NCBI GenBank assembly: GCA_004764695.1
Contig: SMSO01000034.1
Span: forward strand, 1,071,501 to 1,135,500
Direction: 5' to 3'
DNA: 64,000 nt
Source of the DNA: Schizochytrium sp. TIO01
Lineage: Eukaryota; Sar; Bigyra; Thraustochytrida; Thraustochytriidae
Shown: positions 1-64,000 of the stretch, piece by piece
Position numbering within the stretch: the first letter of the stretch is position 1
Layout: every line of letters begins with the position of its first letter
The notes under the pieces: generated by a model
Databases searched by the model: none
What the model was told of the DNA's origin: nothing
The model's input: only the letters and a program-made list of their open reading frames with translations
Program-made: the position numbers and the translations under genes

Positions 1-1751
1 AACGTGCAAATGGCAGGTGCACAATTTATTTTATGTGAATGTATTTGTGCGGCTTCCACTGCCCCGTTTGTTAGGGCGCATGGTCTGCGGCAACTCGTAG
101 AGATGGCGTGGCAGTCTGAGAACTCTATTGTACAAGCGCATGGTTTGCATGCCCTCTTAAGGCTGGTTATTGACAATGAACTCGTTCAGACGACTCTTGC
201 CCGAGAAAGCATGCTTGCCTTAATTTTGTTAGCTCAGCACCTTTTTGCGGTCGATGGCAAAGTTTTTCGAAAAGGTTCTGCTAGTCAAATTGACCCTCAT
301 GAGGACATGCAAGAGTCAGTCCACGTAGATTCCTACCCCAACTCCAAAATCAAGGACGGGTGTATTGAGTATACGATTACACAAAAGGTAATTAGTCGAC
401 TTATCAGTACTCTTGAATCGAATTTCAAGAATCGAACGGTTTTGTACCAAGCAGAACTTCGTTTAAATAATGAGGTAGGTCTGTCTTATGAAACTTATGA
501 ACTCCCATGGGCCAACGAAGATCGACGTTCAAACCTCGGACAAAAAAATACGAGGAATCTTGAAGACGATGATGCTAGTATCCGTGACCAATTTGACAAA
601 TGGATGGGAGATATGCTGCGTAGAGATGCGGCAAAACTCAAGCATCATCAGCTGCAGCGAGTGTCAGTAGTTCCAGTACCACCTTGTGGGAAGGCATCGT
701 CTAAGGGGCAAAGTCCTTCAGTGCAACGGCGTCTTTACAAGTCTGCACATCTACTTTGGAAGCCATATTCCGAGCGAGAAATGCGATGGCAGCCCAGAGT
801 TATCTCTGCGAAACTTACAGAAAATCCTGAAGTGACGGAGTTCTCCCAACGCACTTATGGTGATGCAGGGGTGTTGACAATTAAGGGCAGGGAGACTGAG
901 AACATTGAGAGTGCCAGTCCAGCCAGTGGTGATGAAGATCAAAGTGACATACTAAGTGTGATGGATGAAAATCATATTAGAGCAGAAAAAACGCGAGAGG
1001 AGAGACGTGAACGAAAACGGAAAGCTGTCTTGCGCCAGTATGGTGTCCAACTACGGGAAAAGCCTCTCAAAGATAGAAATGTGCAAATTGTGCTTGATCG
1101 ACCATACGCATTCTCAGCGACTAGTATGACATCACCATACATATCTCAGCCATTAAATAAATCAAAAGCAAAGGCAAAGAACACTGGTGCGTCCAAAGTA
1201 TGTCTTTTTCATCACATTGAAGGCTCTCGAGTTTATGATAATTACGGTATGACCAAAATAGCGGTCGACACTAATAATGCTGTTTTCGTATACACTACAA
1301 TGGAACCTATCCTACCTCACAACGAACGATGTAGCCCCCCACCAACAGACGAGGTAGAAATAACTATGCCTTCATTTGGTACATATCAGAAGACAAGTAT
1401 AAGCTTGTTACGGAGGGTTGAGATACGCTCGAGGCCGGTTAGTTCTGTGGTAGTTCTCTCTAGCGTTTCGGAGCAGGACGGTCAAAAATTCGACCACCAG
1501 GGACAGTATTTGCACGTTTTGCAGATTTTATGGCAGAAAGCAAGCGAACAGTATTTTGGGGGAGTGATGGTCTTGTAAAAGTACCAAGCTTTGCTATTGC
1601 TCTCATTTGCCCTGCCATGCTTAAAGAGCTACGAATTAACCCTGATCAAAAAGATGATGAAGATACCTCAATGATGAGCTTCACAACACGTAAAAAACGC
1701 GGCAAGCTAAAGAAGCAACGGAGCCAGCTATCTGCGAACCCAAAACTATAG
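1..1751 (+). CDS. Unknown protein with armadillo-like N-terminus, 5' end outside the window, probable 47-bp intron
   Basis: The frame is open from the left edge of the window to a TAA at 1576-1578, so the gene starts upstream. The first 85 residues are Leu/Ala-rich helices resembling armadillo-type repeats. The middle is polar and charged, with a basic stretch near 1000-1030. Close to the 3' end a second frame takes over: from about 1464 to the TAG at 1749-1751 it reads as good protein (including RFADFMAESKR and VFWGSDGLV), while the first frame loses that character. An intron at 1417-1463 (GTTGAG...TTCTCTCTAG, 47 bp) would join the two frames exactly and end the protein in a lysine-rich tail (KKRGKLKKQR). 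A true frameshift is the alternative. I do not recognise the family. Splicing is inferred and not shown. Confidence 0.6.
1417..1463 (+). other. Candidate 47-bp spliceosomal intron
   Basis: It starts with GTTGAG, ends with a pyrimidine run and TAG (TTCTCTCTAG), and has a length of 2 modulo 3. That is the shift needed to move from the upstream frame to the downstream coding frame. A shorter GT at 1438 also fits but would give an implausible 26-bp intron. Confidence 0.4.
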
Positions 1752-2317
1752 GAAGTAGCATAATTGCTCCTAGGTCACGTTTGAACTTGGTTATCTGAAG
1801 ACTAGATTTTCTTGAACGTTGTACAAAAATAATTTTTAGTTTTAAAAAAAGGAAAAAAAAAGGAAGAAGGACAAATATAGTTCTGGTGGTGATAGACTTC
1901 GATTGTAGTAGTAAAATCTCTCGGCTGTATAGTTTGTGGCGCTATGATGAAGTTGGTGAACAACACGTAAACAAAAATGATCAAATAAGCTGGTCTGACT
2001 AATCGCTCATAGTTCCCGGTAGAAATGTATCAAGGTACAAATTGCAGATTCAACAGATCGGGTCCTCAAAATCCAAAGACTATTGAATAGGGCGAGTTTT
2101 TTTAAATAATTTATCTCAACCCCGCGAATGGATGATAAAATTTGGATATTTTGGAACGTTTTAAGTAGTTGGGTCAGTTCAATTGAATGGTGAGAATGAG
2201 CCTTGCCACCACCAAACTAGATAACTTCAATTAAAAACTGACACTTGAAGCAGCAGTAGCCAGCACAATGAGGGAAGCTGAATCAGGGTCAGAAAGATCA
2301 AACATATTAATTGTTTT
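1752..2317. other. Convergent 3' spacer
   Basis: This AT-rich stretch separates two genes whose 3' ends face each other. It holds A-runs near 1845-1870 and no convincing coding frame. I see no RNA gene in it. Confidence 0.6.
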
Positions 2318-4285
2318 CTATGTTAACTTTAATTTTGTTCTTCGGCCAGCTAGACCACGTCCTCGAGCCGCGCTTTGATTTGATGTCTGATGTGTCTTAC
2401 GCCCACTGGCAGGTCGATGAAGCTCGTTCGATGAAAGGCCAATAACATTTTGTAGTTGAGGTACCCGTGGCATCATCACCGACTTAGGAGAACCCATAGC
2501 TCCCGAAGAATTGTGTAACTTGGTGGAGTCGTAAGTAGGCGTAATAAAATTGATCTGTGGGCTATGCACGGTGAGCTGAGGTGATAGTGGTGCTTCTATG
2601 CGAGGGGAGTTGTTCATTTTTAACTGTGCACTCAGATGAGCAACTTGGGCACGAAGCTGGGAGGAAAGAAGTTTAGCACGGCGGTGAGCCTGGGCCTCAC
2701 GCTCAAGGTCCTCTTCGACCTTCATTCGCTTCGAGTCTGCCTCCCATCTGATCTTACGGGCGTCACTAAGCTCTTTTTCCATAGCTCGACATTGTTCTTG
2801 TATGTATCGATGAGACTGCTTTGTCCATTCAAGATCTTGAGTCATGTCCCGCAAAGATGTTTCTAGGGAAACAACTTGTTCTTGTTGTGAGCGAAATAGG
2901 ACACGAATATCGGCTACCTTTTTTAATCCCAACTCAGTCAGTAATGTTCGTAAGATAGATTCCCTGTCCTCCATCTGCTGCTGACGTTGCGCATGGCTGC
3001 GCATTTCCATTGTCATGGTGCGAAGTTCTTTAGAGAGAGAATTGATATCCCTTTCGTATTGTGTTCGAACGCGCTCTAAATCCTTCTTGTGCTCCCGCTC
3101 TCTTAAGAGTTCTTGTTTGCACTTAGCAAGTTCCACAGAAAGGTTGTGAACGTCAGCAGAGAACTGAGCTACCGTCTGTTCGCACCTCTTCTTTACATCC
3201 CCGAGGCGCGCATGAGCCATCTGCTCAGATTGTGAAAGGCGCGGCATTCGCGGGAGAGGTGAGAATTGTTCTGGTGACCATGGATCGTCCAGGTTCTCAA
3301 AGTCTGAATCCTGAAAGTAATTTATGTCTTCCCTTTGAATTTCCTCTTGCATAGAAATTGCATCATCGAACTCGGCGCTTTTGTTTCTAGTTTGACCTGG
3401 CATGTTTTGTTGAGATGCCTTTTGTAGAGTTGAAACACCCTTTGGAATAGCATAGCCAGCTTCAAAGTGATGAAGATAGCTGTTCGTTTGTTCTGAGTTG
3501 CCAGCTAGTTTCTTTTGTTGTTTTTCTACGACACGGGGTTGGTCTTTTATCGTTTTTTTCAGCGAAGTCTTGGAGATTTTGTCAGCTTGCCTCCCAGAAT
3601 CCATCTCATCGCACATCGCTTGTTCATGTTCATCTAAAAGGTTGTCAACTTTTGGTGACATTGGTTCCGTACGCCCTGGGGTGATTGTTTGCTTGCCACT
3701 AGAAGGTGGCTGCTGAATATTTTTAGAAGATGGTGCTTTACCTTTAGTTTTAGAAGGTGTTGAACGAGGGATGTTCTTTCGTCTCGATGAAGACGGCGCC
3801 TCTTCAGATTGGTCTATTGCGTCAGAAATCCTTTGCGGCATTATTTCCTCCTGTTTTTCTGTATCAGTACTTATTTCTAACCGGGAGTTTCGTTTACCAC
3901 TTAATATGGATGTTTGTCCTTCATTCTCGTCTTGTTTTGTTGCTAAACCAACTTCTTCAGATAGTATCTGTACCTTTTCGCTATTCAAGGCATCGTCTGC
4001 ATTTTGGGGGCCTTCCATGGAATGGTCTCTTCCAACATTGTCCGCGTCCTTCTCTTCATAGGGTTTTTGTTCAACTTGCCCAAGTTCCGTAGCCTCTTTC
4101 ACTTGTCGATCCTCATCCGCGTGATCAGGGCCTTTACTCTCTCCATTTGCATTGTGCCCAAGCTCAGGTGTTTCAACTTTCTCTTTGTCATCTAGTACTT
4201 CGATTTCCCCGAGAGGATCTGGCACTTGTGAAGACTGCGGTGAGCGCGGCGACTTGGGCGACTGGCCTCGCAGGCGCTTCCACAT
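2318..4285 (-). CDS. Coiled-coil protein with disordered charged N-terminus
   Basis: A single frame of 655 residues starts at an ATG at 4285 (MWKRLRGQSPKSPRSP). The first half, about residues 1-330, is acidic and Ser/Lys-rich with SP sites and looks disordered. About residues 350-565 form a long coiled coil rich in Glu, Gln, Arg and Leu (for example ELAKCKQELLREREHKKDLE). The C-terminus is basic and ends in RGRGLAGRRTKLKLT. There is no catalytic motif. The plan resembles cytoskeletal or centrosomal scaffold proteins, but coiled coils alone do not assign a family, so the function is unknown. A shorter overlapping frame on the opposite strand is judged a shadow. Confidence 0.75.
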   Translation of the reverse strand: MWKRLRGQSPKSPRSPQSSQVPDPLGEIEVLDDKEKVETPELGHNANGESKGPDHADEDRQVKEATELGQVEQKPYEEKDADNVGRDHSMEGPQNADDALNSEKVQILSEEVGLATKQDENEGQTSILSGKRNSRLEISTDTEKQEEIMPQRISDAIDQSEEAPSSSRRKNIPRSTPSKTKGKAPSSKNIQQPPSSGKQTITPGRTEPMSPKVDNLLDEHEQAMCDEMDSGRQADKISKTSLKKTIKDQPRVVEKQQKKLAGNSEQTNSYLHHFEAGYAIPKGVSTLQKASQQNMPGQTRNKSAEFDDAISMQEEIQREDINYFQDSDFENLDDPWSPEQFSPLPRMPRLSQSEQMAHARLGDVKKRCEQTVAQFSADVHNLSVELAKCKQELLREREHKKDLERVRTQYERDINSLSKELRTMTMEMRSHAQRQQQMEDRESILRTLLTELGLKKVADIRVLFRSQQEQVVSLETSLRDMTQDLEWTKQSHRYIQEQCRAMEKELSDARKIRWEADSKRMKVEEDLEREAQAHRRAKLLSSQLRAQVAHLSAQLKMNNSPRIEAPLSPQLTVHSPQINFITPTYDSTKLHNSSGAMGSPKSVMMPRVPQLQNVIGLSSNELHRPASGRKTHQTSNQSAARGRGLAGRRTKLKLT

Positions 4286-6612
4286 CGCAACCTCAACACC
4301 GTTCCATCACCAGCGGTGCGCTATTTGTGCGAGTCTTGCTCTGCTTCTCTCCAACAAGCTCAATTTTAGCACGGCTGTACTAACGCGTGGCGTCCTTCCT
4401 CTTGACTCCTAGCTGTTCGGGCAGTTGAACTTGCTCGACATCAGCATCATAATCATTCGTCAAGTCTTGGAATCAGTGAGCAACAGATACACACCTTCGA
4501 TTATTAGGTGTGTACTGCTCTATTTAATCCTTTTATTTACTTTGGTACATTACTGATATCGCAGGGGGTACTGATAACAAGTGTCCTGACACTTTCCAAG
4601 TTTTGTTTGATCTAAGGAAAATCTAAATATACATATGAGACATCAAGACAATGATATTTGACTCGCACAACGAATACAAGGGATTATTGGGTACGAAAAC
4701 GTTACCATTTCCAGTAATGCAGGCCTATCTTTTGGAACGGAGCACCAGCGCTAAGCAACCCGAGCAATAAGACTACCTAGACTGACCTACACCCTTCAAA
4801 TCGAAAATGAAGGGAGTTTCGGGTAATAGATCCTTTTTATTTGGGAATACAAGTGTGGTCGTTTACAACGGGATAATATCTACGATGTGCCATACTTATG
4901 TGTTCATTTTAGATCTTAAATTCCAGTTTTAGGTTCATTCGATGACATTAGAGTTATAATTCCATCAATGTTAGTTCAACGAAGTATGCTAACATCCGTG
5001 GCCCAGTATACTTAGCAAACGGAGCTCAACTGACTTTTAAGATTTCACAAGATGTCTTCGTTTCCAGAATCTCTCCCTTCATCATACAGAAAGAGAGGAT
5101 ATCTTGGCACATACAATGATGTCGTGGACTGCATTTTATAAAGACTGCGCTCATTTCTGCATGAGAAGAGACTTCACAAATGTATCTAAGAAGTCTTTTT
5201 GTCTTGTACTTCTATCTAATGAGAAAAAATAGCAGTTTCATTTTTTACCTCATTTACTCAACGACTTAGATGTCGCCCTGTTTTTCATAATGTATTTAGA
5301 CATTTAGTAGCCATTCAGGCTTATATATTCTTAAGAGACCATACTAGTTGTAAGAGACCATACTAGTTGCGATCAAGCACGTGAAGAATGCTTACACCAT
5401 GGACTTGCTGTCATTTCAAATGTTCTGAGGTCGACGTCTTTGAAGTGGAGAAATTTTCATAACATAGTCATTCTCAAAATGGGTAGATTGAGTTGATTTG
5501 AACTAAAAAAAGGACTTCGCAGTCTAATCATGCATGGCTTTTCCATACACAGGACCAAGTGTAAACCTGTCACCTTTTCACTTCAAGATATATCAGTACA
5601 TCAGCAAAACAACTACTTGTGGAATACCTCCAATGGTCTTTCATTCTTTTGGTATCCAGCACCAAAACTCAACCACGAAAATTTAAATGTCCGAAAATAC
5701 TCTCACTTTCTGCTCAACCATGATTCAAAAAGTATGTGTATTATAAAATATATAAGTTTTTTCATCTGTTTATCTTTGAATTGGTCCCTTTCAACAATGA
5801 TGAGGTTTGCACTATACCAAAATGAGTTATCCGTGTTGGTTTATATTAACCCCCTTCATATTGGTTAAAACTTTATTTCAATGTGGAGAAAACATTGCAC
5901 GGCGAAATCAGACTGATCAATGTTTTCCTGATATATGCTGACTCAATTTGAAATAACAATCAGCTCCTAGCGTCTGATTTCCCGAGAAAATAACAATTTT
6001 GTTTTACCAACGGGATATCAGTTCTTTTCAGTGCTTATCGATTGATCCTCATGGGTATGTAAACAAAACGTTCCCATGCCCAATTTCGGCAGGCTCCACC
6101 ATATCATCGAGAGCTTTTGCGCTCAAACGCGCACATTGTCCCACGGTACCAGTCTATTTCGCTATACCCAGTACATACAGAGTCCAAATTCGAACTCTAT
6201 TCTCCTAACAAACTGATTGCATCTTAAATTTTCAACTTGAAGACGACCACACAAACAGCGTAGACATATTTATTCTTCAAATATGCGAGCATGTGAATAG
6301 TAAGGCAACTTACTATGTTTATATTTAACTTATTTGCTCGCCCCTAGGCTGATTCGTATGCATGCATTTCGTCGCTAGACACTATTACGAAGTGATTATA
6401 TTTTCAGTTCAGGGAACCTTGCCACATGTCGACCTTGGCTGTTTAGCAACAAATCACCCATCGTCGAAGCGCTAGACCCCACCACGGATAGCCAATTTGC
6501 GTTCAAAAGACCATTTTTTCTTAATGTGCAAGATGTTGCTTCATGTTGAACACCAAGATAATACCATCCTCTGACAGACATAATATATATTTGCTACAAT
6601 CGAGGAATGCCA
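4286..6612. other. Gene-poor spacer
   Basis: AT-rich DNA with only short frames of biased composition; the longest is 112 codons at 5530-5868 and has no recognisable domain. It contains one perfect 19-bp tandem duplication at 5332-5369. No tRNA-like B box was seen. Confidence 0.5.
5332..5369. repeat. 19-bp perfect tandem duplication
   Basis: The unit TAAGAGACCATACTAGTTG occurs twice head to tail with no mismatch, at 5332-5350 and 5351-5369. Confidence 0.9.
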
Positions 6613-7242
6613 TTACACTGTCCAGGCTTCCTGATCCCGTACATCTTGAAGAAGAGCATTGGCATCAAGCATAGCGTGTTTAAATGAATCAAGATCTCTA
6701 CAAAACTCTTGAACTGCACTTGGTGGTTTCTTCCACGAATACTCCTTGTAAATTGTTCCAACAGGTACCTTAATATGCGCATTGCCAACCTCCAGATGGC
6801 TGAAGTGGTGCATTCCAACAGCCAGGTACCGCCTCAGCGTAGACGTGGGTAGCTTTTGAAGCTGGTTCTGCCCAAACACTGCCTCAAGATATGCCATATA
6901 TTGTGCTATACTTGTCCTAGCTGCTAGAGGACTTGCATCGTGCAGTAGAGCACGTTTGCTCAGGGCTGGCTGCGACGCGCTATAGTATACAAACGCCAAC
7001 GTTTCCCAAAACAAGCTTGGCGGCGTTAAAATCTTCAATTCAGTTCCTCGAGATGCTATGCACCGCTCGCACATTGCCGTCACCATCTCCCTCATTGCTA
7101 CCGCTATCCACCGGCATCCAAATAGTTCGCAGAATCGAAAAAATAATGAATGCCGCGCATTGCCATTAACATCACATCAACATCTTCCATCGTTAGTCTC
7201 CTGTAACCAGTCTAGCTTCTTTGCTCCTTTCGATTCCATCAT
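6613..7242 (-). CDS. Unknown protein, frame interrupted by one TGA, probably a 78-bp intron
   Basis: The frame is open from an ATG pair at 7242 (MMESKGAKKLDWLQETNDGR) to the stop at 6613, except for one TGA at 7179-7177. A GT at 7181 and an AG ending at 7104 would remove 78 bp including the TGA, keep the frame, and give a protein of about 183 residues. The intron would contain a T-run suited to a pyrimidine tract. Without splicing, the largest uninterrupted piece starts at 7095 and has 160 residues. The body is mixed alpha-helical (FWETLAFVYYSA, YMAYLEAVFGQ, FCRDLDSFKHAML) with normal composition, so it looks like real protein. I do not recognise the family. Other genes here end in TGA, so general recoding is unlikely. 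Confidence 0.55.
7104..7181 (-). other. Candidate 78-bp in-frame intron
   Basis: It begins GTTGATGTGATG and ends GGTGGATAG on the minus strand, and carries the only in-frame stop of the gene. Because 78 is a multiple of three, retention would cause truncation at the TGA. A second acceptor 6 bp downstream would also keep the frame. Confidence 0.4.
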
Positions 7243-7477
7243 CCCAGACTTTGATTGAGCTGGTGTGAGCAAGTATAGCCAGATGAAGAATCGTTGACAA
7301 AGGAAGGCGTTGCAAGTTTTCGCAAATTTCAAGGTTGTTTTGGTCTATCTTTCAATACATTGATCAAAGAGAAAGAGACACAAAGCATTTTTTTGAGTTT
7401 CTGGGATCTCTCAAATTTGAGGTTTGAAATTCAAATTTGGAGGACCCAAAGCGCGGGCTTCTTGCTTCGCAGCAAGC

Positions 7478-7756
7478 CTATGGAGGCGCGGTTTTATTGC
7501 ATAACTTACTGGCAAGCCTGAGCGCGCTTCCTGTCAAGCTGTTCTCCACTTGGGCCTGCTTCTTAGGCTTGAGTGTGCGGATCAGGTCTGAGGCGGTCCC
7601 CGCCACGAATGCCTGCTCATGGACTCCTGGCTGAGACGGGATGACCAGCCTCCGCGGCTGCTTCTGCTTTGACTGAGGCCTGACATCCTTGGCACCTTTC
7701 TTCTTCTTCCTCGGCGGGCGGCGCCTGCGAGGTTTCTGCGGAGTCTGCAGCGCCAT
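7478..7756 (-). CDS. Small, very basic protein (92 residues), hypothetical
   Basis: The start is a true ATG in a good context (GCAATGGCG) at 7756. The first 35 residues are dominated by Arg, Lys, Pro and Gln (including RRRRPPRKKKKGAK), as in nucleic-acid-binding or nucleolar proteins. The rest is of mixed composition (AFVAGTASDLIRTLK). No domain is recognised. A longer frame overlaps it on the same strand up to 8454 but has no ATG at its beginning and is less convincing. Confidence 0.3.
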   Translation of the reverse strand: MALQTPQKPRRRRPPRKKKKGAKDVRPQSKQKQPRRLVIPSQPGVHEQAFVAGTASDLIRTLKPKKQAQVENSLTGSALRLASKLCNKTAPP

Positions 7757-9336
7757 TGCTGAGGGGTCTCCACGGCGAGTGGTGATAGTGCTTTGTTTGT
7801 TTGTTTCTCCTCTCTCTCCTTTTGTTTTCTTCTGTTCTTCCTTCCTCCGCCAAACAAATGGAAAGTTTGCGTATTCTCCACTTGCAAAAGCGTATTCTCT
7901 ACTTGTAAAGCCGAATAGCCTACTTTGACCGACTCTGCTCCATTGAGCCGTACATGGTTCACAGGTCCGCTTTGTTTTTCCAGTTCAAGAGTTCTATTTT
8001 GGACCAATGTTTGTGCAGACTCTCGCATCGTCGTCTTGCAAAAGACTCGGCTAAGCGTCTCAAGGTTGGCGAGAGAGGGGTTCTCGAGATACCTACGCGC
8101 GAAAAACGGGCAGTGCCCAAGGTAGAAAGCTTGAGGCAAACGAGGAATTGCGTTTCTTGGTTCTTCGGCCTTTCTTCCTCTGTTCTTCCTTCCCTTCCTC
8201 TTCTTCCTTGGCCTCGTTTTTATGACACATCTTACTTTAGGCGGTAATCTAAAGACGGATAGAAGGATGCGAAGACCGTGTTGGGTACTGTGAAGGGAGA
8301 GCAGCGGCACATAGGGTGGAGGTTTCATATCTAAGCAGATTAAGACCACGGTGCCTGATGGTTGTTTCGGCGAGATTTTGTAGGTTGGAAACGTTTCCAT
8401 TCGTTTGCGATGCATTAAGATCTGTAGATCGTCTACCGTATCTGCAACATGCAAATTTGCAATAGAGATGGCAATTAAATGTCGTTTTTAACGTTGCTGG
8501 CGTCTTATTGATTGGTCATTGCTTCAAAGCGATAAGGGGGTTTCATAGAATGTTGTGAACCCAATGGGCTAGTTAAAGTAACATCAAATTTACAAGCAAA
8601 TGAGCTAAAAGGTACGAAAATTTGCAGCACCATTGAACAACTGTATTTTTCAAAGTGCAACAGATGAAAATTAGAAGAGGAGGGCACCAATCTCACGCGA
8701 GCTGAACTTCAGAAACTTGTACTTGTATTGCATCTAACATATAGTCTCTACATTTCTTCTACATCTTAGTTCGCAGTAGGGAAATGCCATTTTCAAATAT
8801 AAGTTTTGAAAATAAATTTGGAAATGATTTACAACAGAACCTGATGTTCTTTGGAAACCCAAGGCCTATTTGCATAGCACAAGCTTAAAGACAACGTGCC
8901 TAGAATCTGTATCTTGCATTTGCCCAAAATGTTCCACATCAACTCTATTCAGCATTCCTGGCTACCTTTGCAACACTAGTTCCTCTATATTTTAATCTCC
9001 AAAAGTTGTAGTTTTGCACGATTGCAAAGTCTACCACAAGGTTGATTCCAGACGTCTCTCTAGTTGACCCAATTTTCACTTTACGGTGGCTCTCCACTTA
9101 TTTTCCAATAAGTTTCATGTCCTTTCACCTTCAGCCTCTTGTGGCCATATATTTATTAGCAAATGACGAAAGAAGAATTCTTTTATTAAAGAATAAAGAA
9201 TGAAGAAGAAAGAAGAAAGAATGCAGAAGAAAGAAAAAAAAGAATGAAGTAAGATGGTGAACCAAGTTCATCCATTCGAAAAACCCAGATCACTAGGCTT
9301 GGGAGCAGTGCAGGAGTAGCGAGATCGAGCGCCAAC
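7757..9336. other. Divergent spacer upstream of CIAO1
   Basis: It contains several copies of a short word related to GTATTCTCCACTTG (near 7870-7905 and 7545), a partly open frame on the minus strand (down from about 8430) that I could not support, and a purine-rich AAG/GAA tract at 9170-9250 just upstream of the CIAO1 start. Confidence 0.4.
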
Positions 9337-10407
9337 ATGTCGGTGACATGGAAGTCCCTCTCCGGCCACGATGACCGCGTCTGGCATGTTGCATGGTCCC
9401 CTTGCGGTCGCCTGCTTGCATCGTGTGGTGCTGACAAGTCCATCCGCATCTGGTCGCCGCTTCCACGAGCTGCTCCGTCTTCAACTCTAGCGCCGTCTCA
9501 AACCACCATTGACTTCGACGCCGAGTGGGTTTGCGTCGCGACTCTTGAGGACACCCAGTCGCGCACAGTACGCTCGTGTGAGTTCTCCCCGTGCGGGTCA
9601 TACCTTGCGGCGACGAGTTTCGACTCTACCACCGTGGTATGGCAGAGAGGTCGTCGCGCTAAAGCTGACGGATCTGGAGATACGGTTGAGGAGTGGGAAT
9701 GTGTTGCTACTTTGGAGGGTCATGAAAATGAGGTGAAATCTGTTTCGTGGAGCTCTGATGGATCGATGATTGCAACATGCAGCCGTGACAAGAGCATTTG
9801 GATTTGGGAGGCTCCACCTGCGACGTCTCCTCAGGCAGTCTTGCCTGAAGAGGATGTGGACTGTGAGTGTATCTCTGTGCTCACGGGACACTCTCAAGAT
9901 GTGAAGTTTGTAAAGTGGCATCCTTCGGAACCTGTTTTGGTCTCGGCATCGTATGATGATACTGCAAGAGTATGGGCAGAACAGGTTGAAGATTGGGGCT
10001 GCGTAGATATTCTGAATGGTCACACAAACACAGTCTGGGGCCTTTGCATGGACCCACAGGGAACTCAAATTGCAACCTGCAGCCAAGATTGCACTGTCCG
10101 GATCTGGAGGCGTAACGACAAGGGTGTCTGGGCATGCGATAAGGTCCTGGACCAGATCCACGATCGCACCATCTTCTCTATTGATTGGAGTCGTGACGGA
10201 GAGCGCGTAGCCACGGGCTCCGGCGACGACGCCATAGTGATTCTCAAAGCCAAGGCTAGCGATTTTGAAGTTGAGCATACTCTTACGAGCGCGCATGACA
10301 CCGATGTAAATTGTGTGCGGTGGAACCCACAGGATAGCCGTCTTTTAGCTTCCGCAAGCGATGACGGATCCGTCAAGTTGTTTTACCTGCCCCCCGCAAC
10401 TGCATAA
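9337..10407 (+). CDS. CIAO1: CIAO1/Cia1, WD40 protein of cytosolic iron-sulfur assembly
   Basis: This 356-residue, intronless gene is made entirely of WD40 repeats. Seven blades can be followed, with typical GH...WD/WS-type ends (SGHDDRVWHVAWSPCGRLLA, EGHENEVKSVSWSSDGSMIA, TGHSQDVKFVKWHP, NGHTNTVWGL, and others). The opening signature LSGHDDRVWHVAW followed by LASCGADKSIRIW is characteristic of CIAO1 (Cia1 in yeast). In that family the protein is part of the cytosolic targeting complex with MMS19 and CIAO2, which hands Fe-S clusters to DNA polymerases, helicases and other clients. Length and repeat number match the family. The start is the first ATG of the frame. Other WD40 families are possible but less likely. 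Confidence 0.88.
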   Translation: MSVTWKSLSGHDDRVWHVAWSPCGRLLASCGADKSIRIWSPLPRAAPSSTLAPSQTTIDFDAEWVCVATLEDTQSRTVRSCEFSPCGSYLAATSFDSTTVVWQRGRRAKADGSGDTVEEWECVATLEGHENEVKSVSWSSDGSMIATCSRDKSIWIWEAPPATSPQAVLPEEDVDCECISVLTGHSQDVKFVKWHPSEPVLVSASYDDTARVWAEQVEDWGCVDILNGHTNTVWGLCMDPQGTQIATCSQDCTVRIWRRNDKGVWACDKVLDQIHDRTIFSIDWSRDGERVATGSGDDAIVILKAKASDFEVEHTLTSAHDTDVNCVRWNPQDSRLLASASDDGSVKLFYLPPATA

Positions 10408-11280
10408 TACACCACCCATTTCTACTTTCTACTCGTATAATCAAATAGATAAACACAAAAGTAACTCTTTTACTCGAATAGGGAAGGTACAATCGTCCTT
10501 CAGTATCAAAAAGGCATCCTTTCGTAGATATGCGAATGAATAAGAAGAAAATTAAGAAAGGTTTATTCTTATGTTGACCGCTCTTGAAACTCCTTCTTGA
10601 ACAATTGAGCAAGTTAATAACACGTAGAAATTGTCGCGAGCCATGTGCCTGCATAGATGCTGGAATATCAATTTTTATGATGGCTGAGAACGCAGCTCAT
10701 ATACCTGCTGCTACAAGAAATCTTTGGATTTGCTTGTTTGACAATCATTTCCGAGTAGAAATTTCCGAGTCTTATAGCTTGGTACTTGTCCAGTTATGAT
10801 TGTCCTTGATCATGCCGTACGCTCTTTGACGTGTCATTACTATATTGTATTCTGGCCTCCATAAGGAATTGCTTTAGATACGCCTCGACTTCTCTCACAA
10901 GGGCAGCAGATGACAAGAAAATGAAGGTATAGAATGACTGCTTTCGACACATCTGGTAAATAAGAAACAAAGGTTGTGGTGAGCATAGTTTCTTCACATA
11001 ACTTAACTCATTTAAATATCACAAATGCTACTACGTTTAAAAAAATAAAAATGCCAAGGTGGACTACCTTTGCCGCTTAAACAGGCGCCATTCATGAACA
11101 TTAAGACCGCGACCAAGGGTCGTAGACAACCAGCTAGCCAATCATTAACACAACTAATGTAACAATTTAACAAGAAAATGCTGATGAACATAACCCATTC
11201 TTGGTCCATTTTCCACGACAGCTTTGGGCGCGACCAAGCAGCTTGGGCAGCGCTGACCAGGCGGGCCTGCGTTGATCACG
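10408..11280. other. Spacer between CIAO1 and the deaminase gene
   Basis: AT-rich DNA with short overlapping frames on both strands and no recognisable product. It presumably contains the CIAO1 3' end and the promoter of the next gene. Confidence 0.5.
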
Positions 11281-12339
11281 ATGGCTTCTCCTTCACCAGC
11301 GCCCGCTACCGTCAACCTCGCAACAGCGCTTGCTGAGCTTTCGGACCTTGATCGCCGAGGCATGGAGTTAGCTGTGGAGGCTCGCACTCTTGGCAACACT
11401 GCGCCCAAGACTGGCAACGATATGTAGGTGAGAAATTGCAGGAACTCTTTACTGCGATAAAGATCTAAAATTGTCATCCATGAGGTAGAGCTAAGAGTAA
11501 GGGTGTAGGGAGCGCCTGAAGTTTGTGACTGGGGTCATTTTCGATGGACTGTGCTAACTTCTGTTTGATGTCTGATCCAGACAAAACTCTATTTGAGCGA
11601 GTTAGGGTCAACTTCTTGCGATTTCATATGGTTTTAACAAGAACAACTCACGTGAATGTTTAAGAGAATTATTTTGGAACGCTTCGAGGCAACGATTACG
11701 TGGATTTGCTTTTTCATGATACTAAACAGGGGCGCTGTAGTGCTTGACGACAATGGGGAGATATTAGTTTGGGGCTTTGCTAGAAGTATGAAGCACAGTC
11801 TGGATCGGGGGCCAATTGATCTACACGCTGAAACTGACTGTATTACGCAAGCTGCAAAACGAGGCATCCCACTTGAAGGAAAGCTTATGTACGTGACATC
11901 GGCGCCATGCGCTAAGTGTCTGCCTTTGATTCTTGGTAGTGGAATACGACGCATTGTCCATTGCGATGTGCTTTCAAAATACATAAGCTGCAAAAATGAA
12001 CCTTGGGCCCGCAATTTAATTGAAGAATACTCTTGCGAGTTGATTGAAAACGTAGAAAAACCGCCCTATAAACGGTTGAATGTCTCAAACCGTATTCTTG
12101 CCACTCGTGAGCCAGAGGTCGAATCTCGTATCGACCTGAGTAAACTCCAGCCACGGCCGAAAAAACAAAAATCCAAGGAGGTTACCTTGGACAATGAGGA
12201 AGAGGCTGTAGAGAACGCAGACAACGAGGATATTGATGCTAAATCTGATGAGGGATATGGAGATTACAAGGATAAAAATAGTCAGAATGGGGAAGAAAGT
12301 GACGATAGTAGCGGAAGCAAACGAGCAAAGCTAGCATAG
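11281..12339 (+). CDS. CMP/dCMP-type zinc deaminase, two exons
   Basis: Exon 1 is 11281-11423 and exon 2 is 11730-12339; together they encode 250 residues. Exon 1 starts MASPSPAPATVNLATALAEL and supplies the helix that precedes the deaminase sheet (RRGMELAVEARTLGNT). Exon 2 continues at GAVVLDDNGEIL. The zinc and catalytic residues are intact: HAE (His80, Glu82) and PCAKC (Cys108, Cys111). The short spacing between the two motifs and the LMYVTSAPC strand resemble dCMP/CMP deaminases more than tRNA adenosine deaminases, so substrate is uncertain. After about residue 170 there is a Lys-rich nuclear-signal-like stretch (RPKKQKSK) and a long acidic tail ending SKRAKLA, which suggests a nuclear protein. 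The splice phase joins an ATG codon exactly (AT|G). Confidence 0.75.
11424..11729 (+). other. Intron of the deaminase gene (306 bp)
   Basis: The donor is GATAT|GTAGGTGAG and the acceptor is ACTAAACAG|GGGCG. Exon 1 ends after two bases of a codon and exon 2 supplies the third, restoring the reading frame and the expected start of the deaminase domain. Without splicing, exon 1 ends at the TAG at 11425-11427. Confidence 0.65.
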
Positions 12340-14151
12340 ATATTTTAAAACTTGCTTTGCTAAGCCTTCCGTATGAGGGTCTTTAGTTTATGCATAATTT
12401 GCATCGTATACTTAGTTCTATGGAAGGGCTAAAGCGTGCCTTTGGTAAAAAATTAATGTCTCTGTCACAAGTATAACTACGCCTCATTCATTCAACAAAA
12501 ACCAGCATTTTTGAATCTATAAGCTTTTGTGATGAGCTTTATTGAAAAGCTTCCAGTAGATTTATGAGATTCTAGGTTTTGAGAAACCGATGTTGAGGCA
12601 AACACTTGATCTGCTTACATGATAATATGAGTTGCTCAATATAGATACATAATACAAACGTTACTTTATTGCATGCGACTATTCTTGAACAGATTTCTTT
12701 TGGCGGAATCCACATAAATCATTTTGTAATAAACTTGAGGACAAATAATCTGCGTCTGAGAATCACTCCTAGACCGTGCATTACAAATGTTTTTCAATAG
12801 TGATTCTGGTGACTTGGTTGATCTCACGGTTTATAAAACACTGCTAGAGCTCAAGACAACCCTCTGTAAGACCTCATGAATTAATGGCTTGCAATTGAAT
12901 ATAACTAGACAAGGAGAATTGTGCGTTTGAGGAGTCAAGAACCACAGGTATGCATACACGTTTCCTATATCAATTTTGGTGAAATCTGAATTGATAATTA
13001 AAGAGACGAGCGAAGTTAACCTCGTCAAGTATATCTAACACAAATTAAGGAAATCCTAGTTTCCCAAGTTTTACATGAACTGTTCAAATTTTAATTGCAA
13101 AGACAGCAGTTCGCTAACTTTTAAAAAGCCTCAGGTTATTATTATACCTTGTTCATACCAACTTAAAGCTCTTGCCTTCATCTTCCTAGTCAACCTCTAG
13201 CTGACCAACATATTCTTTCAGCAGTGGCAATAAGAGCAGGGTGATTGCATATTAAAGTAGATACATCGAGACTGGTATCATCATTATAGGCTTATCTGTT
13301 TGCCTATGTACAGACACGGACTGTCTCAATACGAGAGTAGGTGTGCCATTCGGAAGGAGTTCAGGGAAGGGGATGAAGGAAACAACATTTTTCTAGTTGT
13401 ATATGCCAATGGAACCAGACACAGGCGTTACCTCTGTCAAATCAAATTAGAAAGTGAAAATTTGGAAAAATGATATTGATGAATATATTTGATTGAGGAA
13501 TGGACACATGATATGTTTTTAGTTTTTGTTTTTGGGGGAGGGGGGCATCGGGGGTCATTACTCACTATGGAGCAAAGAAGTTGACACTAGTGATGCTATT
13601 ACTACTGCTCGTCTCAGACCGAGAGGATATTCCAGATGACACATTAAGGCAACCAGGCAGATGTGGTGCTTGAAGAAAAAAGAAACAGGCTGGGAGTATC
13701 ATCCTCATCAGGAAAAGCAATATTACGATATGAAGCGTCACCGGTTGGTTTGCGCAGAAAGCGCAGGAGCTCAGGAGAAATATTGGGAAGAACTGCACCT
13801 TGAGCAGAAACGGCATGGCATTTTTTGACGACAAGGCCAGAAAAGAAATGTTGTGGTAATACAGTCGACCATGTACTAGCTCAAAATAAGCTCTCTTGAT
13901 AAGTAAAGAGAGAACCGAGAAGTCGCCTAAACTTTACTGATTGGAAAGTATAAGCTTAGCGTCTGAGATTTTGTAGAGAGAACGAAGCAAGACACTCTTT
14001 CTGACTATGCTTTTCTCTCCTTCCACTTGGAAAACATCCTCAGAGAATAAAGTAAAAGGGAAATTGAGGAAAAGGAGATATGCGAGAAAGCAGCTTACCC
14101 GAGAGTATGCTAGAGCAATGGCCAGTGCATCTCACCAGAATAAAAAAGTTA
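12340..14151. other. Convergent spacer
   Basis: AT-rich DNA between two facing 3' ends. A minus-strand frame at 13565-13834 (89 codons) has a hydrophobic start (MPFLLKVQFFPIFLLSSCAF) but no other support. There is a G-run near 13535-13555. No gene is called. Confidence 0.45.
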
Positions 14152-16431
14152 TTATCGATGCATGAACCATCGCCATACCATATTTGCTGAGCTAACTGGT
14201 CCACTAGTGCGTCCAGATTTGCTGCTTTCTGAAGATTTGCTGCTTTCAGTAGATTTGCGGTCATCAGCATGATCAGTACCTTGAGCGTCCGCAGCATGCA
14301 CAGCATGAGTGCTCGACTTAACTGATGCTGTGAAAGCCAAAGGAAGAGACGTCTTATAAGACTGGTTAGTGATTCCTGACAAGTTACTTGAGGATGTTGA
14401 GATAGCAGAGGCAGAAACGGTTTGCTGCACGCAAATTGTACCGGCTGGGTCCTTTGTATTGCTTGATGCATCGAGAGGGCCAGAGTGAGGACGATCAGCC
14501 TTGCATGCTTTGGAGGATGGACAAGGCGACGCATCTTCCTGGTTTGAGTTGTTGCATTGCTGAGTTTGCGAGACCGACCCTGCAGCTGCAGTAGAGTCAG
14601 CAGCATTCTTGTTGTGGTCATTGACATTTTCATTATTATTTGTGTTGTTGTTGTCACTGCTGCTGCTGTTCAATATGGTCGTAGGTTGTCGATCAGGCAA
14701 AATTGCAATTGGAGGCTGGGTGCCAGTTGGTTGCGCATCGGTTGTCACAGAAGTTGTGACAGATGCGAGAAGGGCAGTAACTTGTGGATCGATGGGTGCA
14801 GTGATAATATGGCCGATGTCAATCATATTAGTCGACACCGAGCCAAGGCTATCATCATAAACTTGTTTGACGTGATCAACAGCGGCACGCATTGCTTTAT
14901 ATTCACGATCACGAATAAGGCTGTACTCGAGAACAATAAACATAAAGTGCCGAAAAGACTCATGAAGAAAATCGCCTGCTTCGTTCTCCTGCAAGATGTC
15001 TTGGCAGTGATGAAAAAGAATGGCATAAACACGAAAAAGACGTGTGTAAACCGTGGTAATAATCTCCATAAAGTCATCAGGAAATAAGGTTTCTTCGTCC
15101 ACAGGAAAATACCGACGATCATTGATTATTCCCTCAACCCAGCCAAGGGCATGTTGTACATACTCGGGGCCAGACATGCGAACTGGTTTGCGTTTCTCCT
15201 TGACGAGAGGCGGAGCCCATCGGTATTCGTAATGTGGTGGAAAGCCCTGGCCAACTTCTGGGTAACGAATCTCCAACTCTTCATTGCACATGTCTGCCAT
15301 TAGACAAACTTCTTTGAAGAACTGATACAAATTTGTAGCAAGCCATTCATATGATTCTTCGCGGCGACCAAGCTCGCCAACCAAAAGTGGCATTGTATGT
15401 GTAGATGGCGTGGATGGTAGAGTGAGAGTCTCGTCGCTCGGACCACTCGCATCTGTGGATGCTGTTGATTGCGAGTCCAGTGAAGCAGCAGGTAGGGGCC
15501 TTGGCCGGGTTAAGGGGGGTGCTGTTGACTTATTAGAATCCCCTTCTTGATTTTGTACACGAAGTTTGTTGATGATGGTTGCGTTCTTTTTGGACATCGT
15601 CCCCAGTCGTCTTTCCCTTTGCACAAGGGCGCTTTCGTCAGTGGTGTCGGTCTCATCGTCGCATTCTGGAGAGCCCGTTGCCTCGCACTCCTCCTCGTTT
15701 TCACAGCTGCTCCTGCAGATGGGGTCGCTGCTTTCCATCACAAGTTGCTTGCGACGAAAGGTAGACTTCATCTTGGTTTTGGCAAGTGTAAGGATAGCGC
15801 TTGCCACTTGCGACTGAGATTGTTGTGGCCCTCCCTGGCTCATCATAGAAATCTTCTCTCCAAAGCCATCGTCCATATCACCAAATTCGCACCGCACATC
15901 ACCTTCCAGTGCACCAGCACGAATGGCCGCTGCTATAGCGCTTACATCCTCGCCACATTTGTCCATCCTGTCATATCTGTCGCCCTTTTTCACAAGGAGT
16001 CCCTTGCTCTTCATCAAGCCACCGCTTTTTTCGACCTCGCTTCCGCCTTTGGTGTCGCCTGGAATGTTATTGTTGTTATTATTATGATAAGCGCTATCGC
16101 CGCTGTGAACAGTGTGGGTATGATTATTATGTACGCCGTGCCTCGAAATCGCGCGAGCAAGCTTGCTGCCCACGCGAGCGGCCTTGGACGCAGGAGCTGC
16201 ACCCGATCTGATTGCCTCTGCTGCCGACGAAGAAACTGCCTCTGCAGAGCTCGAGCTCGCTGTGCTTTTGGAGCTGGTCGGCATTGCTCTGGGCTCCATC
16301 AAGGCTGCACGCGCCGTGGAAGACGGTGCTTGAGTCAGTGAAGAAGACAACGGGCTTGACAGAGAGGCTGCCGCGGGAGCATCCAGGCCGCCCTCCGGAA
16401 GAACAAGCAGCCGCGGTCCCTGCAAGAACAT
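14152..16431 (-). CDS. MOB kinase activator-like protein with degraded zinc site and long Ser-rich extensions
   Basis: From the ATG at 16431 (MFLQGPRLLVLPEGG) the protein has 759 residues. The frame continues upstream through a lysine run encoded by an A/T tract, which I judge to be leader. Residues 1-350 are Ser/Ala/Asn-rich and disordered. Residues about 358-525 match the MOB1/phocein fold: WLATNLYQFFKEV, YEYRWAPP, YVQHALGWVEGII, LFPDDFMEIITTVYTRLFRVY, HESFRHFMFIVLEYSLI. MOB proteins bind and activate NDR/LATS kinases in Hippo and mitotic-exit pathways. Of the four MOB1 zinc ligands (Cys79, Cys84, His161, His166), only the first is kept (Cys382); the others correspond to Glu, Ile471 and Cys476. 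Seven extra residues lie between the first cysteine and the YEYRW motif. The C-terminal 230 residues are low complexity (Ser, Thr, Asn). Confidence 0.8.
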   Translation of the reverse strand: MFLQGPRLLVLPEGGLDAPAAASLSSPLSSSLTQAPSSTARAALMEPRAMPTSSKSTASSSSAEAVSSSAAEAIRSGAAPASKAARVGSKLARAISRHGVHNNHTHTVHSGDSAYHNNNNNNIPGDTKGGSEVEKSGGLMKSKGLLVKKGDRYDRMDKCGEDVSAIAAAIRAGALEGDVRCEFGDMDDGFGEKISMMSQGGPQQSQSQVASAILTLAKTKMKSTFRRKQLVMESSDPICRSSCENEEECEATGSPECDDETDTTDESALVQRERRLGTMSKKNATIINKLRVQNQEGDSNKSTAPPLTRPRPLPAASLDSQSTASTDASGPSDETLTLPSTPSTHTMPLLVGELGRREESYEWLATNLYQFFKEVCLMADMCNEELEIRYPEVGQGFPPHYEYRWAPPLVKEKRKPVRMSGPEYVQHALGWVEGIINDRRYFPVDEETLFPDDFMEIITTVYTRLFRVYAILFHHCQDILQENEAGDFLHESFRHFMFIVLEYSLIRDREYKAMRAAVDHVKQVYDDSLGSVSTNMIDIGHIITAPIDPQVTALLASVTTSVTTDAQPTGTQPPIAILPDRQPTTILNSSSSDNNNTNNNENVNDHNKNAADSTAAAGSVSQTQQCNNSNQEDASPCPSSKACKADRPHSGPLDASSNTKDPAGTICVQQTVSASAISTSSSNLSGITNQSYKTSLPLAFTASVKSSTHAVHAADAQGTDHADDRKSTESSKSSESSKSGRTSGPVSSANMVWRWFMHR

Positions 16432-19400
16432 GGCTCCGCCGCGCGGGCCAGCGCCCAGCCTCGCGGAATCAATGCAGCGAGGGTGCTGTCCTCGCGCGAT
16501 CTGGTGCGATTCTGATTTGATTTCTTGTTGGAATGATTTCTTTGTTTTGCTTATTCGTGCTACCCTCCTTAAAATATGTTCTTTTATTTGTTCTCTTTTT
16601 TTCTTTTTCTTTTTCTTTTTTTTAGAAAAGAAAAAAAAGTAAAAGTAGGCTTTAACCATTCGCATTCTACACTTTGCAATGATTATTAGTCATTATTAAT
16701 ATTAAATATATATATTTAATTAAAAGAGAACGAAAGAATTTAAAAAAGGGCTTTCGAAGTCTTTTTGTTTTCATGCTCAGCGAATTCTTTTTTAGTGTTT
16801 TTTTAAATTTATTTTTTTAAGTCTTTTCGTCAACTTACAAATTGAAAGAGTATTCTGGGTTGTTTGAGCAATCATTGCATTCGCGCACGCTGTTGCCAGA
16901 GGCCAGTCATGGAAAGAAATGGTTTACATTGCGCCACCACGCGCCTCTATTCCTCTGCAAAGTGCAGCCTCTGAGCAAAGAAGCGAGTTGCCAAGCTTAT
17001 TCGCGAAGCAAACAAGCCTCGTCCCTCTCCTCTGGGGGCCTCTCCTGTTTGGAGAGTTCGTTAGAACAGTTCCAACGAACGAACAGCCGACTTACTAAAA
17101 CATGTTTTTCTCAACTTGTTCTTTTAGAATGCATAAACAAAGCAGAGAGACAGGAAGACAGGAAGGAAAACAAACGTTGAACCTTTCCAATCATGAGAGA
17201 AATAAATAACGAACCGAAATAGCTTTTCGCATGCTAAGCAACTGCTTCAAGCCCTTCGGCACTACAATAGAATGAAGGTCGCTCTCGAAGACAGTCCCAA
17301 TCTCTTATTTACTCCTAGATTAGAACTTAGCACTCCTTCCGGAACCCACGAAGGCCTGGAGTTCAACTTATCCTGAAAGCAACAGGTAGAACCTAAACCT
17401 GCGTTTCATCATTACCTTGATTCTCTTAATGAATTCGAGCAGCACTTCAAGTTGAGGTTCTCAACTCTGGCCAGGGGAATCAACATCAACGTCAAGGACT
17501 TGAGCAGACACGGAGCCGAGGAAACTGAGCCTCTCCAAAGTGGCAAAGCGGTTCGGTTAGGGATAGAAAGTGCGCAGCGGAAGATAGATTCAAACGATCG
17601 ATCGACCGATTGATTGCACTTTTAAAATCCTACAACATCTATTTAATTATAGAAGATGGAAGGAAACATGAGAACATTGAGAACTTCAGGGCCTTGCAAA
17701 TTGCGCAGGCTGGTCGGCACGTGAATTTTTAATGACTGACAGCGCGTTTCCACAAGTCTATATTCTAAAATGGGACACTCAGTGACAAGCCAAACGCGCA
17801 GACTTGGAGGTGTACCGAAATGCGTCTGACTGCCGGGGTTGTCAGGGAGAAGAGGATCCCTCGCGGTAGCAGCCACCAGTGATGCAGATTATGGGCAACT
17901 AGTTCTTGCCACCGAGCTGCTCAGAAATAAACAAAACATCTGAACAGTGCTACAGTCACGTGTTTCAAGGGAAAGGCGAGGTAGAGTAAACGCTAACTAG
18001 TAATAGTTATACAGCTCATGAAGAAGTGTGATGTTAGTGGCGAAGTTGATTGAATAAGGGAGCTTCTGCGCTGTCTGTATACTGCGTGAAAACTGCCTTT
18101 TCTACGGGTTAACTCGAAGGCAATGGCGAGAGAGCCCGCGAGCAGTTGCTTTCTCAAGTAGTCCCTGTGGATCAGCAGCGTAGCATTTTAGAGGGCTGAC
18201 GGCTTGTCCTGACTTCGTCCTAATTGATGAATCGCGGCCCTTCACTTTCATTCTCCTCTCGGACTTTTAAAGTGTTCTTTTTTGTCCTCCTTTTTCAATT
18301 AATCCCCCCCTGTCTTTTTATATGGAAATGAGAAAATCAGAGAAAATGTCTCATCCGAGTTCTTTTTACTTTGTTTATTCTTTATGTTTATTCTTTATAA
18401 TCTAGGTATACAATTCATGCTTTTAAAAACTTAAAAAAAGAAAAAAGCTAAAATCTAAAAAAGTAAGAAAAATAGCATTTTAATGGGGGAACTCTTATTC
18501 GGTCTTATGAAGGAATTGATGTCCTTTTAAAAATTGATGGCTTTTATTTTAAGTCTTACTTTTTTTCTTTCCTTTTCTGGGTAGAGTCTTTGCACGAGTT
18601 CCTGGCGCTCCCTTTCCCGAGGCTGGTCAATGGCTTGCTCGCTCCAAACATCGATCAACAAGCAAGCTCTTTACGCATAAGATGGGATAATCAAGTACTT
18701 TCTGATTACGGAAATGTCTAGGCTACGGGATCGTCGAGCTGCGTATCGTCAGTGGATGATTCATTCGCTTGGCTGAACTGGTTCTTCACCTCTAACTTGG
18801 GCGTAAACTACTTTGCGCCAGGAGAATGGGTCCAGCTTTTCGAAGGTAGGGTAGTGTGTATCCACAAATGTTGTTGAACAAGAGATGCAAAACGCTGTCC
18901 TTCACTTTATGCAAGCATTTGGCGACTTGCCACCAGGTACCCCAATGGGAACAATGTATAAGAGCGGCTTGGATCGAAAAAAGGAAGGGCTAATCGTCCG
19001 CTGAGACTTAGTTCCTTTATAATTTTTATTTTCGCTCGCGTTCTTCTTGGCACCTCTTTGTTTCATTTCTTTCAGATAGTACTTACTTAGGAAGTACCGC
19101 AACAGCAATGAAGTTTAGAAAACTCAGTGGCCCTCTTCTTCAGATAATCGCGAAAGTCTGATTGATTCAAAGCTCGGGTTGATAAAAGGTCACCCTTTCT
19201 ACACCCCTCCAGAGCAGCCACTGAGATCGAACTAGCTAGATATTGTTTTGCGGGGCAGGCATGCGTCCTGGCTTAATGTTTAATTTCTGGCATCTTTCTG
19301 GGCCGTCTCTCCCTCAATCCTTGCGTTCCGAACTAAAAAGTTGATCTAGTTTTTAATTTTCTCCTAGTGTTTCGGGATGACAGTGATTAAGAAAAGTGCG

Positions 19401-22085
19401 CAACTCAAAGGTCGCGAATATAACATTCATGTGACTGATGAGGCAAGTGGTTTCGTAGCCAACGGTCGCAACTGCGCCTCTGAAATTCAACTCAGATCAT
19501 CATTCTGAGCGAATAATGCTATTAGTTATATTAGCTATTTATGTCACTGATGTGATTGCGACAAAGCTATCAAAATCATAATCAAAGGCTACAACCAGAG
19601 CCAACGGACTAGAAAGATCTCAATTTGAGCAATTTACCAAGCCAAGCTTGTTAGAATTTGTTATTTACAGTGAAGCAGCCATGCACTTGATATTACAAAA
19701 CAACTATCTTGTGAATTCTTCATTGCTGTCTGCTTTTCAGTGCAAGCTAGACTGTCTTCATCTTGACCTGTTTTCTCTGCATGATATCGGTTTGCAATAA
19801 GGCCCTAGCCGTTTAAATATAAATATGAAGAAATGCAAAAGAGCGGCTGTTCAAATGAAACGAGTGACTCGGACATCTCAGTGCTACTTGAAGGACTAAC
19901 TAACATAGAGAACAAAAAGAACAAAGACACCTGAAAGAGGCGGAAAGTGTTAAAAAAAGGCAGTTAGCTGCCGCGCGTGCATGCGAAAATATTTTTTGAA
20001 AAATATTTCTTTCCATAAAACGAATTTAGAAGTCAGGACAAGGAAAAGCGATAAATCAAATACCTGTCTGTATATAAAATGCTTTGTTGTTTTCCCTGTC
20101 TCAAACACAAGCCACGTTTTATTACCAATAGTCCTTCGTAGACTAATCTCGAATATTACTATGTTCATGCTTCCCAGGCTACCTACCACCTTGCGCCGAA
20201 GGGCATGTATTGGATACAGTTTCTTCTGTTAACAAATTCGGGTATCGAATGTGTTTTTTTTAAGTTAGCATTTTATTTTAACTAAAAATAGAATAAAGAC
20301 CTACAACGAAACAAATTTGATTATAAGTTCATCGCCAGCGGTTCTATAGCAACGCCTTCTCGCCTGCCTGTCATTGAGAATAATATTCAAAGGAGTCTTT
20401 TCCTCGCAAAAACTCAAGCCACGGCTAGGTGCATTTTGAGAGATCAATTGCTGCTGGCTGCCTGGCTGGCTGTTTCTCTGCTTGGAGCTCCGCTTGCTTC
20501 CTTTTCTGTGGCAGCGCGTGCAGCGAGGCTTCCTGTTCTGACCTGCTCCTCAACTGCTGAGGGTAAATGAGCTAGAAGTGGCAGCCTGAGGACGGTGCTC
20601 AGTGGGGTAGGGCTTTGAAGAGATGTTTAATTGCTCTATATCAAACTCCGTTTATCTTATTTGAACTCGAAGGTTGTAGTGATAGAAATAGCTGTTGGTT
20701 TCTTGACGTGATAAGCTATAGTACTACATTTTAAATGTTCAAATAGCTTATTTTAAAGTTATTATTATTATTATTATTAAAAAGAAGGGGAAAGAGAAAA
20801 AGCTTTAAATTAAAATGGTTAATAACATGAATAGTAATAATAACCAAGCATGTTTTAGATAATTTTGAGGGATGGTCTTTGGAAGTACAAGAATAAAGAA
20901 AATACAAGCGTGTTACTTTGGTAGGGAGAGATAATGATGAACGACGAAGTCTTCGTTCGAGGAGAAGAAGCGACTACGATGGATTTTGGCTGCTATGAAA
21001 GTGGTAAATGAGGAAGATTTAAGCATGGGCTGGTCCCAGAAAGAAAGTGATCTCCAAAGTCCAGTAATTAACTCAAAATGCTTTCTTCCTTATTTTTGTA
21101 AATCAGGGATCATGAAAAAAAATAATAATAGAAATACATGAACACTCCAAAGAAGATGAGATAATGCATGGACAATATGTTTTTGCTTGCAGTTTTGAAA
21201 GGGATTCAAGACAAACGTAGGTAAGACTCATTTATATTGTCCAATTTCTCTATATTAGTGGTTCTCATTTGAGAGTCACACCTTCCCACTGAAAGCAATT
21301 ATTTAGAAAATGATGGGTTGGGTTTCGAAGAGACATGGCCTGAGAATGATCCTTTAGACACAGAAAAAAAATCTGCATGCATGAGGTTTTAAAGCAACTT
21401 CTATGCAATTAAAAATAAGAGTACCAGTGCGTATTTCACAACTTTGAGCGGCTGATCTTGATGATTTTTGGGCGTGATGGTGGTCAATCACTCACAACAG
21501 AAGATAGTACACCTCAAGATCGTATTACGAAATGAAAATAGCATGCAGGAGCATAAGATCTGCTTGAAGAATGAAGTGATAATACTTTTCAGAGTTTAGT
21601 TTTAAGCAAATCTCACGATCGATTAAGAACTCCACCTGGTTGCTGTAACCTGGAATGAATTGAAGTTAAAAGTTAGATTCTCTCTTTCGAAATAACAAAT
21701 AATAATAAAAATCATCGAGCAGGACTGCCTGGCCACTGAGTTTAGCTGTTGAAGAACGCCTGATCTGTGGCTCCCAGAAAAGAGTCTCTAAATGAATAAC
21801 GTTAGGACAAGCGACAATAATGCTGTTTGGTAGAGATTTCGTTGCTAATTCATATTTTTTGTTTAATATTATCCCATGTAATAATTATGTATTTTAATTT
21901 AAAAAAATAAAAACAAAAATAAGAACAGACCAAGAAACCAAAAAAACAGGTAATAATCTAGCAGGTGAATAGGAAGGAACTCAACGCTGTCTTCTTCGTC
22001 TTGGGCTCCTCGTTCACAGTGAGTCTTTATTATATAACCCAATTTGGGTCGTTTCACCTTCCGAAGTCTTTCTACCAATCGTTTG

Positions 22086-22099
22086 CTCGAACGTTCGAG
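22086..22099. repeat. 14-bp perfect palindrome
   Basis: The sequence CTCGAACGTTCGAG reads the same on both strands. It may be a dimeric protein-binding site or chance. Confidence 0.7.
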
Positions 22100-25000
22100 T
22101 AATAGCGAACGCCCAACGCCAGCCAAGACAGTCCATCTTGCACCGAGCGTGGGCGCGGCCCTCAAGTTTAGTTCGGCCATAGCCTCAAAAGAAGCAAATA
22201 CCTAGGCCTATATTACTCAGAGTACACAAAGCTCTGCGGCACGCGCGAGTTAATTTATATTTGTTTTTATTTCAGGTTTTGTGACTTGCCTTGTAGTCAG
22301 GCTTCTTCAGGGGAAATAAAATCGAGCTTGCTTGCTCGTTTGATACTCGCCCTCATTTTTTGTTTATCAACGTTGCAATGAAGAGCCATGTCACGCTGGC
22401 ATGATGATCTCTAGATTCCTTGTGAGTGCCCCAGCAATTCCGCGGCATGATAACACCCTAATTAGTAGCATACTACCAAAGTATATAGTAAATGCTACTA
22501 CCGTTATTGGACACAGTTTGCCGGGATAAGATCAGTAAGAACGAGACCTTAGCGAGAATATAAGCCATAAGCTCACGTAGCTGGCTTGTGGTGTTTGAGA
22601 ATAAAACCAAATATTTGCACACACACAAAATGAGGCGCAAGCCTCAAACTAAATCCGAAAACGTGGTTCTCTTCTTCGTAGCTTAATAATTAGACAACTG
22701 CGAGTTCTCACAAGCTTTTTTGCATAGTAGAAAGAATTTCATTAGAAAACGAGTCAAACCTTTTAGAATTATGTTAACATTTCAGTCATTAATCCATGAG
22801 AGTGTTACTTAGAATTTAGTACATGTCTGTACACGTCTATTTTGATAACTGATCTTGATCCAAAACTATTTTGTGAACAAAAGTCCTGTCGGCTCAGAAC
22901 GACTTCCTTAGACTTATGTGTAACACTTTAAGACACTGTACTAAAGACCTTGAGGAATAAAATTGCAGAGTATCCCAATTATTCTTTGATTATCTTCGGC
23001 ACTGAAACGGAATTTTGTATAAATCGCTTGACAACCTCCACTATGAACCGTAGACGTAGATAAAGATTTTGCAATTCATGCATTAAAAAGCAAATGGAGA
23101 CAAAATAGTGAGCGTAGGACGCAAGCAACGTACTAAAACGGATTGTTTTGCAACACCAAGGTTCGTTCAGACGTAATGTGCGAGGCTTCAAATCCCGTTA
23201 CAAGACAAAAAATGAGAATAACTCTATTCTGTATTTGTATCACCTGTTGGCAGAGTAATACAATTTGAAGCATATCCTATAAATTCACATTACAACCTAA
23301 ATATTCCCCATATGATGACGCTACGCTAAACGAAGCAAAGTCGTTTAGAAGACAACTGATGAGCTTACCAAGCAGTCACAGATCACTATGAAGTTTGTCT
23401 ACGAGCAATATGGCCTTAAGCTTTCTTATCGAAGTATGTGCAGAGTTTTCTTACAAACAAATTTTCGGATTACAACGATCTATCTTGCGTAGCAGAAATT
23501 TTAAACAAGATTAGGACAACTCATGTCCTCAAGGTTGGGCCCAACCTAAAATATCGTATTTTTTTTGTTGTTATTGTTGCTGTTTCTAGAAACCCTTGCT
23601 CATCTAAATGTTCTTCTTTGAAAATAAACTTAAACCTTGGAGGAGGTATACAAACACAATGGTCTTCGATAAACAAATCTAAAAAATATGTAGTCTAAGG
23701 ACTTCCATGTTATATCATTGTGGTTCCGATAAACTATATATATTGACATTAACAAACGAGCCTTGCGAAACGTATATCAGAAAGCATTGATACAGAAAAT
23801 CGTCTTGAGTTGCTGCTTTAATAAAGAACTTCGATATATAAACTTCCTAGATTCTAGTTCCTGAGCTGCTACAAGTAGAGAACCTAAAGTTAGTCTGTCT
23901 AACTCTGATCTCATCGAATAGGGTTACTTTCTTATGTCTCATATTTTAGGAACATGTTTCAATACATCCAAGGCATCCTCAATTTAAAGCTTCTTACATC
24001 TTTCTATCTCGCGCATCCGTCATAGGTGAAAAGAATTGTGAATTGTATCATGATTATAGGGTAGGTACTAATAATTTGGAGTTCGTGGTAGTACACACTG
24101 GCTTTCGTCTTTGGTAGGGCACGCTGGCCAGCCCAGGTTAATACGACGGAAAGTGTGTACTATAGTGCACGCGGAAACAACTTGCACTCAAGTGAGCGAA
24201 CCACCCATTGGTTTCAAATGCTTCTGCTTATCAGTGCGAGAGCGTGCGTTACAAAATGTGTACCGCAGCACGCAGTAGTTTTCTGGAATCATCTTTGAAC
24301 TACCACCTTTCGTTGCTAGTTGAATAATTTCTTTTGAGAGAGGTGTGTTTCTTACCAACCACTGTATCTCATGATGGAGGTGGTCACGGTGGTAGTACAC
24401 AACTCGCACCACTTCGACGCACTCTAAACTTCCTTCTTCTGTTTCATCTAAAAAGAAAAAAGAAAAAAGAAAAAGGCGTAGATTTGTTAGTATTTTATTT
24501 TTTTAATATTAAAATAAAAACTTCCTTTAAGTTTACATAAGAAAACAAAAACAAAAACAAAAACACGTCTTTATGTGTAAAGTGAAATATTCTCCTTTTC
24601 TATTGTATTAATGAATTTTTTATTTTTTTTTTAAATCTGCACGTGCAAAACAAAAGTTAGGATTTTTTTAATTTTTTTAAAATTATTGCATTAGCAGGTA
24701 GCATATATAGTAACAACGATGTTGAAGTCACTGTTGTTTTTTTGGTTTCTATATACATATATATAATATATTATATAAATGGGGTTGTTTGTTTATATAT
24801 ACATGTGTATATATTCCTAATTTCTCAAAATGGAAGAAAACTAGAGTCATTGAAAAAATCAAAAGCCTAGGGCTAACATCCAATGAAACAACCGTTATGT
24901 TTATTACACAGCAATCAATTTGTGAAAGAGACTAGTCTATTTCACCAGCCCCCCAGTGTTTTGTTCATTGCTCGTTTGGCTTGCGTGTCAAATTCTGCAA

Positions 25001-25713
25001 CATAAGTCCTTACCTTTGAAGGTGGGTAAAGCTACTTCTTTGTATACTTTGACTGGCAAATGAGTTCGAATGGGAACCTGGCGACTACGTGAGAGCATGC
25101 ATTTATATCGCGTCAAGGAAGAGCTGGCGCATCCTATTCGGCAAAAAATTGGAAAGTGCTCTAATATTCAATTATAGTCCCGGGGATAGCATATCATCAT
25201 GTGTGTCTTATAATGTGATGAAAAGATACCAATCTCAAGATTCAATCTGGATCAAATCTATTTGAGGGTTGCATAGATGCTGAGTACTTAATCCTTAATT
25301 CGACAGAGTGAAAGTATAACTAGAAGCACTCTATGTTTTAAGTCCATTCCTTTGATCTTTCGAAACATGATACTTGCTGACTCGTTCTTCCCGAATCTAC
25401 ATTAAAAAAGGTTATCAATATGCTCCTATTTAAATTTGCTTTAGTGAAAAGGAGTTTACAAGCATATATATGCATTCAACGTTATCTACTTAGGCTTGCT
25501 CTGGTTTTACAGTACAATCATTTCAGCCAGCCAGCTATCATTGTGTCTATGGTCCCCTCTGTAACAGAAGGTATTTCATTCTGTAATCCCCAGCTGCTCC
25601 TTCATTCTAAATCACTAATAAGTCAGAATGCATGAAAGAACATAACGAATGCAATTCTAAGTTCCTTACCCTATCTCGCTTTTGGCGGTGGTGAGCTCGC
25701 CACTGGCTTCTTT

Positions 25714-25740
25714 TCTTCTTTCTTTCTTTCTTTCTTTCTG
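25714..25740. repeat. TTTC microsatellite
   Basis: A run of TTTC/TTCT units. A matching AAAG run lies at 32252-32277 in the next large spacer. Confidence 0.85.
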
Positions 25741-27548
25741 AATGTATTAGGACCAACGGAGCCCTTTCTTGCTCTGTAATGGGGATGGGAGAAGAGATCC
25801 AGAAACAGGCAATCGAATACAAAGCGATATCTTTAAAGAATGTTTACACATATTGAAATATTTAAGGGTGTTTTCGTTCTTCGCTCATGAATGAATTTCA
25901 CAACATGCCCAATTATAAACACGACTAATCTTTAACAGATGCTGTATTGTAAGTAACTGGGCAATTCGGGCTCTCTTTTGCAAACCATGCAATTCCATAA
26001 ATTTATGTTGCTATGATATTTGGAAGGCTAAGATTACCATTTAAAGCATTGTCAACAAATATGGAATCAGTTCAGCCGCCCGAATATCTTAATGTTGAAA
26101 ATGTTTGAAATGTCTTTTCTAATGATAGAGCTTTTAGCTACTCTCATAAAAGGGCTCGGAACTACTGCAGAAACTTTGATACGACAATAATTTAAAGAGG
26201 TAATCCAGCTATTCACAGCGTCTCTATACTTTGTATATAGCTCTTCAACACTCACCATCTTTTGAAGATGAGTTAAAGTAATGAACGGGAGACCTTGCCA
26301 TGATAAGAACTTTAACCCAACATACGTCTGCCTCAATAATGTGTCTTAAATAGATGGTGCATAGTATATTGTATAACGGGAACGGGAACACAGTATAGTG
26401 AAGGAATTGAAGCATTAGCTATTCTATCGTGTTCTCGCAAATAATGGTAAACCTAGAAGATTATATTGTATTGAAACTTGGTACCTGCTAAAAGAGAAAT
26501 AGGAAAAGTGATGTCAAGAGTCTTGTCTACAAGAGCAAGGGAAGACAGAGAGTTAAAGCTTTTGTTTAACTTTGTTATGAAAGGTCACGGTCGTTAATTA
26601 GTCTATTTGTGAAAAATCCCGAGCTTGTTCGTATTTCAGGGATGTCTCACACTGCCTTCCGTTAATCATGCTGGTTTTGTCTAGTGGCAGGTATTCTACG
26701 AATGCTTCAACAAATGAGCCAGCCACGCGCTTTCGGTTCTGCATGCACTCTGCTGGGATATATATGCATCCCCTTAGTATGTTATATTGCCCTCAGTCTT
26801 ACAAAGGATTGTCATGAACTCTTGCTCTGTTCCATTTACTGGTTCCTCCAATGGTGTATTTCAACAATGCATGACTGATCATGAAAACAAACAACCTGGA
26901 GGTATCAATATCACGGGGTCATAATGTTCGATTCTTTTTACAGAATGACTCTTGAAGCGCTGAATATGAACTGGATGAACTGATATTTTTAGTAAAACTC
27001 GTACAACGTAGATACTAAATTAAAGTAGCGAGAACACAAGCATTGATTTCATGAAAGTAAACAAAATGGGTAATTCGGAAGCTGTTCAAATGTTAAGACA
27101 TCGAGAGTAGGTGCGGTGCAGCGTCTCTGTTGTACTTATCAGCACACTGTTATATTTATGGATATTCTGAAGCCCACTGCATTATTGCAACCAGCCGGGC
27201 TCATCCATGTCGTGGTTCTCAAGCAGTAATGCAAAGAACTCTTTTCATCAATTAAACCCTTTTATTTAATACAGCTTTTGCTTTCATTCCATCGATATAT
27301 AGTTTACGATCATGCTGTGGTATCATGAGTTCAAGAAGGGAAGCCAACAAAGCTAAGGTCCAAACTTTATTACCTACCTAGCTAGAGAAGTTTCTCTCTT
27401 CAAATTTTCCCTCTGTTTGCCTTCCTTTCCTTACCAACTCTTTCCTTAGGAATTCTTTATAAATCGGTAAGTACTCCATTTATGGACTTGCTAGAATAGC
27501 GCATTCTTGAAATTCTTCTCTCCAGCAGCCGCGACACTCTTCTGCACG

Positions 27549-28859
27549 ATGAGGCTTATTTTGCGTGGCGCAGAGGCAGAGGCAGTGCGGGCTTCACGCG
27601 CAGCTGCTACAAGCTCCTCTTGCAACACCGAAACTCGCAACAACGCGCCAACTGCAAACGAAGACAGCAGCGATGAGAATGTGCTGCGCCACTCTGCCGT
27701 ACATAGCTCGACTGTTGACAGTTCTATCTCAAGTCCAGTTGCTCAAGCGGCAGCTGAATGCGGTAGCTCATTGCATAGCGGATCTCGAAGGCTAAGTCAC
27801 AGTAATTCGCCATCAATACCTTCCACGAAGTCTTCAAAGAAAAATTCGTCGAGCTCTTCTAATAATACTGCCTCATGTGGGAGCGCTTCAATGTCTCCGC
27901 CCTTCACTCGGCAGATCACCGAGAAGAAGCCGAACGCTGTTAAAACAAATAATCTCTCAGAATCTTCTGGGTCGGTGAAGCTGTGTTTCGAAGAATATCT
28001 TGTGCAATTAAAGAAGAAACGAGGTCTGGAGTGGAGACGAATGTGTGGCGACGGGAATTGTCTCTTTCGGGCGGTAAGTGCCCAAATCTTGGGAGAGCCC
28101 GACTGGCACGCAGAGATTCGTGTGCGGGTCGCGGACCACCTTGCAAAGGACAAATCACATTTTGCGAACTTTGTTTCTGGCAGCTTTGAAAACTATGTGG
28201 AGAATATCAGGAGAGATGGTGTATTCGGAACTAATGTAGAACTTCAAGCAATCTCGGAAATTTATAATCGCAGCGTTGAGGTGTATCAGTTTCCGGGCGA
28301 AGCAAAACGAGATTGTGGCAAAGTTTTTGTTGAAAATTTGCAAGATTTAGTGAAACCGATGAATACATTTCAAACGACGTATGTAAGCAAAGACCCTCCT
28401 ATTCGTCTCTTGTATTCAAATGGTAATCACTATGATGCACTTATTGATCCTTGGGAAGCTTCAGTTGGTGTAGGTCTCGGGTTGCCTGGTCTAGAAGCTG
28501 GTAAATTGGAACGCGATCTTCTCGAGGAAACACGGAAGCGCAGTATTGCCGATTTATATGGATTGAGCTCAACAGAACCAACATCAAGGTCCGTCGTGGC
28601 AAGTTCCTCGTCGTCTTCTTCTTCTTCTTCTTCGTCGTCGTCGTCGTCCTCATTGGCAATTTCAACCTCGCAACCTCTCACTGAAACTGCGGACCAGCTG
28701 CATAATTCTAGCACATCATCATCTTCTTCGTCTTCACTCACACGAGCTGGTCATGAATTGAACAACTCACCAATTCTTCAGGATAGCATTAGTGATACTG
28801 AGGCTGCTTTGCTCGAAGCCGCTCTGTGGGAGAGTCACAAGAGGTCACGTAGTTCATGA
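27549..28859 (+). CDS. OTU-family deubiquitinase, OTUD5-like
   Basis: The first ATG in frame is at 27549 (MRLILRGAEAEAVRASR), giving 436 residues. Residues 1-150 are Ser/Asn-rich and disordered. The OTU cysteine-protease domain runs from about 155 to 305 with the catalytic set Asp168/Cys171 in CGDGNCLFRAVS and His294 in GNHYDAL. The segment NVELQAISEIYNRSVEVYQF plus MNTFQTTYVSKDPPIRLLY follows the OTUD5 pattern, in which the enzyme removes ubiquitin, mainly K48/K63 chains, from signalling proteins. A poly-Ser stretch coded by TCN repeats follows. At residues about 416-429 DTEAALLEAALWES fits a ubiquitin-interacting motif, also found at the OTUD5 C-terminus. Chain preference cannot be read from the sequence. 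The stop is TGA. Confidence 0.85.
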   Translation: MRLILRGAEAEAVRASRAAATSSSCNTETRNNAPTANEDSSDENVLRHSAVHSSTVDSSISSPVAQAAAECGSSLHSGSRRLSHSNSPSIPSTKSSKKNSSSSSNNTASCGSASMSPPFTRQITEKKPNAVKTNNLSESSGSVKLCFEEYLVQLKKKRGLEWRRMCGDGNCLFRAVSAQILGEPDWHAEIRVRVADHLAKDKSHFANFVSGSFENYVENIRRDGVFGTNVELQAISEIYNRSVEVYQFPGEAKRDCGKVFVENLQDLVKPMNTFQTTYVSKDPPIRLLYSNGNHYDALIDPWEASVGVGLGLPGLEAGKLERDLLEETRKRSIADLYGLSSTEPTSRSVVASSSSSSSSSSSSSSSSSLAISTSQPLTETADQLHNSSTSSSSSSSLTRAGHELNNSPILQDSISDTEAALLEAALWESHKRSRSS

Positions 28860-29533
28860 TTTAACAAACCATCCTTGTCACAGGTGAATATTTTTAAAAA
28901 GGTGGTCTTCTAGTAAATAATCGAATACAAATGCTCACTTCACTATTGAAAATTAACAGGCTGAATAGCTGCAAGATTAAATGAGACACAAATCCCTCCG
29001 ATCCTGAACTGTAAATATCGATATGACATGAAAGAGAACCTTCCAGCTCCAATAAGCGATTTGATTGTCTGCTTTATGGTGTTCTATATTTTTCTACTAT
29101 ATTGAAAGTCATAATTGTTATAACGAAGAGAGATAAAAGTTAAATTAATAGTGCGTATCCTTTGTACGCCTCGCATATTCTACAAAATAAAAACAGAAAG
29201 CACCGATACTACTCACCACCCACCCTTACTTTTATATATATTATGCTATTATACATATCTAGCAAAAAGATCTCTTGCTGAGCTATAAAAAAAACTTTGA
29301 ATATCGCTCCTCTTTATATCAAAAATTTTCAGGCTAGTCAGATTCTATTGGGAGATAAGAAACAGATACCAAAATTGGATTATATTAAAACAAGGTAATA
29401 TAATGTACGGTTAAAAGTAAAAAAGATAATAATGATGGGGTGCCTTCCCCCCAAAAATGAGAAAATGGAAGTGAGAAGAAAGGAAAAGCAAACACGGCTC
29501 TATTTGTAGTGTATCTACATCTGTTGAAGTGTC
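28860..29533. other. Convergent 3' spacer
   Basis: AT-rich DNA between the facing 3' ends of the OTU gene and the EsV-1-7 gene, with no coding frame or repeat of note. Confidence 0.6.
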
Positions 29534-30874
29534 CTATTCAAAGAAGTGATCGTCATATGGTGCAACCTGTCCATGGTCACGACCGACAGCGCCAGATGAT
29601 TCATCCTCAACAACAGAAATGGTTGGAATCCCTGGCGCAGAGTTCTGCAGGTGCTCTTGAGGAGACTGATCCCGCTGGACCTGTGCTTGACCATGATCAT
29701 TGATGTGAGTTTGATGGGCATGATGATGAAGATGTTCTAAATCTGTATGGTGCTCGTGGTGCTCGTGGTGGTGCATGTGGTGTTCATGAGGGTCGTCCTC
29801 ACCTCCAGGCTCACCACCCGTCTCCAGCGCTCTATGATGCATGTCCTGGGCATGCAGTCCGGCCAAGTGTATGGCATGATGATGAACACCAGCTGGAACG
29901 CCGTCGTGCGTGTCAATTCGAGGTACCTTCGTCATTGCATGACCTCCAAGCGATTGATCTGACCTCGTGCGCTCTCCTTGAACCCTTTCAAGGCGGTCAA
30001 ACTCACGTAGGGTCTCCGCGTCACACAGTCCTCGTAACCTTTTAAGCCTTTGTCTAAGCAAGTTATTCTCTGCCTCCACGTATGCTAGCTGCTCCTGGAG
30101 CTCTGCAGCGCTCTTTTGGCCCCTCGACTTGAGCTCCCTGCAATCTTCCGGCGCGTGCATTGCACAATACTTTCTATGGGTTGTACCATGCATATAAAGT
30201 GCACGCGTGCCACAGGAGGGAACACAACACGTTCGTTTGCTCAGGTTCACTGCTCCTTCTCTTTTGTGTTCGCTGCACCACCTGCGTCTGTCTCCAGGCA
30301 TACCGAATGTCGCTTGGGTACCACACTGTGCTGCCTCACATAGTGCAGCGCCCTTGATGTAGGCACCAGCGGGTTTATGCGCAGCACACCAGCGTTTTTT
30401 AATGCCATCGAATGTGTACGAGGCATGTTTTTCACAGCCATTTTCTTCACAGAAACTAGACTGAAACGAATGGGAGCCAGGTAGTTTGTGTTGCGCACAC
30501 CATCGATATCGTTTCACGTTATCTCCAAAGGAAGCACGTTTCGAGCAACCAGGGAGTTCGCACAGTGCACCTCTTCGGGCACGCCTTGGTCTGCGAGCGC
30601 GCTGCTCAGGCACTAAGTTGCTGTCGTCAGTTATCAAATCATGATGGACGACACTGACAACTTCAGCAAGCAAACCGTCGGAAGCTAAGTGCAGGTCATG
30701 GTGGCTGCCATCGTGCGGAACAACCGTAGAGGTGGAGGAGGAAGACGAAGACGAAGACGAGGCAGCCGTCGAGCTGGGAATAAGGTCGTGAGAGTGCTGC
30801 GACTGAATAGGTGTCACTCCTTCTTCGGGGTGGACGTCGGAAAGTGGCCCGTGCGGGGCGCCGGCGTCTGTCAT
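29534..30874 (-). CDS. EsV-1-7 repeat protein with leucine zipper and His-rich tail
   Basis: The ATG at 30874 (MTDAGAPHGPLSD) gives 446 residues. Four consecutive cysteine/histidine repeats occupy residues 105-240 with strict spacing C-x4-C-x15-C-x2-H-x12: C105/C110/C126/H129, C142/C147/C163/H166, C179/C184/C200/H203, C216/C221/C237/H240. Internal motifs such as ASFG and RWCAQHK match the EsV-1-7 repeat, named after a brown-algal virus gene and known from the Ectocarpus developmental regulator IMMEDIATE UPRIGHT; its biochemical role is not established, and metal binding is inferred. A basic run (RARRPRRARRG) precedes the repeats. A coiled coil follows, with heptad positions L259, V266, L273 and L280, suggesting dimerisation. 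Residues about 320-400 are strongly His-rich. A nuclear regulator is plausible but unproven. Confidence 0.8.
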   Translation of the reverse strand: MTDAGAPHGPLSDVHPEEGVTPIQSQHSHDLIPSSTAASSSSSSSSSTSTVVPHDGSHHDLHLASDGLLAEVVSVVHHDLITDDSNLVPEQRARRPRRARRGALCELPGCSKRASFGDNVKRYRWCAQHKLPGSHSFQSSFCEENGCEKHASYTFDGIKKRWCAAHKPAGAYIKGAALCEAAQCGTQATFGMPGDRRRWCSEHKREGAVNLSKRTCCVPSCGTRALYMHGTTHRKYCAMHAPEDCRELKSRGQKSAAELQEQLAYVEAENNLLRQRLKRLRGLCDAETLREFDRLERVQGERTRSDQSLGGHAMTKVPRIDTHDGVPAGVHHHAIHLAGLHAQDMHHRALETGGEPGGEDDPHEHHMHHHEHHEHHTDLEHLHHHAHQTHINDHGQAQVQRDQSPQEHLQNSAPGIPTISVVEDESSGAVGRDHGQVAPYDDHFFE

Positions 30875-30886
30875 GCCCAACGCATG
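30872..30886 (-). promoter_or_regulatory. Four-codon upstream ORF overlapping the EsV-1-7 start
   Basis: On the minus strand ATGCGTTGGGCATGA encodes M-R-W-A-stop, and its TGA overlaps the main ATG (ATGA). Such an arrangement can limit translation to leaky scanning or to termination-reinitiation. Whether it lies in the mRNA is not known. Confidence 0.4.
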
Positions 30887-33444
30887 GCGACGCTCCAGGT
30901 GAGCAGTTTGTCGTCTGCTGCCAATTATCAGGGTTTAGACACCCGATAGACAATGGGTATTAATATGCTAATTGAGGTAGGTAATGCAGGGACCCTGTGG
31001 TTATGCACACTCTCACGCTCTCAGAAGGTTGTTGATGGGTTATGGAGATGTTAAGTTTTGGTGAGCGTACTACTCGTGGAGAGCGATCGGGTACAGAACC
31101 ATAATTAACCCTTCAAATTTCAACAAGATTGTACGTACCAAGGCAGTGTTAACCTTCAAAGCCACTGGGATGACGGTAGCTGATGACATTCCGAGTGAAT
31201 TTCCCCTGAGTGGTAGAGTATGTAGTATTATCATATTGAAGATTATGCAATAAAGCCTGGTTGGGAGCGCGGGTTTCAACTTGTAATACCTTCATCCAGT
31301 CAGAGGCTACTCTAATAAATCTCTAAACCTTTTAGCTTGGTTGCAATTGCCACACTGTAATGAAATCCTGTCGGGGCTGACCAAAGTGGAGATCTGAGAT
31401 GTGGTAGTTATGCCTTCACAAAGAAAACACAGTGCTACTCCAGGTTGCTTTTAAAAGAATGTGTATAAAAAACACCAGCCAACTTTGTAAAAGAAATAAG
31501 CTCCAGTGTTGCATAGAATGTTTCAGCAGAATGCACCACTTCCATCTGTTCTGCAAGTGTGTGCGAATCCTGCAGATATCAGCAATTTATGCAAAGTCTA
31601 CTTACCTACCCAACTTATGTGTTACTCACTGACAGGGTAGGCACATGTCTGTCTAGCTCTAGCTGAGTGGACCCTATACAAACAACGAGCTGCCACTGTG
31701 CTACCTCACAGGTTCCGAAGACGAGGTGTCATAAGGCGGAGTGCAATGAAATAAAGCAAAGCGAAATGGAAACGAATATTCATCGATGCCTCCCTATCAC
31801 ACACGAGAACTTGCTCTTTGTACAAACACGCCGAATTGCACTTAACCTTACCTTAATTTATTTCAATAATATAGTCATATGTCCCGACTTTCGGGGACAT
31901 TTATTTACCTTTATTCACCAAAGACGTGCAGTTCAGTTTGCCTGCCTTCTCCCTGCCCTATCACCTGCAATGAATACAATATGATACATACGTACAGCTT
32001 GAATCCCCTCCAGGGTACAGTTAAATGATAAACTACTCTAACCACCATTCTCGCATATAATTCGCTTAACCTCTACCCTGCCCTACCTTACCCTAACCCA
32101 GTATCGGCTCCATCTCTTTTGAGGCCTGTACATTGCTGTATTTGACGGACGCTTTCTTTCGAACTGAGAATGGGAGACATGAAACACTGCAAAGATTCCT
32201 TTCAGAATGGAATCACGTGATCGGTTCCGAGACTTAGAATGAAATACTTCCAAGAAAGAAAGAAAGAAAGAAAGAAAAGGAAAAAGGAAAGAAAACACTA
32301 TTGGCCACATGAGTCTACCTCTTACTTAATCAAGTCCTTTGGATGCCTTTCTTCGGCAGGGTTCGAAAGCTTCTTCTTCTTCTTCATCATCTTCTTTTAG
32401 AATTGGCAGTAGAGAGGAGTGCCCCCAAAAGCTCACAGCCGAAGAGGGATAACTTGGCGAGACATTGGGAGAATATTCTACGTTTCCTCACAGAAAACTG
32501 TGTCGGCGAGTTTTCTAAAATGGATTTCTGATTGGATATGGGGATTAAACTGTGGGGCATGAGACGATATTTAGCTTTAAATAATCAGGAATAACTTTCC
32601 TCTACTTCCTTTCACTGAACATGATTGAGTCCTAATATATCACTGGGTCACATCCCAAGGTATGAATATACAATAGTGGTTTACAATGGCACATAGGAGA
32701 TTTAGTCCTTTTAAAGATTTAAATTATCTTGAATACCAAACTATTAAAGACAATGTTCAATCTGGGCATATGTTTTTGCGCCTGAACAATCGAAATAATG
32801 CGATCTAAAATAAAAGTGAATGTCAGGGATTTGGGTAGAGAAGTATTTCAGAAATACTGGTCTTCAGATATTGGCTTAAATATTTAGTCACCACATAGAG
32901 GAGTAACCAATCAAGGAAAGCAAGCGATTTTGAGCAACCCTCTAGAAACTTTTGAGGGTCTATTTTAACCTGGGCGATTTCAAACATACATTATCTGCTA
33001 TTATCAACATCTTTACAAGAACATGTTTTAATAATAAGTAATAGGCCAACCTATTCTATAAAAAATACTAGGCCTGTATCATATTCATTAAAATAGAAAA
33101 AGATGGAGGTAAAAATGCAAAATGTACATTCTCAGTTGGTAAAATTAGTGCCTAATTTGCTTGCGATTGAGGCAGCACTTTTTAATATAACAATGAGCGA
33201 TACTTCGAAGAAGACCTTGAATTGAACTGCACCCAATGTCGTTGTTCAAGCACGAAGCATGTGTGTCTGTTGCGATGAAATTATCGGGAGTCTCTGTTCA
33301 ACTTTAGCTGGTTCTTAGTTCGCACAGCTGATCATGAGAGGTGAGGCCTGAAGAATAACCAATAAAAATGCAAGTTCAAGGTTCACACGATGAAGAAAAT
33401 AAACAAGCCTGATCAATAAGTCAACCATTCACTCATTCATAATA

Positions 33445-33476
33445 TCATAAATTCATAAATTCATAAATTCATAAAA
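33445..33476. repeat. 8-bp tandem repeat, four units
   Basis: The unit TCATAAAT is repeated three times, followed by a variant copy. Confidence 0.85.
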
Positions 33477-34550
33477 TTTAAGCTTCCATGGAACTTCTCA
33501 AATTCGATGAACCAGTGGACCAATGAGCTCTCGACGAGGGCCATATCTCAATTCGAAAACTTCAAAAGTCTCGACGCTGCAAGCAAATCCAGCAAGCTGT
33601 TAGGTGTTAGTTTGTTTTATTTGTTCTTGTGCGCGTTTATTCTAAATTATTAGCAAACGGAGCTCCGATTCGAATTGCTCTAACGCACAGTTTTATTCAG
33701 CTCCGAGAGACGAAAAGAGAAGTCGGAACATTGAGTTCACCTCTCTTAGAGACTATTCAGTAACAGCACTACTTACCACTTGGTATTGCGAATGTCTTTC
33801 AAGTCTTGGCTTTTGTAGAATTAACTTTGTTCAAAACCTAAAAGTCAAAAGGAAATAAATATTTACATAATCTCACCATTTTATACAAGCTACGACCTCT
33901 TTCAATAGTCGCTGCGTATACATATATATATCTTTAAAAAATTCACACACAAAAAATTACGATACTATAGTATGTGATGTAGGCCACAATAAAAGTTGAC
34001 GAAGTGGATTGAAAGGCCAAGTTGATAATGGACAGGCGCTGACTGCCGGCCTTACGCGTAGGCTGTGCACGGAAGGCGTGGCTTGAAGGCATTAGAGGGG
34101 GGCAATGCTTTGCTTGCTCCTTTCAACTACGTTGCACGAAATGGCCGAGTCTAATCTTAGATTGGTGAACAGATCTCACATCAAACAACATCATTTCGTG
34201 ACACGTCGTATTAAGTGATTGTTTGGAGTTTTTTACTTAAGGTTTAAAAAAAAAAAAAAAAAATCACTCTAAGATTGAATGGCGCAGAAAAGATCATACT
34301 CGGAACTACGATCATTGTACCGTCGACCTCTTCTTCTTCTTGAGTCCGCACCGCTCGCTTTGGCAGGACATAAAGCAGCTCAATAACCGTCTGAGCGGCC
34401 TCAGACGGTTCCTCTTTGGCTACTTTTCCATAGCGAGTCCCGCCCGGAGCTCTCTTTCTGCGAGAACGATGAAGCAGGAAATGAAATGAGCAGACCGTAT
34501 TTTCTATAAAACTCATCTCTAATGATAAGATGGGAAAAAAGAAGAAAACA

Positions 34551-34574
34551 AGAGAGAGAGAGAGAGAGAGAGAG
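34551..34574. repeat. GA dinucleotide microsatellite
   Basis: Twelve AG units in a row. Confidence 0.9.
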
Positions 34575-34999
34575 CCCAACTCAAAGACACATAGTTCGTC
34601 GAAGAAGTCACGTGCAGTGTCGATTAAGTGCCATTTCGTGGACACTCAGAAGAAGCTCTCGGAAAACTCCAAACTGAGCAAGTTTCCAAAGCAGTTGCGA
34701 ATGCGATCATGATTGACTTCCCTTCTGCACCTTTGAACGTAGTTTCTTGCTGGAGGGGCTGATGAACTGACTGACCCCAGGCAGGCCTTCCAAAGTATCT
34801 ATCTATTTAATAATCTATTTAACTATTCAATAAAAATAATCTATTTAGCTATCTAAGTGTCTCCTAGGCACCTAACTTTGAGTATTTTACTAAGAAAGCA
34901 GAGAGAAGAAGAGAAAAGAGAAAAAGAGAAAGAAAAAGAGGCCTATTCAAAGTTATGCGAAGGAGGCGATCGCAGTGGACCTTGCCCAATTGATTTTCT

Positions 35000-35040
35000 T
35001 GATTTCCTTGACTTCCTTGACTTCCTTGACTTCCTTGACC
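35000..35040. repeat. 9-bp minisatellite
   Basis: The unit ACTTCCTTG is repeated four to five times. In one frame it reads as a repeating Phe-Leu-Asp, which I regard as incidental. Confidence 0.85.
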
Positions 35041-35320
35041 CCAGACCTTATAGCAAGCCTTAGAAACACCGCAGCCTGGAGCCAGTCAGCCTGTCAATGC
35101 GCCTGCTTCTTTAACAGCCGCTGCGTGTTTTGGCGGACTCCGAGTGATCGGATCGTGTGCGTGGAGGTTGTTTTCGAGCGGCAGCTTACTTAGGCCAAAG
35201 CATGGAAAACCTACGTAGTAGCTCGTAGTAAAGAGCTACAACCTTTGACTACCCACAGAAGAAATAGGCAATTCATGATAAATAAACATAAAAGTATGGA
35301 TAAACAACGCGAATAAAATA

Positions 35321-35352
35321 AATGAATGAATGAATGAATGAATGAATGAATG
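35321..35352. repeat. AATG tetranucleotide microsatellite
   Basis: Eight AATG units. The same tetranucleotide recurs at about 58433-58459. Confidence 0.9.
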
Positions 35353-35439
35353 CACAAAAGAATTGCTGCGCTGTTTATTATTTATGAAAAGAGGGAGTGC
35401 AAACGGAGGTCGGCCAAAGCAAGAGGGAGTGCGGAGTCC

Positions 35440-35622
35440 ATGGAGAGACCTCGAAGGAGCAGCGATGAATTAAAGCCAAAGGTGCCATTAGCAGCGATGC
35501 CGGCCACTTTCTATCGCGTCTCCTTTCTCGTGCTGCTGCTGAGTGCATTTGTGCTGCTGATTTCTTTACTTTTTACTTTTTCTTCTCCCATTCCGGGTCC
35601 ACTTGAACATAGGTACGTATGA
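35440..35622 (+). CDS. Possible small membrane protein or first exon
   Basis: A 60-codon frame from the ATG at 35440 (MERPRRSSDELKPK) has one hydrophobic segment (FLVLLLSAFVLLISLLF). Near its end, ACATAG|GTACGTATG is a good splice-donor match, so it may be an exon of a larger gene. I found no convincing downstream exon; the sulfotransferase 430 bp further on has its own start and membrane segment. Function unknown. Confidence 0.2.
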   Translation: MERPRRSSDELKPKVPLAAMPATFYRVSFLVLLLSAFVLLISLLFTFSSPIPGPLEHRYV

Positions 35623-36044
35623 CTTATGTCTTATAGGTTTTGCTTTCTCTTGAAAAGTTTAGTTTAGTCAAGTCAATCATCCATCCATAGGTAGGACAGG
35701 ATAGGAGACTGCTAGAGAGGTCAAAGAAAGAGAGCGATCGAGTAAGCTGCGTGGGGAGTAGCATAGAGTAAGAGTTGGCTAGAAAGCTTGAAAATAGGCC
35801 GGTTTTAAAATTATTGATTTGATTTCGTAATAATGAAAATATTAAAAATAAAATAGAAGTGAAAAGTAAAAGAAAGAAAGAAAGAAGGAAGGAAGAGTCA
35901 TGGTTGTAATGGTTATAGACTGTCTCTGTGGATGTTAATGGGCACGAGCTCGGCAAATCGTGATCGACTTCTACGATTGAGGAGGTCGAGGTCGAGGTCG
36001 AGGTCGATTGACTCTACGATTGAGGTCGATTGTTTTGGGGAAAG

Positions 36045-37511
36045 ATGAAATCTCCTATCATGAGGTCTCCTAATGCGAGGACTCCCATGATGTCGCCAGG
36101 CTCGAGGTCTCCGACCACGATCGAGGCCATGTTCAAGGGTGGCTTCGTGGAGGATCACGTCGATGAGAACACTACATGGTCTCGTCGCATCTGGACCCTT
36201 CTGGGTATTGTTTTATTGACGGGCTTCTTGGCACTTGCTGGTAGCGTGTCGAGCAACAAAAGAGCCATTGGTGAGTCTGACACAGGCCTGCTCGTGGTCT
36301 CCATGGACAAGAATGGCATCGGTGAGGAGCAGGCGATGTCTGAGAAGCTGTACCGCAAGGAGCTTGAGGACTCGTACAGGGAGTTTGGCGAAGATACTGT
36401 AAAGCAGGCAGATGACTACATTCAACAGTCCACCGATGCTGAAATTGAGGAAATCGCTGACAAAAAGATCTCCAAGCTCAGTGGAGAAGCACCACTCCCA
36501 CGTCCGCCGCTCTACACCTCTGATGAGGAAGGCCGTCTTCGTGAGGAAGCACTCAAGGAGTTCGCATCCATGGGTCCTGACGCTGAGTTCTCCATCTTCA
36601 GCGGCGACAGACCTCCTGGCTTGCTCTTCTCAAAACTCCATAAGGTTGGTGGAACAAGTGTCGCTCTCGCTCTTGACAATGTCACAAAGTACTACGACCT
36701 TAAGGGAGGCCCCTCCCGCTCGTTCTTTACGAACTACAAAGATGGCAAGTGCAAGTACCGCAAGTTTGACGTATTCTACCAGCACGCATGGAGGGCCAAA
36801 TGGATGCAAGCATGCCTCCCCGGAGCTGCAATGGTCACCGTATTTAGGGAGCCAAGCAGTCGCTATATCTCGCATGGAACTTGGTACGACAATCGTCGCT
36901 ATTTTATTGAGTACCCTGATAAAAAGTGCGACTATGAAAACGGAGATCGCAAGCCTCTTGGTGGCAAGCCTTTTCAATGCCATGATGATGAGTTCCGCCA
37001 CCAGTTCACTCTCGACCTTCTCTTGAAACGCATCAAGGAAAAGCCTAACAACCCCATGCAATGTGGAGAGGTTTGCAGTTGGGTGACCTTGCCGCGAAGC
37101 CAGGATCCCAATGTCGCCATTGAGGCCTTGCAAAAAGATTATGCACTCTATGTCACCACTGAGCGCGTCGACGAGTTCCTCGTTATCCTTGCGCTTCGTT
37201 TTGGCTGGTCTCTGGACACCATGATTTATGAGAAGTGCAAGGATCAGGGCAAAGTCAAGGTATCTGGACGTGACTTGAAGGGAGAGCATGCTTGGGCCAT
37301 GGACAAAATCCGCATGCTTACCACCAATGAGCAAAAGGTGTATGACTTTACTAAGCAGAAGATTGAGAGCTACCTTAAGAGACTCGGACCTGGTTTCCAC
37401 GGCCTTGTAAAGATCTTCAGGGAGCGTCTTGGTGCTTTCCACAAGAAGATCCTTGCTGAAAAGAACGGAAGCCCACGCTGGCTGCCCCACGGCTCTGTAA
37501 TGATGTGCTAA
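36045..37511 (+). CDS. Type II membrane (Golgi-type) sulfotransferase
   Basis: The first ATG in frame is 36045 (MKSPIMRSPNARTPMMSPGS), giving 488 residues. A single membrane segment lies at residues about 49-70 (IWTLLGIVLLTGFLALAG) after a short cytosolic tail, the usual layout of Golgi sulfotransferases. The 5'-phosphosulfate-binding loop is LHKVGGTS at 198-205, with Lys200 as the PAPS contact. The 3'-phosphate motif is FREPSSRYIS from 267, with Arg268 and a downstream Ser. These features place it among PAPS-dependent carbohydrate sulfotransferases (2-O-sulfotransferase/galactose-3-O-sulfotransferase type). The acceptor sugar cannot be told; a cell-wall or secreted polysaccharide is likely. 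The region between the membrane segment and the catalytic domain is a charged stem. The gene is intronless. Confidence 0.78.
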   Translation: MKSPIMRSPNARTPMMSPGSRSPTTIEAMFKGGFVEDHVDENTTWSRRIWTLLGIVLLTGFLALAGSVSSNKRAIGESDTGLLVVSMDKNGIGEEQAMSEKLYRKELEDSYREFGEDTVKQADDYIQQSTDAEIEEIADKKISKLSGEAPLPRPPLYTSDEEGRLREEALKEFASMGPDAEFSIFSGDRPPGLLFSKLHKVGGTSVALALDNVTKYYDLKGGPSRSFFTNYKDGKCKYRKFDVFYQHAWRAKWMQACLPGAAMVTVFREPSSRYISHGTWYDNRRYFIEYPDKKCDYENGDRKPLGGKPFQCHDDEFRHQFTLDLLLKRIKEKPNNPMQCGEVCSWVTLPRSQDPNVAIEALQKDYALYVTTERVDEFLVILALRFGWSLDTMIYEKCKDQGKVKVSGRDLKGEHAWAMDKIRMLTTNEQKVYDFTKQKIESYLKRLGPGFHGLVKIFRERLGAFHKKILAEKNGSPRWLPHGSVMMC

Positions 37512-38324
37512 TATTTGGGTTTTGTTTCCGTGCTGGCGCAAAAAAGCCCTGTAAGTTGTTCAAACTCGTATTTTACATTCAAGAATAGTGCTTGAGATCT
37601 TTCCTGTTGCGCAATACTTGGGTCGTAGTAGTTCCCCAGTGGCCTTTCATAGAAAATCTGAGCAAACTCACACGTTCGTCAGAATGTTTGAGCAGGTTTA
37701 GTGTTTTTTTTCTTCTTGAATTACTTTATAAAAAAACAATCTATGTTTGCCAATGCACTTTTTGAGATCATACCCCATGCGCCGTATGATTGTTTGAGAA
37801 AATCAAACCCATGCATTCCATCAACCGGAGCTCCTCGCCTCGTATAATAATAATAATAATAAAGGATTTTTTAGAACTTTGATTATGTTCCTGGCAGCTC
37901 CATTTGCAGCAGCCCGCCTTACCAAACTAGCAGCATAGAACTCAAGTTTTGAATGCATATTACTTCCAACCTATGAAGCGGGTTTTCCCGCGTCATACAT
38001 TGTAGGGTATCTTCTACTCATGGACTTGAGAAATATGTTTACCCTTAAAGAAGAAAGAAGGCAATCTCTACTATCTCGGGAGTCAAGGTGTAAGCAACAT
38101 CGCCAAGTCCGACGTACCGCATCAAAGTCCCTTCCACCCTTTCAAAGTATTAAAATGGCCAATTCTATCGAGTCCTATCGTTTATGTTAACTACTATTAT
38201 ATGTCTTCACCCTTGATTCAATGTGGGTGGTGCTCCTGGTAAATTCCTTTGCTCGACAAACAGCAATCCAACAATAGATCAGCAAAGTGCCTGTGCTCTC
38301 ATAAACGCAGCTTTGCTTGAAGCC
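37512..38324. other. Spacer between sulfotransferase and RRP8
   Basis: AT-rich sequence with an ATA/AAT run near 37845-37862 and no coding frame of note. It holds the promoter of RRP8. Confidence 0.6.
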
Positions 38325-39356
38325 ATGGATGCACCGAAGATCGTCCGTGGTGGCGGCAAGCAGTCAAAACGAGCTCAGAAGCGCAGCCGCGCCGAGGCTA
38401 GCAAGGCGGACTCGTCTCATGGCAAACCTGCTCAACATGGACGGTCCTCAGCGGGTCAGAACCCTCGGGGCTCAAAGCGGCCACGTGAAGATGATGAGCG
38501 CAATGAAATCGAGAAAACCCCTGGGAAGGCTGCACCTTCAGAGCAGGCAAGCAAAAAGCCCAAGCAAACTAAGCCCAAAAGTTCCACGACACCGAGCACT
38601 AAGAAACCCGCAATCTCGAGTTTGCAATCGAAGTTCAAAGCTAAACTCGAAGGTGGCCAATTTCGGTGGTTGAATGAGCAACTTTATACAACAACAAGTG
38701 ACAAGGCAATGAAACTCTTCAAACAGAAACCTGAGCTCTACAATGTGTACCACCGTGGATTTGAGAGCCAGGTACAACGCTGGCCTGAAAACCCGGCCGA
38801 GATGATTGCCGCAGAGGTGAAGAAAATGCCCAAGGGTACTGTGGTAGGCGACTTTGGCTGCGGAAACGCACTTATCGCACGTACTGTTCCCCACAAAGTA
38901 TATTCATTTGACCTTTGCAAAACGAACAAACACGTCACGGTGGCTAGCAGCGCTGATGTTCCCCTTGAGGATAGCTGCCTTGACGTGGCTGTGTTTTCCC
39001 TCTCGCTTATGGGAACTGATTACCAGCGATTTTTACTTGAGGCTCGCCGTACACTCAAGGTTGGAGGCCAGCTTATTGTAGCAGAGGTCAAAAGCCGCTA
39101 CAGTTCAGGTTCGGCGAAAGGCGATGCCGAGGAGGAGATGGATCGTGGTATTGCATCCTTCAAGCGTGTACTCAAGAAACTCGGTTTCCGTCTTGAGGAC
39201 GAGGAGCTTGAAAACCGCATGTTTGTAATGTTTCACTTTCGGAAACTCAGCTTACCTGAAGAGCAGGAGACTAAATTGGGCAAACTAATTCGCGCGCAAG
39301 GTTTTATTGATAAAGATGAGGGCGTGTTAAAGTCTTGTATGTACAAGAAGCGTTAA
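38325..39356 (+). CDS. RRP8: RRP8, nucleolar rRNA adenine N1-methyltransferase
   Basis: The first true ATG is at 38325 (MDAPKIVRGGGKQSKRAQKR), giving 343 residues. The first 120 residues are Lys/Arg/Pro-rich and probably a nucleolar targeting tail. From about residue 105 the Rrp8 family signature is clear: FRWLNEQLYTTTSDKAMKLF, YHRGFESQVQRWPENP, the SAM-binding GDFGCGNALIA around Asp176, SFDLCKTNKHVTVA, ADVPLEDSCLDVAVFSLSLMG and WP-type spacing. The yeast and human proteins make m1A in helix 25 of large-subunit rRNA. The intronless frame and length fit the family. It is convergent with PSMA4, 540 bp apart. Confidence 0.9.
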   Translation: MDAPKIVRGGGKQSKRAQKRSRAEASKADSSHGKPAQHGRSSAGQNPRGSKRPREDDERNEIEKTPGKAAPSEQASKKPKQTKPKSSTTPSTKKPAISSLQSKFKAKLEGGQFRWLNEQLYTTTSDKAMKLFKQKPELYNVYHRGFESQVQRWPENPAEMIAAEVKKMPKGTVVGDFGCGNALIARTVPHKVYSFDLCKTNKHVTVASSADVPLEDSCLDVAVFSLSLMGTDYQRFLLEARRTLKVGGQLIVAEVKSRYSSGSAKGDAEEEMDRGIASFKRVLKKLGFRLEDEELENRMFVMFHFRKLSLPEEQETKLGKLIRAQGFIDKDEGVLKSCMYKKR

Positions 39357-39896
39357 GCCAAGGGTCAATGTTCAAGCATAATCTAGTTTTCGAAGAATCT
39401 AATTTGCAACGAAGACCTTGTATTTTTTTGTTGTTTCTGGATGCATAGCCCTCTAATATGTAAATTGTACAGTTTGTAGTGGCCTTAATTTTCACATGTG
39501 AACGAAAATGTTCAACTAAAAAACTAAGACAATTAGCCAAGCCCTCTTAGTAACGTACTTTTGCTAGTAGGACATTTTGAAAACGAAAAAAAAAGAAAAA
39601 AAAAGATGCATAAGGCATCTGGTTTGTTGTCTTAGGATTTACGCCCTGGGCATTGCGGTTTAAGAAAGCGCACAACGAAAAATTCTCGCTTCACGGAACA
39701 CTGAATACAAACTAAAATAATTAACGCATCAACGTGTGTTTTGCTGATTAATCAAGGTGCGTATTTGGATTCGAAAGCAAGAGCTCCAAGTGAGAAAATA
39801 TCATGTTTGCAGAAGGTAGTACTGGTAATTATGTTTGTATGGTTTTTCAAGGGTGTAGTGTTGTCGTAGTTGTTGAATGGGTTAAAAATGAGGGAT
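39357..39896. other. Convergent 3' spacer
   Basis: AT-rich DNA between the RRP8 and PSMA4 stop codons, with an interrupted A-run near 39585-39605. Nothing else seen. Confidence 0.65.
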
Positions 39897-40670
39897 TTAT
39901 GCAGCCTTGGCTTCGGCCTTCTCCTCAGCCTCCTTCTCCTCGGCAATGATCTTGTCCAAGAGATGCTGAACCTCGTCATCATGCATGACGTGCTGCACAA
40001 GCTTACCGGTTGCCTTATCCATTCTGAGTACAGAGAACTCCATCTTGTCCGCGCTCGGGGTGACAGAGTCCATGGTCTTGTTAAGAACCTTGACAGCGAG
40101 CTCAAGGGCTTCATCAATAGAGCAGTCATCCTTGTACTCCTTCTTCAGGAGTGAGGTGGCAGCCTGATTGTTGGCGCCAATGGCGGTTGCCTTCCAGCCG
40201 CCATAGTTGCCGGACGGGTTAGATTGGTACAACTGGAATCCATAGTGGCGATCCCAGCCAGCATAGAGGAAGGAAACACCAAAGGGGCGCTGGCCACCAA
40301 ACTGGGTGTAGCCCTGCTTCAGATCACAAACCCGCATGATGAGCTGCTCGAGAGGCTGGGGCTCTTGGTACTGCAATTTGTAGTTCTGTGCCACGCGGCG
40401 CAAATAGCTAATGAGAACGTTGGCATCGGAGGTGAGACCAGCAACGGCACAGGCCACGTGGTCATCAATCATGTACAGCTTCTCGCTAGTCTTACTCGGG
40501 GCAAGAAGCTTGCTGGTGGCTTTTTTCTCAGCGGCAATCACAACACCATCACCAGCAAGGAGGCCTACACATGCGCCAGCATTGTCAATGGCTTGCATAG
40601 CGTATTCCACCTGAAACAGACGGCCTTCCGGCGAGAACACCGTGGTGCGCGAATCATATCTGGAGCCCAT
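39897..40670 (-). CDS. PSMA4: 20S proteasome subunit alpha type-4 (alpha3)
   Basis: The 257-residue protein starts [20 protein letters not shown], the proteasome alpha N-terminal signature. It continues with the family core: [70 protein letters not shown]. The [14 protein letters not shown] block and the LQYQEP segment match alpha type-4 more closely than other alpha subunits. Alpha subunits form the outer gated rings of the 20S core and are not catalytic. The C-terminus is Glu/Lys/Ala-rich and exposed, as is usual. The gene is a single frame with an ATG at 40670. Confidence 0.93.
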
Positions 40671-42660
40671 TTTCCCGGATTGAAGAGTGAAAACTACACA
40701 GAGATATCACAATGTCTTGCGATCAGAAATACTCAATCAACGTCGATGTTGAAGAGACGATAGATAGATACTCGCTCAAGAGCGTCGAGTTGTCAACCGC
40801 CCTCGATCTCACACTGACCCACAAGGCCACGGGCTCTAGAGAAAGCAAAAGGAAAAGTTGCGCAGATAGAAGCGTATTCGCAAGACGTCAGTAATCTCGC
40901 TCCGCCGCGAAGATAACCGTCTCGCACCCACGCGATCTTCGCCAAGTCGAACTGCCTTGGCTAAATTGTGCTCGAAGCTTCTCTTGCTTCTCTCCCCTTC
41001 TTTCTCTTAATTGATCTTCTTTATTATTATTATAATAACCCATGCAACTACTATTGTTAGTCGTAGCGGAGTGAATTGGGGTTCACTTGCTTCGTAGAGG
41101 AACAGATCTTGAAAGGAACACCTTAAAATATTATGTGTGCCGTTTTATAAATTAAAATAGAACACCTTAACTTAACTTTGATAATGATAAAGCAATTAAA
41201 ACATAGGAGCAAATGCGAACCAAGATAAAATTGAGGCTACTTATAGGCTGGAGTAGAGATGAATGATGAGTGGGTTTGAGAATTTAAAACCATGCACTAA
41301 TGTTCCAAACGAAATACATGTCATTATGTCAATTGGCCACTGTGTTTGTATGAATGCGCGGGGTATGATGAAATAGAAACTAGACACCTCGGTGCAACAA
41401 AGTTAAAAGCGTGATGATTATTTTAATCATTCATTTAGGACATCCACGAAAAGAAGTATTCAACAAGATCCTCGGCTTTTCCGCGGGGTTCTTAGTTATG
41501 GCATATGTAGTAATTCTAGTTACGTGGCTATGATTGGGCCCATGACGCAACATGGGTCAACTGAAATCATAAAAATGGTTTGATAATATGCTTTTGCAAA
41601 GGTCTACAATGAAAAACAGTTGATCAGGGGGCATGCACAAAATTGCAGATATAAAAATAAAAGCTATAGCGGGAATGTAAATCGGTTTGAATCAAGGCTC
41701 ACTAGTATAACTTACAGCAACAAATCTAACCACTGTTTCAGAAGCTTCCTTTAGACAGTTATAGTAAAATCTTTCATGCTTAAGGTTGCAATCACAATGA
41801 GTCCCATTAACTTCTTTCATCGTTTTAATTTCTATCAAAGTGCTGCGAAACCGGAAACTTTCTTCCTCTTCTTAACAATTCGTCTATGTGAACTTTCCCC
41901 AGCCATAGTGCTCTTTGTTACGAATGTCAAGTATAGTCATACCCTTCCAAGGTATATCTATCGTACAAGACGACTTGAAATAGGTTTAATTTTTAAAATT
42001 ATAAAAAATGAGGTATGCGGTACTCCTGTTCTACTATTACACTGTCGAAAACATTGATTATAGAATGACACAGCAACTCCGAGGTTTGAAGAACCCAATT
42101 TGCATTCTCCTGCAAAAAGCACAGAGTGTGGCCATTCTTACGCGTGGTCGGGTACTGGAATGGTACCTTTTCTTAGACTATTCGCAATTTGCTAGGGAGG
42201 TTAGCAAATGTGGTAGAAACCTACTAGGACTACTAGGTACGTATGGGTTTTGCCAATTTCTTCGTTTATTCTCCCAACTCTTTATCTCTCGCGACGTCGG
42301 GCCCGCGCGAGCGGGTTCCTGGGGTCCCTCCGGCGATCAGGTGGGATTCGATATCAAATTGTTCGTCTTGGCCTCCCTCGCATTTGCAGCAGTCTTCCTA
42401 GATACCTCCTCTCGACTGTGCTTGGAGAGAGTTCGTCAACTCCGAAGAACCCTCCTTGTACGGAGTCCATCGGAGCAGCAGCAACAGCAGCAGCAGCAGC
42501 AGCTTTATCTTCAACTCACACAGCACATTGGAGCCTTCAGGAACGTGCGGCTGAGATACTAAATAGTTGCTAGATCTACAGATCTCATTTGTCGGTCCCA
42601 GCTACTCTTGAAGGCAGGCAGATATACTGACTGACCTCCTGATTGAAACCTGTGCATAAC
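40671..42660. other. Divergent spacer between PSMA4 and the E3 gene
   Basis: Contains promoter regions for both flanking genes. A plus-strand frame at 42008-42562 (184 codons) includes hydrophobic stretches and a glutamine run, but I see no domain. It may be 5' leader of the E3 transcript. A CAG run is at 42474-42504. Confidence 0.45.
42474..42504. repeat. CAG trinucleotide run
   Basis: About ten CAG/CAA units 160 bp upstream of the E3 start; they would code Gln or Ala depending on frame. Confidence 0.85.
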
Positions 42661-44529
42661 ATGGGTAACGCTCCCAGCATGAGCCGTGGAACCAGTGATG
42701 TTGCTGCCCAAGCCGCTCAGGCCGCGTCACAGGCGGTACTTGCAGTCCAAGCTGCCGCCGGTCTAGGCGCCATCGCCGCCGCAAGGCCCTCTGCTGTAGG
42801 TCTCTTTCCCCGCGACGCCCAGATCCGAGACGACTGGGTGGTTATCTCTCGAGACTCTCCCGTCAGCGCGAATGTCAACAGTGCAAGCGCCTCCATAAAT
42901 CAGCGTAATAACCAAAGTGTCGACGTTAATAACCTTGGAAGTTCAGGGAGTAAACGCGCGCGGAGTAATGGAGCAGGTGCCGCAATCGGCCTTGGGTCCG
43001 GCGAGATTACTGGCTTAGAATGTGTTCGATTGTCGGCACAAATGGTGAGGGCAGTGAGAGCCGCAAATCTTCGCGGTGAAGACCTTCGGCAAACAATGGA
43101 GAACTTAAACGAGGCGATGGCGCTCTTGACGCAAAAGATGAGTGAGATTGAACATAGGTCGCTGGCGGCAATGAGTGACAGCCAAAGAACGTGCTGTGCG
43201 TGTGACGTGGCGGCCGAAGACACATATGCGGACTTTGTGGAGCTAGCAAACTGTGGGCATTCGATGTGCTTAGACTGCTTCAGGACGCATGTCCTGGCCT
43301 CTGCACCGAGGGCAAGCTGCATAATACCTTCGTGTGCATGCCTGATCGCGGAAAGGGACATTCGAGCAAACTTGCAAGCTGGTGACTTGGACATCTACAT
43401 GTCGGCGAGTCTACATAACATCGGTGACCAGATCTGTCACTGCCCGAATTGTGAAAGTCGTATCGCTCTTGATCGAGATAAAAAGGACACTCGGAACGCT
43501 GCACGTGTACGCTGCGTCTGCAACGCAACGTTCTGTGCTGACTGCGCTGTCTCGCCGTATCACGAGGGCCTCTCTTGCGAGGAGTTCTTGACAACGACGC
43601 CTTGCAGGTTCTGCGAGAACCGCGTCCCTGCACCATCATCTGAAAGCAGTAGCCTAGGAGTCGTTGTTCGCTGTGCATCTCCAAGTTGTGAACAAAAGGC
43701 CCAAGACCTCTGCGGGAAAATTCGTCCTGAGTGCGGCCACGTTTGTGGAGGCTTAGCTGGCGAATCCTCTTGCCCTGAAATGTGTTTCCAGTGCCTTGGT
43801 CCTGATGCCTTGTGTGTTGTCTGCCTTGATCCACTCGAGCAAGGCGCAAGCATTGAGCTTTCTTGTGGCCACCCGATGCACGTTGAATGTATTCGTGAAC
43901 GTTTTGCGAGTGAACGTAGTGCCGAGCGTGCAACTCTAACTTTTGCCAAATGTACAGTATGCAAAGCTGATATGGCTCACCCTGAGGCTCTAGAGGCAGA
44001 GTTTCTCGCTGTTGCAGAACTGCGAGCAAGTGTTGGCAGCGTACTTGAAGAAGCGCGCCAGCGTGCTTCGCCTGCCGAGGCCCTCCTTGAAGATGATGCA
44101 TTCACTTTGTTTTATTGCACACGATGCCGACGCCCATTCTTTGGTGGCATGCGCCAATGTGAGGAAGCAGTAGACGATGCCAACCATGGAGAAGGAGGTC
44201 GGCATTGTTCTTCTTGCACATGTGCCCTGCAGCAGGTGTCCATTTGCCCAGAACATGGACCTGATAGTATGCAGTTCAAATGCTCTTTCTGTTGCACACC
44301 GGCCAGTTTCTTCTGTTGGGGGACCACTCATTTTTGTGTAGACTGCCACGCCCGCCAGATGGCTGGTGAGCGTCTAAACAAGCTATCTATTTCTCAACTA
44401 CCGCAATGCAATAGTGCGGAAGATTGTCCTCTAGGTCTCAATCATCCTCCCAATGGCACCCCCCCATCTATATGCGCTCCTGTGGTTCTTGGTTGCTCCA
44501 TGTGTCAGGCGCGACATGCCCTTATGTAA
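42661..44529 (+). CDS. RING-Cys-Relay (MYCBP2-type) E3 ligase with RBR-like N-terminal half
   Basis: The ATG at 42661 gives 622 residues beginning MGNAPSMSRG, an N-myristoylation-type sequence (Gly2, Ser6). Residues 15-45 are Ala/Gln-rich. About 178-232 is a RING1-like array (CCACD ... NCGHSMCLDCF), and 259-310 is IBR-like (CHCPNCE ... CVCNATFCADC). A CGHVCGG segment (358-364), which also precedes the RING in MYCBP2, leads into a C3H2C3 RING: C385, C388, C402, H404, H407, C410, C431, C434. The C-terminal 140 residues match the MYCBP2 tandem-cysteine domain. C500 and C552 align with relay cysteines C4520 and C4572, 52 residues apart in both; H563 aligns with H4583 and F558 with F4578. Phe4573 is Trp553, Phe4586 is Gln566, and the Glu4534 position is shifted (Glu511 nearby). 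MYCBP2 esterifies Thr/Ser with ubiquitin. Activity here is inferred. Confidence 0.82.
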   Translation: MGNAPSMSRGTSDVAAQAAQAASQAVLAVQAAAGLGAIAAARPSAVGLFPRDAQIRDDWVVISRDSPVSANVNSASASINQRNNQSVDVNNLGSSGSKRARSNGAGAAIGLGSGEITGLECVRLSAQMVRAVRAANLRGEDLRQTMENLNEAMALLTQKMSEIEHRSLAAMSDSQRTCCACDVAAEDTYADFVELANCGHSMCLDCFRTHVLASAPRASCIIPSCACLIAERDIRANLQAGDLDIYMSASLHNIGDQICHCPNCESRIALDRDKKDTRNAARVRCVCNATFCADCAVSPYHEGLSCEEFLTTTPCRFCENRVPAPSSESSSLGVVVRCASPSCEQKAQDLCGKIRPECGHVCGGLAGESSCPEMCFQCLGPDALCVVCLDPLEQGASIELSCGHPMHVECIRERFASERSAERATLTFAKCTVCKADMAHPEALEAEFLAVAELRASVGSVLEEARQRASPAEALLEDDAFTLFYCTRCRRPFFGGMRQCEEAVDDANHGEGGRHCSSCTCALQQVSICPEHGPDSMQFKCSFCCTPASFFCWGTTHFCVDCHARQMAGERLNKLSISQLPQCNSAEDCPLGLNHPPNGTPPSICAPVVLGCSMCQARHALM

Positions 44530-45519
44530 AAACAATCTTAGTCTACCTCCTACTATCTTGCATCATTGTCAGATGCGATACAACGAGGCTGCAAATCTTA
44601 TAAATCATTTAATTACAACTCTACTGTTCCTGACAGTTTCTACCAGTTAGTGGTTGACCCTTGTAGCTTATTTGCACAGACTGTAGGTGGCGCGGCTTGT
44701 CATCAGTGAGAGTGAGCGGATCAATGCCTCTCAATACTGATGAGACGTTTTATTTCAAACAAATGAAATCAATCTCTGTGATACCAACATATTTAATCAG
44801 ACAATTTTAATGACAGCGAAGAAGAAACAGTTGGATTTTTGAGGTATGATTGATACATTTTATTTAATCAATTATTTCGGTATGGACGCTGTTATGGGGT
44901 GCATCAGGGTTGTACAACGCTCAAAACAATCTGCTGGTTTAACACCAAATCAATGTTAATGCTGAGTGGGGCCATCGCTGAGATAAATTCAACTCTGGGA
45001 GCCTTGGCTCCCGTGGTTGTAGCTGACAATGTTTAGAATATTCTTGGCTCTATGATAGATCCAAAAACTTGATAATACTACAATGATTATAGTTGCAGCT
45101 TCTGACTCAATTTAATCATTGTGTGTGGATATAATTAGATAGTGACTAACTACAATCCTCCGGCGAAACAATTCAATCTACGCCCCTCTTAGATTCTTAA
45201 AAAGTTTCCTTGACCCTGTAACGTTAGGGAGACTGCTCGAGTCACAAAGATGCACGCTATATTGAGAAAGACATAATTTAAAACTAAATGGCAAAAAAGT
45301 TCTCTTTCCTTTTTATTTGAGAATAAACGTAATCGGAGGTCAAGCGCTTGGTGAGCTCCCTGCACCACAGTGCCTCTAAAGGGTTTGATTTAATTGCCGT
45401 GGCGCTCAGGAATCTGATTGTATAGTTGCTGGGTGATGCTGGGTGAATGTTGAATGTGTTTATGTAAAGGTCGCGAGCCCAGGCAGTGGAGGCAAGCAAC
45501 AAGACTCTATGTCATCATC
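44530..45519. other. Convergent 3' spacer
   Basis: AT-rich region between the E3 stop and the CS-domain gene stop. No gene or RNA recognised. Confidence 0.6.
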
Positions 45520-46113
45520 TTATTTCTTCACCAGCTGGTACCAGGAAATCTCCGTGACCTTATGAAGTGTGATGACAATAGAGTCCGGCTTGCACTTGTG
45601 CGAAACCTTGCTAATCTCACTATGCAGCTTGGGCAACATGAGTTCGTAGTCCTTGCCGTCATCCATATTTTTCAAGTTGATGGTCAGAGACGTTTCGGAC
45701 CAGTCGAGATCCACATTGTCGTCAGAAGGCTCAGCTCCGGTAAGAAGATCATCCGTCGGCACGTAAACCTTGACAGTCTTCTTGCCATCAGCCCAGCTGT
45801 AGCGCTTAATAACGTTTTTCAGCTTTTTGACAGGTACCTCGTCTACGGCCTGGCTAGGGTCAATACGGGGCGGTTCGCCGCCGTAGTTCTTGACAGTCTC
45901 GCGAGACGAAGCGTGAGCGTAGTAGTAAGCGTTCTGACCCTTGCGGCGGATGTTCTCCTGGAGGGCATTCTTTGCAGGGCTGTCGTCCTCCTCCTCATCT
46001 GCGGCAGAAGAAGTGCCCGCAACAGCGTCATCGCCAGTGTCCTCCACGGAAAGGGACGCGAGGTCCTCGCCCGAGAGCGTGGATTCAGCAGCGTTACTCT
46101 CGACCTCCGACAT
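45520..46113 (-). CDS. CS-domain co-chaperone-like protein
   Basis: The 197-residue protein starts MSEVESNAAESTL. Residues 1-50 are acidic and disordered. Residues 55-70 carry RRKGQNAYYYAHAS, a short conserved-looking helix. Residues 105-195 form a CS (p23-like) beta-sandwich: YSWADGKKTVKVYVP, VDLDWSETSLTINLKN, YELMLPKLHSEI, DSIVITLHKV. The order of strands and the YSW start resemble calcyclin-binding protein (CacyBP/SIP) and SGT1 CS domains, which connect Hsp90 to ubiquitin ligases. The TPR or SGS domains of SGT1 are missing. Exact orthology is not decided. Confidence 0.75.
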   Translation of the reverse strand: MSEVESNAAESTLSGEDLASLSVEDTGDDAVAGTSSAADEEEDDSPAKNALQENIRRKGQNAYYYAHASSRETVKNYGGEPPRIDPSQAVDEVPVKKLKNVIKRYSWADGKKTVKVYVPTDDLLTGAEPSDDNVDLDWSETSLTINLKNMDDGKDYELMLPKLHSEISKVSHKCKPDSIVITLHKVTEISWYQLVKK

Positions 46114-47220
46114 CGTGTCTGCAGCCGCCAGATCACACTACAAACAAGCCAACAAGAGTGCCAAAGGACGTTAACGCAATTCCGCCTTGGTTGCTGTGAT
46201 TTGTCTTTATGAATATATCACAAACAGAAAGAATAATGTTAAGCACTCAAGGAGTCTCGCTGCGCAACCCTTTTTCTCAGGACTTCTTCTGGAACGCAAT
46301 ATTGGCCTTAAACAGAGACTTTTTGTCGATTATTAATATGGTAATGAGTTGAGCTTTAAGGAGGGTTATAATAACTCGAAGCACGCCTTCGCTAAAGACT
46401 GAGTCCAAGCTGAAGAACGCGAATTAAGATTTGAGGCTTCTGCAAATGTGAAACGAGATTGCTTTCTTGGAGAGACACGCGCTTCAGATTTACATGGATG
46501 AAAAGAGAACTGTGAATAATGGGACTAACAGGAGAAAACAGTTATGGTCAGTAATATTCACTTCTAAGCTAATTTATTTTATAGATCACGCCTGAAAGAC
46601 GTTAAACGTGCATCAAAACGTGACCTATAACCAAAAATCATTGAAGACGTGTTTAGAAAGCTCAAGCTTATCATGCGGATGTAGGAAGGAGTGTGCAGTA
46701 TTGCACTTTAAGTTTGTGGGTATAATTCACATTGATGCAATGGATAGGGTGGTACAACCTGGTCTAATTCACTAAATAGAACATCAGCGACAACATAGGC
46801 TGTGACACGGCGAGGTCATCTACACTCTCGCTCACCAATTATCGTTGAAGCCTGTGAGTAGATCTGCAGAACGTTGTTGATGAAAAATTTAACATGAATT
46901 GCTGAATTCCTTGACCTCTTGGATCCTGCATATTGAAAGTCCTGAAGAACTTTGCTAATGCCTCTTAGCTGAGTCGTAATAGATGCTGTAATATCTTATA
47001 TTGTGCAGAACTTTATGGTAGGAAGAGGTGTACATAGTGGACCAACTTCACACGCAAACCTCTACAACGGCCGCTCAAGTCTCAAGCACTACGGGCGACG
47101 AGTACCTAATTTGAGGAGGCTGAGGACTCTAATAGTATTCTTCTCTTGCGACTCTCAGCTCAAGTGAAACTCTTTGCGGGAGTTGTTTGTTTCGGACGTA
47201 CATTTAACGACCGCTAGAAA
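46114..47220. other. Divergent spacer
   Basis: It contains the promoters of the CS-domain gene and the thioredoxin gene, which face away from each other. No coding frame stands out. Confidence 0.6.
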
Positions 47221-47901
47221 ATGGGCGCAGGCAAGAAGACACTCTTGTCCAAGTTGGCTCTCGTTGCCTTCGCGGCATTGCTGTCGGCAGTACAGATTGT
47301 CAGCACAACTGCCGCTGAAAGCCTGGTGCAATCTCTGTCACAACGTGATTTTGATACTAAAGTCACTCAGGGCGACAAGACCTGGCTCGTGGAGTTCTAT
47401 GCGCCTTGGTGTGGTCACTGCCGTCGCCTCGAGCCCATCTACGAAAAGACTGCCGAGGCACTTCAAGGTGAAGTTCACGTAGCCAAGGTTGATGGACCTG
47501 ATAACATGGCACTTATGATGCGTTTTGGAATCTCTGGCTTCCCGACTATTTTTGCTGTGAAGGAGAAGAAGGCCTACATGTACCGCGGCTCCAGAACTAA
47601 GGAAATGCTCGAGAAGTTCGCAATGAATCCTGAACAGTATGGCGAGGCCCTCTCATCATTTGCAAGTGATCCATTTGGCCCGGTCGGCCGTGCCAAGGCC
47701 GCTGTGGCATCGCTGGGATTTAGCGTTATTGATGCACATGACTTTGTACAGAAAGAGCTCCACGTCTCCAACTCTGTGGCATGGTTTATTATAGCCTTCA
47801 TGGGTGTTGTGACTATGGTCAGCATCTTCTCTATCCTGCTGCTACGCTTTGGAGGTGTCGATGCAGAGCCTGCACCGCAGCCGCGCCCTCATGCAGATTA
47901 A
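47221..47901 (+). CDS. Membrane-anchored thioredoxin/PDI family protein (TMX-like)
   Basis: The protein has 226 residues. A signal peptide is evident at 1-31 (LALVAFAALLSAVQIVSTTAA). One thioredoxin domain covers about 33-140 with the PDI-type active site WCGHC (Cys64, Cys67) after VEFYAP and the cis-proline Pro108 in GFPTIF. Residues 187-209 are a single membrane span (AWFIIAFMGVVTMVSIFSI), followed by a short cytosolic tail rich in Pro and Ala, without a KKxx signal. This is the layout of TMX-type ER oxidoreductases, which make or rearrange disulfides in the ER lumen. One a-type domain separates it from classical PDI. Member identity (TMX1 or TMX3 type) is open. Confidence 0.85.
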   Translation: MGAGKKTLLSKLALVAFAALLSAVQIVSTTAAESLVQSLSQRDFDTKVTQGDKTWLVEFYAPWCGHCRRLEPIYEKTAEALQGEVHVAKVDGPDNMALMMRFGISGFPTIFAVKEKKAYMYRGSRTKEMLEKFAMNPEQYGEALSSFASDPFGPVGRAKAAVASLGFSVIDAHDFVQKELHVSNSVAWFIIAFMGVVTMVSIFSILLLRFGGVDAEPAPQPRPHAD

Positions 47902-49585
47902 ATTAGAAAGGAAATAAAATGAATATCACGATGAAACAAAATTAACCTACTTAGATCCATGCGAATACTTTTTCAAGTTTACACATACATATCGATTTTT
48001 CTGCCTGGTGAAAATCGTATCAATTAACGAAGTGTTGGCTACGTGTAAGTCGCAAAACCGTTCGACAATATGACCATCAAAGATAAATACAAGTAAATAT
48101 ATCATAGGTGGCTAGTTGCCTGCATCATAATCGAATAGAAATCGAATGAAAAGCACAAATTTACAAGAGTTTTATGTATGTTATTTGAGCGCAATTGTTT
48201 GGTTGCTGGCCGATCTGAATTAAGCTTCATTTCTGTTTCCTTCCTCCCATTTTCTCATTTTCTTGAACTTCATGAATTTAATCTATCCTAACGCTATCTA
48301 CAATGCGAATCAACCTTTGCAATATGTACCCACAGCAGGTTTCGCCCCAGCCTCACCAGGTTATTTAGTAGGTTAAAGCAGGGCTTTAAGTGTAGGTGGG
48401 ATAGAGATCTCGTTGGCGTGCAGCTTTTACAGCCATGATATGCCTCTTTCCCCACACCCTGAGCTCGCTCAACCTATCTTTGGTTCTTTATCTCATCCCT
48501 TCATCTTTACTCTTAGTAGATAGATACCCAACACATAGGTTAGTGTTTCTTTTCGCTGTCTTCTTGCCACACCTGAGCTTCAAGTTCATCTTAGAATTAA
48601 CTCAATAATGGCTTTTGCAATCAAATACCTTTCCGGCGTTGCTGATCACCCAAATCTGCAGGCGTTCAAGAAAAGACGCGGTGGCCTATCCGACCTCCCT
48701 TGAAAGCACGGAGCGAGAGAACAGACATGTTTTCAGCCGAGCAATCTCGTGGCAGCTGAGCCCAAGAGATAATAAACCTCAAAAGTAGGTACCTATAGCA
48801 TTTCTGACACTCCACTTAAAGCCTAACTAATCGTATTTTGGAGTCATCATTCATGATAGCAACAATTCTATTTCATAATTAAAAATTTATTGAAAAAAAG
48901 AAAAGAGAAAAGAAGGAGCGTGCATCGCCAACGAATTAGTTAGTCAATGAACAAATTGAACTTCTGCTGTGGATGCTTGGGCCCAGGTTGAGCCGAGTGT
49001 TTATCTAGAACCAATGCAAGATTCAATCGGAGCTCATGAGGATGATGGCGAGTGGATGCATATGAAAAAAGAATTCGAAGTAACTGGGCAAATTCAAGGC
49101 AAGAGCACAGGTATGCAATTGTTTTCTACAGAGAATTGAGAACTCAGAAACGGAGAAATGTTTACTTTTTTCTTTTCTTTGTACTTTTTTTCTACTTGTA
49201 CTATACAGCGGGTAGGAAGTGCTAGCGAGGTGGGGAAAGAAAAAGATAAGAAAGGAAGTTGATTGAAAGGAAATAGCGAACAAAAGAAACGAAACGATGA
49301 CAATGACAATAAAAAAGATGCTAATCCAGTTTCGTTTTGCCGTGTCGAATTGCTCACGACAAGAGGCGAAAGCGTCGGCGGTGGTACCGCTGCTAGCTCG
49401 GCGGCATTGGCAGCGGCAGCAGTGGTATAGACTTGGATTTAAAACTTGTGCGAGAGACAAACCTAGGTTGCAAGAAAGGAGTAGCGCAGTTTTTGCCTGT
49501 GCAAGGTAGTCAAAAGCACGTTTAAAGGCGCTGCGCGCTTCTGCTGCGTTGAAAAGTAGTTCTTTGGCGTTCAAAGTGGCTCAGG
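47902..49585. other. Spacer upstream of the first diacylglycerol kinase
   Basis: No convincing gene. A minus-strand frame at 49023-49574 (183 codons) has no ATG at its 5' end and hydrophobic low-complexity sequence from T-rich DNA, so I did not call it. Confidence 0.5.
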
Positions 49586-51367
49586 ATGGGCTGCACGAGT
49601 TCTTCGCAGCTTGACAATGTCGGCAAGAGGCCAGCTGCATTTGATGCCGCATCAAATTTGCCCAAAGTGGAAATCTTCATGGCGGTGAACCCCGGATCGG
49701 GTGGCCTCGTGTCGAAGCAGCTGCTCGATATGAACGTACCACGTTTCGAGATGGAGCTCTCTAAAGGAAGGCCCTGTATGGTAACAATTTTTAGCTTAAA
49801 GGACAACCAAGCTCGCGAGGAACGCTTTGAGCAGATGTCTACACTTTCAAAGGACAATGGTAACTACGATGTGCGTGTAGTGGCGTGTGGCGGCGATGGC
49901 ACTGTAAAATGGGTCATCTCCTGCCTTGCCAAGGTAGACGCCCTCAACATCCCCATTGCAATCATTCCATTTGGCACGGGCAATGACCTGGCCCGGTGTC
50001 TTGGTTGGGGTGCGTCTCCGCCGAGCCCGTTGATTGGTGAGGGTATGTCTGCCCTGACCGATCGTATTCGCATGATCTACAATGCTGAGGAAATCCCGTT
50101 GGATGTCTGGCTCATCAATGTTCGTCTCGCTGAGGGTAATACTGCCTATTTTGAAGAAGTGAAAGACCGCAAGGTGGTGAAATCTCACGAGGGCGAGCGC
50201 GAGCTCGAGGAAGTCATGATTAACTACTTCTCTATCGGTGCGGACGGGCAGCTTATGTTTGCTTTTGAACAAAATCGCCGCAAGTCCCAGTTTGCCAATA
50301 AGCGCGTATATGTCCGTAAAGGCATTGGACAGGCCATCGCCCCGCCTAAACGTCTTTCTAAATTTGTTGACAGTGCTGTGTGCGGACCCGGTGCTCTTGT
50401 TGCTGCAGGGCATTCTCCTCTTGCCGATGCTGCAAACCCATCACCGCTGGAGTTCAATGGCCAGGACCGCATGCTTCTCTTCTTGAACATTCCCAGCTAT
50501 GGTGCAGGCGCTGACCCATGGCACCGTGCAAAGGATGAACGGCAAAAGGGAAAGTTCCATCCCCAATATGTAGGTGACAAGGAAGTTGAAGTGCTTACTG
50601 TTAATCGGACCTCTGATATTGGTCTCTCCCTTACAACAGGCTCAACGCTTGGATTACATCGTCTTCGGCAAGGTAATGAATTCTTTATTCGTTTTCATGC
50701 TGGCTCTAATGTTTACTTTCAAATTGACGGAGAAGCTCTCAAAGCAAATAATGCTGAGTCTGTTTCTGTAACTCATGGATATCAGGTTCGTTTGCTTCGC
50801 GCCAAATCTGCAAAGGCAATTGCTTTGCCTCCAGGATTCAAGCCGCAATCGTCTGTGCCCTCACTTCGCGACATCAAGAGTAGTTTGGTGGATAAGGATG
50901 CCCCTAGTGTTCTTGATTCGAAGGATGAAGGTGCTGTTCGTGTCGCAGATGCCGAGGTAGAGGAGAAACTTAGAGAGGAGGAGGCACATTTACAGGCCAT
51001 CAGCACTGAGGTAGCAACCGATCTCAAAGATGCTACAATGGAAGAAACTTCAGCTCAAAATAACAGTGTTAATACCATTGCATCTGTACCTCAAGATGCT
51101 GAGAAGGCACCAGGCATCTTGGAAGCTGTTATCCCGACTCAAGATACAATTACAACGGAGGTAGTTTCTGATGCCGATGTGGAGATCGCAACTAACAAGG
51201 GTAAGCCTGAAGAAGAAGATTTGACTGATACTGAGGAGACTGAGGAAGGGGATACGAATGATGGAGAAGCTGTTTCTGCACCCAGAGAGAGCGATTTAAG
51301 TCAATCATCCAAAGAAAAGGCTGTTGATGAGAGTGCGCGGAGGGATCTAGCACCAGCTCTTTCATAG
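49586..51367 (+). CDS. Diacylglycerol kinase, N-acylated type lacking C1 domains (copy 1)
   Basis: The protein has 593 residues and begins MGCTSSSQL: Gly2 with Ser6 suits N-myristoylation and Cys3 palmitoylation. The catalytic domain (about 28-165) has the ATP loop [10 protein letters not shown] (Gly102-Thr106) and [15 protein letters not shown]. The accessory domain (about 210-410) has [19 protein letters not shown] and [16 protein letters not shown], as in eukaryotic diacylglycerol kinases. The reaction is ATP + diacylglycerol to phosphatidic acid. There are no C1, EF-hand or PH domains, so the acylated N-terminus probably replaces them for membrane contact. Residues about 430-593 are acidic and disordered with many DTEETEE-type stretches. 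Its paralogue lies at 60847-62280. Confidence 0.85.
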
Positions 51368-51771
51368 AAATGTGCAACTGCAAGTTGAATAAATAGAATA
51401 GGACCTCTTCTCCATTTAGTTGGTGGGCAACTCTAAGAGGATAGATGCTACACTTTAGAAAAATAAACGCTCAAACAGTTATATATTTCATCGTTTGTTT
51501 CTGACTATGATTTAGTATTGCACTGCTCTCTTATCTATCTATTTACTTTTATAGCAGTAGCATGGTAGCAGCAGCATGGTGCATTGCCTGATCCTAGCAT
51601 AATACTGGCGAAAAGAAGAGAGCAATGTGAGGTTTAGACAGGTGCTTTACTCAACCCTGCGTAAGGCTTGGACAGGAGACTGAATTTTGTAGATGTCCAT
51701 TATTGAAAGCAACTTCGAAGCTCGTGCTCTAAAAGTATATCCTCTCCCAAGATCGAGAATGAGGCGTGCTA
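51368..51771. other. Short convergent spacer
   Basis: 404 bp between the facing stops of the lipid kinase and the first RYRGTW gene. Nothing notable seen. Confidence 0.65.
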
Positions 51772-52695
51772 TTACTTGAAAAGCTTCATCTTGAACTTAA
51801 ACTTGTGACGTTTGTGCTTGTGCTTCATGGGCTTGGGGTGCTTATGCTTGACGTAAGTCGTAGTGTGGTGCACATTCGGGACATAGACGACTTGAGGTTG
51901 TTGCTGCACATATACCGGCTGCGGAGGAGGCGGTCCCTGGAGATGATGATGGTGATGGTGACTCACGTGTGTGTTATGCTGTTCATAGTGCGACGAGCTG
52001 TGCTGAGGCGCATATACCTGATGAACCGGCGGTGGTGGAGCGTATGCATGAACAGAGGCTTGAGGCGGTGGGGGAGGAGGAGGTGGTGTAGGTGTAGGGT
52101 TGTATCCATATGGGTGCGACATCTGCTGTGGCCTCGAGTTTGATGCAACCGGAGGCATTGGTGGCATCGAAGGGGGGGTCATTGCGAATTTTGATCGGGA
52201 ATTTGAGGCTTGGGAAGACGGGGGAGGGGGAGGAGGAGGTGGGGGCGGTGAAGGAGCACTCGGAGCAACAGGAGCAGAGGGTCTCGAAGCGTAACCATAA
52301 TCCTGAGCAGCAGGCGGTGCAGAGGGCTCTGGAATTGCAGAGGGATACATTGAAGACTGGTAAGGGTTCATGGATGAAGCTGCAGAGCTTGAGACATTTG
52401 CGTACGGCACTCGCGGGGTGAGGTCCTGAGATTCTGCGAATTGTACAGGCTGCTCATTAGCCTGGCGGAACATTTGTTTCCCGAGGGACTCAAGATGCTT
52501 CACGCGAGAGGGATCAAGCTTGCTGGGTGGAGCGGACGCTGCTGACGAGGAGGTGCTTGAAGAGTTGGACACATAGCTTGGCTGAGGAGGGGGCTTCGGC
52601 ACCGATGCCGATGCCGATGCCGATGAGGTGGGTGTTGGCAGCGACGGGTTCCAGGTACCGCGGTATCGCGGCTCAGATGCCTGCTGAGACGACAT
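51772..52695 (-). CDS. RYRGTW-motif Pro/His-rich protein, copy 1
   Basis: From the ATG at 52695 (MSSQQASEPRYRGTWNPSL) there are 307 residues; an in-frame ATG five codons upstream is possible. After the N-terminal RYRGTWNPS motif the protein is Ser/Pro/Ala-rich, with a possible helix at HLESLGKQMFRQA. Polyproline stretches (up to ten Pro) and Pro/Tyr-rich segments follow, then a His run, then a C-terminal tail dense in Lys, His and Phe (KHKHKRHKFKFKMKLFK). No enzyme motif. Polyproline could recruit profilin, SH3 or WW partners, but this is speculation. The N-terminal motif is shared with the gene at 55549-56427, so the two form a family. Low-complexity DNA explains several long frames on the opposite strand. 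Confidence 0.65.
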   Translation of the reverse strand: MSSQQASEPRYRGTWNPSLPTPTSSASASASVPKPPPQPSYVSNSSSTSSSAASAPPSKLDPSRVKHLESLGKQMFRQANEQPVQFAESQDLTPRVPYANVSSSAASSMNPYQSSMYPSAIPEPSAPPAAQDYGYASRPSAPVAPSAPSPPPPPPPPPPSSQASNSRSKFAMTPPSMPPMPPVASNSRPQQMSHPYGYNPTPTPPPPPPPPQASVHAYAPPPPVHQVYAPQHSSSHYEQHNTHVSHHHHHHLQGPPPPQPVYVQQQPQVVYVPNVHHTTTYVKHKHPKPMKHKHKRHKFKFKMKLFK

Positions 52696-53687
52696 CGCCG
52701 TGCAGGGCAAGAGAGCCGCCCGGGAGGAGCGACCGGGCAGAAGCTAAGCGAGGAAGGCACGGGCTCGCTCCAAGAGCCCGTATTTCCGAACTGCTAATGC
52801 AATGAAAACTCTGACTGACCGCCAAAATAGAAAAAGATATTAGGTAATAGGTACCTACAATACTTTTAGGCTATCGTGTCTTTGTTTTTGTTTGTTCTCT
52901 TTATCCTCTCTACCTCAGTAGCACTGGTATAGATAGATAGGCACTGCATAATTGCCTCTCAGAAAGATACGAAACTACTAGGCACACTACACTCTACTTA
53001 GAACTATAGCACTTCTTTCTGTAGACATTGTAAAGAGAAAGCCTAAAAGAAGAGAGAGAGAAGAAAAAAGAAAAAAGCTAAAGTCGATGAACTTAAATTT
53101 AAAAATAAATTAAAAATTACATTCTGAAAATGACTTGAATGCCATGTAACTTTATTATTTATTTTGTTAATTAAATTTATTTATTTGATTAAAAAAAAGA
53201 AAAAAAAAAGTTATTCATAAATAGAAAGGATGAAATGCAAATAAGACTCGCAACAGCTGAGGAATCAGGCTATATCTGCTCAGGTGGAAATGATCGCTTG
53301 CGCAGAGGTCACTAGAGCCAAGCCAACTGAACGCTCGCTCATCTCAGTCTGACCCGGCGTGGACAGAGCGTTTCTAAGGAATTCCTTTGGCTGGCTAGCT
53401 GTCGTCAGGTTGCGCAGATCTCGCAGTTCATTCATTTCTCTGTGTTTTAGATAGAATCAATTCCTCAGGAATTGCACAAGCAGAGGAACCTCTGTAGAGG
53501 TACGTGCTCTCTCAGAGCTATCGTTCACTCGCCACGACCTACGTTCGCAAATCCACGCTAGCCAACCCACATATCGCAGCCAAGACTACTCCAGTCTGCA
53601 CTATGCTCGCCCGGGCTCGCAGTACCTAGTCCGCGAGAGTACCTTTTCTTGACGAGACGAGACGAGACGAGACTAAGCCTGCCATGG
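52696..53687. other. Spacer with low-complexity sequence
   Basis: Upstream region of the RYRGTW copy 1 gene. It has an A/T-rich stretch at 53090-53225 and a GACGA tandem near 53651-53673. No gene called. Confidence 0.5.
53651..53673. repeat. GACGA pentanucleotide tandem
   Basis: The unit GACGA is repeated more than four times, ending 14 bp before the possible start at 53688. Confidence 0.85.
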
Positions 53688-53873
53688 ATGGCGCTTGTTC
53701 TTGTTCTGTCGCTTGCTTGCTTTCTCACGCACGTCAAGGCGCATGCCGCCATCAGCAGTGCCTACTTTCTGCAGCTCCCGCCCACTGTCTCTCTGGCCAG
53801 CCTGGAGGTCCTGCAGCAGTCGTCGAGTCAGCCGCACCGCTTGGACCGTCTGCCGTTCTCTTGCCTCGTCTGA
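53688..53873 (+). CDS. Possible small secreted peptide
   Basis: A 61-codon frame starts with a clear signal-peptide-like sequence (MALVLVLSLACFLTHVKA, then HAAISS). The remaining 43 residues are of ordinary composition (LQLPPTVSLASLEVLQQSSS). Two other frames overlap it, so coding status is uncertain; it may also be a first exon. Confidence 0.22.
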   Translation: MALVLVLSLACFLTHVKAHAAISSAYFLQLPPTVSLASLEVLQQSSSQPHRLDRLPFSCLV

Positions 53874-54080
53874 CTCAGCTTGTCTTGCGACAATCGTTGT
53901 TGGAATTGAGAACCTTTGTTGGCATCGTGGTCCTGGCAGTCGTGCAGTTCTGCCCTGCAGAGAGTCCTAGGGAAAAGCATACGAGGCGCGCCTTTCATCC
54001 GTGGTCTACCACTGCTATGTCTCCACACTTTGAAGGCAGGTAATTCTGCGGCACGTGAACAGAAAGAACGGCGCATGGCC

Positions 54081-54126
54081 ATTGCAAAGGCACATTCATT
54101 GCCTCTGCAAAGGCACATTCATTGCC
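54081..54126. repeat. 23-bp tandem duplication
   Basis: The two copies differ only in their first two or three bases and share TGCAAAGGCACATTCATTGC. They are flanked by ATGGCC on one side and CCATGG on the other. Confidence 0.85.
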
Positions 54127-55443
54127 ATGGCAAGGTGACTGGGGTTTGGACGCTCGGTGCCTCGAGGACATAATCAGAAGAGAGAAGGCTCAAGTTGCTG
54201 TTGAGTTAACTTTGGGTTCTCATTTGAGTTTATAGTCCGCCCAGCTGCAAAGAACAAGAAAGTAACATTGCGTTACCACGACGGCCTTAGGCTGGGTTTT
54301 GGAATGCGTGTTAATTTGTGATAATAGGTTTGGTGTGAAGGAGCTGTGAGTGAATGCGGCTGAGGTGTAGAATGGTTAAGAGTGGTTGGATGGTCAAATC
54401 AAATGCAGGAAGAGGAGGTGAGACCATCACATACTGTCTGTACAATAGCGTCCACGCGTTGCTGTGCACGTCTTTAACAGAAGATCTAAGTTAGATTGTG
54501 TGCTGATTATCTGTGTTCCGCAAACGATTTCAGGAAGAGGTGAAGAGCTTAGACCTCTGCTGCACCGTGTATTTGAGTAACACAAGCTATTTTTTGTTCT
54601 TTTTTAATATAGATTGAAAATTTTTGTTTTAAAAGTTGAGTCGCCTAATGGTGATTGGTGATTTATTTGAGGTCTTTGTGCGTGAATTTATGCGTTTTCT
54701 TTAAAGCCAACAAAGGTATCAACAGTTTTGCGCGCATGTAGCGCCTCGCTGCTGCTGCAGTTTTCCAAACAGGTAGATAACTTAGTCGATGTGCTGGTAG
54801 CAAGCACAAGCCCAGAATGGATTAACTTGCACCTGCAGCCTCATTGTCAGCCAGAGTCTCTACTTTAATGTACAATGGTTGCGAGGTTCTACCATTCATT
54901 TTTTTATTCTCGAGTCCAGCAAACAAGCGTTCGGTATCACGATCCAAGGGTTTTATTTAACATTAATATCGAACGCGGATCTCAAATGCTTTTGACTCAG
55001 GCAGTGTGATAGGAGATAATGCACGCCATTTTTAGTATGACATTTGTTCTTCATATTGGATTCCTCAAGCTAAACGCGCTATCTGATTCTTGCAATTAAA
55101 ATGTACCTCGGCGGGCAATATATAACAACATGCATTCAAGGAAACAAGAAGGAAACTATGAAAGAGGTGAAGAAGAAAATCTGAAATTAGTGCTAATTAC
55201 AGGATGACTGTGGACCCCTGCCCCGAACGGCTTGCAGAAAGAAGAGAGTTCACGTGGTTCCAACGTGAATAAATCTCCATCGCATTCCTGGGAACCTGAA
55301 GGCCCAATGCAGCGCAATGCAGCGCCGCCTATCAATGCAGAAGTAGTCCAGGTCACGATGCCAAACAGTTAAGTTTCATGCGCTCTTGCTTACTTCAAGC
55401 AGTAGAGTCCCAAGTTCTCGCAAAGCAAGCTCCCGGAGACCTC

Positions 55444-55470
55444 TGTTGTTGTTGTTGTTGTTGTTGTTGT
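55444..55470. repeat. GTT trinucleotide microsatellite
   Basis: About nine GTT units. Confidence 0.9.
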
Positions 55471-55548
55471 GTTGTGTACACACGTATTTATGTATGCATG
55501 CTGCACCCAAGCGTCACCAACGAAGTAAGCCATCCATGACATACTTGC

Positions 55549-56427
55549 TTACCAGCCGTGGCCGTGCATGTGGTGACCAAAGCTGTGGCGGTGGTCGGGG
55601 CCTCCGGGGCCTCCGTGGTGGCCTCCGTGGTGGCCGCCGTGGCCTCCGGGGCTACCGCCGGGGCCTCCGGGGCCTCCGTGGCCGTGTCCAGGAGACCCGG
55701 GAGGGTGGTGGTGGCCGTGTCCAGGGGAACCGGGAGGAGGAGGGCCGCCGGGTCCAGGAGAACCGGGAGGAGGGGGTCCTCCAGGTCCTGGGGAACCAGG
55801 GGGAGGGGGTCCCCCGTGACCGTGGCCGTGGTCGGGACCACCGTGGTGAGGACCGTGGCCGTACGGGTTCGCGTAGAAGGCGCTGGGGTGTGCGCTGGGG
55901 TAGTCCTCGCTGCGGTAGTTCTTGGAGACCATGTTGGCGTTTGCGAAGTAGTTGTTCGAGGAGTAGTAGAAGTTGTTGTTCGTGGTGGAGGAGTAGTTGC
56001 TGCTGCTGCTGCTGCTGCTCGAGGCGGGCTCGACGATGCGGACGACCTGGGCGACCTGGAGAGGGGGCGGGCTGCTGCTGCTGCTGCTGCTGCTGCTGTC
56101 GGCGACGCGGGTTTCTTCGCGCACGAGGGTGACGGGGGCGATGGGCGAGACTGCCTCGAGGGAGACCTCCTGCACGCTGGCGACTGCTGCGGCTGCTGCT
56201 GGTGCTGCTGCTGGTGCTGCCGCTGTTTTGGCGATCTGCGCAGACGTTTCGGTTCTGCTGGAGGTGCTGCTGGAGCTGCTCGAGGCCCAGGAAGGCTTGC
56301 TACCTGAGCTCGTAGACGGGGTTGTAGCGCTGTTTACCGGAGCGCCAGTGTACTGGTACACGTTGCTAGCGGTGGGTGAGGCGATGGACGGGGTCCAGGT
56401 CCCTCTGTATCTTTGTTCTGTGGACAT
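55549..56427 (-). CDS. RYRGTW-motif Ser/Gly/Pro/His-rich protein, copy 2
   Basis: The ATG at 56427 (MSTEQRYRGTWTPSIASPT) gives 292 residues; the frame is open further upstream, but that part is repeat-like. The N-terminal RYRGTWTPS motif is shared with the gene at 51772-52695. It is followed by Ser runs, an Ala/Val-rich segment (residues about 65-110), an Asn/Tyr-rich patch (NNNFYYSSNNYFANAN) and a C-terminal repeat region: GGPPPPGSPGP units repeated three times, then His/Gly-rich sequence (HGGHHGGHHGG). The repeat DNA is a minisatellite, so length may vary between strains. No domain is known to me. A surface, matrix or cytoskeletal role would fit the composition, but that is a guess. Confidence 0.6.
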   Translation of the reverse strand: MSTEQRYRGTWTPSIASPTASNVYQYTGAPVNSATTPSTSSGSKPSWASSSSSSTSSRTETSAQIAKTAAAPAAAPAAAAAVASVQEVSLEAVSPIAPVTLVREETRVADSSSSSSSSSPPPLQVAQVVRIVEPASSSSSSSSNYSSTTNNNFYYSSNNYFANANMVSKNYRSEDYPSAHPSAFYANPYGHGPHHGGPDHGHGHGGPPPPGSPGPGGPPPPGSPGPGGPPPPGSPGHGHHHPPGSPGHGHGGPGGPGGSPGGHGGHHGGHHGGPGGPDHRHSFGHHMHGHGW

Positions 56428-56608
56428 TCTTCGGCGTGTGCAAGAGAGAAAGAAATACAAGACCTCTGCTCTCAGAAAAAGATTTACTCGCTTCCACTCC
56501 ACTCGACTCGACTCGACTCGACTCCACTGGGACTTTGCTCCTCCTAGCCTGCAGGGTCGTCTCCTGGAGAGAGCAAGCCTCTGTCTGAAGAAGTAGAGAA
56601 AGCGGAAC

Positions 56609-56631
56609 GTAGGTAGGTAGGTAGGTAGGTA
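56609..56631. repeat. GTAG tetranucleotide microsatellite
   Basis: Five to six GTAG/AGGT units in the upstream region of the RYRGTW copy 2 gene. Confidence 0.9.
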
Positions 56632-58432
56632 TGCAGACAGAGAGGGAACTTCAGCAGCAGAGCTAGCGAGCGCAGTTCCTTCCCTCTGCAGTGAGTACAC
56701 TGTCCCAGTCTAAGCTAAGTGTGATTGTTTGTTTCTTTGTTTCTTTGTTTCTTCGTTTGTCACTGGAGGCGCAGGATCTTCCAGCGCTGTTCTCGAAGAT
56801 TCCGAGGCGAACGATGCGAAGAGGATGGCGGTGATCGGCCGACACTCAGACCGCTGCCGCAGCTGGAAAGGTAAGAGCAGCAGGAAGGGATTGCGGGGGT
56901 CTTTCCTTTCTTGAGTAGGTAGCAAGCAAGCACCCTCGCACACGCTAACTCGCTCGAGTGCTTGCTCGAGTGCCAAGCTAGCAAGTCTGCGGGCTTTGCC
57001 AGCTGTGCTACGTGCGTGCGTGCTGCTGCTGGGGCTCGCTCTCCCTCGCTCGCTCGCTCGCTGCAGACACTCGTTCTTCGTTCCAGTGCCCGTGCCGGCG
57101 GGTTTCCGTGCGTCTTGGGTCGGTCGAAGGCCTCGCTTTTTGGCTTGGAATCAATCGGCGCCTTGGTTGATCTGGTGCTCGAAAGAAAGCTGTACGTACG
57201 TACCCAAGGCTGAAAGAAGTCAGATCGATCGGCGAGCGATGCGAAGCGAAGGAAGCGAAGGAAGCGAAGTGAAGAAGATTGGATTGATGGATTGAAGGAT
57301 AAATTGATGGATCGAGGTCTGGAGCGAGGCGAGGCGAATCGAGATTGCTGCCGCCTCAGCGAGCACAGATGAAATAGAGGAGTCGCAGCGGGCCGAGTGA
57401 CGAAACTCCGGCACTCTCGAAGGCCCTCCTGAACCGCAGGACATTTATTTGTCTTGAAATCGGCCAACAAGCTCCTGGAAACCTAGCTCCAAGCTCGCAA
57501 GCTCTGCCTGCCTGCCTGCCTGCGTGCTCGTCCTCGGCCTCGAAGAGCCCTCCAGATGATCGATCCCTCGTGACTGACGGATAGACTGGACTCACCGCTG
57601 TGTCTGATAGCGCCGGCGGTCTCGAGGTCCTGGAGGCCCAGGTCCTCTGGATCGCCGATGCTCAGCCCAGAGGACCTCGGGAGGCCTGCGCGAAGGCGGG
57701 GAGAGCGAGGCGAGGAGGCTCGCCTTCGCCTCCGTCTTGGCCTTCGCGAGTCCTCGTCTTCGCGAGGCTTCGTCTTCGCGAGCCGGCGCGGGGCAGCTGA
57801 CTCAGGCTGGCGCTCTCTCCGACCTGCATTGAACGATGACTTCCATCGCGCATCCTCTTCCCCAGTGGCCCAGCCAGCGAGCGAGCGAGCCAGCGAGCCA
57901 GCGAGCGAGCGAGCGGGAGAGAAATCCTCCGCGGCTCGCCGAGGCGGAGCGCCAGGCGCTAGAGCGAGGCCAGAGCAGCGTACGCGGCCTGCGACTCCTC
58001 TCGAGGGAGGCGATCGAAGAAGAGCGCGACCGAAGAAAGTCTCAATCAACAGAGACTTCGTCTCGCAAGAGTGCGGGTTCCCCGTGAAGTGTGGCTGTGG
58101 GTAGTAGGCAGAAGAACTGCGGGCACGAGAGTTGAGGGGTAGGAGTCGCTTAGCTCGAGGTAGCGGCGGGGCAACTTCAAGTTGGATAGGTGGCGATGAT
58201 GAGGCTTTTGGATTGTTTTCGAGTTGAAGACTGACTGACTTGGAGGGAGGGGATCGAGAGGAATGGGCGTGGATCAGGATAGATGAGCAGTGTAATACCA
58301 ACGCATGGTTCGGTTGGCTTGCACAAACAAAGAAATTACGAAGAAATTAACAGACAAGCAAGCAAGCAAACAAACAAATGTTAAAGCGGTTAGTATGTTC
58401 GAGTTTCATGGGCAGTGCCGAGTCATGAACCA

Positions 58433-58459
58433 TGAATGAATGAATGAATGAATGAATGA
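58433..58459. repeat. AATG tetranucleotide microsatellite
   Basis: Six to seven GAAT/AATG units. Confidence 0.9.
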
Positions 58460-60846
58460 TGAATCGCAATTATGAATGATGGCGAGAACTGTTTTCAGGT
58501 CAAGATGGTGCATATTCTTGCAGAATCCCGGTGGCGTGATTCATCAAAATCTTCAAAAGACTTCAAGCTGTGTGCAGGAATCAGTACGTAAACAAACTCC
58601 AGGCTGGCTGGAACAGGAAACCCGAAGACGACACTCACTGCCTGCATGCAGCGTCAAGAGTCGAGATCGAAGGTAGGTAGGGAGGTAGACAATCTACCCG
58701 CGCCGAAGAAGCCTCGCAATAAAGCAGCGTTTGGCTTGAGCTATTTATTTTCCAGGTGTACTAGCAAGACTCACTTACCCCGAAGCCAGTGGAGTTCAAC
58801 AAAGTCTAAACTACGCTGAGACGCGTTGATCGATCATCGTTTACCAGTTGGTGAACTTTGAAAGCTACCCTGAAAACTCAGGCTTAGATGACGATAGTTT
58901 AGAGACTGACAGAATCTCTCTATAGAGCTAGAATTATGCAGCAGACGGCCCAGCTGGCAGTATACACATCGTTCAGGCGCCCAAGGTCGCTGTCAGCGCC
59001 ACAAGCCTGAATAATTCAGCCGTCGGTCTTGCTTAATTCAGGCCCCTGGTCGATCTCAGCGGCAGTAGGTGAGAAAGTAAGGAAGGAGGAACGAGGGGTT
59101 GAGAAGCTTACATCAATTCCTACATCGACAACTGCGGCTCTCGAGATTTTAATAGAGCGGTGGTATGGATGCCTGCCCACTGGGTTGGAGTAGTAGTGCG
59201 TGAAACTCACCCCCCGACACTCAGAGCCAGAGAGTGAAGGCGTTGTCGAGAGATCGAGGAGATCAACGCTGGTGCCGCGTTTCCTATCCAAAGCCCTTCA
59301 TGGATATGACTTCTTCAAGAAGCCCATTCGCTCGCTATCTCATGGTTTTGGCAATTTAAAGGACAAAGGATTTTGTGCAATACTCTAACCTACTAAAGGT
59401 CATGGAAGAAGGCCGGTGAATCCCCAGTGGGAGGTGTGTGCTCTTGTTGGATTACGGACCTTGCCTGACGCTTGTAGGTACCAGTATAGTGACTACAACT
59501 ATGACAGTGACCCGGAGATGTTGAACATGATATTGATTGAATAAGAGGATGCACTCGATTTTTTTGTTATCCATTGCAAATTTTGAGGTCGTGGTAGGTA
59601 GGTTCTTACGTCATCTTGAGCTGGCTGGTGTGTCTTCTCATACTCCTCAAGACATGCTACACTAGTATCAAAAGAGCTTCAACATCAAACTGAAAGGAGG
59701 CGGGGCTAAGTACCTATCCAATTTCCCAAACTTGGACGGGAAACGGGGAACTTTGAAGGGATTTCATTGAAAGGATCTCATTTTCTGATGGTACGTACTA
59801 CTATATTTCAGGGCAGCGGCTTGAATCCAACAATTAGCTCGTTTGCAAAACTTCAAGATCGAATGCACTCATTTTAAAGACAGTATATTATACAAAGGCA
59901 CCGAGCCAGCCTTCGAGTCTGCAGCCACTCCCTCGCTCGCCTGCGCTGTAAATATCAGAAATCGGGCGCACGACGTTTTGAACGTGTTGACGTCATGACT
60001 GGCAGGTTAGAGTTTACCTCCAAACCTTAATGATGGATACTCGTCGTAGTCTTGCGAGAGAATGATGGCGCAAAAGCGCAACAATCGCAACGCACGATAG
60101 GCGAAAACTGGGCGCCATTCTTCACCGAAGTCTTGGAGTTGTGCAAGCATGTTACTAACTTTAATCAGACGCGACGATTAATTAAGAGGCCCTTATTTTT
60201 TAATCCCAACTTTGACAAATATCTTCACAAGTCAACGTCACTTTTTATGTTTTTAAAAGGAGGAACTCTAAGCTGTATCCTGAGTGCACACGTCTATGGC
60301 GGGGATCTCTATCTGCTCTACAGAGGCATAGAGCAGAAACAAAGCGGTAAAGTAGTAATGAGTGAGTGTTTTGGCTTGGGATTTCTTCTCTACTCAAGCA
60401 AAGAGATCTTAACTCAATATCTCTAAATTGTTTGCAAGCTCCTAGTTTCTAAAATGTTATTGCAAGTTGGCGCAGGAACCTGCTCACTCGCATGCTCGGG
60501 AGAGAGTGTGGCCTTTTTACTCGATCTAAAACAGCATGATCCCACCTGAATTCCATACTTTGTAATACAAGCCTGTGACGTACTTTCGTCAATATAACAC
60601 AAATACTTTGTAAGTAGATGCAAGAAACACCCAGGTAGAACTTAGCCATCATGGTAAAAACCTATCCAGTTCTACAGGTTTGAATCTTGTAGGCGGATAA
60701 TGAATGAAGATGGGCATTAATGAGCACCGAAAGGGGTTATATATTCCCTGTCACGCAAAATCAAACAATACCTACACATAGTTTCAACGTGATTTTGTCA
60801 CGATTGGGCATGTGTCTAAAGTAAATATTAACATGATAAACTAAAT

Positions 60847-62280
60847 CTAAGGCTCCGGGTCTGGCTGTGCCCGCGAGCTACGCTTATGAATAGAGTTCTT
60901 GGAGCCCGGAGAAGTTTTCCTGTTCATCGCAATGTGTTCATTATTCTCATCATTTTCATTATCGGAGCCGTCACTCTCGTCGTGATCATGGTCTTCATCA
61001 AAATCGCTCGTGACAAATTCAGTGTGGATGGCATCTGGTTGCCCTGGAACAAGAGTACGAATGTGCGAGCCACCGGCCTGGACCGCAGCAGACGAAGGAG
61101 ATGTCATGATTGATGAAGCAATTGCTAAAGCACCTGAGGCACGAAGAACGTTAACTTTATAACCAAGCTCGATGGTGACCCGGCTGGGGTTTTTGGCAAG
61201 TACAGGCTCGCCATCGATTTGAATATAAATTTCAGAGTCAGGAACAAATTCCATTTCATACGAACTGCACTGAGCTGTCCTTTTAATACCAATTTTGGCA
61301 CCTGTACCAATAACCATGGCAACGTTTGGTGTTCCTCGAATTGTGCAAGCCTCGAGTTTTCCATCGCCAACATACTGAGGCAAAAAGTGTCCTCTATTAC
61401 TAGGAGAAGGTTTACCCCAAATGTTCGCACCAGCACTGTATGAAGGTATGTTGAGAAAGGCGAGAATGCGATCTGCCTTTCTGAATTTCACGTTTTCTTC
61501 TGTATCACCATGCATGCTCCTGACCATTTTACGAAGACGAGGCGGGCTGTGTACAATTTGATTTGCACCTCGTTGAACATAAACGAGTTTGTTGCCTAGT
61601 TGCGAAGCAGTACGGAGCTGCTCAAACTCAAAGACAATCCGCGCGTCGGAGCCCATAGAGAAATAGTTGATCATCTCTTGCTCCATCACATCATCATCAG
61701 GCTGAGTCTCTACAATTTGACCACCCTGTGCAATCATGAACTTGCCTCCCGCGCCTTTATGTATACGAATCTTCCACACGTCGAGCGAGATAGTACTAGC
61801 ATCAAGCATCATTCGCAGGCGGGCAATTAAGGCAGACTTGTGGTGACCAATAAGGGGCGACGGTGGGGCACCGCCGAAACCAGTAGCACGCGAAAAGTCG
61901 TTGCCTGTGCCAAATGGAATAACACCAATTGGGATCTGAGCGAGACCAAAGCGGATAAGCTCTGACAGCACCCATTTCACGGACCCGTCTCCGCCAGCAA
62001 CCACAACACGCAAATTGGGTCTCTCTGCAGAAACCTGGTCTCCAAGAATCCCAAGACCGCGCTCCCTGTCTTCTCTACTCTTTACATTGAAGAAGTATGC
62101 GCGGCAAGGCTCCCCTTTTAAGTTGTCAAAGTCAAAATGTGACGTCTTGAGGTCCAGAAGTGCCTTTGCTGCGTTGCCTCCAGAGGACTCGTTCACCATA
62201 ATGAATACCTGGCCCTGTAGTGCTTCTTCCGGCACATCCTGGATTACCTCCAGTCCGTGCCTCGAGGTTGAGCACCCCAT
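60847..62280 (-). CDS. Diacylglycerol kinase, N-acylated type lacking C1 domains (copy 2)
   Basis: I place the start at the ATG at 62280 (MGCSTSRHGLEVIQD), giving 477 residues; the frame extends nine codons upstream, but MGCSTS mirrors the MGCTSS start of copy 1 and suits myristoylation plus palmitoylation. The catalytic domain has AGGDGSVKWVLSE (Ser in place of the usual Thr) and [15 protein letters not shown]. The accessory domain has MINYFSMGSDARIVFEFEQ and LAFLNIPSYSAGANIWG, closer to the family norm (NIWG) than copy 1. The tail after about residue 395 is acidic (FDEDHDHDESDGSDNEND), ending in a basic segment. The substrate is presumably diacylglycerol. It lies about 10 kb from copy 1, on the opposite strand. 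Confidence 0.85.
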   Translation of the reverse strand: MGCSTSRHGLEVIQDVPEEALQGQVFIMVNESSGGNAAKALLDLKTSHFDFDNLKGEPCRAYFFNVKSREDRERGLGILGDQVSAERPNLRVVVAGGDGSVKWVLSELIRFGLAQIPIGVIPFGTGNDFSRATGFGGAPPSPLIGHHKSALIARLRMMLDASTISLDVWKIRIHKGAGGKFMIAQGGQIVETQPDDDVMEQEMINYFSMGSDARIVFEFEQLRTASQLGNKLVYVQRGANQIVHSPPRLRKMVRSMHGDTEENVKFRKADRILAFLNIPSYSAGANIWGKPSPSNRGHFLPQYVGDGKLEACTIRGTPNVAMVIGTGAKIGIKRTAQCSSYEMEFVPDSEIYIQIDGEPVLAKNPSRVTIELGYKVNVLRASGALAIASSIMTSPSSAAVQAGGSHIRTLVPGQPDAIHTEFVTSDFDEDHDHDESDGSDNENDENNEHIAMNRKTSPGSKNSIHKRSSRAQPDPEP

Positions 62281-64000
62281 CCTTACTGAGCGCCTCCACG
62301 ACTTCACTCACTGCTCGTGGCGGCGTCCGTTTCGACGCCTGTTTAGCTGCTTTGGTATCTGGTTCGCTCGCGCGCTCGCCAGCAGGACCAGCGGCAGCAC
62401 GTGCAAAATGTCGCTCCTATAATAGACGCTATATAACAACTAGCCACTTGAATCTATGAATCATTCTTTTTTTCTATTTTTCTTATTGTGAAAGTGCGCA
62501 ATCAGTAATAGAAATTAATTGCACGCGCTGGCGATTGACGGCCTTACGCTTGGATTGGGCCTTTGATGCCACCTGAGCAGGGTACACGAAAAGCATCCGA
62601 CACATTATTCATAGGCAAGCATGCTTTGTTTCTTCGTCTGCCTCCTGTAACGAGCTAAAGAGGGCTCAGCGGCGTGGATTTTCAGTTCAACTGCACCTTT
62701 TTTCATCTCATGATCAATACTAGTATTAGATAGAATATTCAATAGCAAGGTCGAAAATGATTTGTTCCTTCAATGCCATTTTTGCTTCCATCTATTTACT
62801 TCACTATATTCTAACTTATGATCTAGTACTTACAGATCACATTGCTAGTATCTACTTAATAAAAACTGGTTCAGTAGTACTTACCTACGTGTTTTGGAAT
62901 AGATACCTGCCTCGACAACCTCACTTCACTTGGCAAGTCCTTGGAATCTTTTGGCATGGGTGTAAAACTCAAGACAAAGAAATCACTGTGGCCTCGATAT
63001 AGTAGTGGGCGGCCCTGAGCTACATGCATGAAGTAAATCTATTATCTAACTTTCCAGTTGTTTTTATTTTTTTGTGGTCTTGAAACTTTCTTCGTTGGCT
63101 GACTTATTTTTTGACTGTAGCTCTAGACTTGTACTGAGGAATTTCTTTGTTCTACTGGGGACCTCATCCCATTTGCTTATTTATCTTGATTGCAAGTCTT
63201 GCTCTTTGGGTCGGACGTTGAAGCATCTGTAGCGTTTTGGTTTACGAGGAGCAGTGAGTTATTGCAGAATTTAGTATAAGATGAGGTCATTGATGAGTCT
63301 GCTGTTCAGAGCACTCTCTTCAAATACGAGTCTCCCTTTGGTGTCAGTGCAATCTAACAATGCTTTTACTGGTTTAAACGCGCAAGAAGTCTCGTGCTAC
63401 ACATCATATAGACTGGAGCAGTCGTTTTTTAATAGCCATTACACCATTACAAAGGCATACTTGCACCCTCCCCCCCCCCAAAAAAAAAAGAAGAAATTAT
63501 TGAGTCATGTGCAAAATATGACAATATAACTAAGAGAGGAGTCAATGACAAAGCTACGATTGTAGCCGTGGAACCGTGCGCTGAAAAGTCTGATGTAATT
63601 GGAAAAGGAGTGCAGGTCAAAGGGGCTTGAAGTTTTGCAAGTATGCAGTTGTCTTGCTAGAGGTATTGTGGGCTACAGACGTGATTGTCATTATGAAGGA
63701 GAGAAGTTTCTTGAATAACTTACATTTTGCTATAAAAGGTCATTCTTGTATTATCTCGACATACACATTCTGCAGACCCATTTGTAATCAACAAAACAAT
63801 ATTGATATACATTACATAATTTTAAAAAACATTAAAAACAAAAACAAAAAAGTATTAAAAAGGCATGGGCGCCATCTCTTGGTCAAATACCTCTAGAGTA
63901 ATCTCTGGAGGATAGACATGCTTAGCAGACCGGAACCTTAGCGCGTCTCACACTTCGCAAACGAGAAACAGAATGACGAAATCGAGAAATCAGAGCAAAA
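62281..64000. other. Right-edge spacer
   Basis: AT-rich sequence with a C-run followed by an A-run at 63471-63490. Short frames (the largest about 89 codons) are of biased composition. No gene called; the promoter of the second lipid kinase should be at its left end. Confidence 0.5.

Follow-up and report, generated by a model that had tools for sequence, protein, structure and literature searches.

The question raised by this locus was whether a small thraustochytrid protein carries the RING-Cys-Relay (RCR) machinery described for MYCBP2, and whether its front half makes it a hybrid with the RBR ligases. The window, by which we mean the whole 64,000-nucleotide stretch of Schizochytrium sp. 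TIO01 DNA that was analysed, contains an uninterrupted open reading frame that starts with an ATG at 42661 and has its stop codon ending at 44529; the initial annotation had placed this frame of 622 residues exactly. An in-frame TGA lies seven codons upstream of the ATG. The predicted protein begins with MGNAPSMS, and its first six residues fit the N-myristoylation pattern; a myristoylated N-terminus might serve as a membrane anchor. The features of the gene are collected in Table 1.

Table 1. Position and basis of the features assigned to the 622-residue protein (window coordinates)
Feature	Coordinates	Strand	Basis or remark
Whole open reading frame, 622 aa	42661..44529	+	Order: RING1-like, IBR-like, Cys/His-rich segment, RING, TC
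N-terminus MGNAPS, presumed N-myristoylation pattern	42661..42678	+	Fit to the pattern
RING1-like Cys/His array, residues 178–227	43192..43341	+	Spacing pattern; weak alone (55/2000 shuffles)
IBR-like domain, residues 259–306	43435..43578	+	Custom profile, shuffles, hhalign, spacing
Cys/His-rich segment with CGHVCGG, residues 315–378	43603..43794	+	Occupies the Rcat place of an RBR; no Rcat match
RING, residues 385–434	43813..43962	+	Aligned to MYCBP2 RING; 8/8 C3H2C3 positions kept, assigned from pattern, not structure
Tandem-cysteine (TC) domain, residues 486–619	44116..44517	+	Phmmer and alignment to MYCBP2
C500, counterpart of upstream relay C4520	44158..44160	+	Alignment with MYCBP2
C552, counterpart of esterifying C4572	44314..44316	+	Alignment with MYCBP2
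H563, counterpart of general base H4583	44347..44349	+	Alignment with MYCBP2

Codon usage did not single out this frame, since slightly higher scores were obtained for the antisense strand and for shifted frame 2; the argument for expression therefore comes from the long conserved frame alone. When the whole protein was used as a query against the genome (64.1 Mb, 37 contigs), one match was obtained. The C-terminal part found its own gene plus two weak rows with E-values of 0.02 and 0.1, which were judged by eye to be a RING protein (L007) and a chance match containing a stop (L008). The ligase gene is single-copy in the genome. The nearest Pfam-matched frames among those scanned encode a proteasome alpha subunit (39897–40670, minus strand) and a CS-domain protein (45520–46113, minus strand).

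Several other genes in the window were recorded. An OTU-family cysteine protease (PF02338, 1.4e-15), likely a deubiquitinase, is encoded at 27549–28859 on the plus strand, with some 14 kb separating it from the ligase gene. The minus strand carries a protein with EsV-1-7 cysteine-rich motifs in three stretches (29534–30874; PF19114, 3.8e-27) and an 837-aa frame (14152–16665) that matches Mob1/phocein at residues 435–591 and has long flanks without a Pfam match. There are two diacylglycerol kinase genes, at 49586–51367 (plus strand) and 60847–62280 (minus strand). The genome also encodes a PfaA-type polyunsaturated fatty acid synthase, which scored above the curated cut-off. Such a synthase and the EsV-1-7 motifs would be in keeping with a thraustochytrid stramenopile.

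Phmmer searches against PDB sequences matched residues 381–619 to the MYCBP2 chains 5o6c and 6t7f at about E 1e-25. A C-terminal domain of the MYCBP2 TC type had been annotated, and residues 480–622 searched alone bore this out, with an E-value of 3.3e-20; no PDB molecule other than MYCBP2 was listed up to E 10. Because cysteine-rich proteins match one another easily, the score was compared with those of 2000 shuffled sequences in which every Cys and His was fixed in place and the rest were permuted. The real TC domain scored 74.6 bits versus a mean of 7.9 and a maximum of 32.2 for the shuffles, so that none of the 2000 reached the real score. Across the aligned MYCBP2 stretch, all 16 TC cysteines and five of the seven TC histidines are kept; in the core (residues 529–563) 21 of 35 residues are identical, or 11 of 25 when Cys and His are not counted. 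The domain ends three residues short of the stop, at the C-terminus of the frame, and the RING that precedes it has Ile at the position of MYCBP2 C4417.

Scans with curated families were less informative. In Pfam scans the protein gave sub-threshold RING rows only, and the NCBIfam scan gave nothing relevant, two rows being dropped as chance matches. No PHR domain (PF08005) was found among the Pfam families at E up to 1; by Pfam, the protein is not a PHR (PAM/Highwire/RPM-1) protein. A search of the genome for this domain was likewise negative, although its control gave no signal either. Pfam rows for SpoIIE, DUF4838, Vault_3 and DASH_Dad4 were dropped as chance matches, as was a gasdermin row in the PDB search; the remaining PDB rows outside MYCBP2 were plain RING matches. 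A joint profile of the 622-aa protein and MYCBP2 recovered MYCBP2 from PDB, by construction, and otherwise RING-only chains; one row for 8fih (E 0.18, positions 90–173) was taken as chance. AlphaFold models made without an alignment had a mean pLDDT of 39.9 for residues 372–622 and 37.4 for residues 161–330, too low for either to be used.

For the MYCBP2 residues numbered here (C4520, C4572, H4583, F4573, F4578, F4586 and Glu4534), a fixed offset put all seven right in the alignment. Both relay cysteines are present, in addition to 14 other conserved TC cysteines. C500 and C552 lie 52 residues apart, as do C4520 and C4572, and the next cysteine follows C500 after 15 residues versus 16 in MYCBP2. 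This pair, its spacing and its alignment, together with H563 as the partner of H4583 and F558 as that of F4578, had all been proposed from the initial reading, and each assignment held. At the level of sequence comparison, we regard the homology of the RING-TC unit and the identity of the relay residues and the base as demonstrated.

Residues around the relay have been altered in part as annotated. W553 stands for F4573, as had been claimed. F4586 is not kept; its partner is the annotated Q566 when no gap is allowed, and G569 in the gapped alignment. The three-Phe threonine pocket is thus absent in its MYCBP2 form, with one of three Phe kept (F558) and F4573 and F4586 changed. Glu4534, for which a substitution had likewise been suggested, falls in an alignment gap; an ungapped count back from C516 arrives at G513, and the nearby E511 is off by two positions. 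The Cys and His of the Cys-His-Glu triad are kept, and the protein has no aligned Glu.

In MYCBP2, ubiquitin passes from a RING-bound E2 to the first cysteine and from there to the second, after which Thr or Ser is esterified, according to the portions of PMC9527308 and PMC6769291 used here; the same portion of PMC9527308 describes the esterification site as Cys-His-Glu. In the portion of PMC6769291 used, the three-Phe pocket is held to explain the Thr preference of MYCBP2, which makes it a determinant of that preference and not of the relay itself. The lack of an aligned Glu and the altered pocket would argue more for a changed efficiency or acceptor preference than for a lost relay.

The same changes can be read in other ways. 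A homologous RING-TC unit might act as a plain RING ligase or a degraded relay, in which ubiquitin would go directly from the E2 to lysine and the TC domain would be a scaffold; the missing Glu4534 and F4586 and the replacement of F4573 by Trp would suit such a protein. A disused relay, however, would be expected to lose its relay cysteines, base His and loop length, and their retention here makes this explanation quite unlikely. A second possibility, which overlaps with a working MYCBP2-type relay, is that W553 and the change at F4586 have remodelled the pocket, so that ubiquitin would be relayed to something else: a serine, a cysteine, or the hydroxyl of a sugar or lipid. The role given to the pocket in the cited portion of PMC6769291 supports this, but F558 is kept and Trp, also hydrophobic, could line the pocket in the place of Phe, and we put it forward tentatively.

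For the N-terminal half, RING1-like and IBR-like cysteine arrays had been annotated. Pfam scans found no RING1 or IBR family in this half, with a zf-RING_5 row below threshold at E 0.055, and phmmer of residues 161–378 against PDB listed no RBR chain; its only row, an antibody chain at E 1.5, was taken as chance. The genome has four IBR matches in two frames (L002 and L003). When the RBR of L003 was used as a genome query, five places were found at E up to 1, and the 622-aa gene was not among them.

A RING1-IBR profile was built from four sequences (L002, L003, ARIH1 and part of ARIH2). It matched residues 190–308, scoring 26.3 bits on the full-length sequence and 30.9 bits when the segment 161–330 was searched by itself. 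None of 2000 shuffles of each kind reached the real score, the maxima being 15.7 (Cys/His-fixed), 14.0 (Cys-fixed) and 17.2 (full). When the profile was split, the score was reached by 0/2000 shuffles for linker plus IBR, 1/2000 for the IBR alone and 55/2000 for RING1 alone. Applied to other parts of the protein, the profile gave 12.7 bits on the second RING (6/2000 shuffles) and −7.9 bits on the TC domain (456/2000). For the front half, hhalign gave a probability of 94.4. Spacing patterns were found at 178–225 and 259–306, and both together occurred in 0/20000 full shuffles; because the patterns were written with the sequence in view, this count is not an independent test.

The profile signal is carried mainly by the IBR. 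Of the two annotated arrays, the IBR is firm, on the evidence of the custom profile, shuffles and hhalign and not of Pfam or PDB phmmer, and RING1 taken alone is weak. These comparisons support a description of the front half as RING1-IBR-like without an Rcat, with the IBR as the firmer part. The results from Pfam and PDB, the failure of the L003 query to reach this gene, the weakness of RING1 and a profile drawn from four sequences only could also point to a chance arrangement of a RING and zinc fingers that is not RBR-derived. The counts for linker plus IBR and for the IBR alone, and the hhalign probability, speak against that origin, which we think unlikely.

An Rcat profile made from six sequences was used to search for the catalytic part of an RBR. 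No Rcat/RING2 with a catalytic Cys was found in residues 301–384, where the profile scored −7.3 bits, a value equalled or exceeded by 1217 of 2000 shuffles with Cys and His fixed, and this segment has no GCN-x-M-type motif. The best stretch for the Rcat profile in the whole protein (4.4 bits) was the IBR, at 254–297. Three PDB rows for residues 315–378 were chance matches; residues 338–378 presumably resemble the sequence that immediately precedes the RING in MYCBP2.

Because no Rcat was found, the protein as predicted is not an RBR ligase, and two complete ligases do not meet in it. The initial annotation had suggested a meeting of two cysteine-based ligase styles, which in its strong form is unsupported. 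It might be argued that a TC domain has been fused to an RBR ligase and that catalysis depends on an Rcat that escaped detection: the RING1-IBR order would agree with this, and a C-x2-C (C315, C318) follows the IBR as it does in an Rcat. Given the negative profile score, the location of the best stretch in the IBR and the missing motif, we consider such an Rcat highly improbable.

Rcat-like segments were also observed in two other frames. Near the C-terminus of one (L011, 1–1872) is a segment of the form CPQC...RGCDLMHC, with an E-value of 5.4e-4 to an RBR; the other (L012, 1–1674), AAA-type ATPase-like by eye, has an isolated C-terminal CPNC...GGCDKMQC, with an E-value of 9e-4 to an RBR.

Scans of the viral and prokaryote contig collections found no relative of the 622-aa protein. 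In one scan of each collection, 90 viral and 95 prokaryote stretches fitted a pattern, and none was confirmed; one further candidate from the viral contigs (L014) looked phage-like by eye, and none of its listed frames contained the motif. These collections are not where a relative would be expected, so absence there says little. A full-text literature search returned no paper pairing RING-Cys-Relay with protists or stramenopiles; eukaryotic protein databases may hold unnamed relatives.

From all of these results we consider that the protein is probably a compact RING-Cys-Relay-type E3 with a RING1-IBR-like accessory module. The core sequence features of an RCR ligase, a RING followed by a TC domain with both relay cysteines, are present, and the Phe pocket is not. 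The RING, the base and the pair of relay cysteines are all retained, which makes the MYCBP2 route the best-supported reading for this protein. The RING would recruit a charged E2, for which the genome offers 26 E2-fold matches; ubiquitin would be transferred to C500 on the mediator loop, relayed to C552 and finally passed to a hydroxyl, with H563 acting as base. The front half, lacking an Rcat, would most likely play an accessory part, as a module for binding substrate, ubiquitin or E2~Ub. We infer the use of an E2, the relay, the ester product and this role of the front half.

A more specific and rather doubtful proposal is that of a chimera between RBR and RCR ligases: the TC relay would do the catalytic work of an Rcat that has been lost, and the RING1-IBR part would control an ester-forming relay. 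If this were true, relay chemistry would not be confined to the giant PHR proteins of animals and might be older than the animals themselves. A 622-residue protist relative in which Glu4534 and the Phe pocket vary would help to tell which residues are indispensable to the relay, and its expression should present fewer difficulties than that of a giant PHR protein. An RCR relative in a protist would also prompt one to ask whether ubiquitin signalling through ester linkages is an ancient eukaryotic trait.

Compared with RBR ligases (ARIH1/ARIH2, L002 and L003), the protein differs in having no detected Rcat/RING2 and in a front half that reaches no Pfam RBR family and no PDB RBR chain, whereas the order of RING1-like array, linker and IBR and the IBR spacing are shared. 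MYCBP2/PHR1, represented by the RCR structures 5o6c and 6t7f, is a giant human protein; the protein described here has 622 residues without a PHR domain match, and only it has a RING1-IBR-like part in front. The two differ further in the distance between RING and TC (65 residues between C4440 and C4506 versus 51 between C434 and C486), and the smaller protein has Trp for F4573, does not keep F4586 and has no Glu aligned with Glu4534. Shared by the two are the RING, the pair of relay cysteines, the general-base His, the 16 TC cysteines of the aligned stretch and a loop of similar length after the first relay cysteine; in each, the TC domain lies at the C-terminal end.
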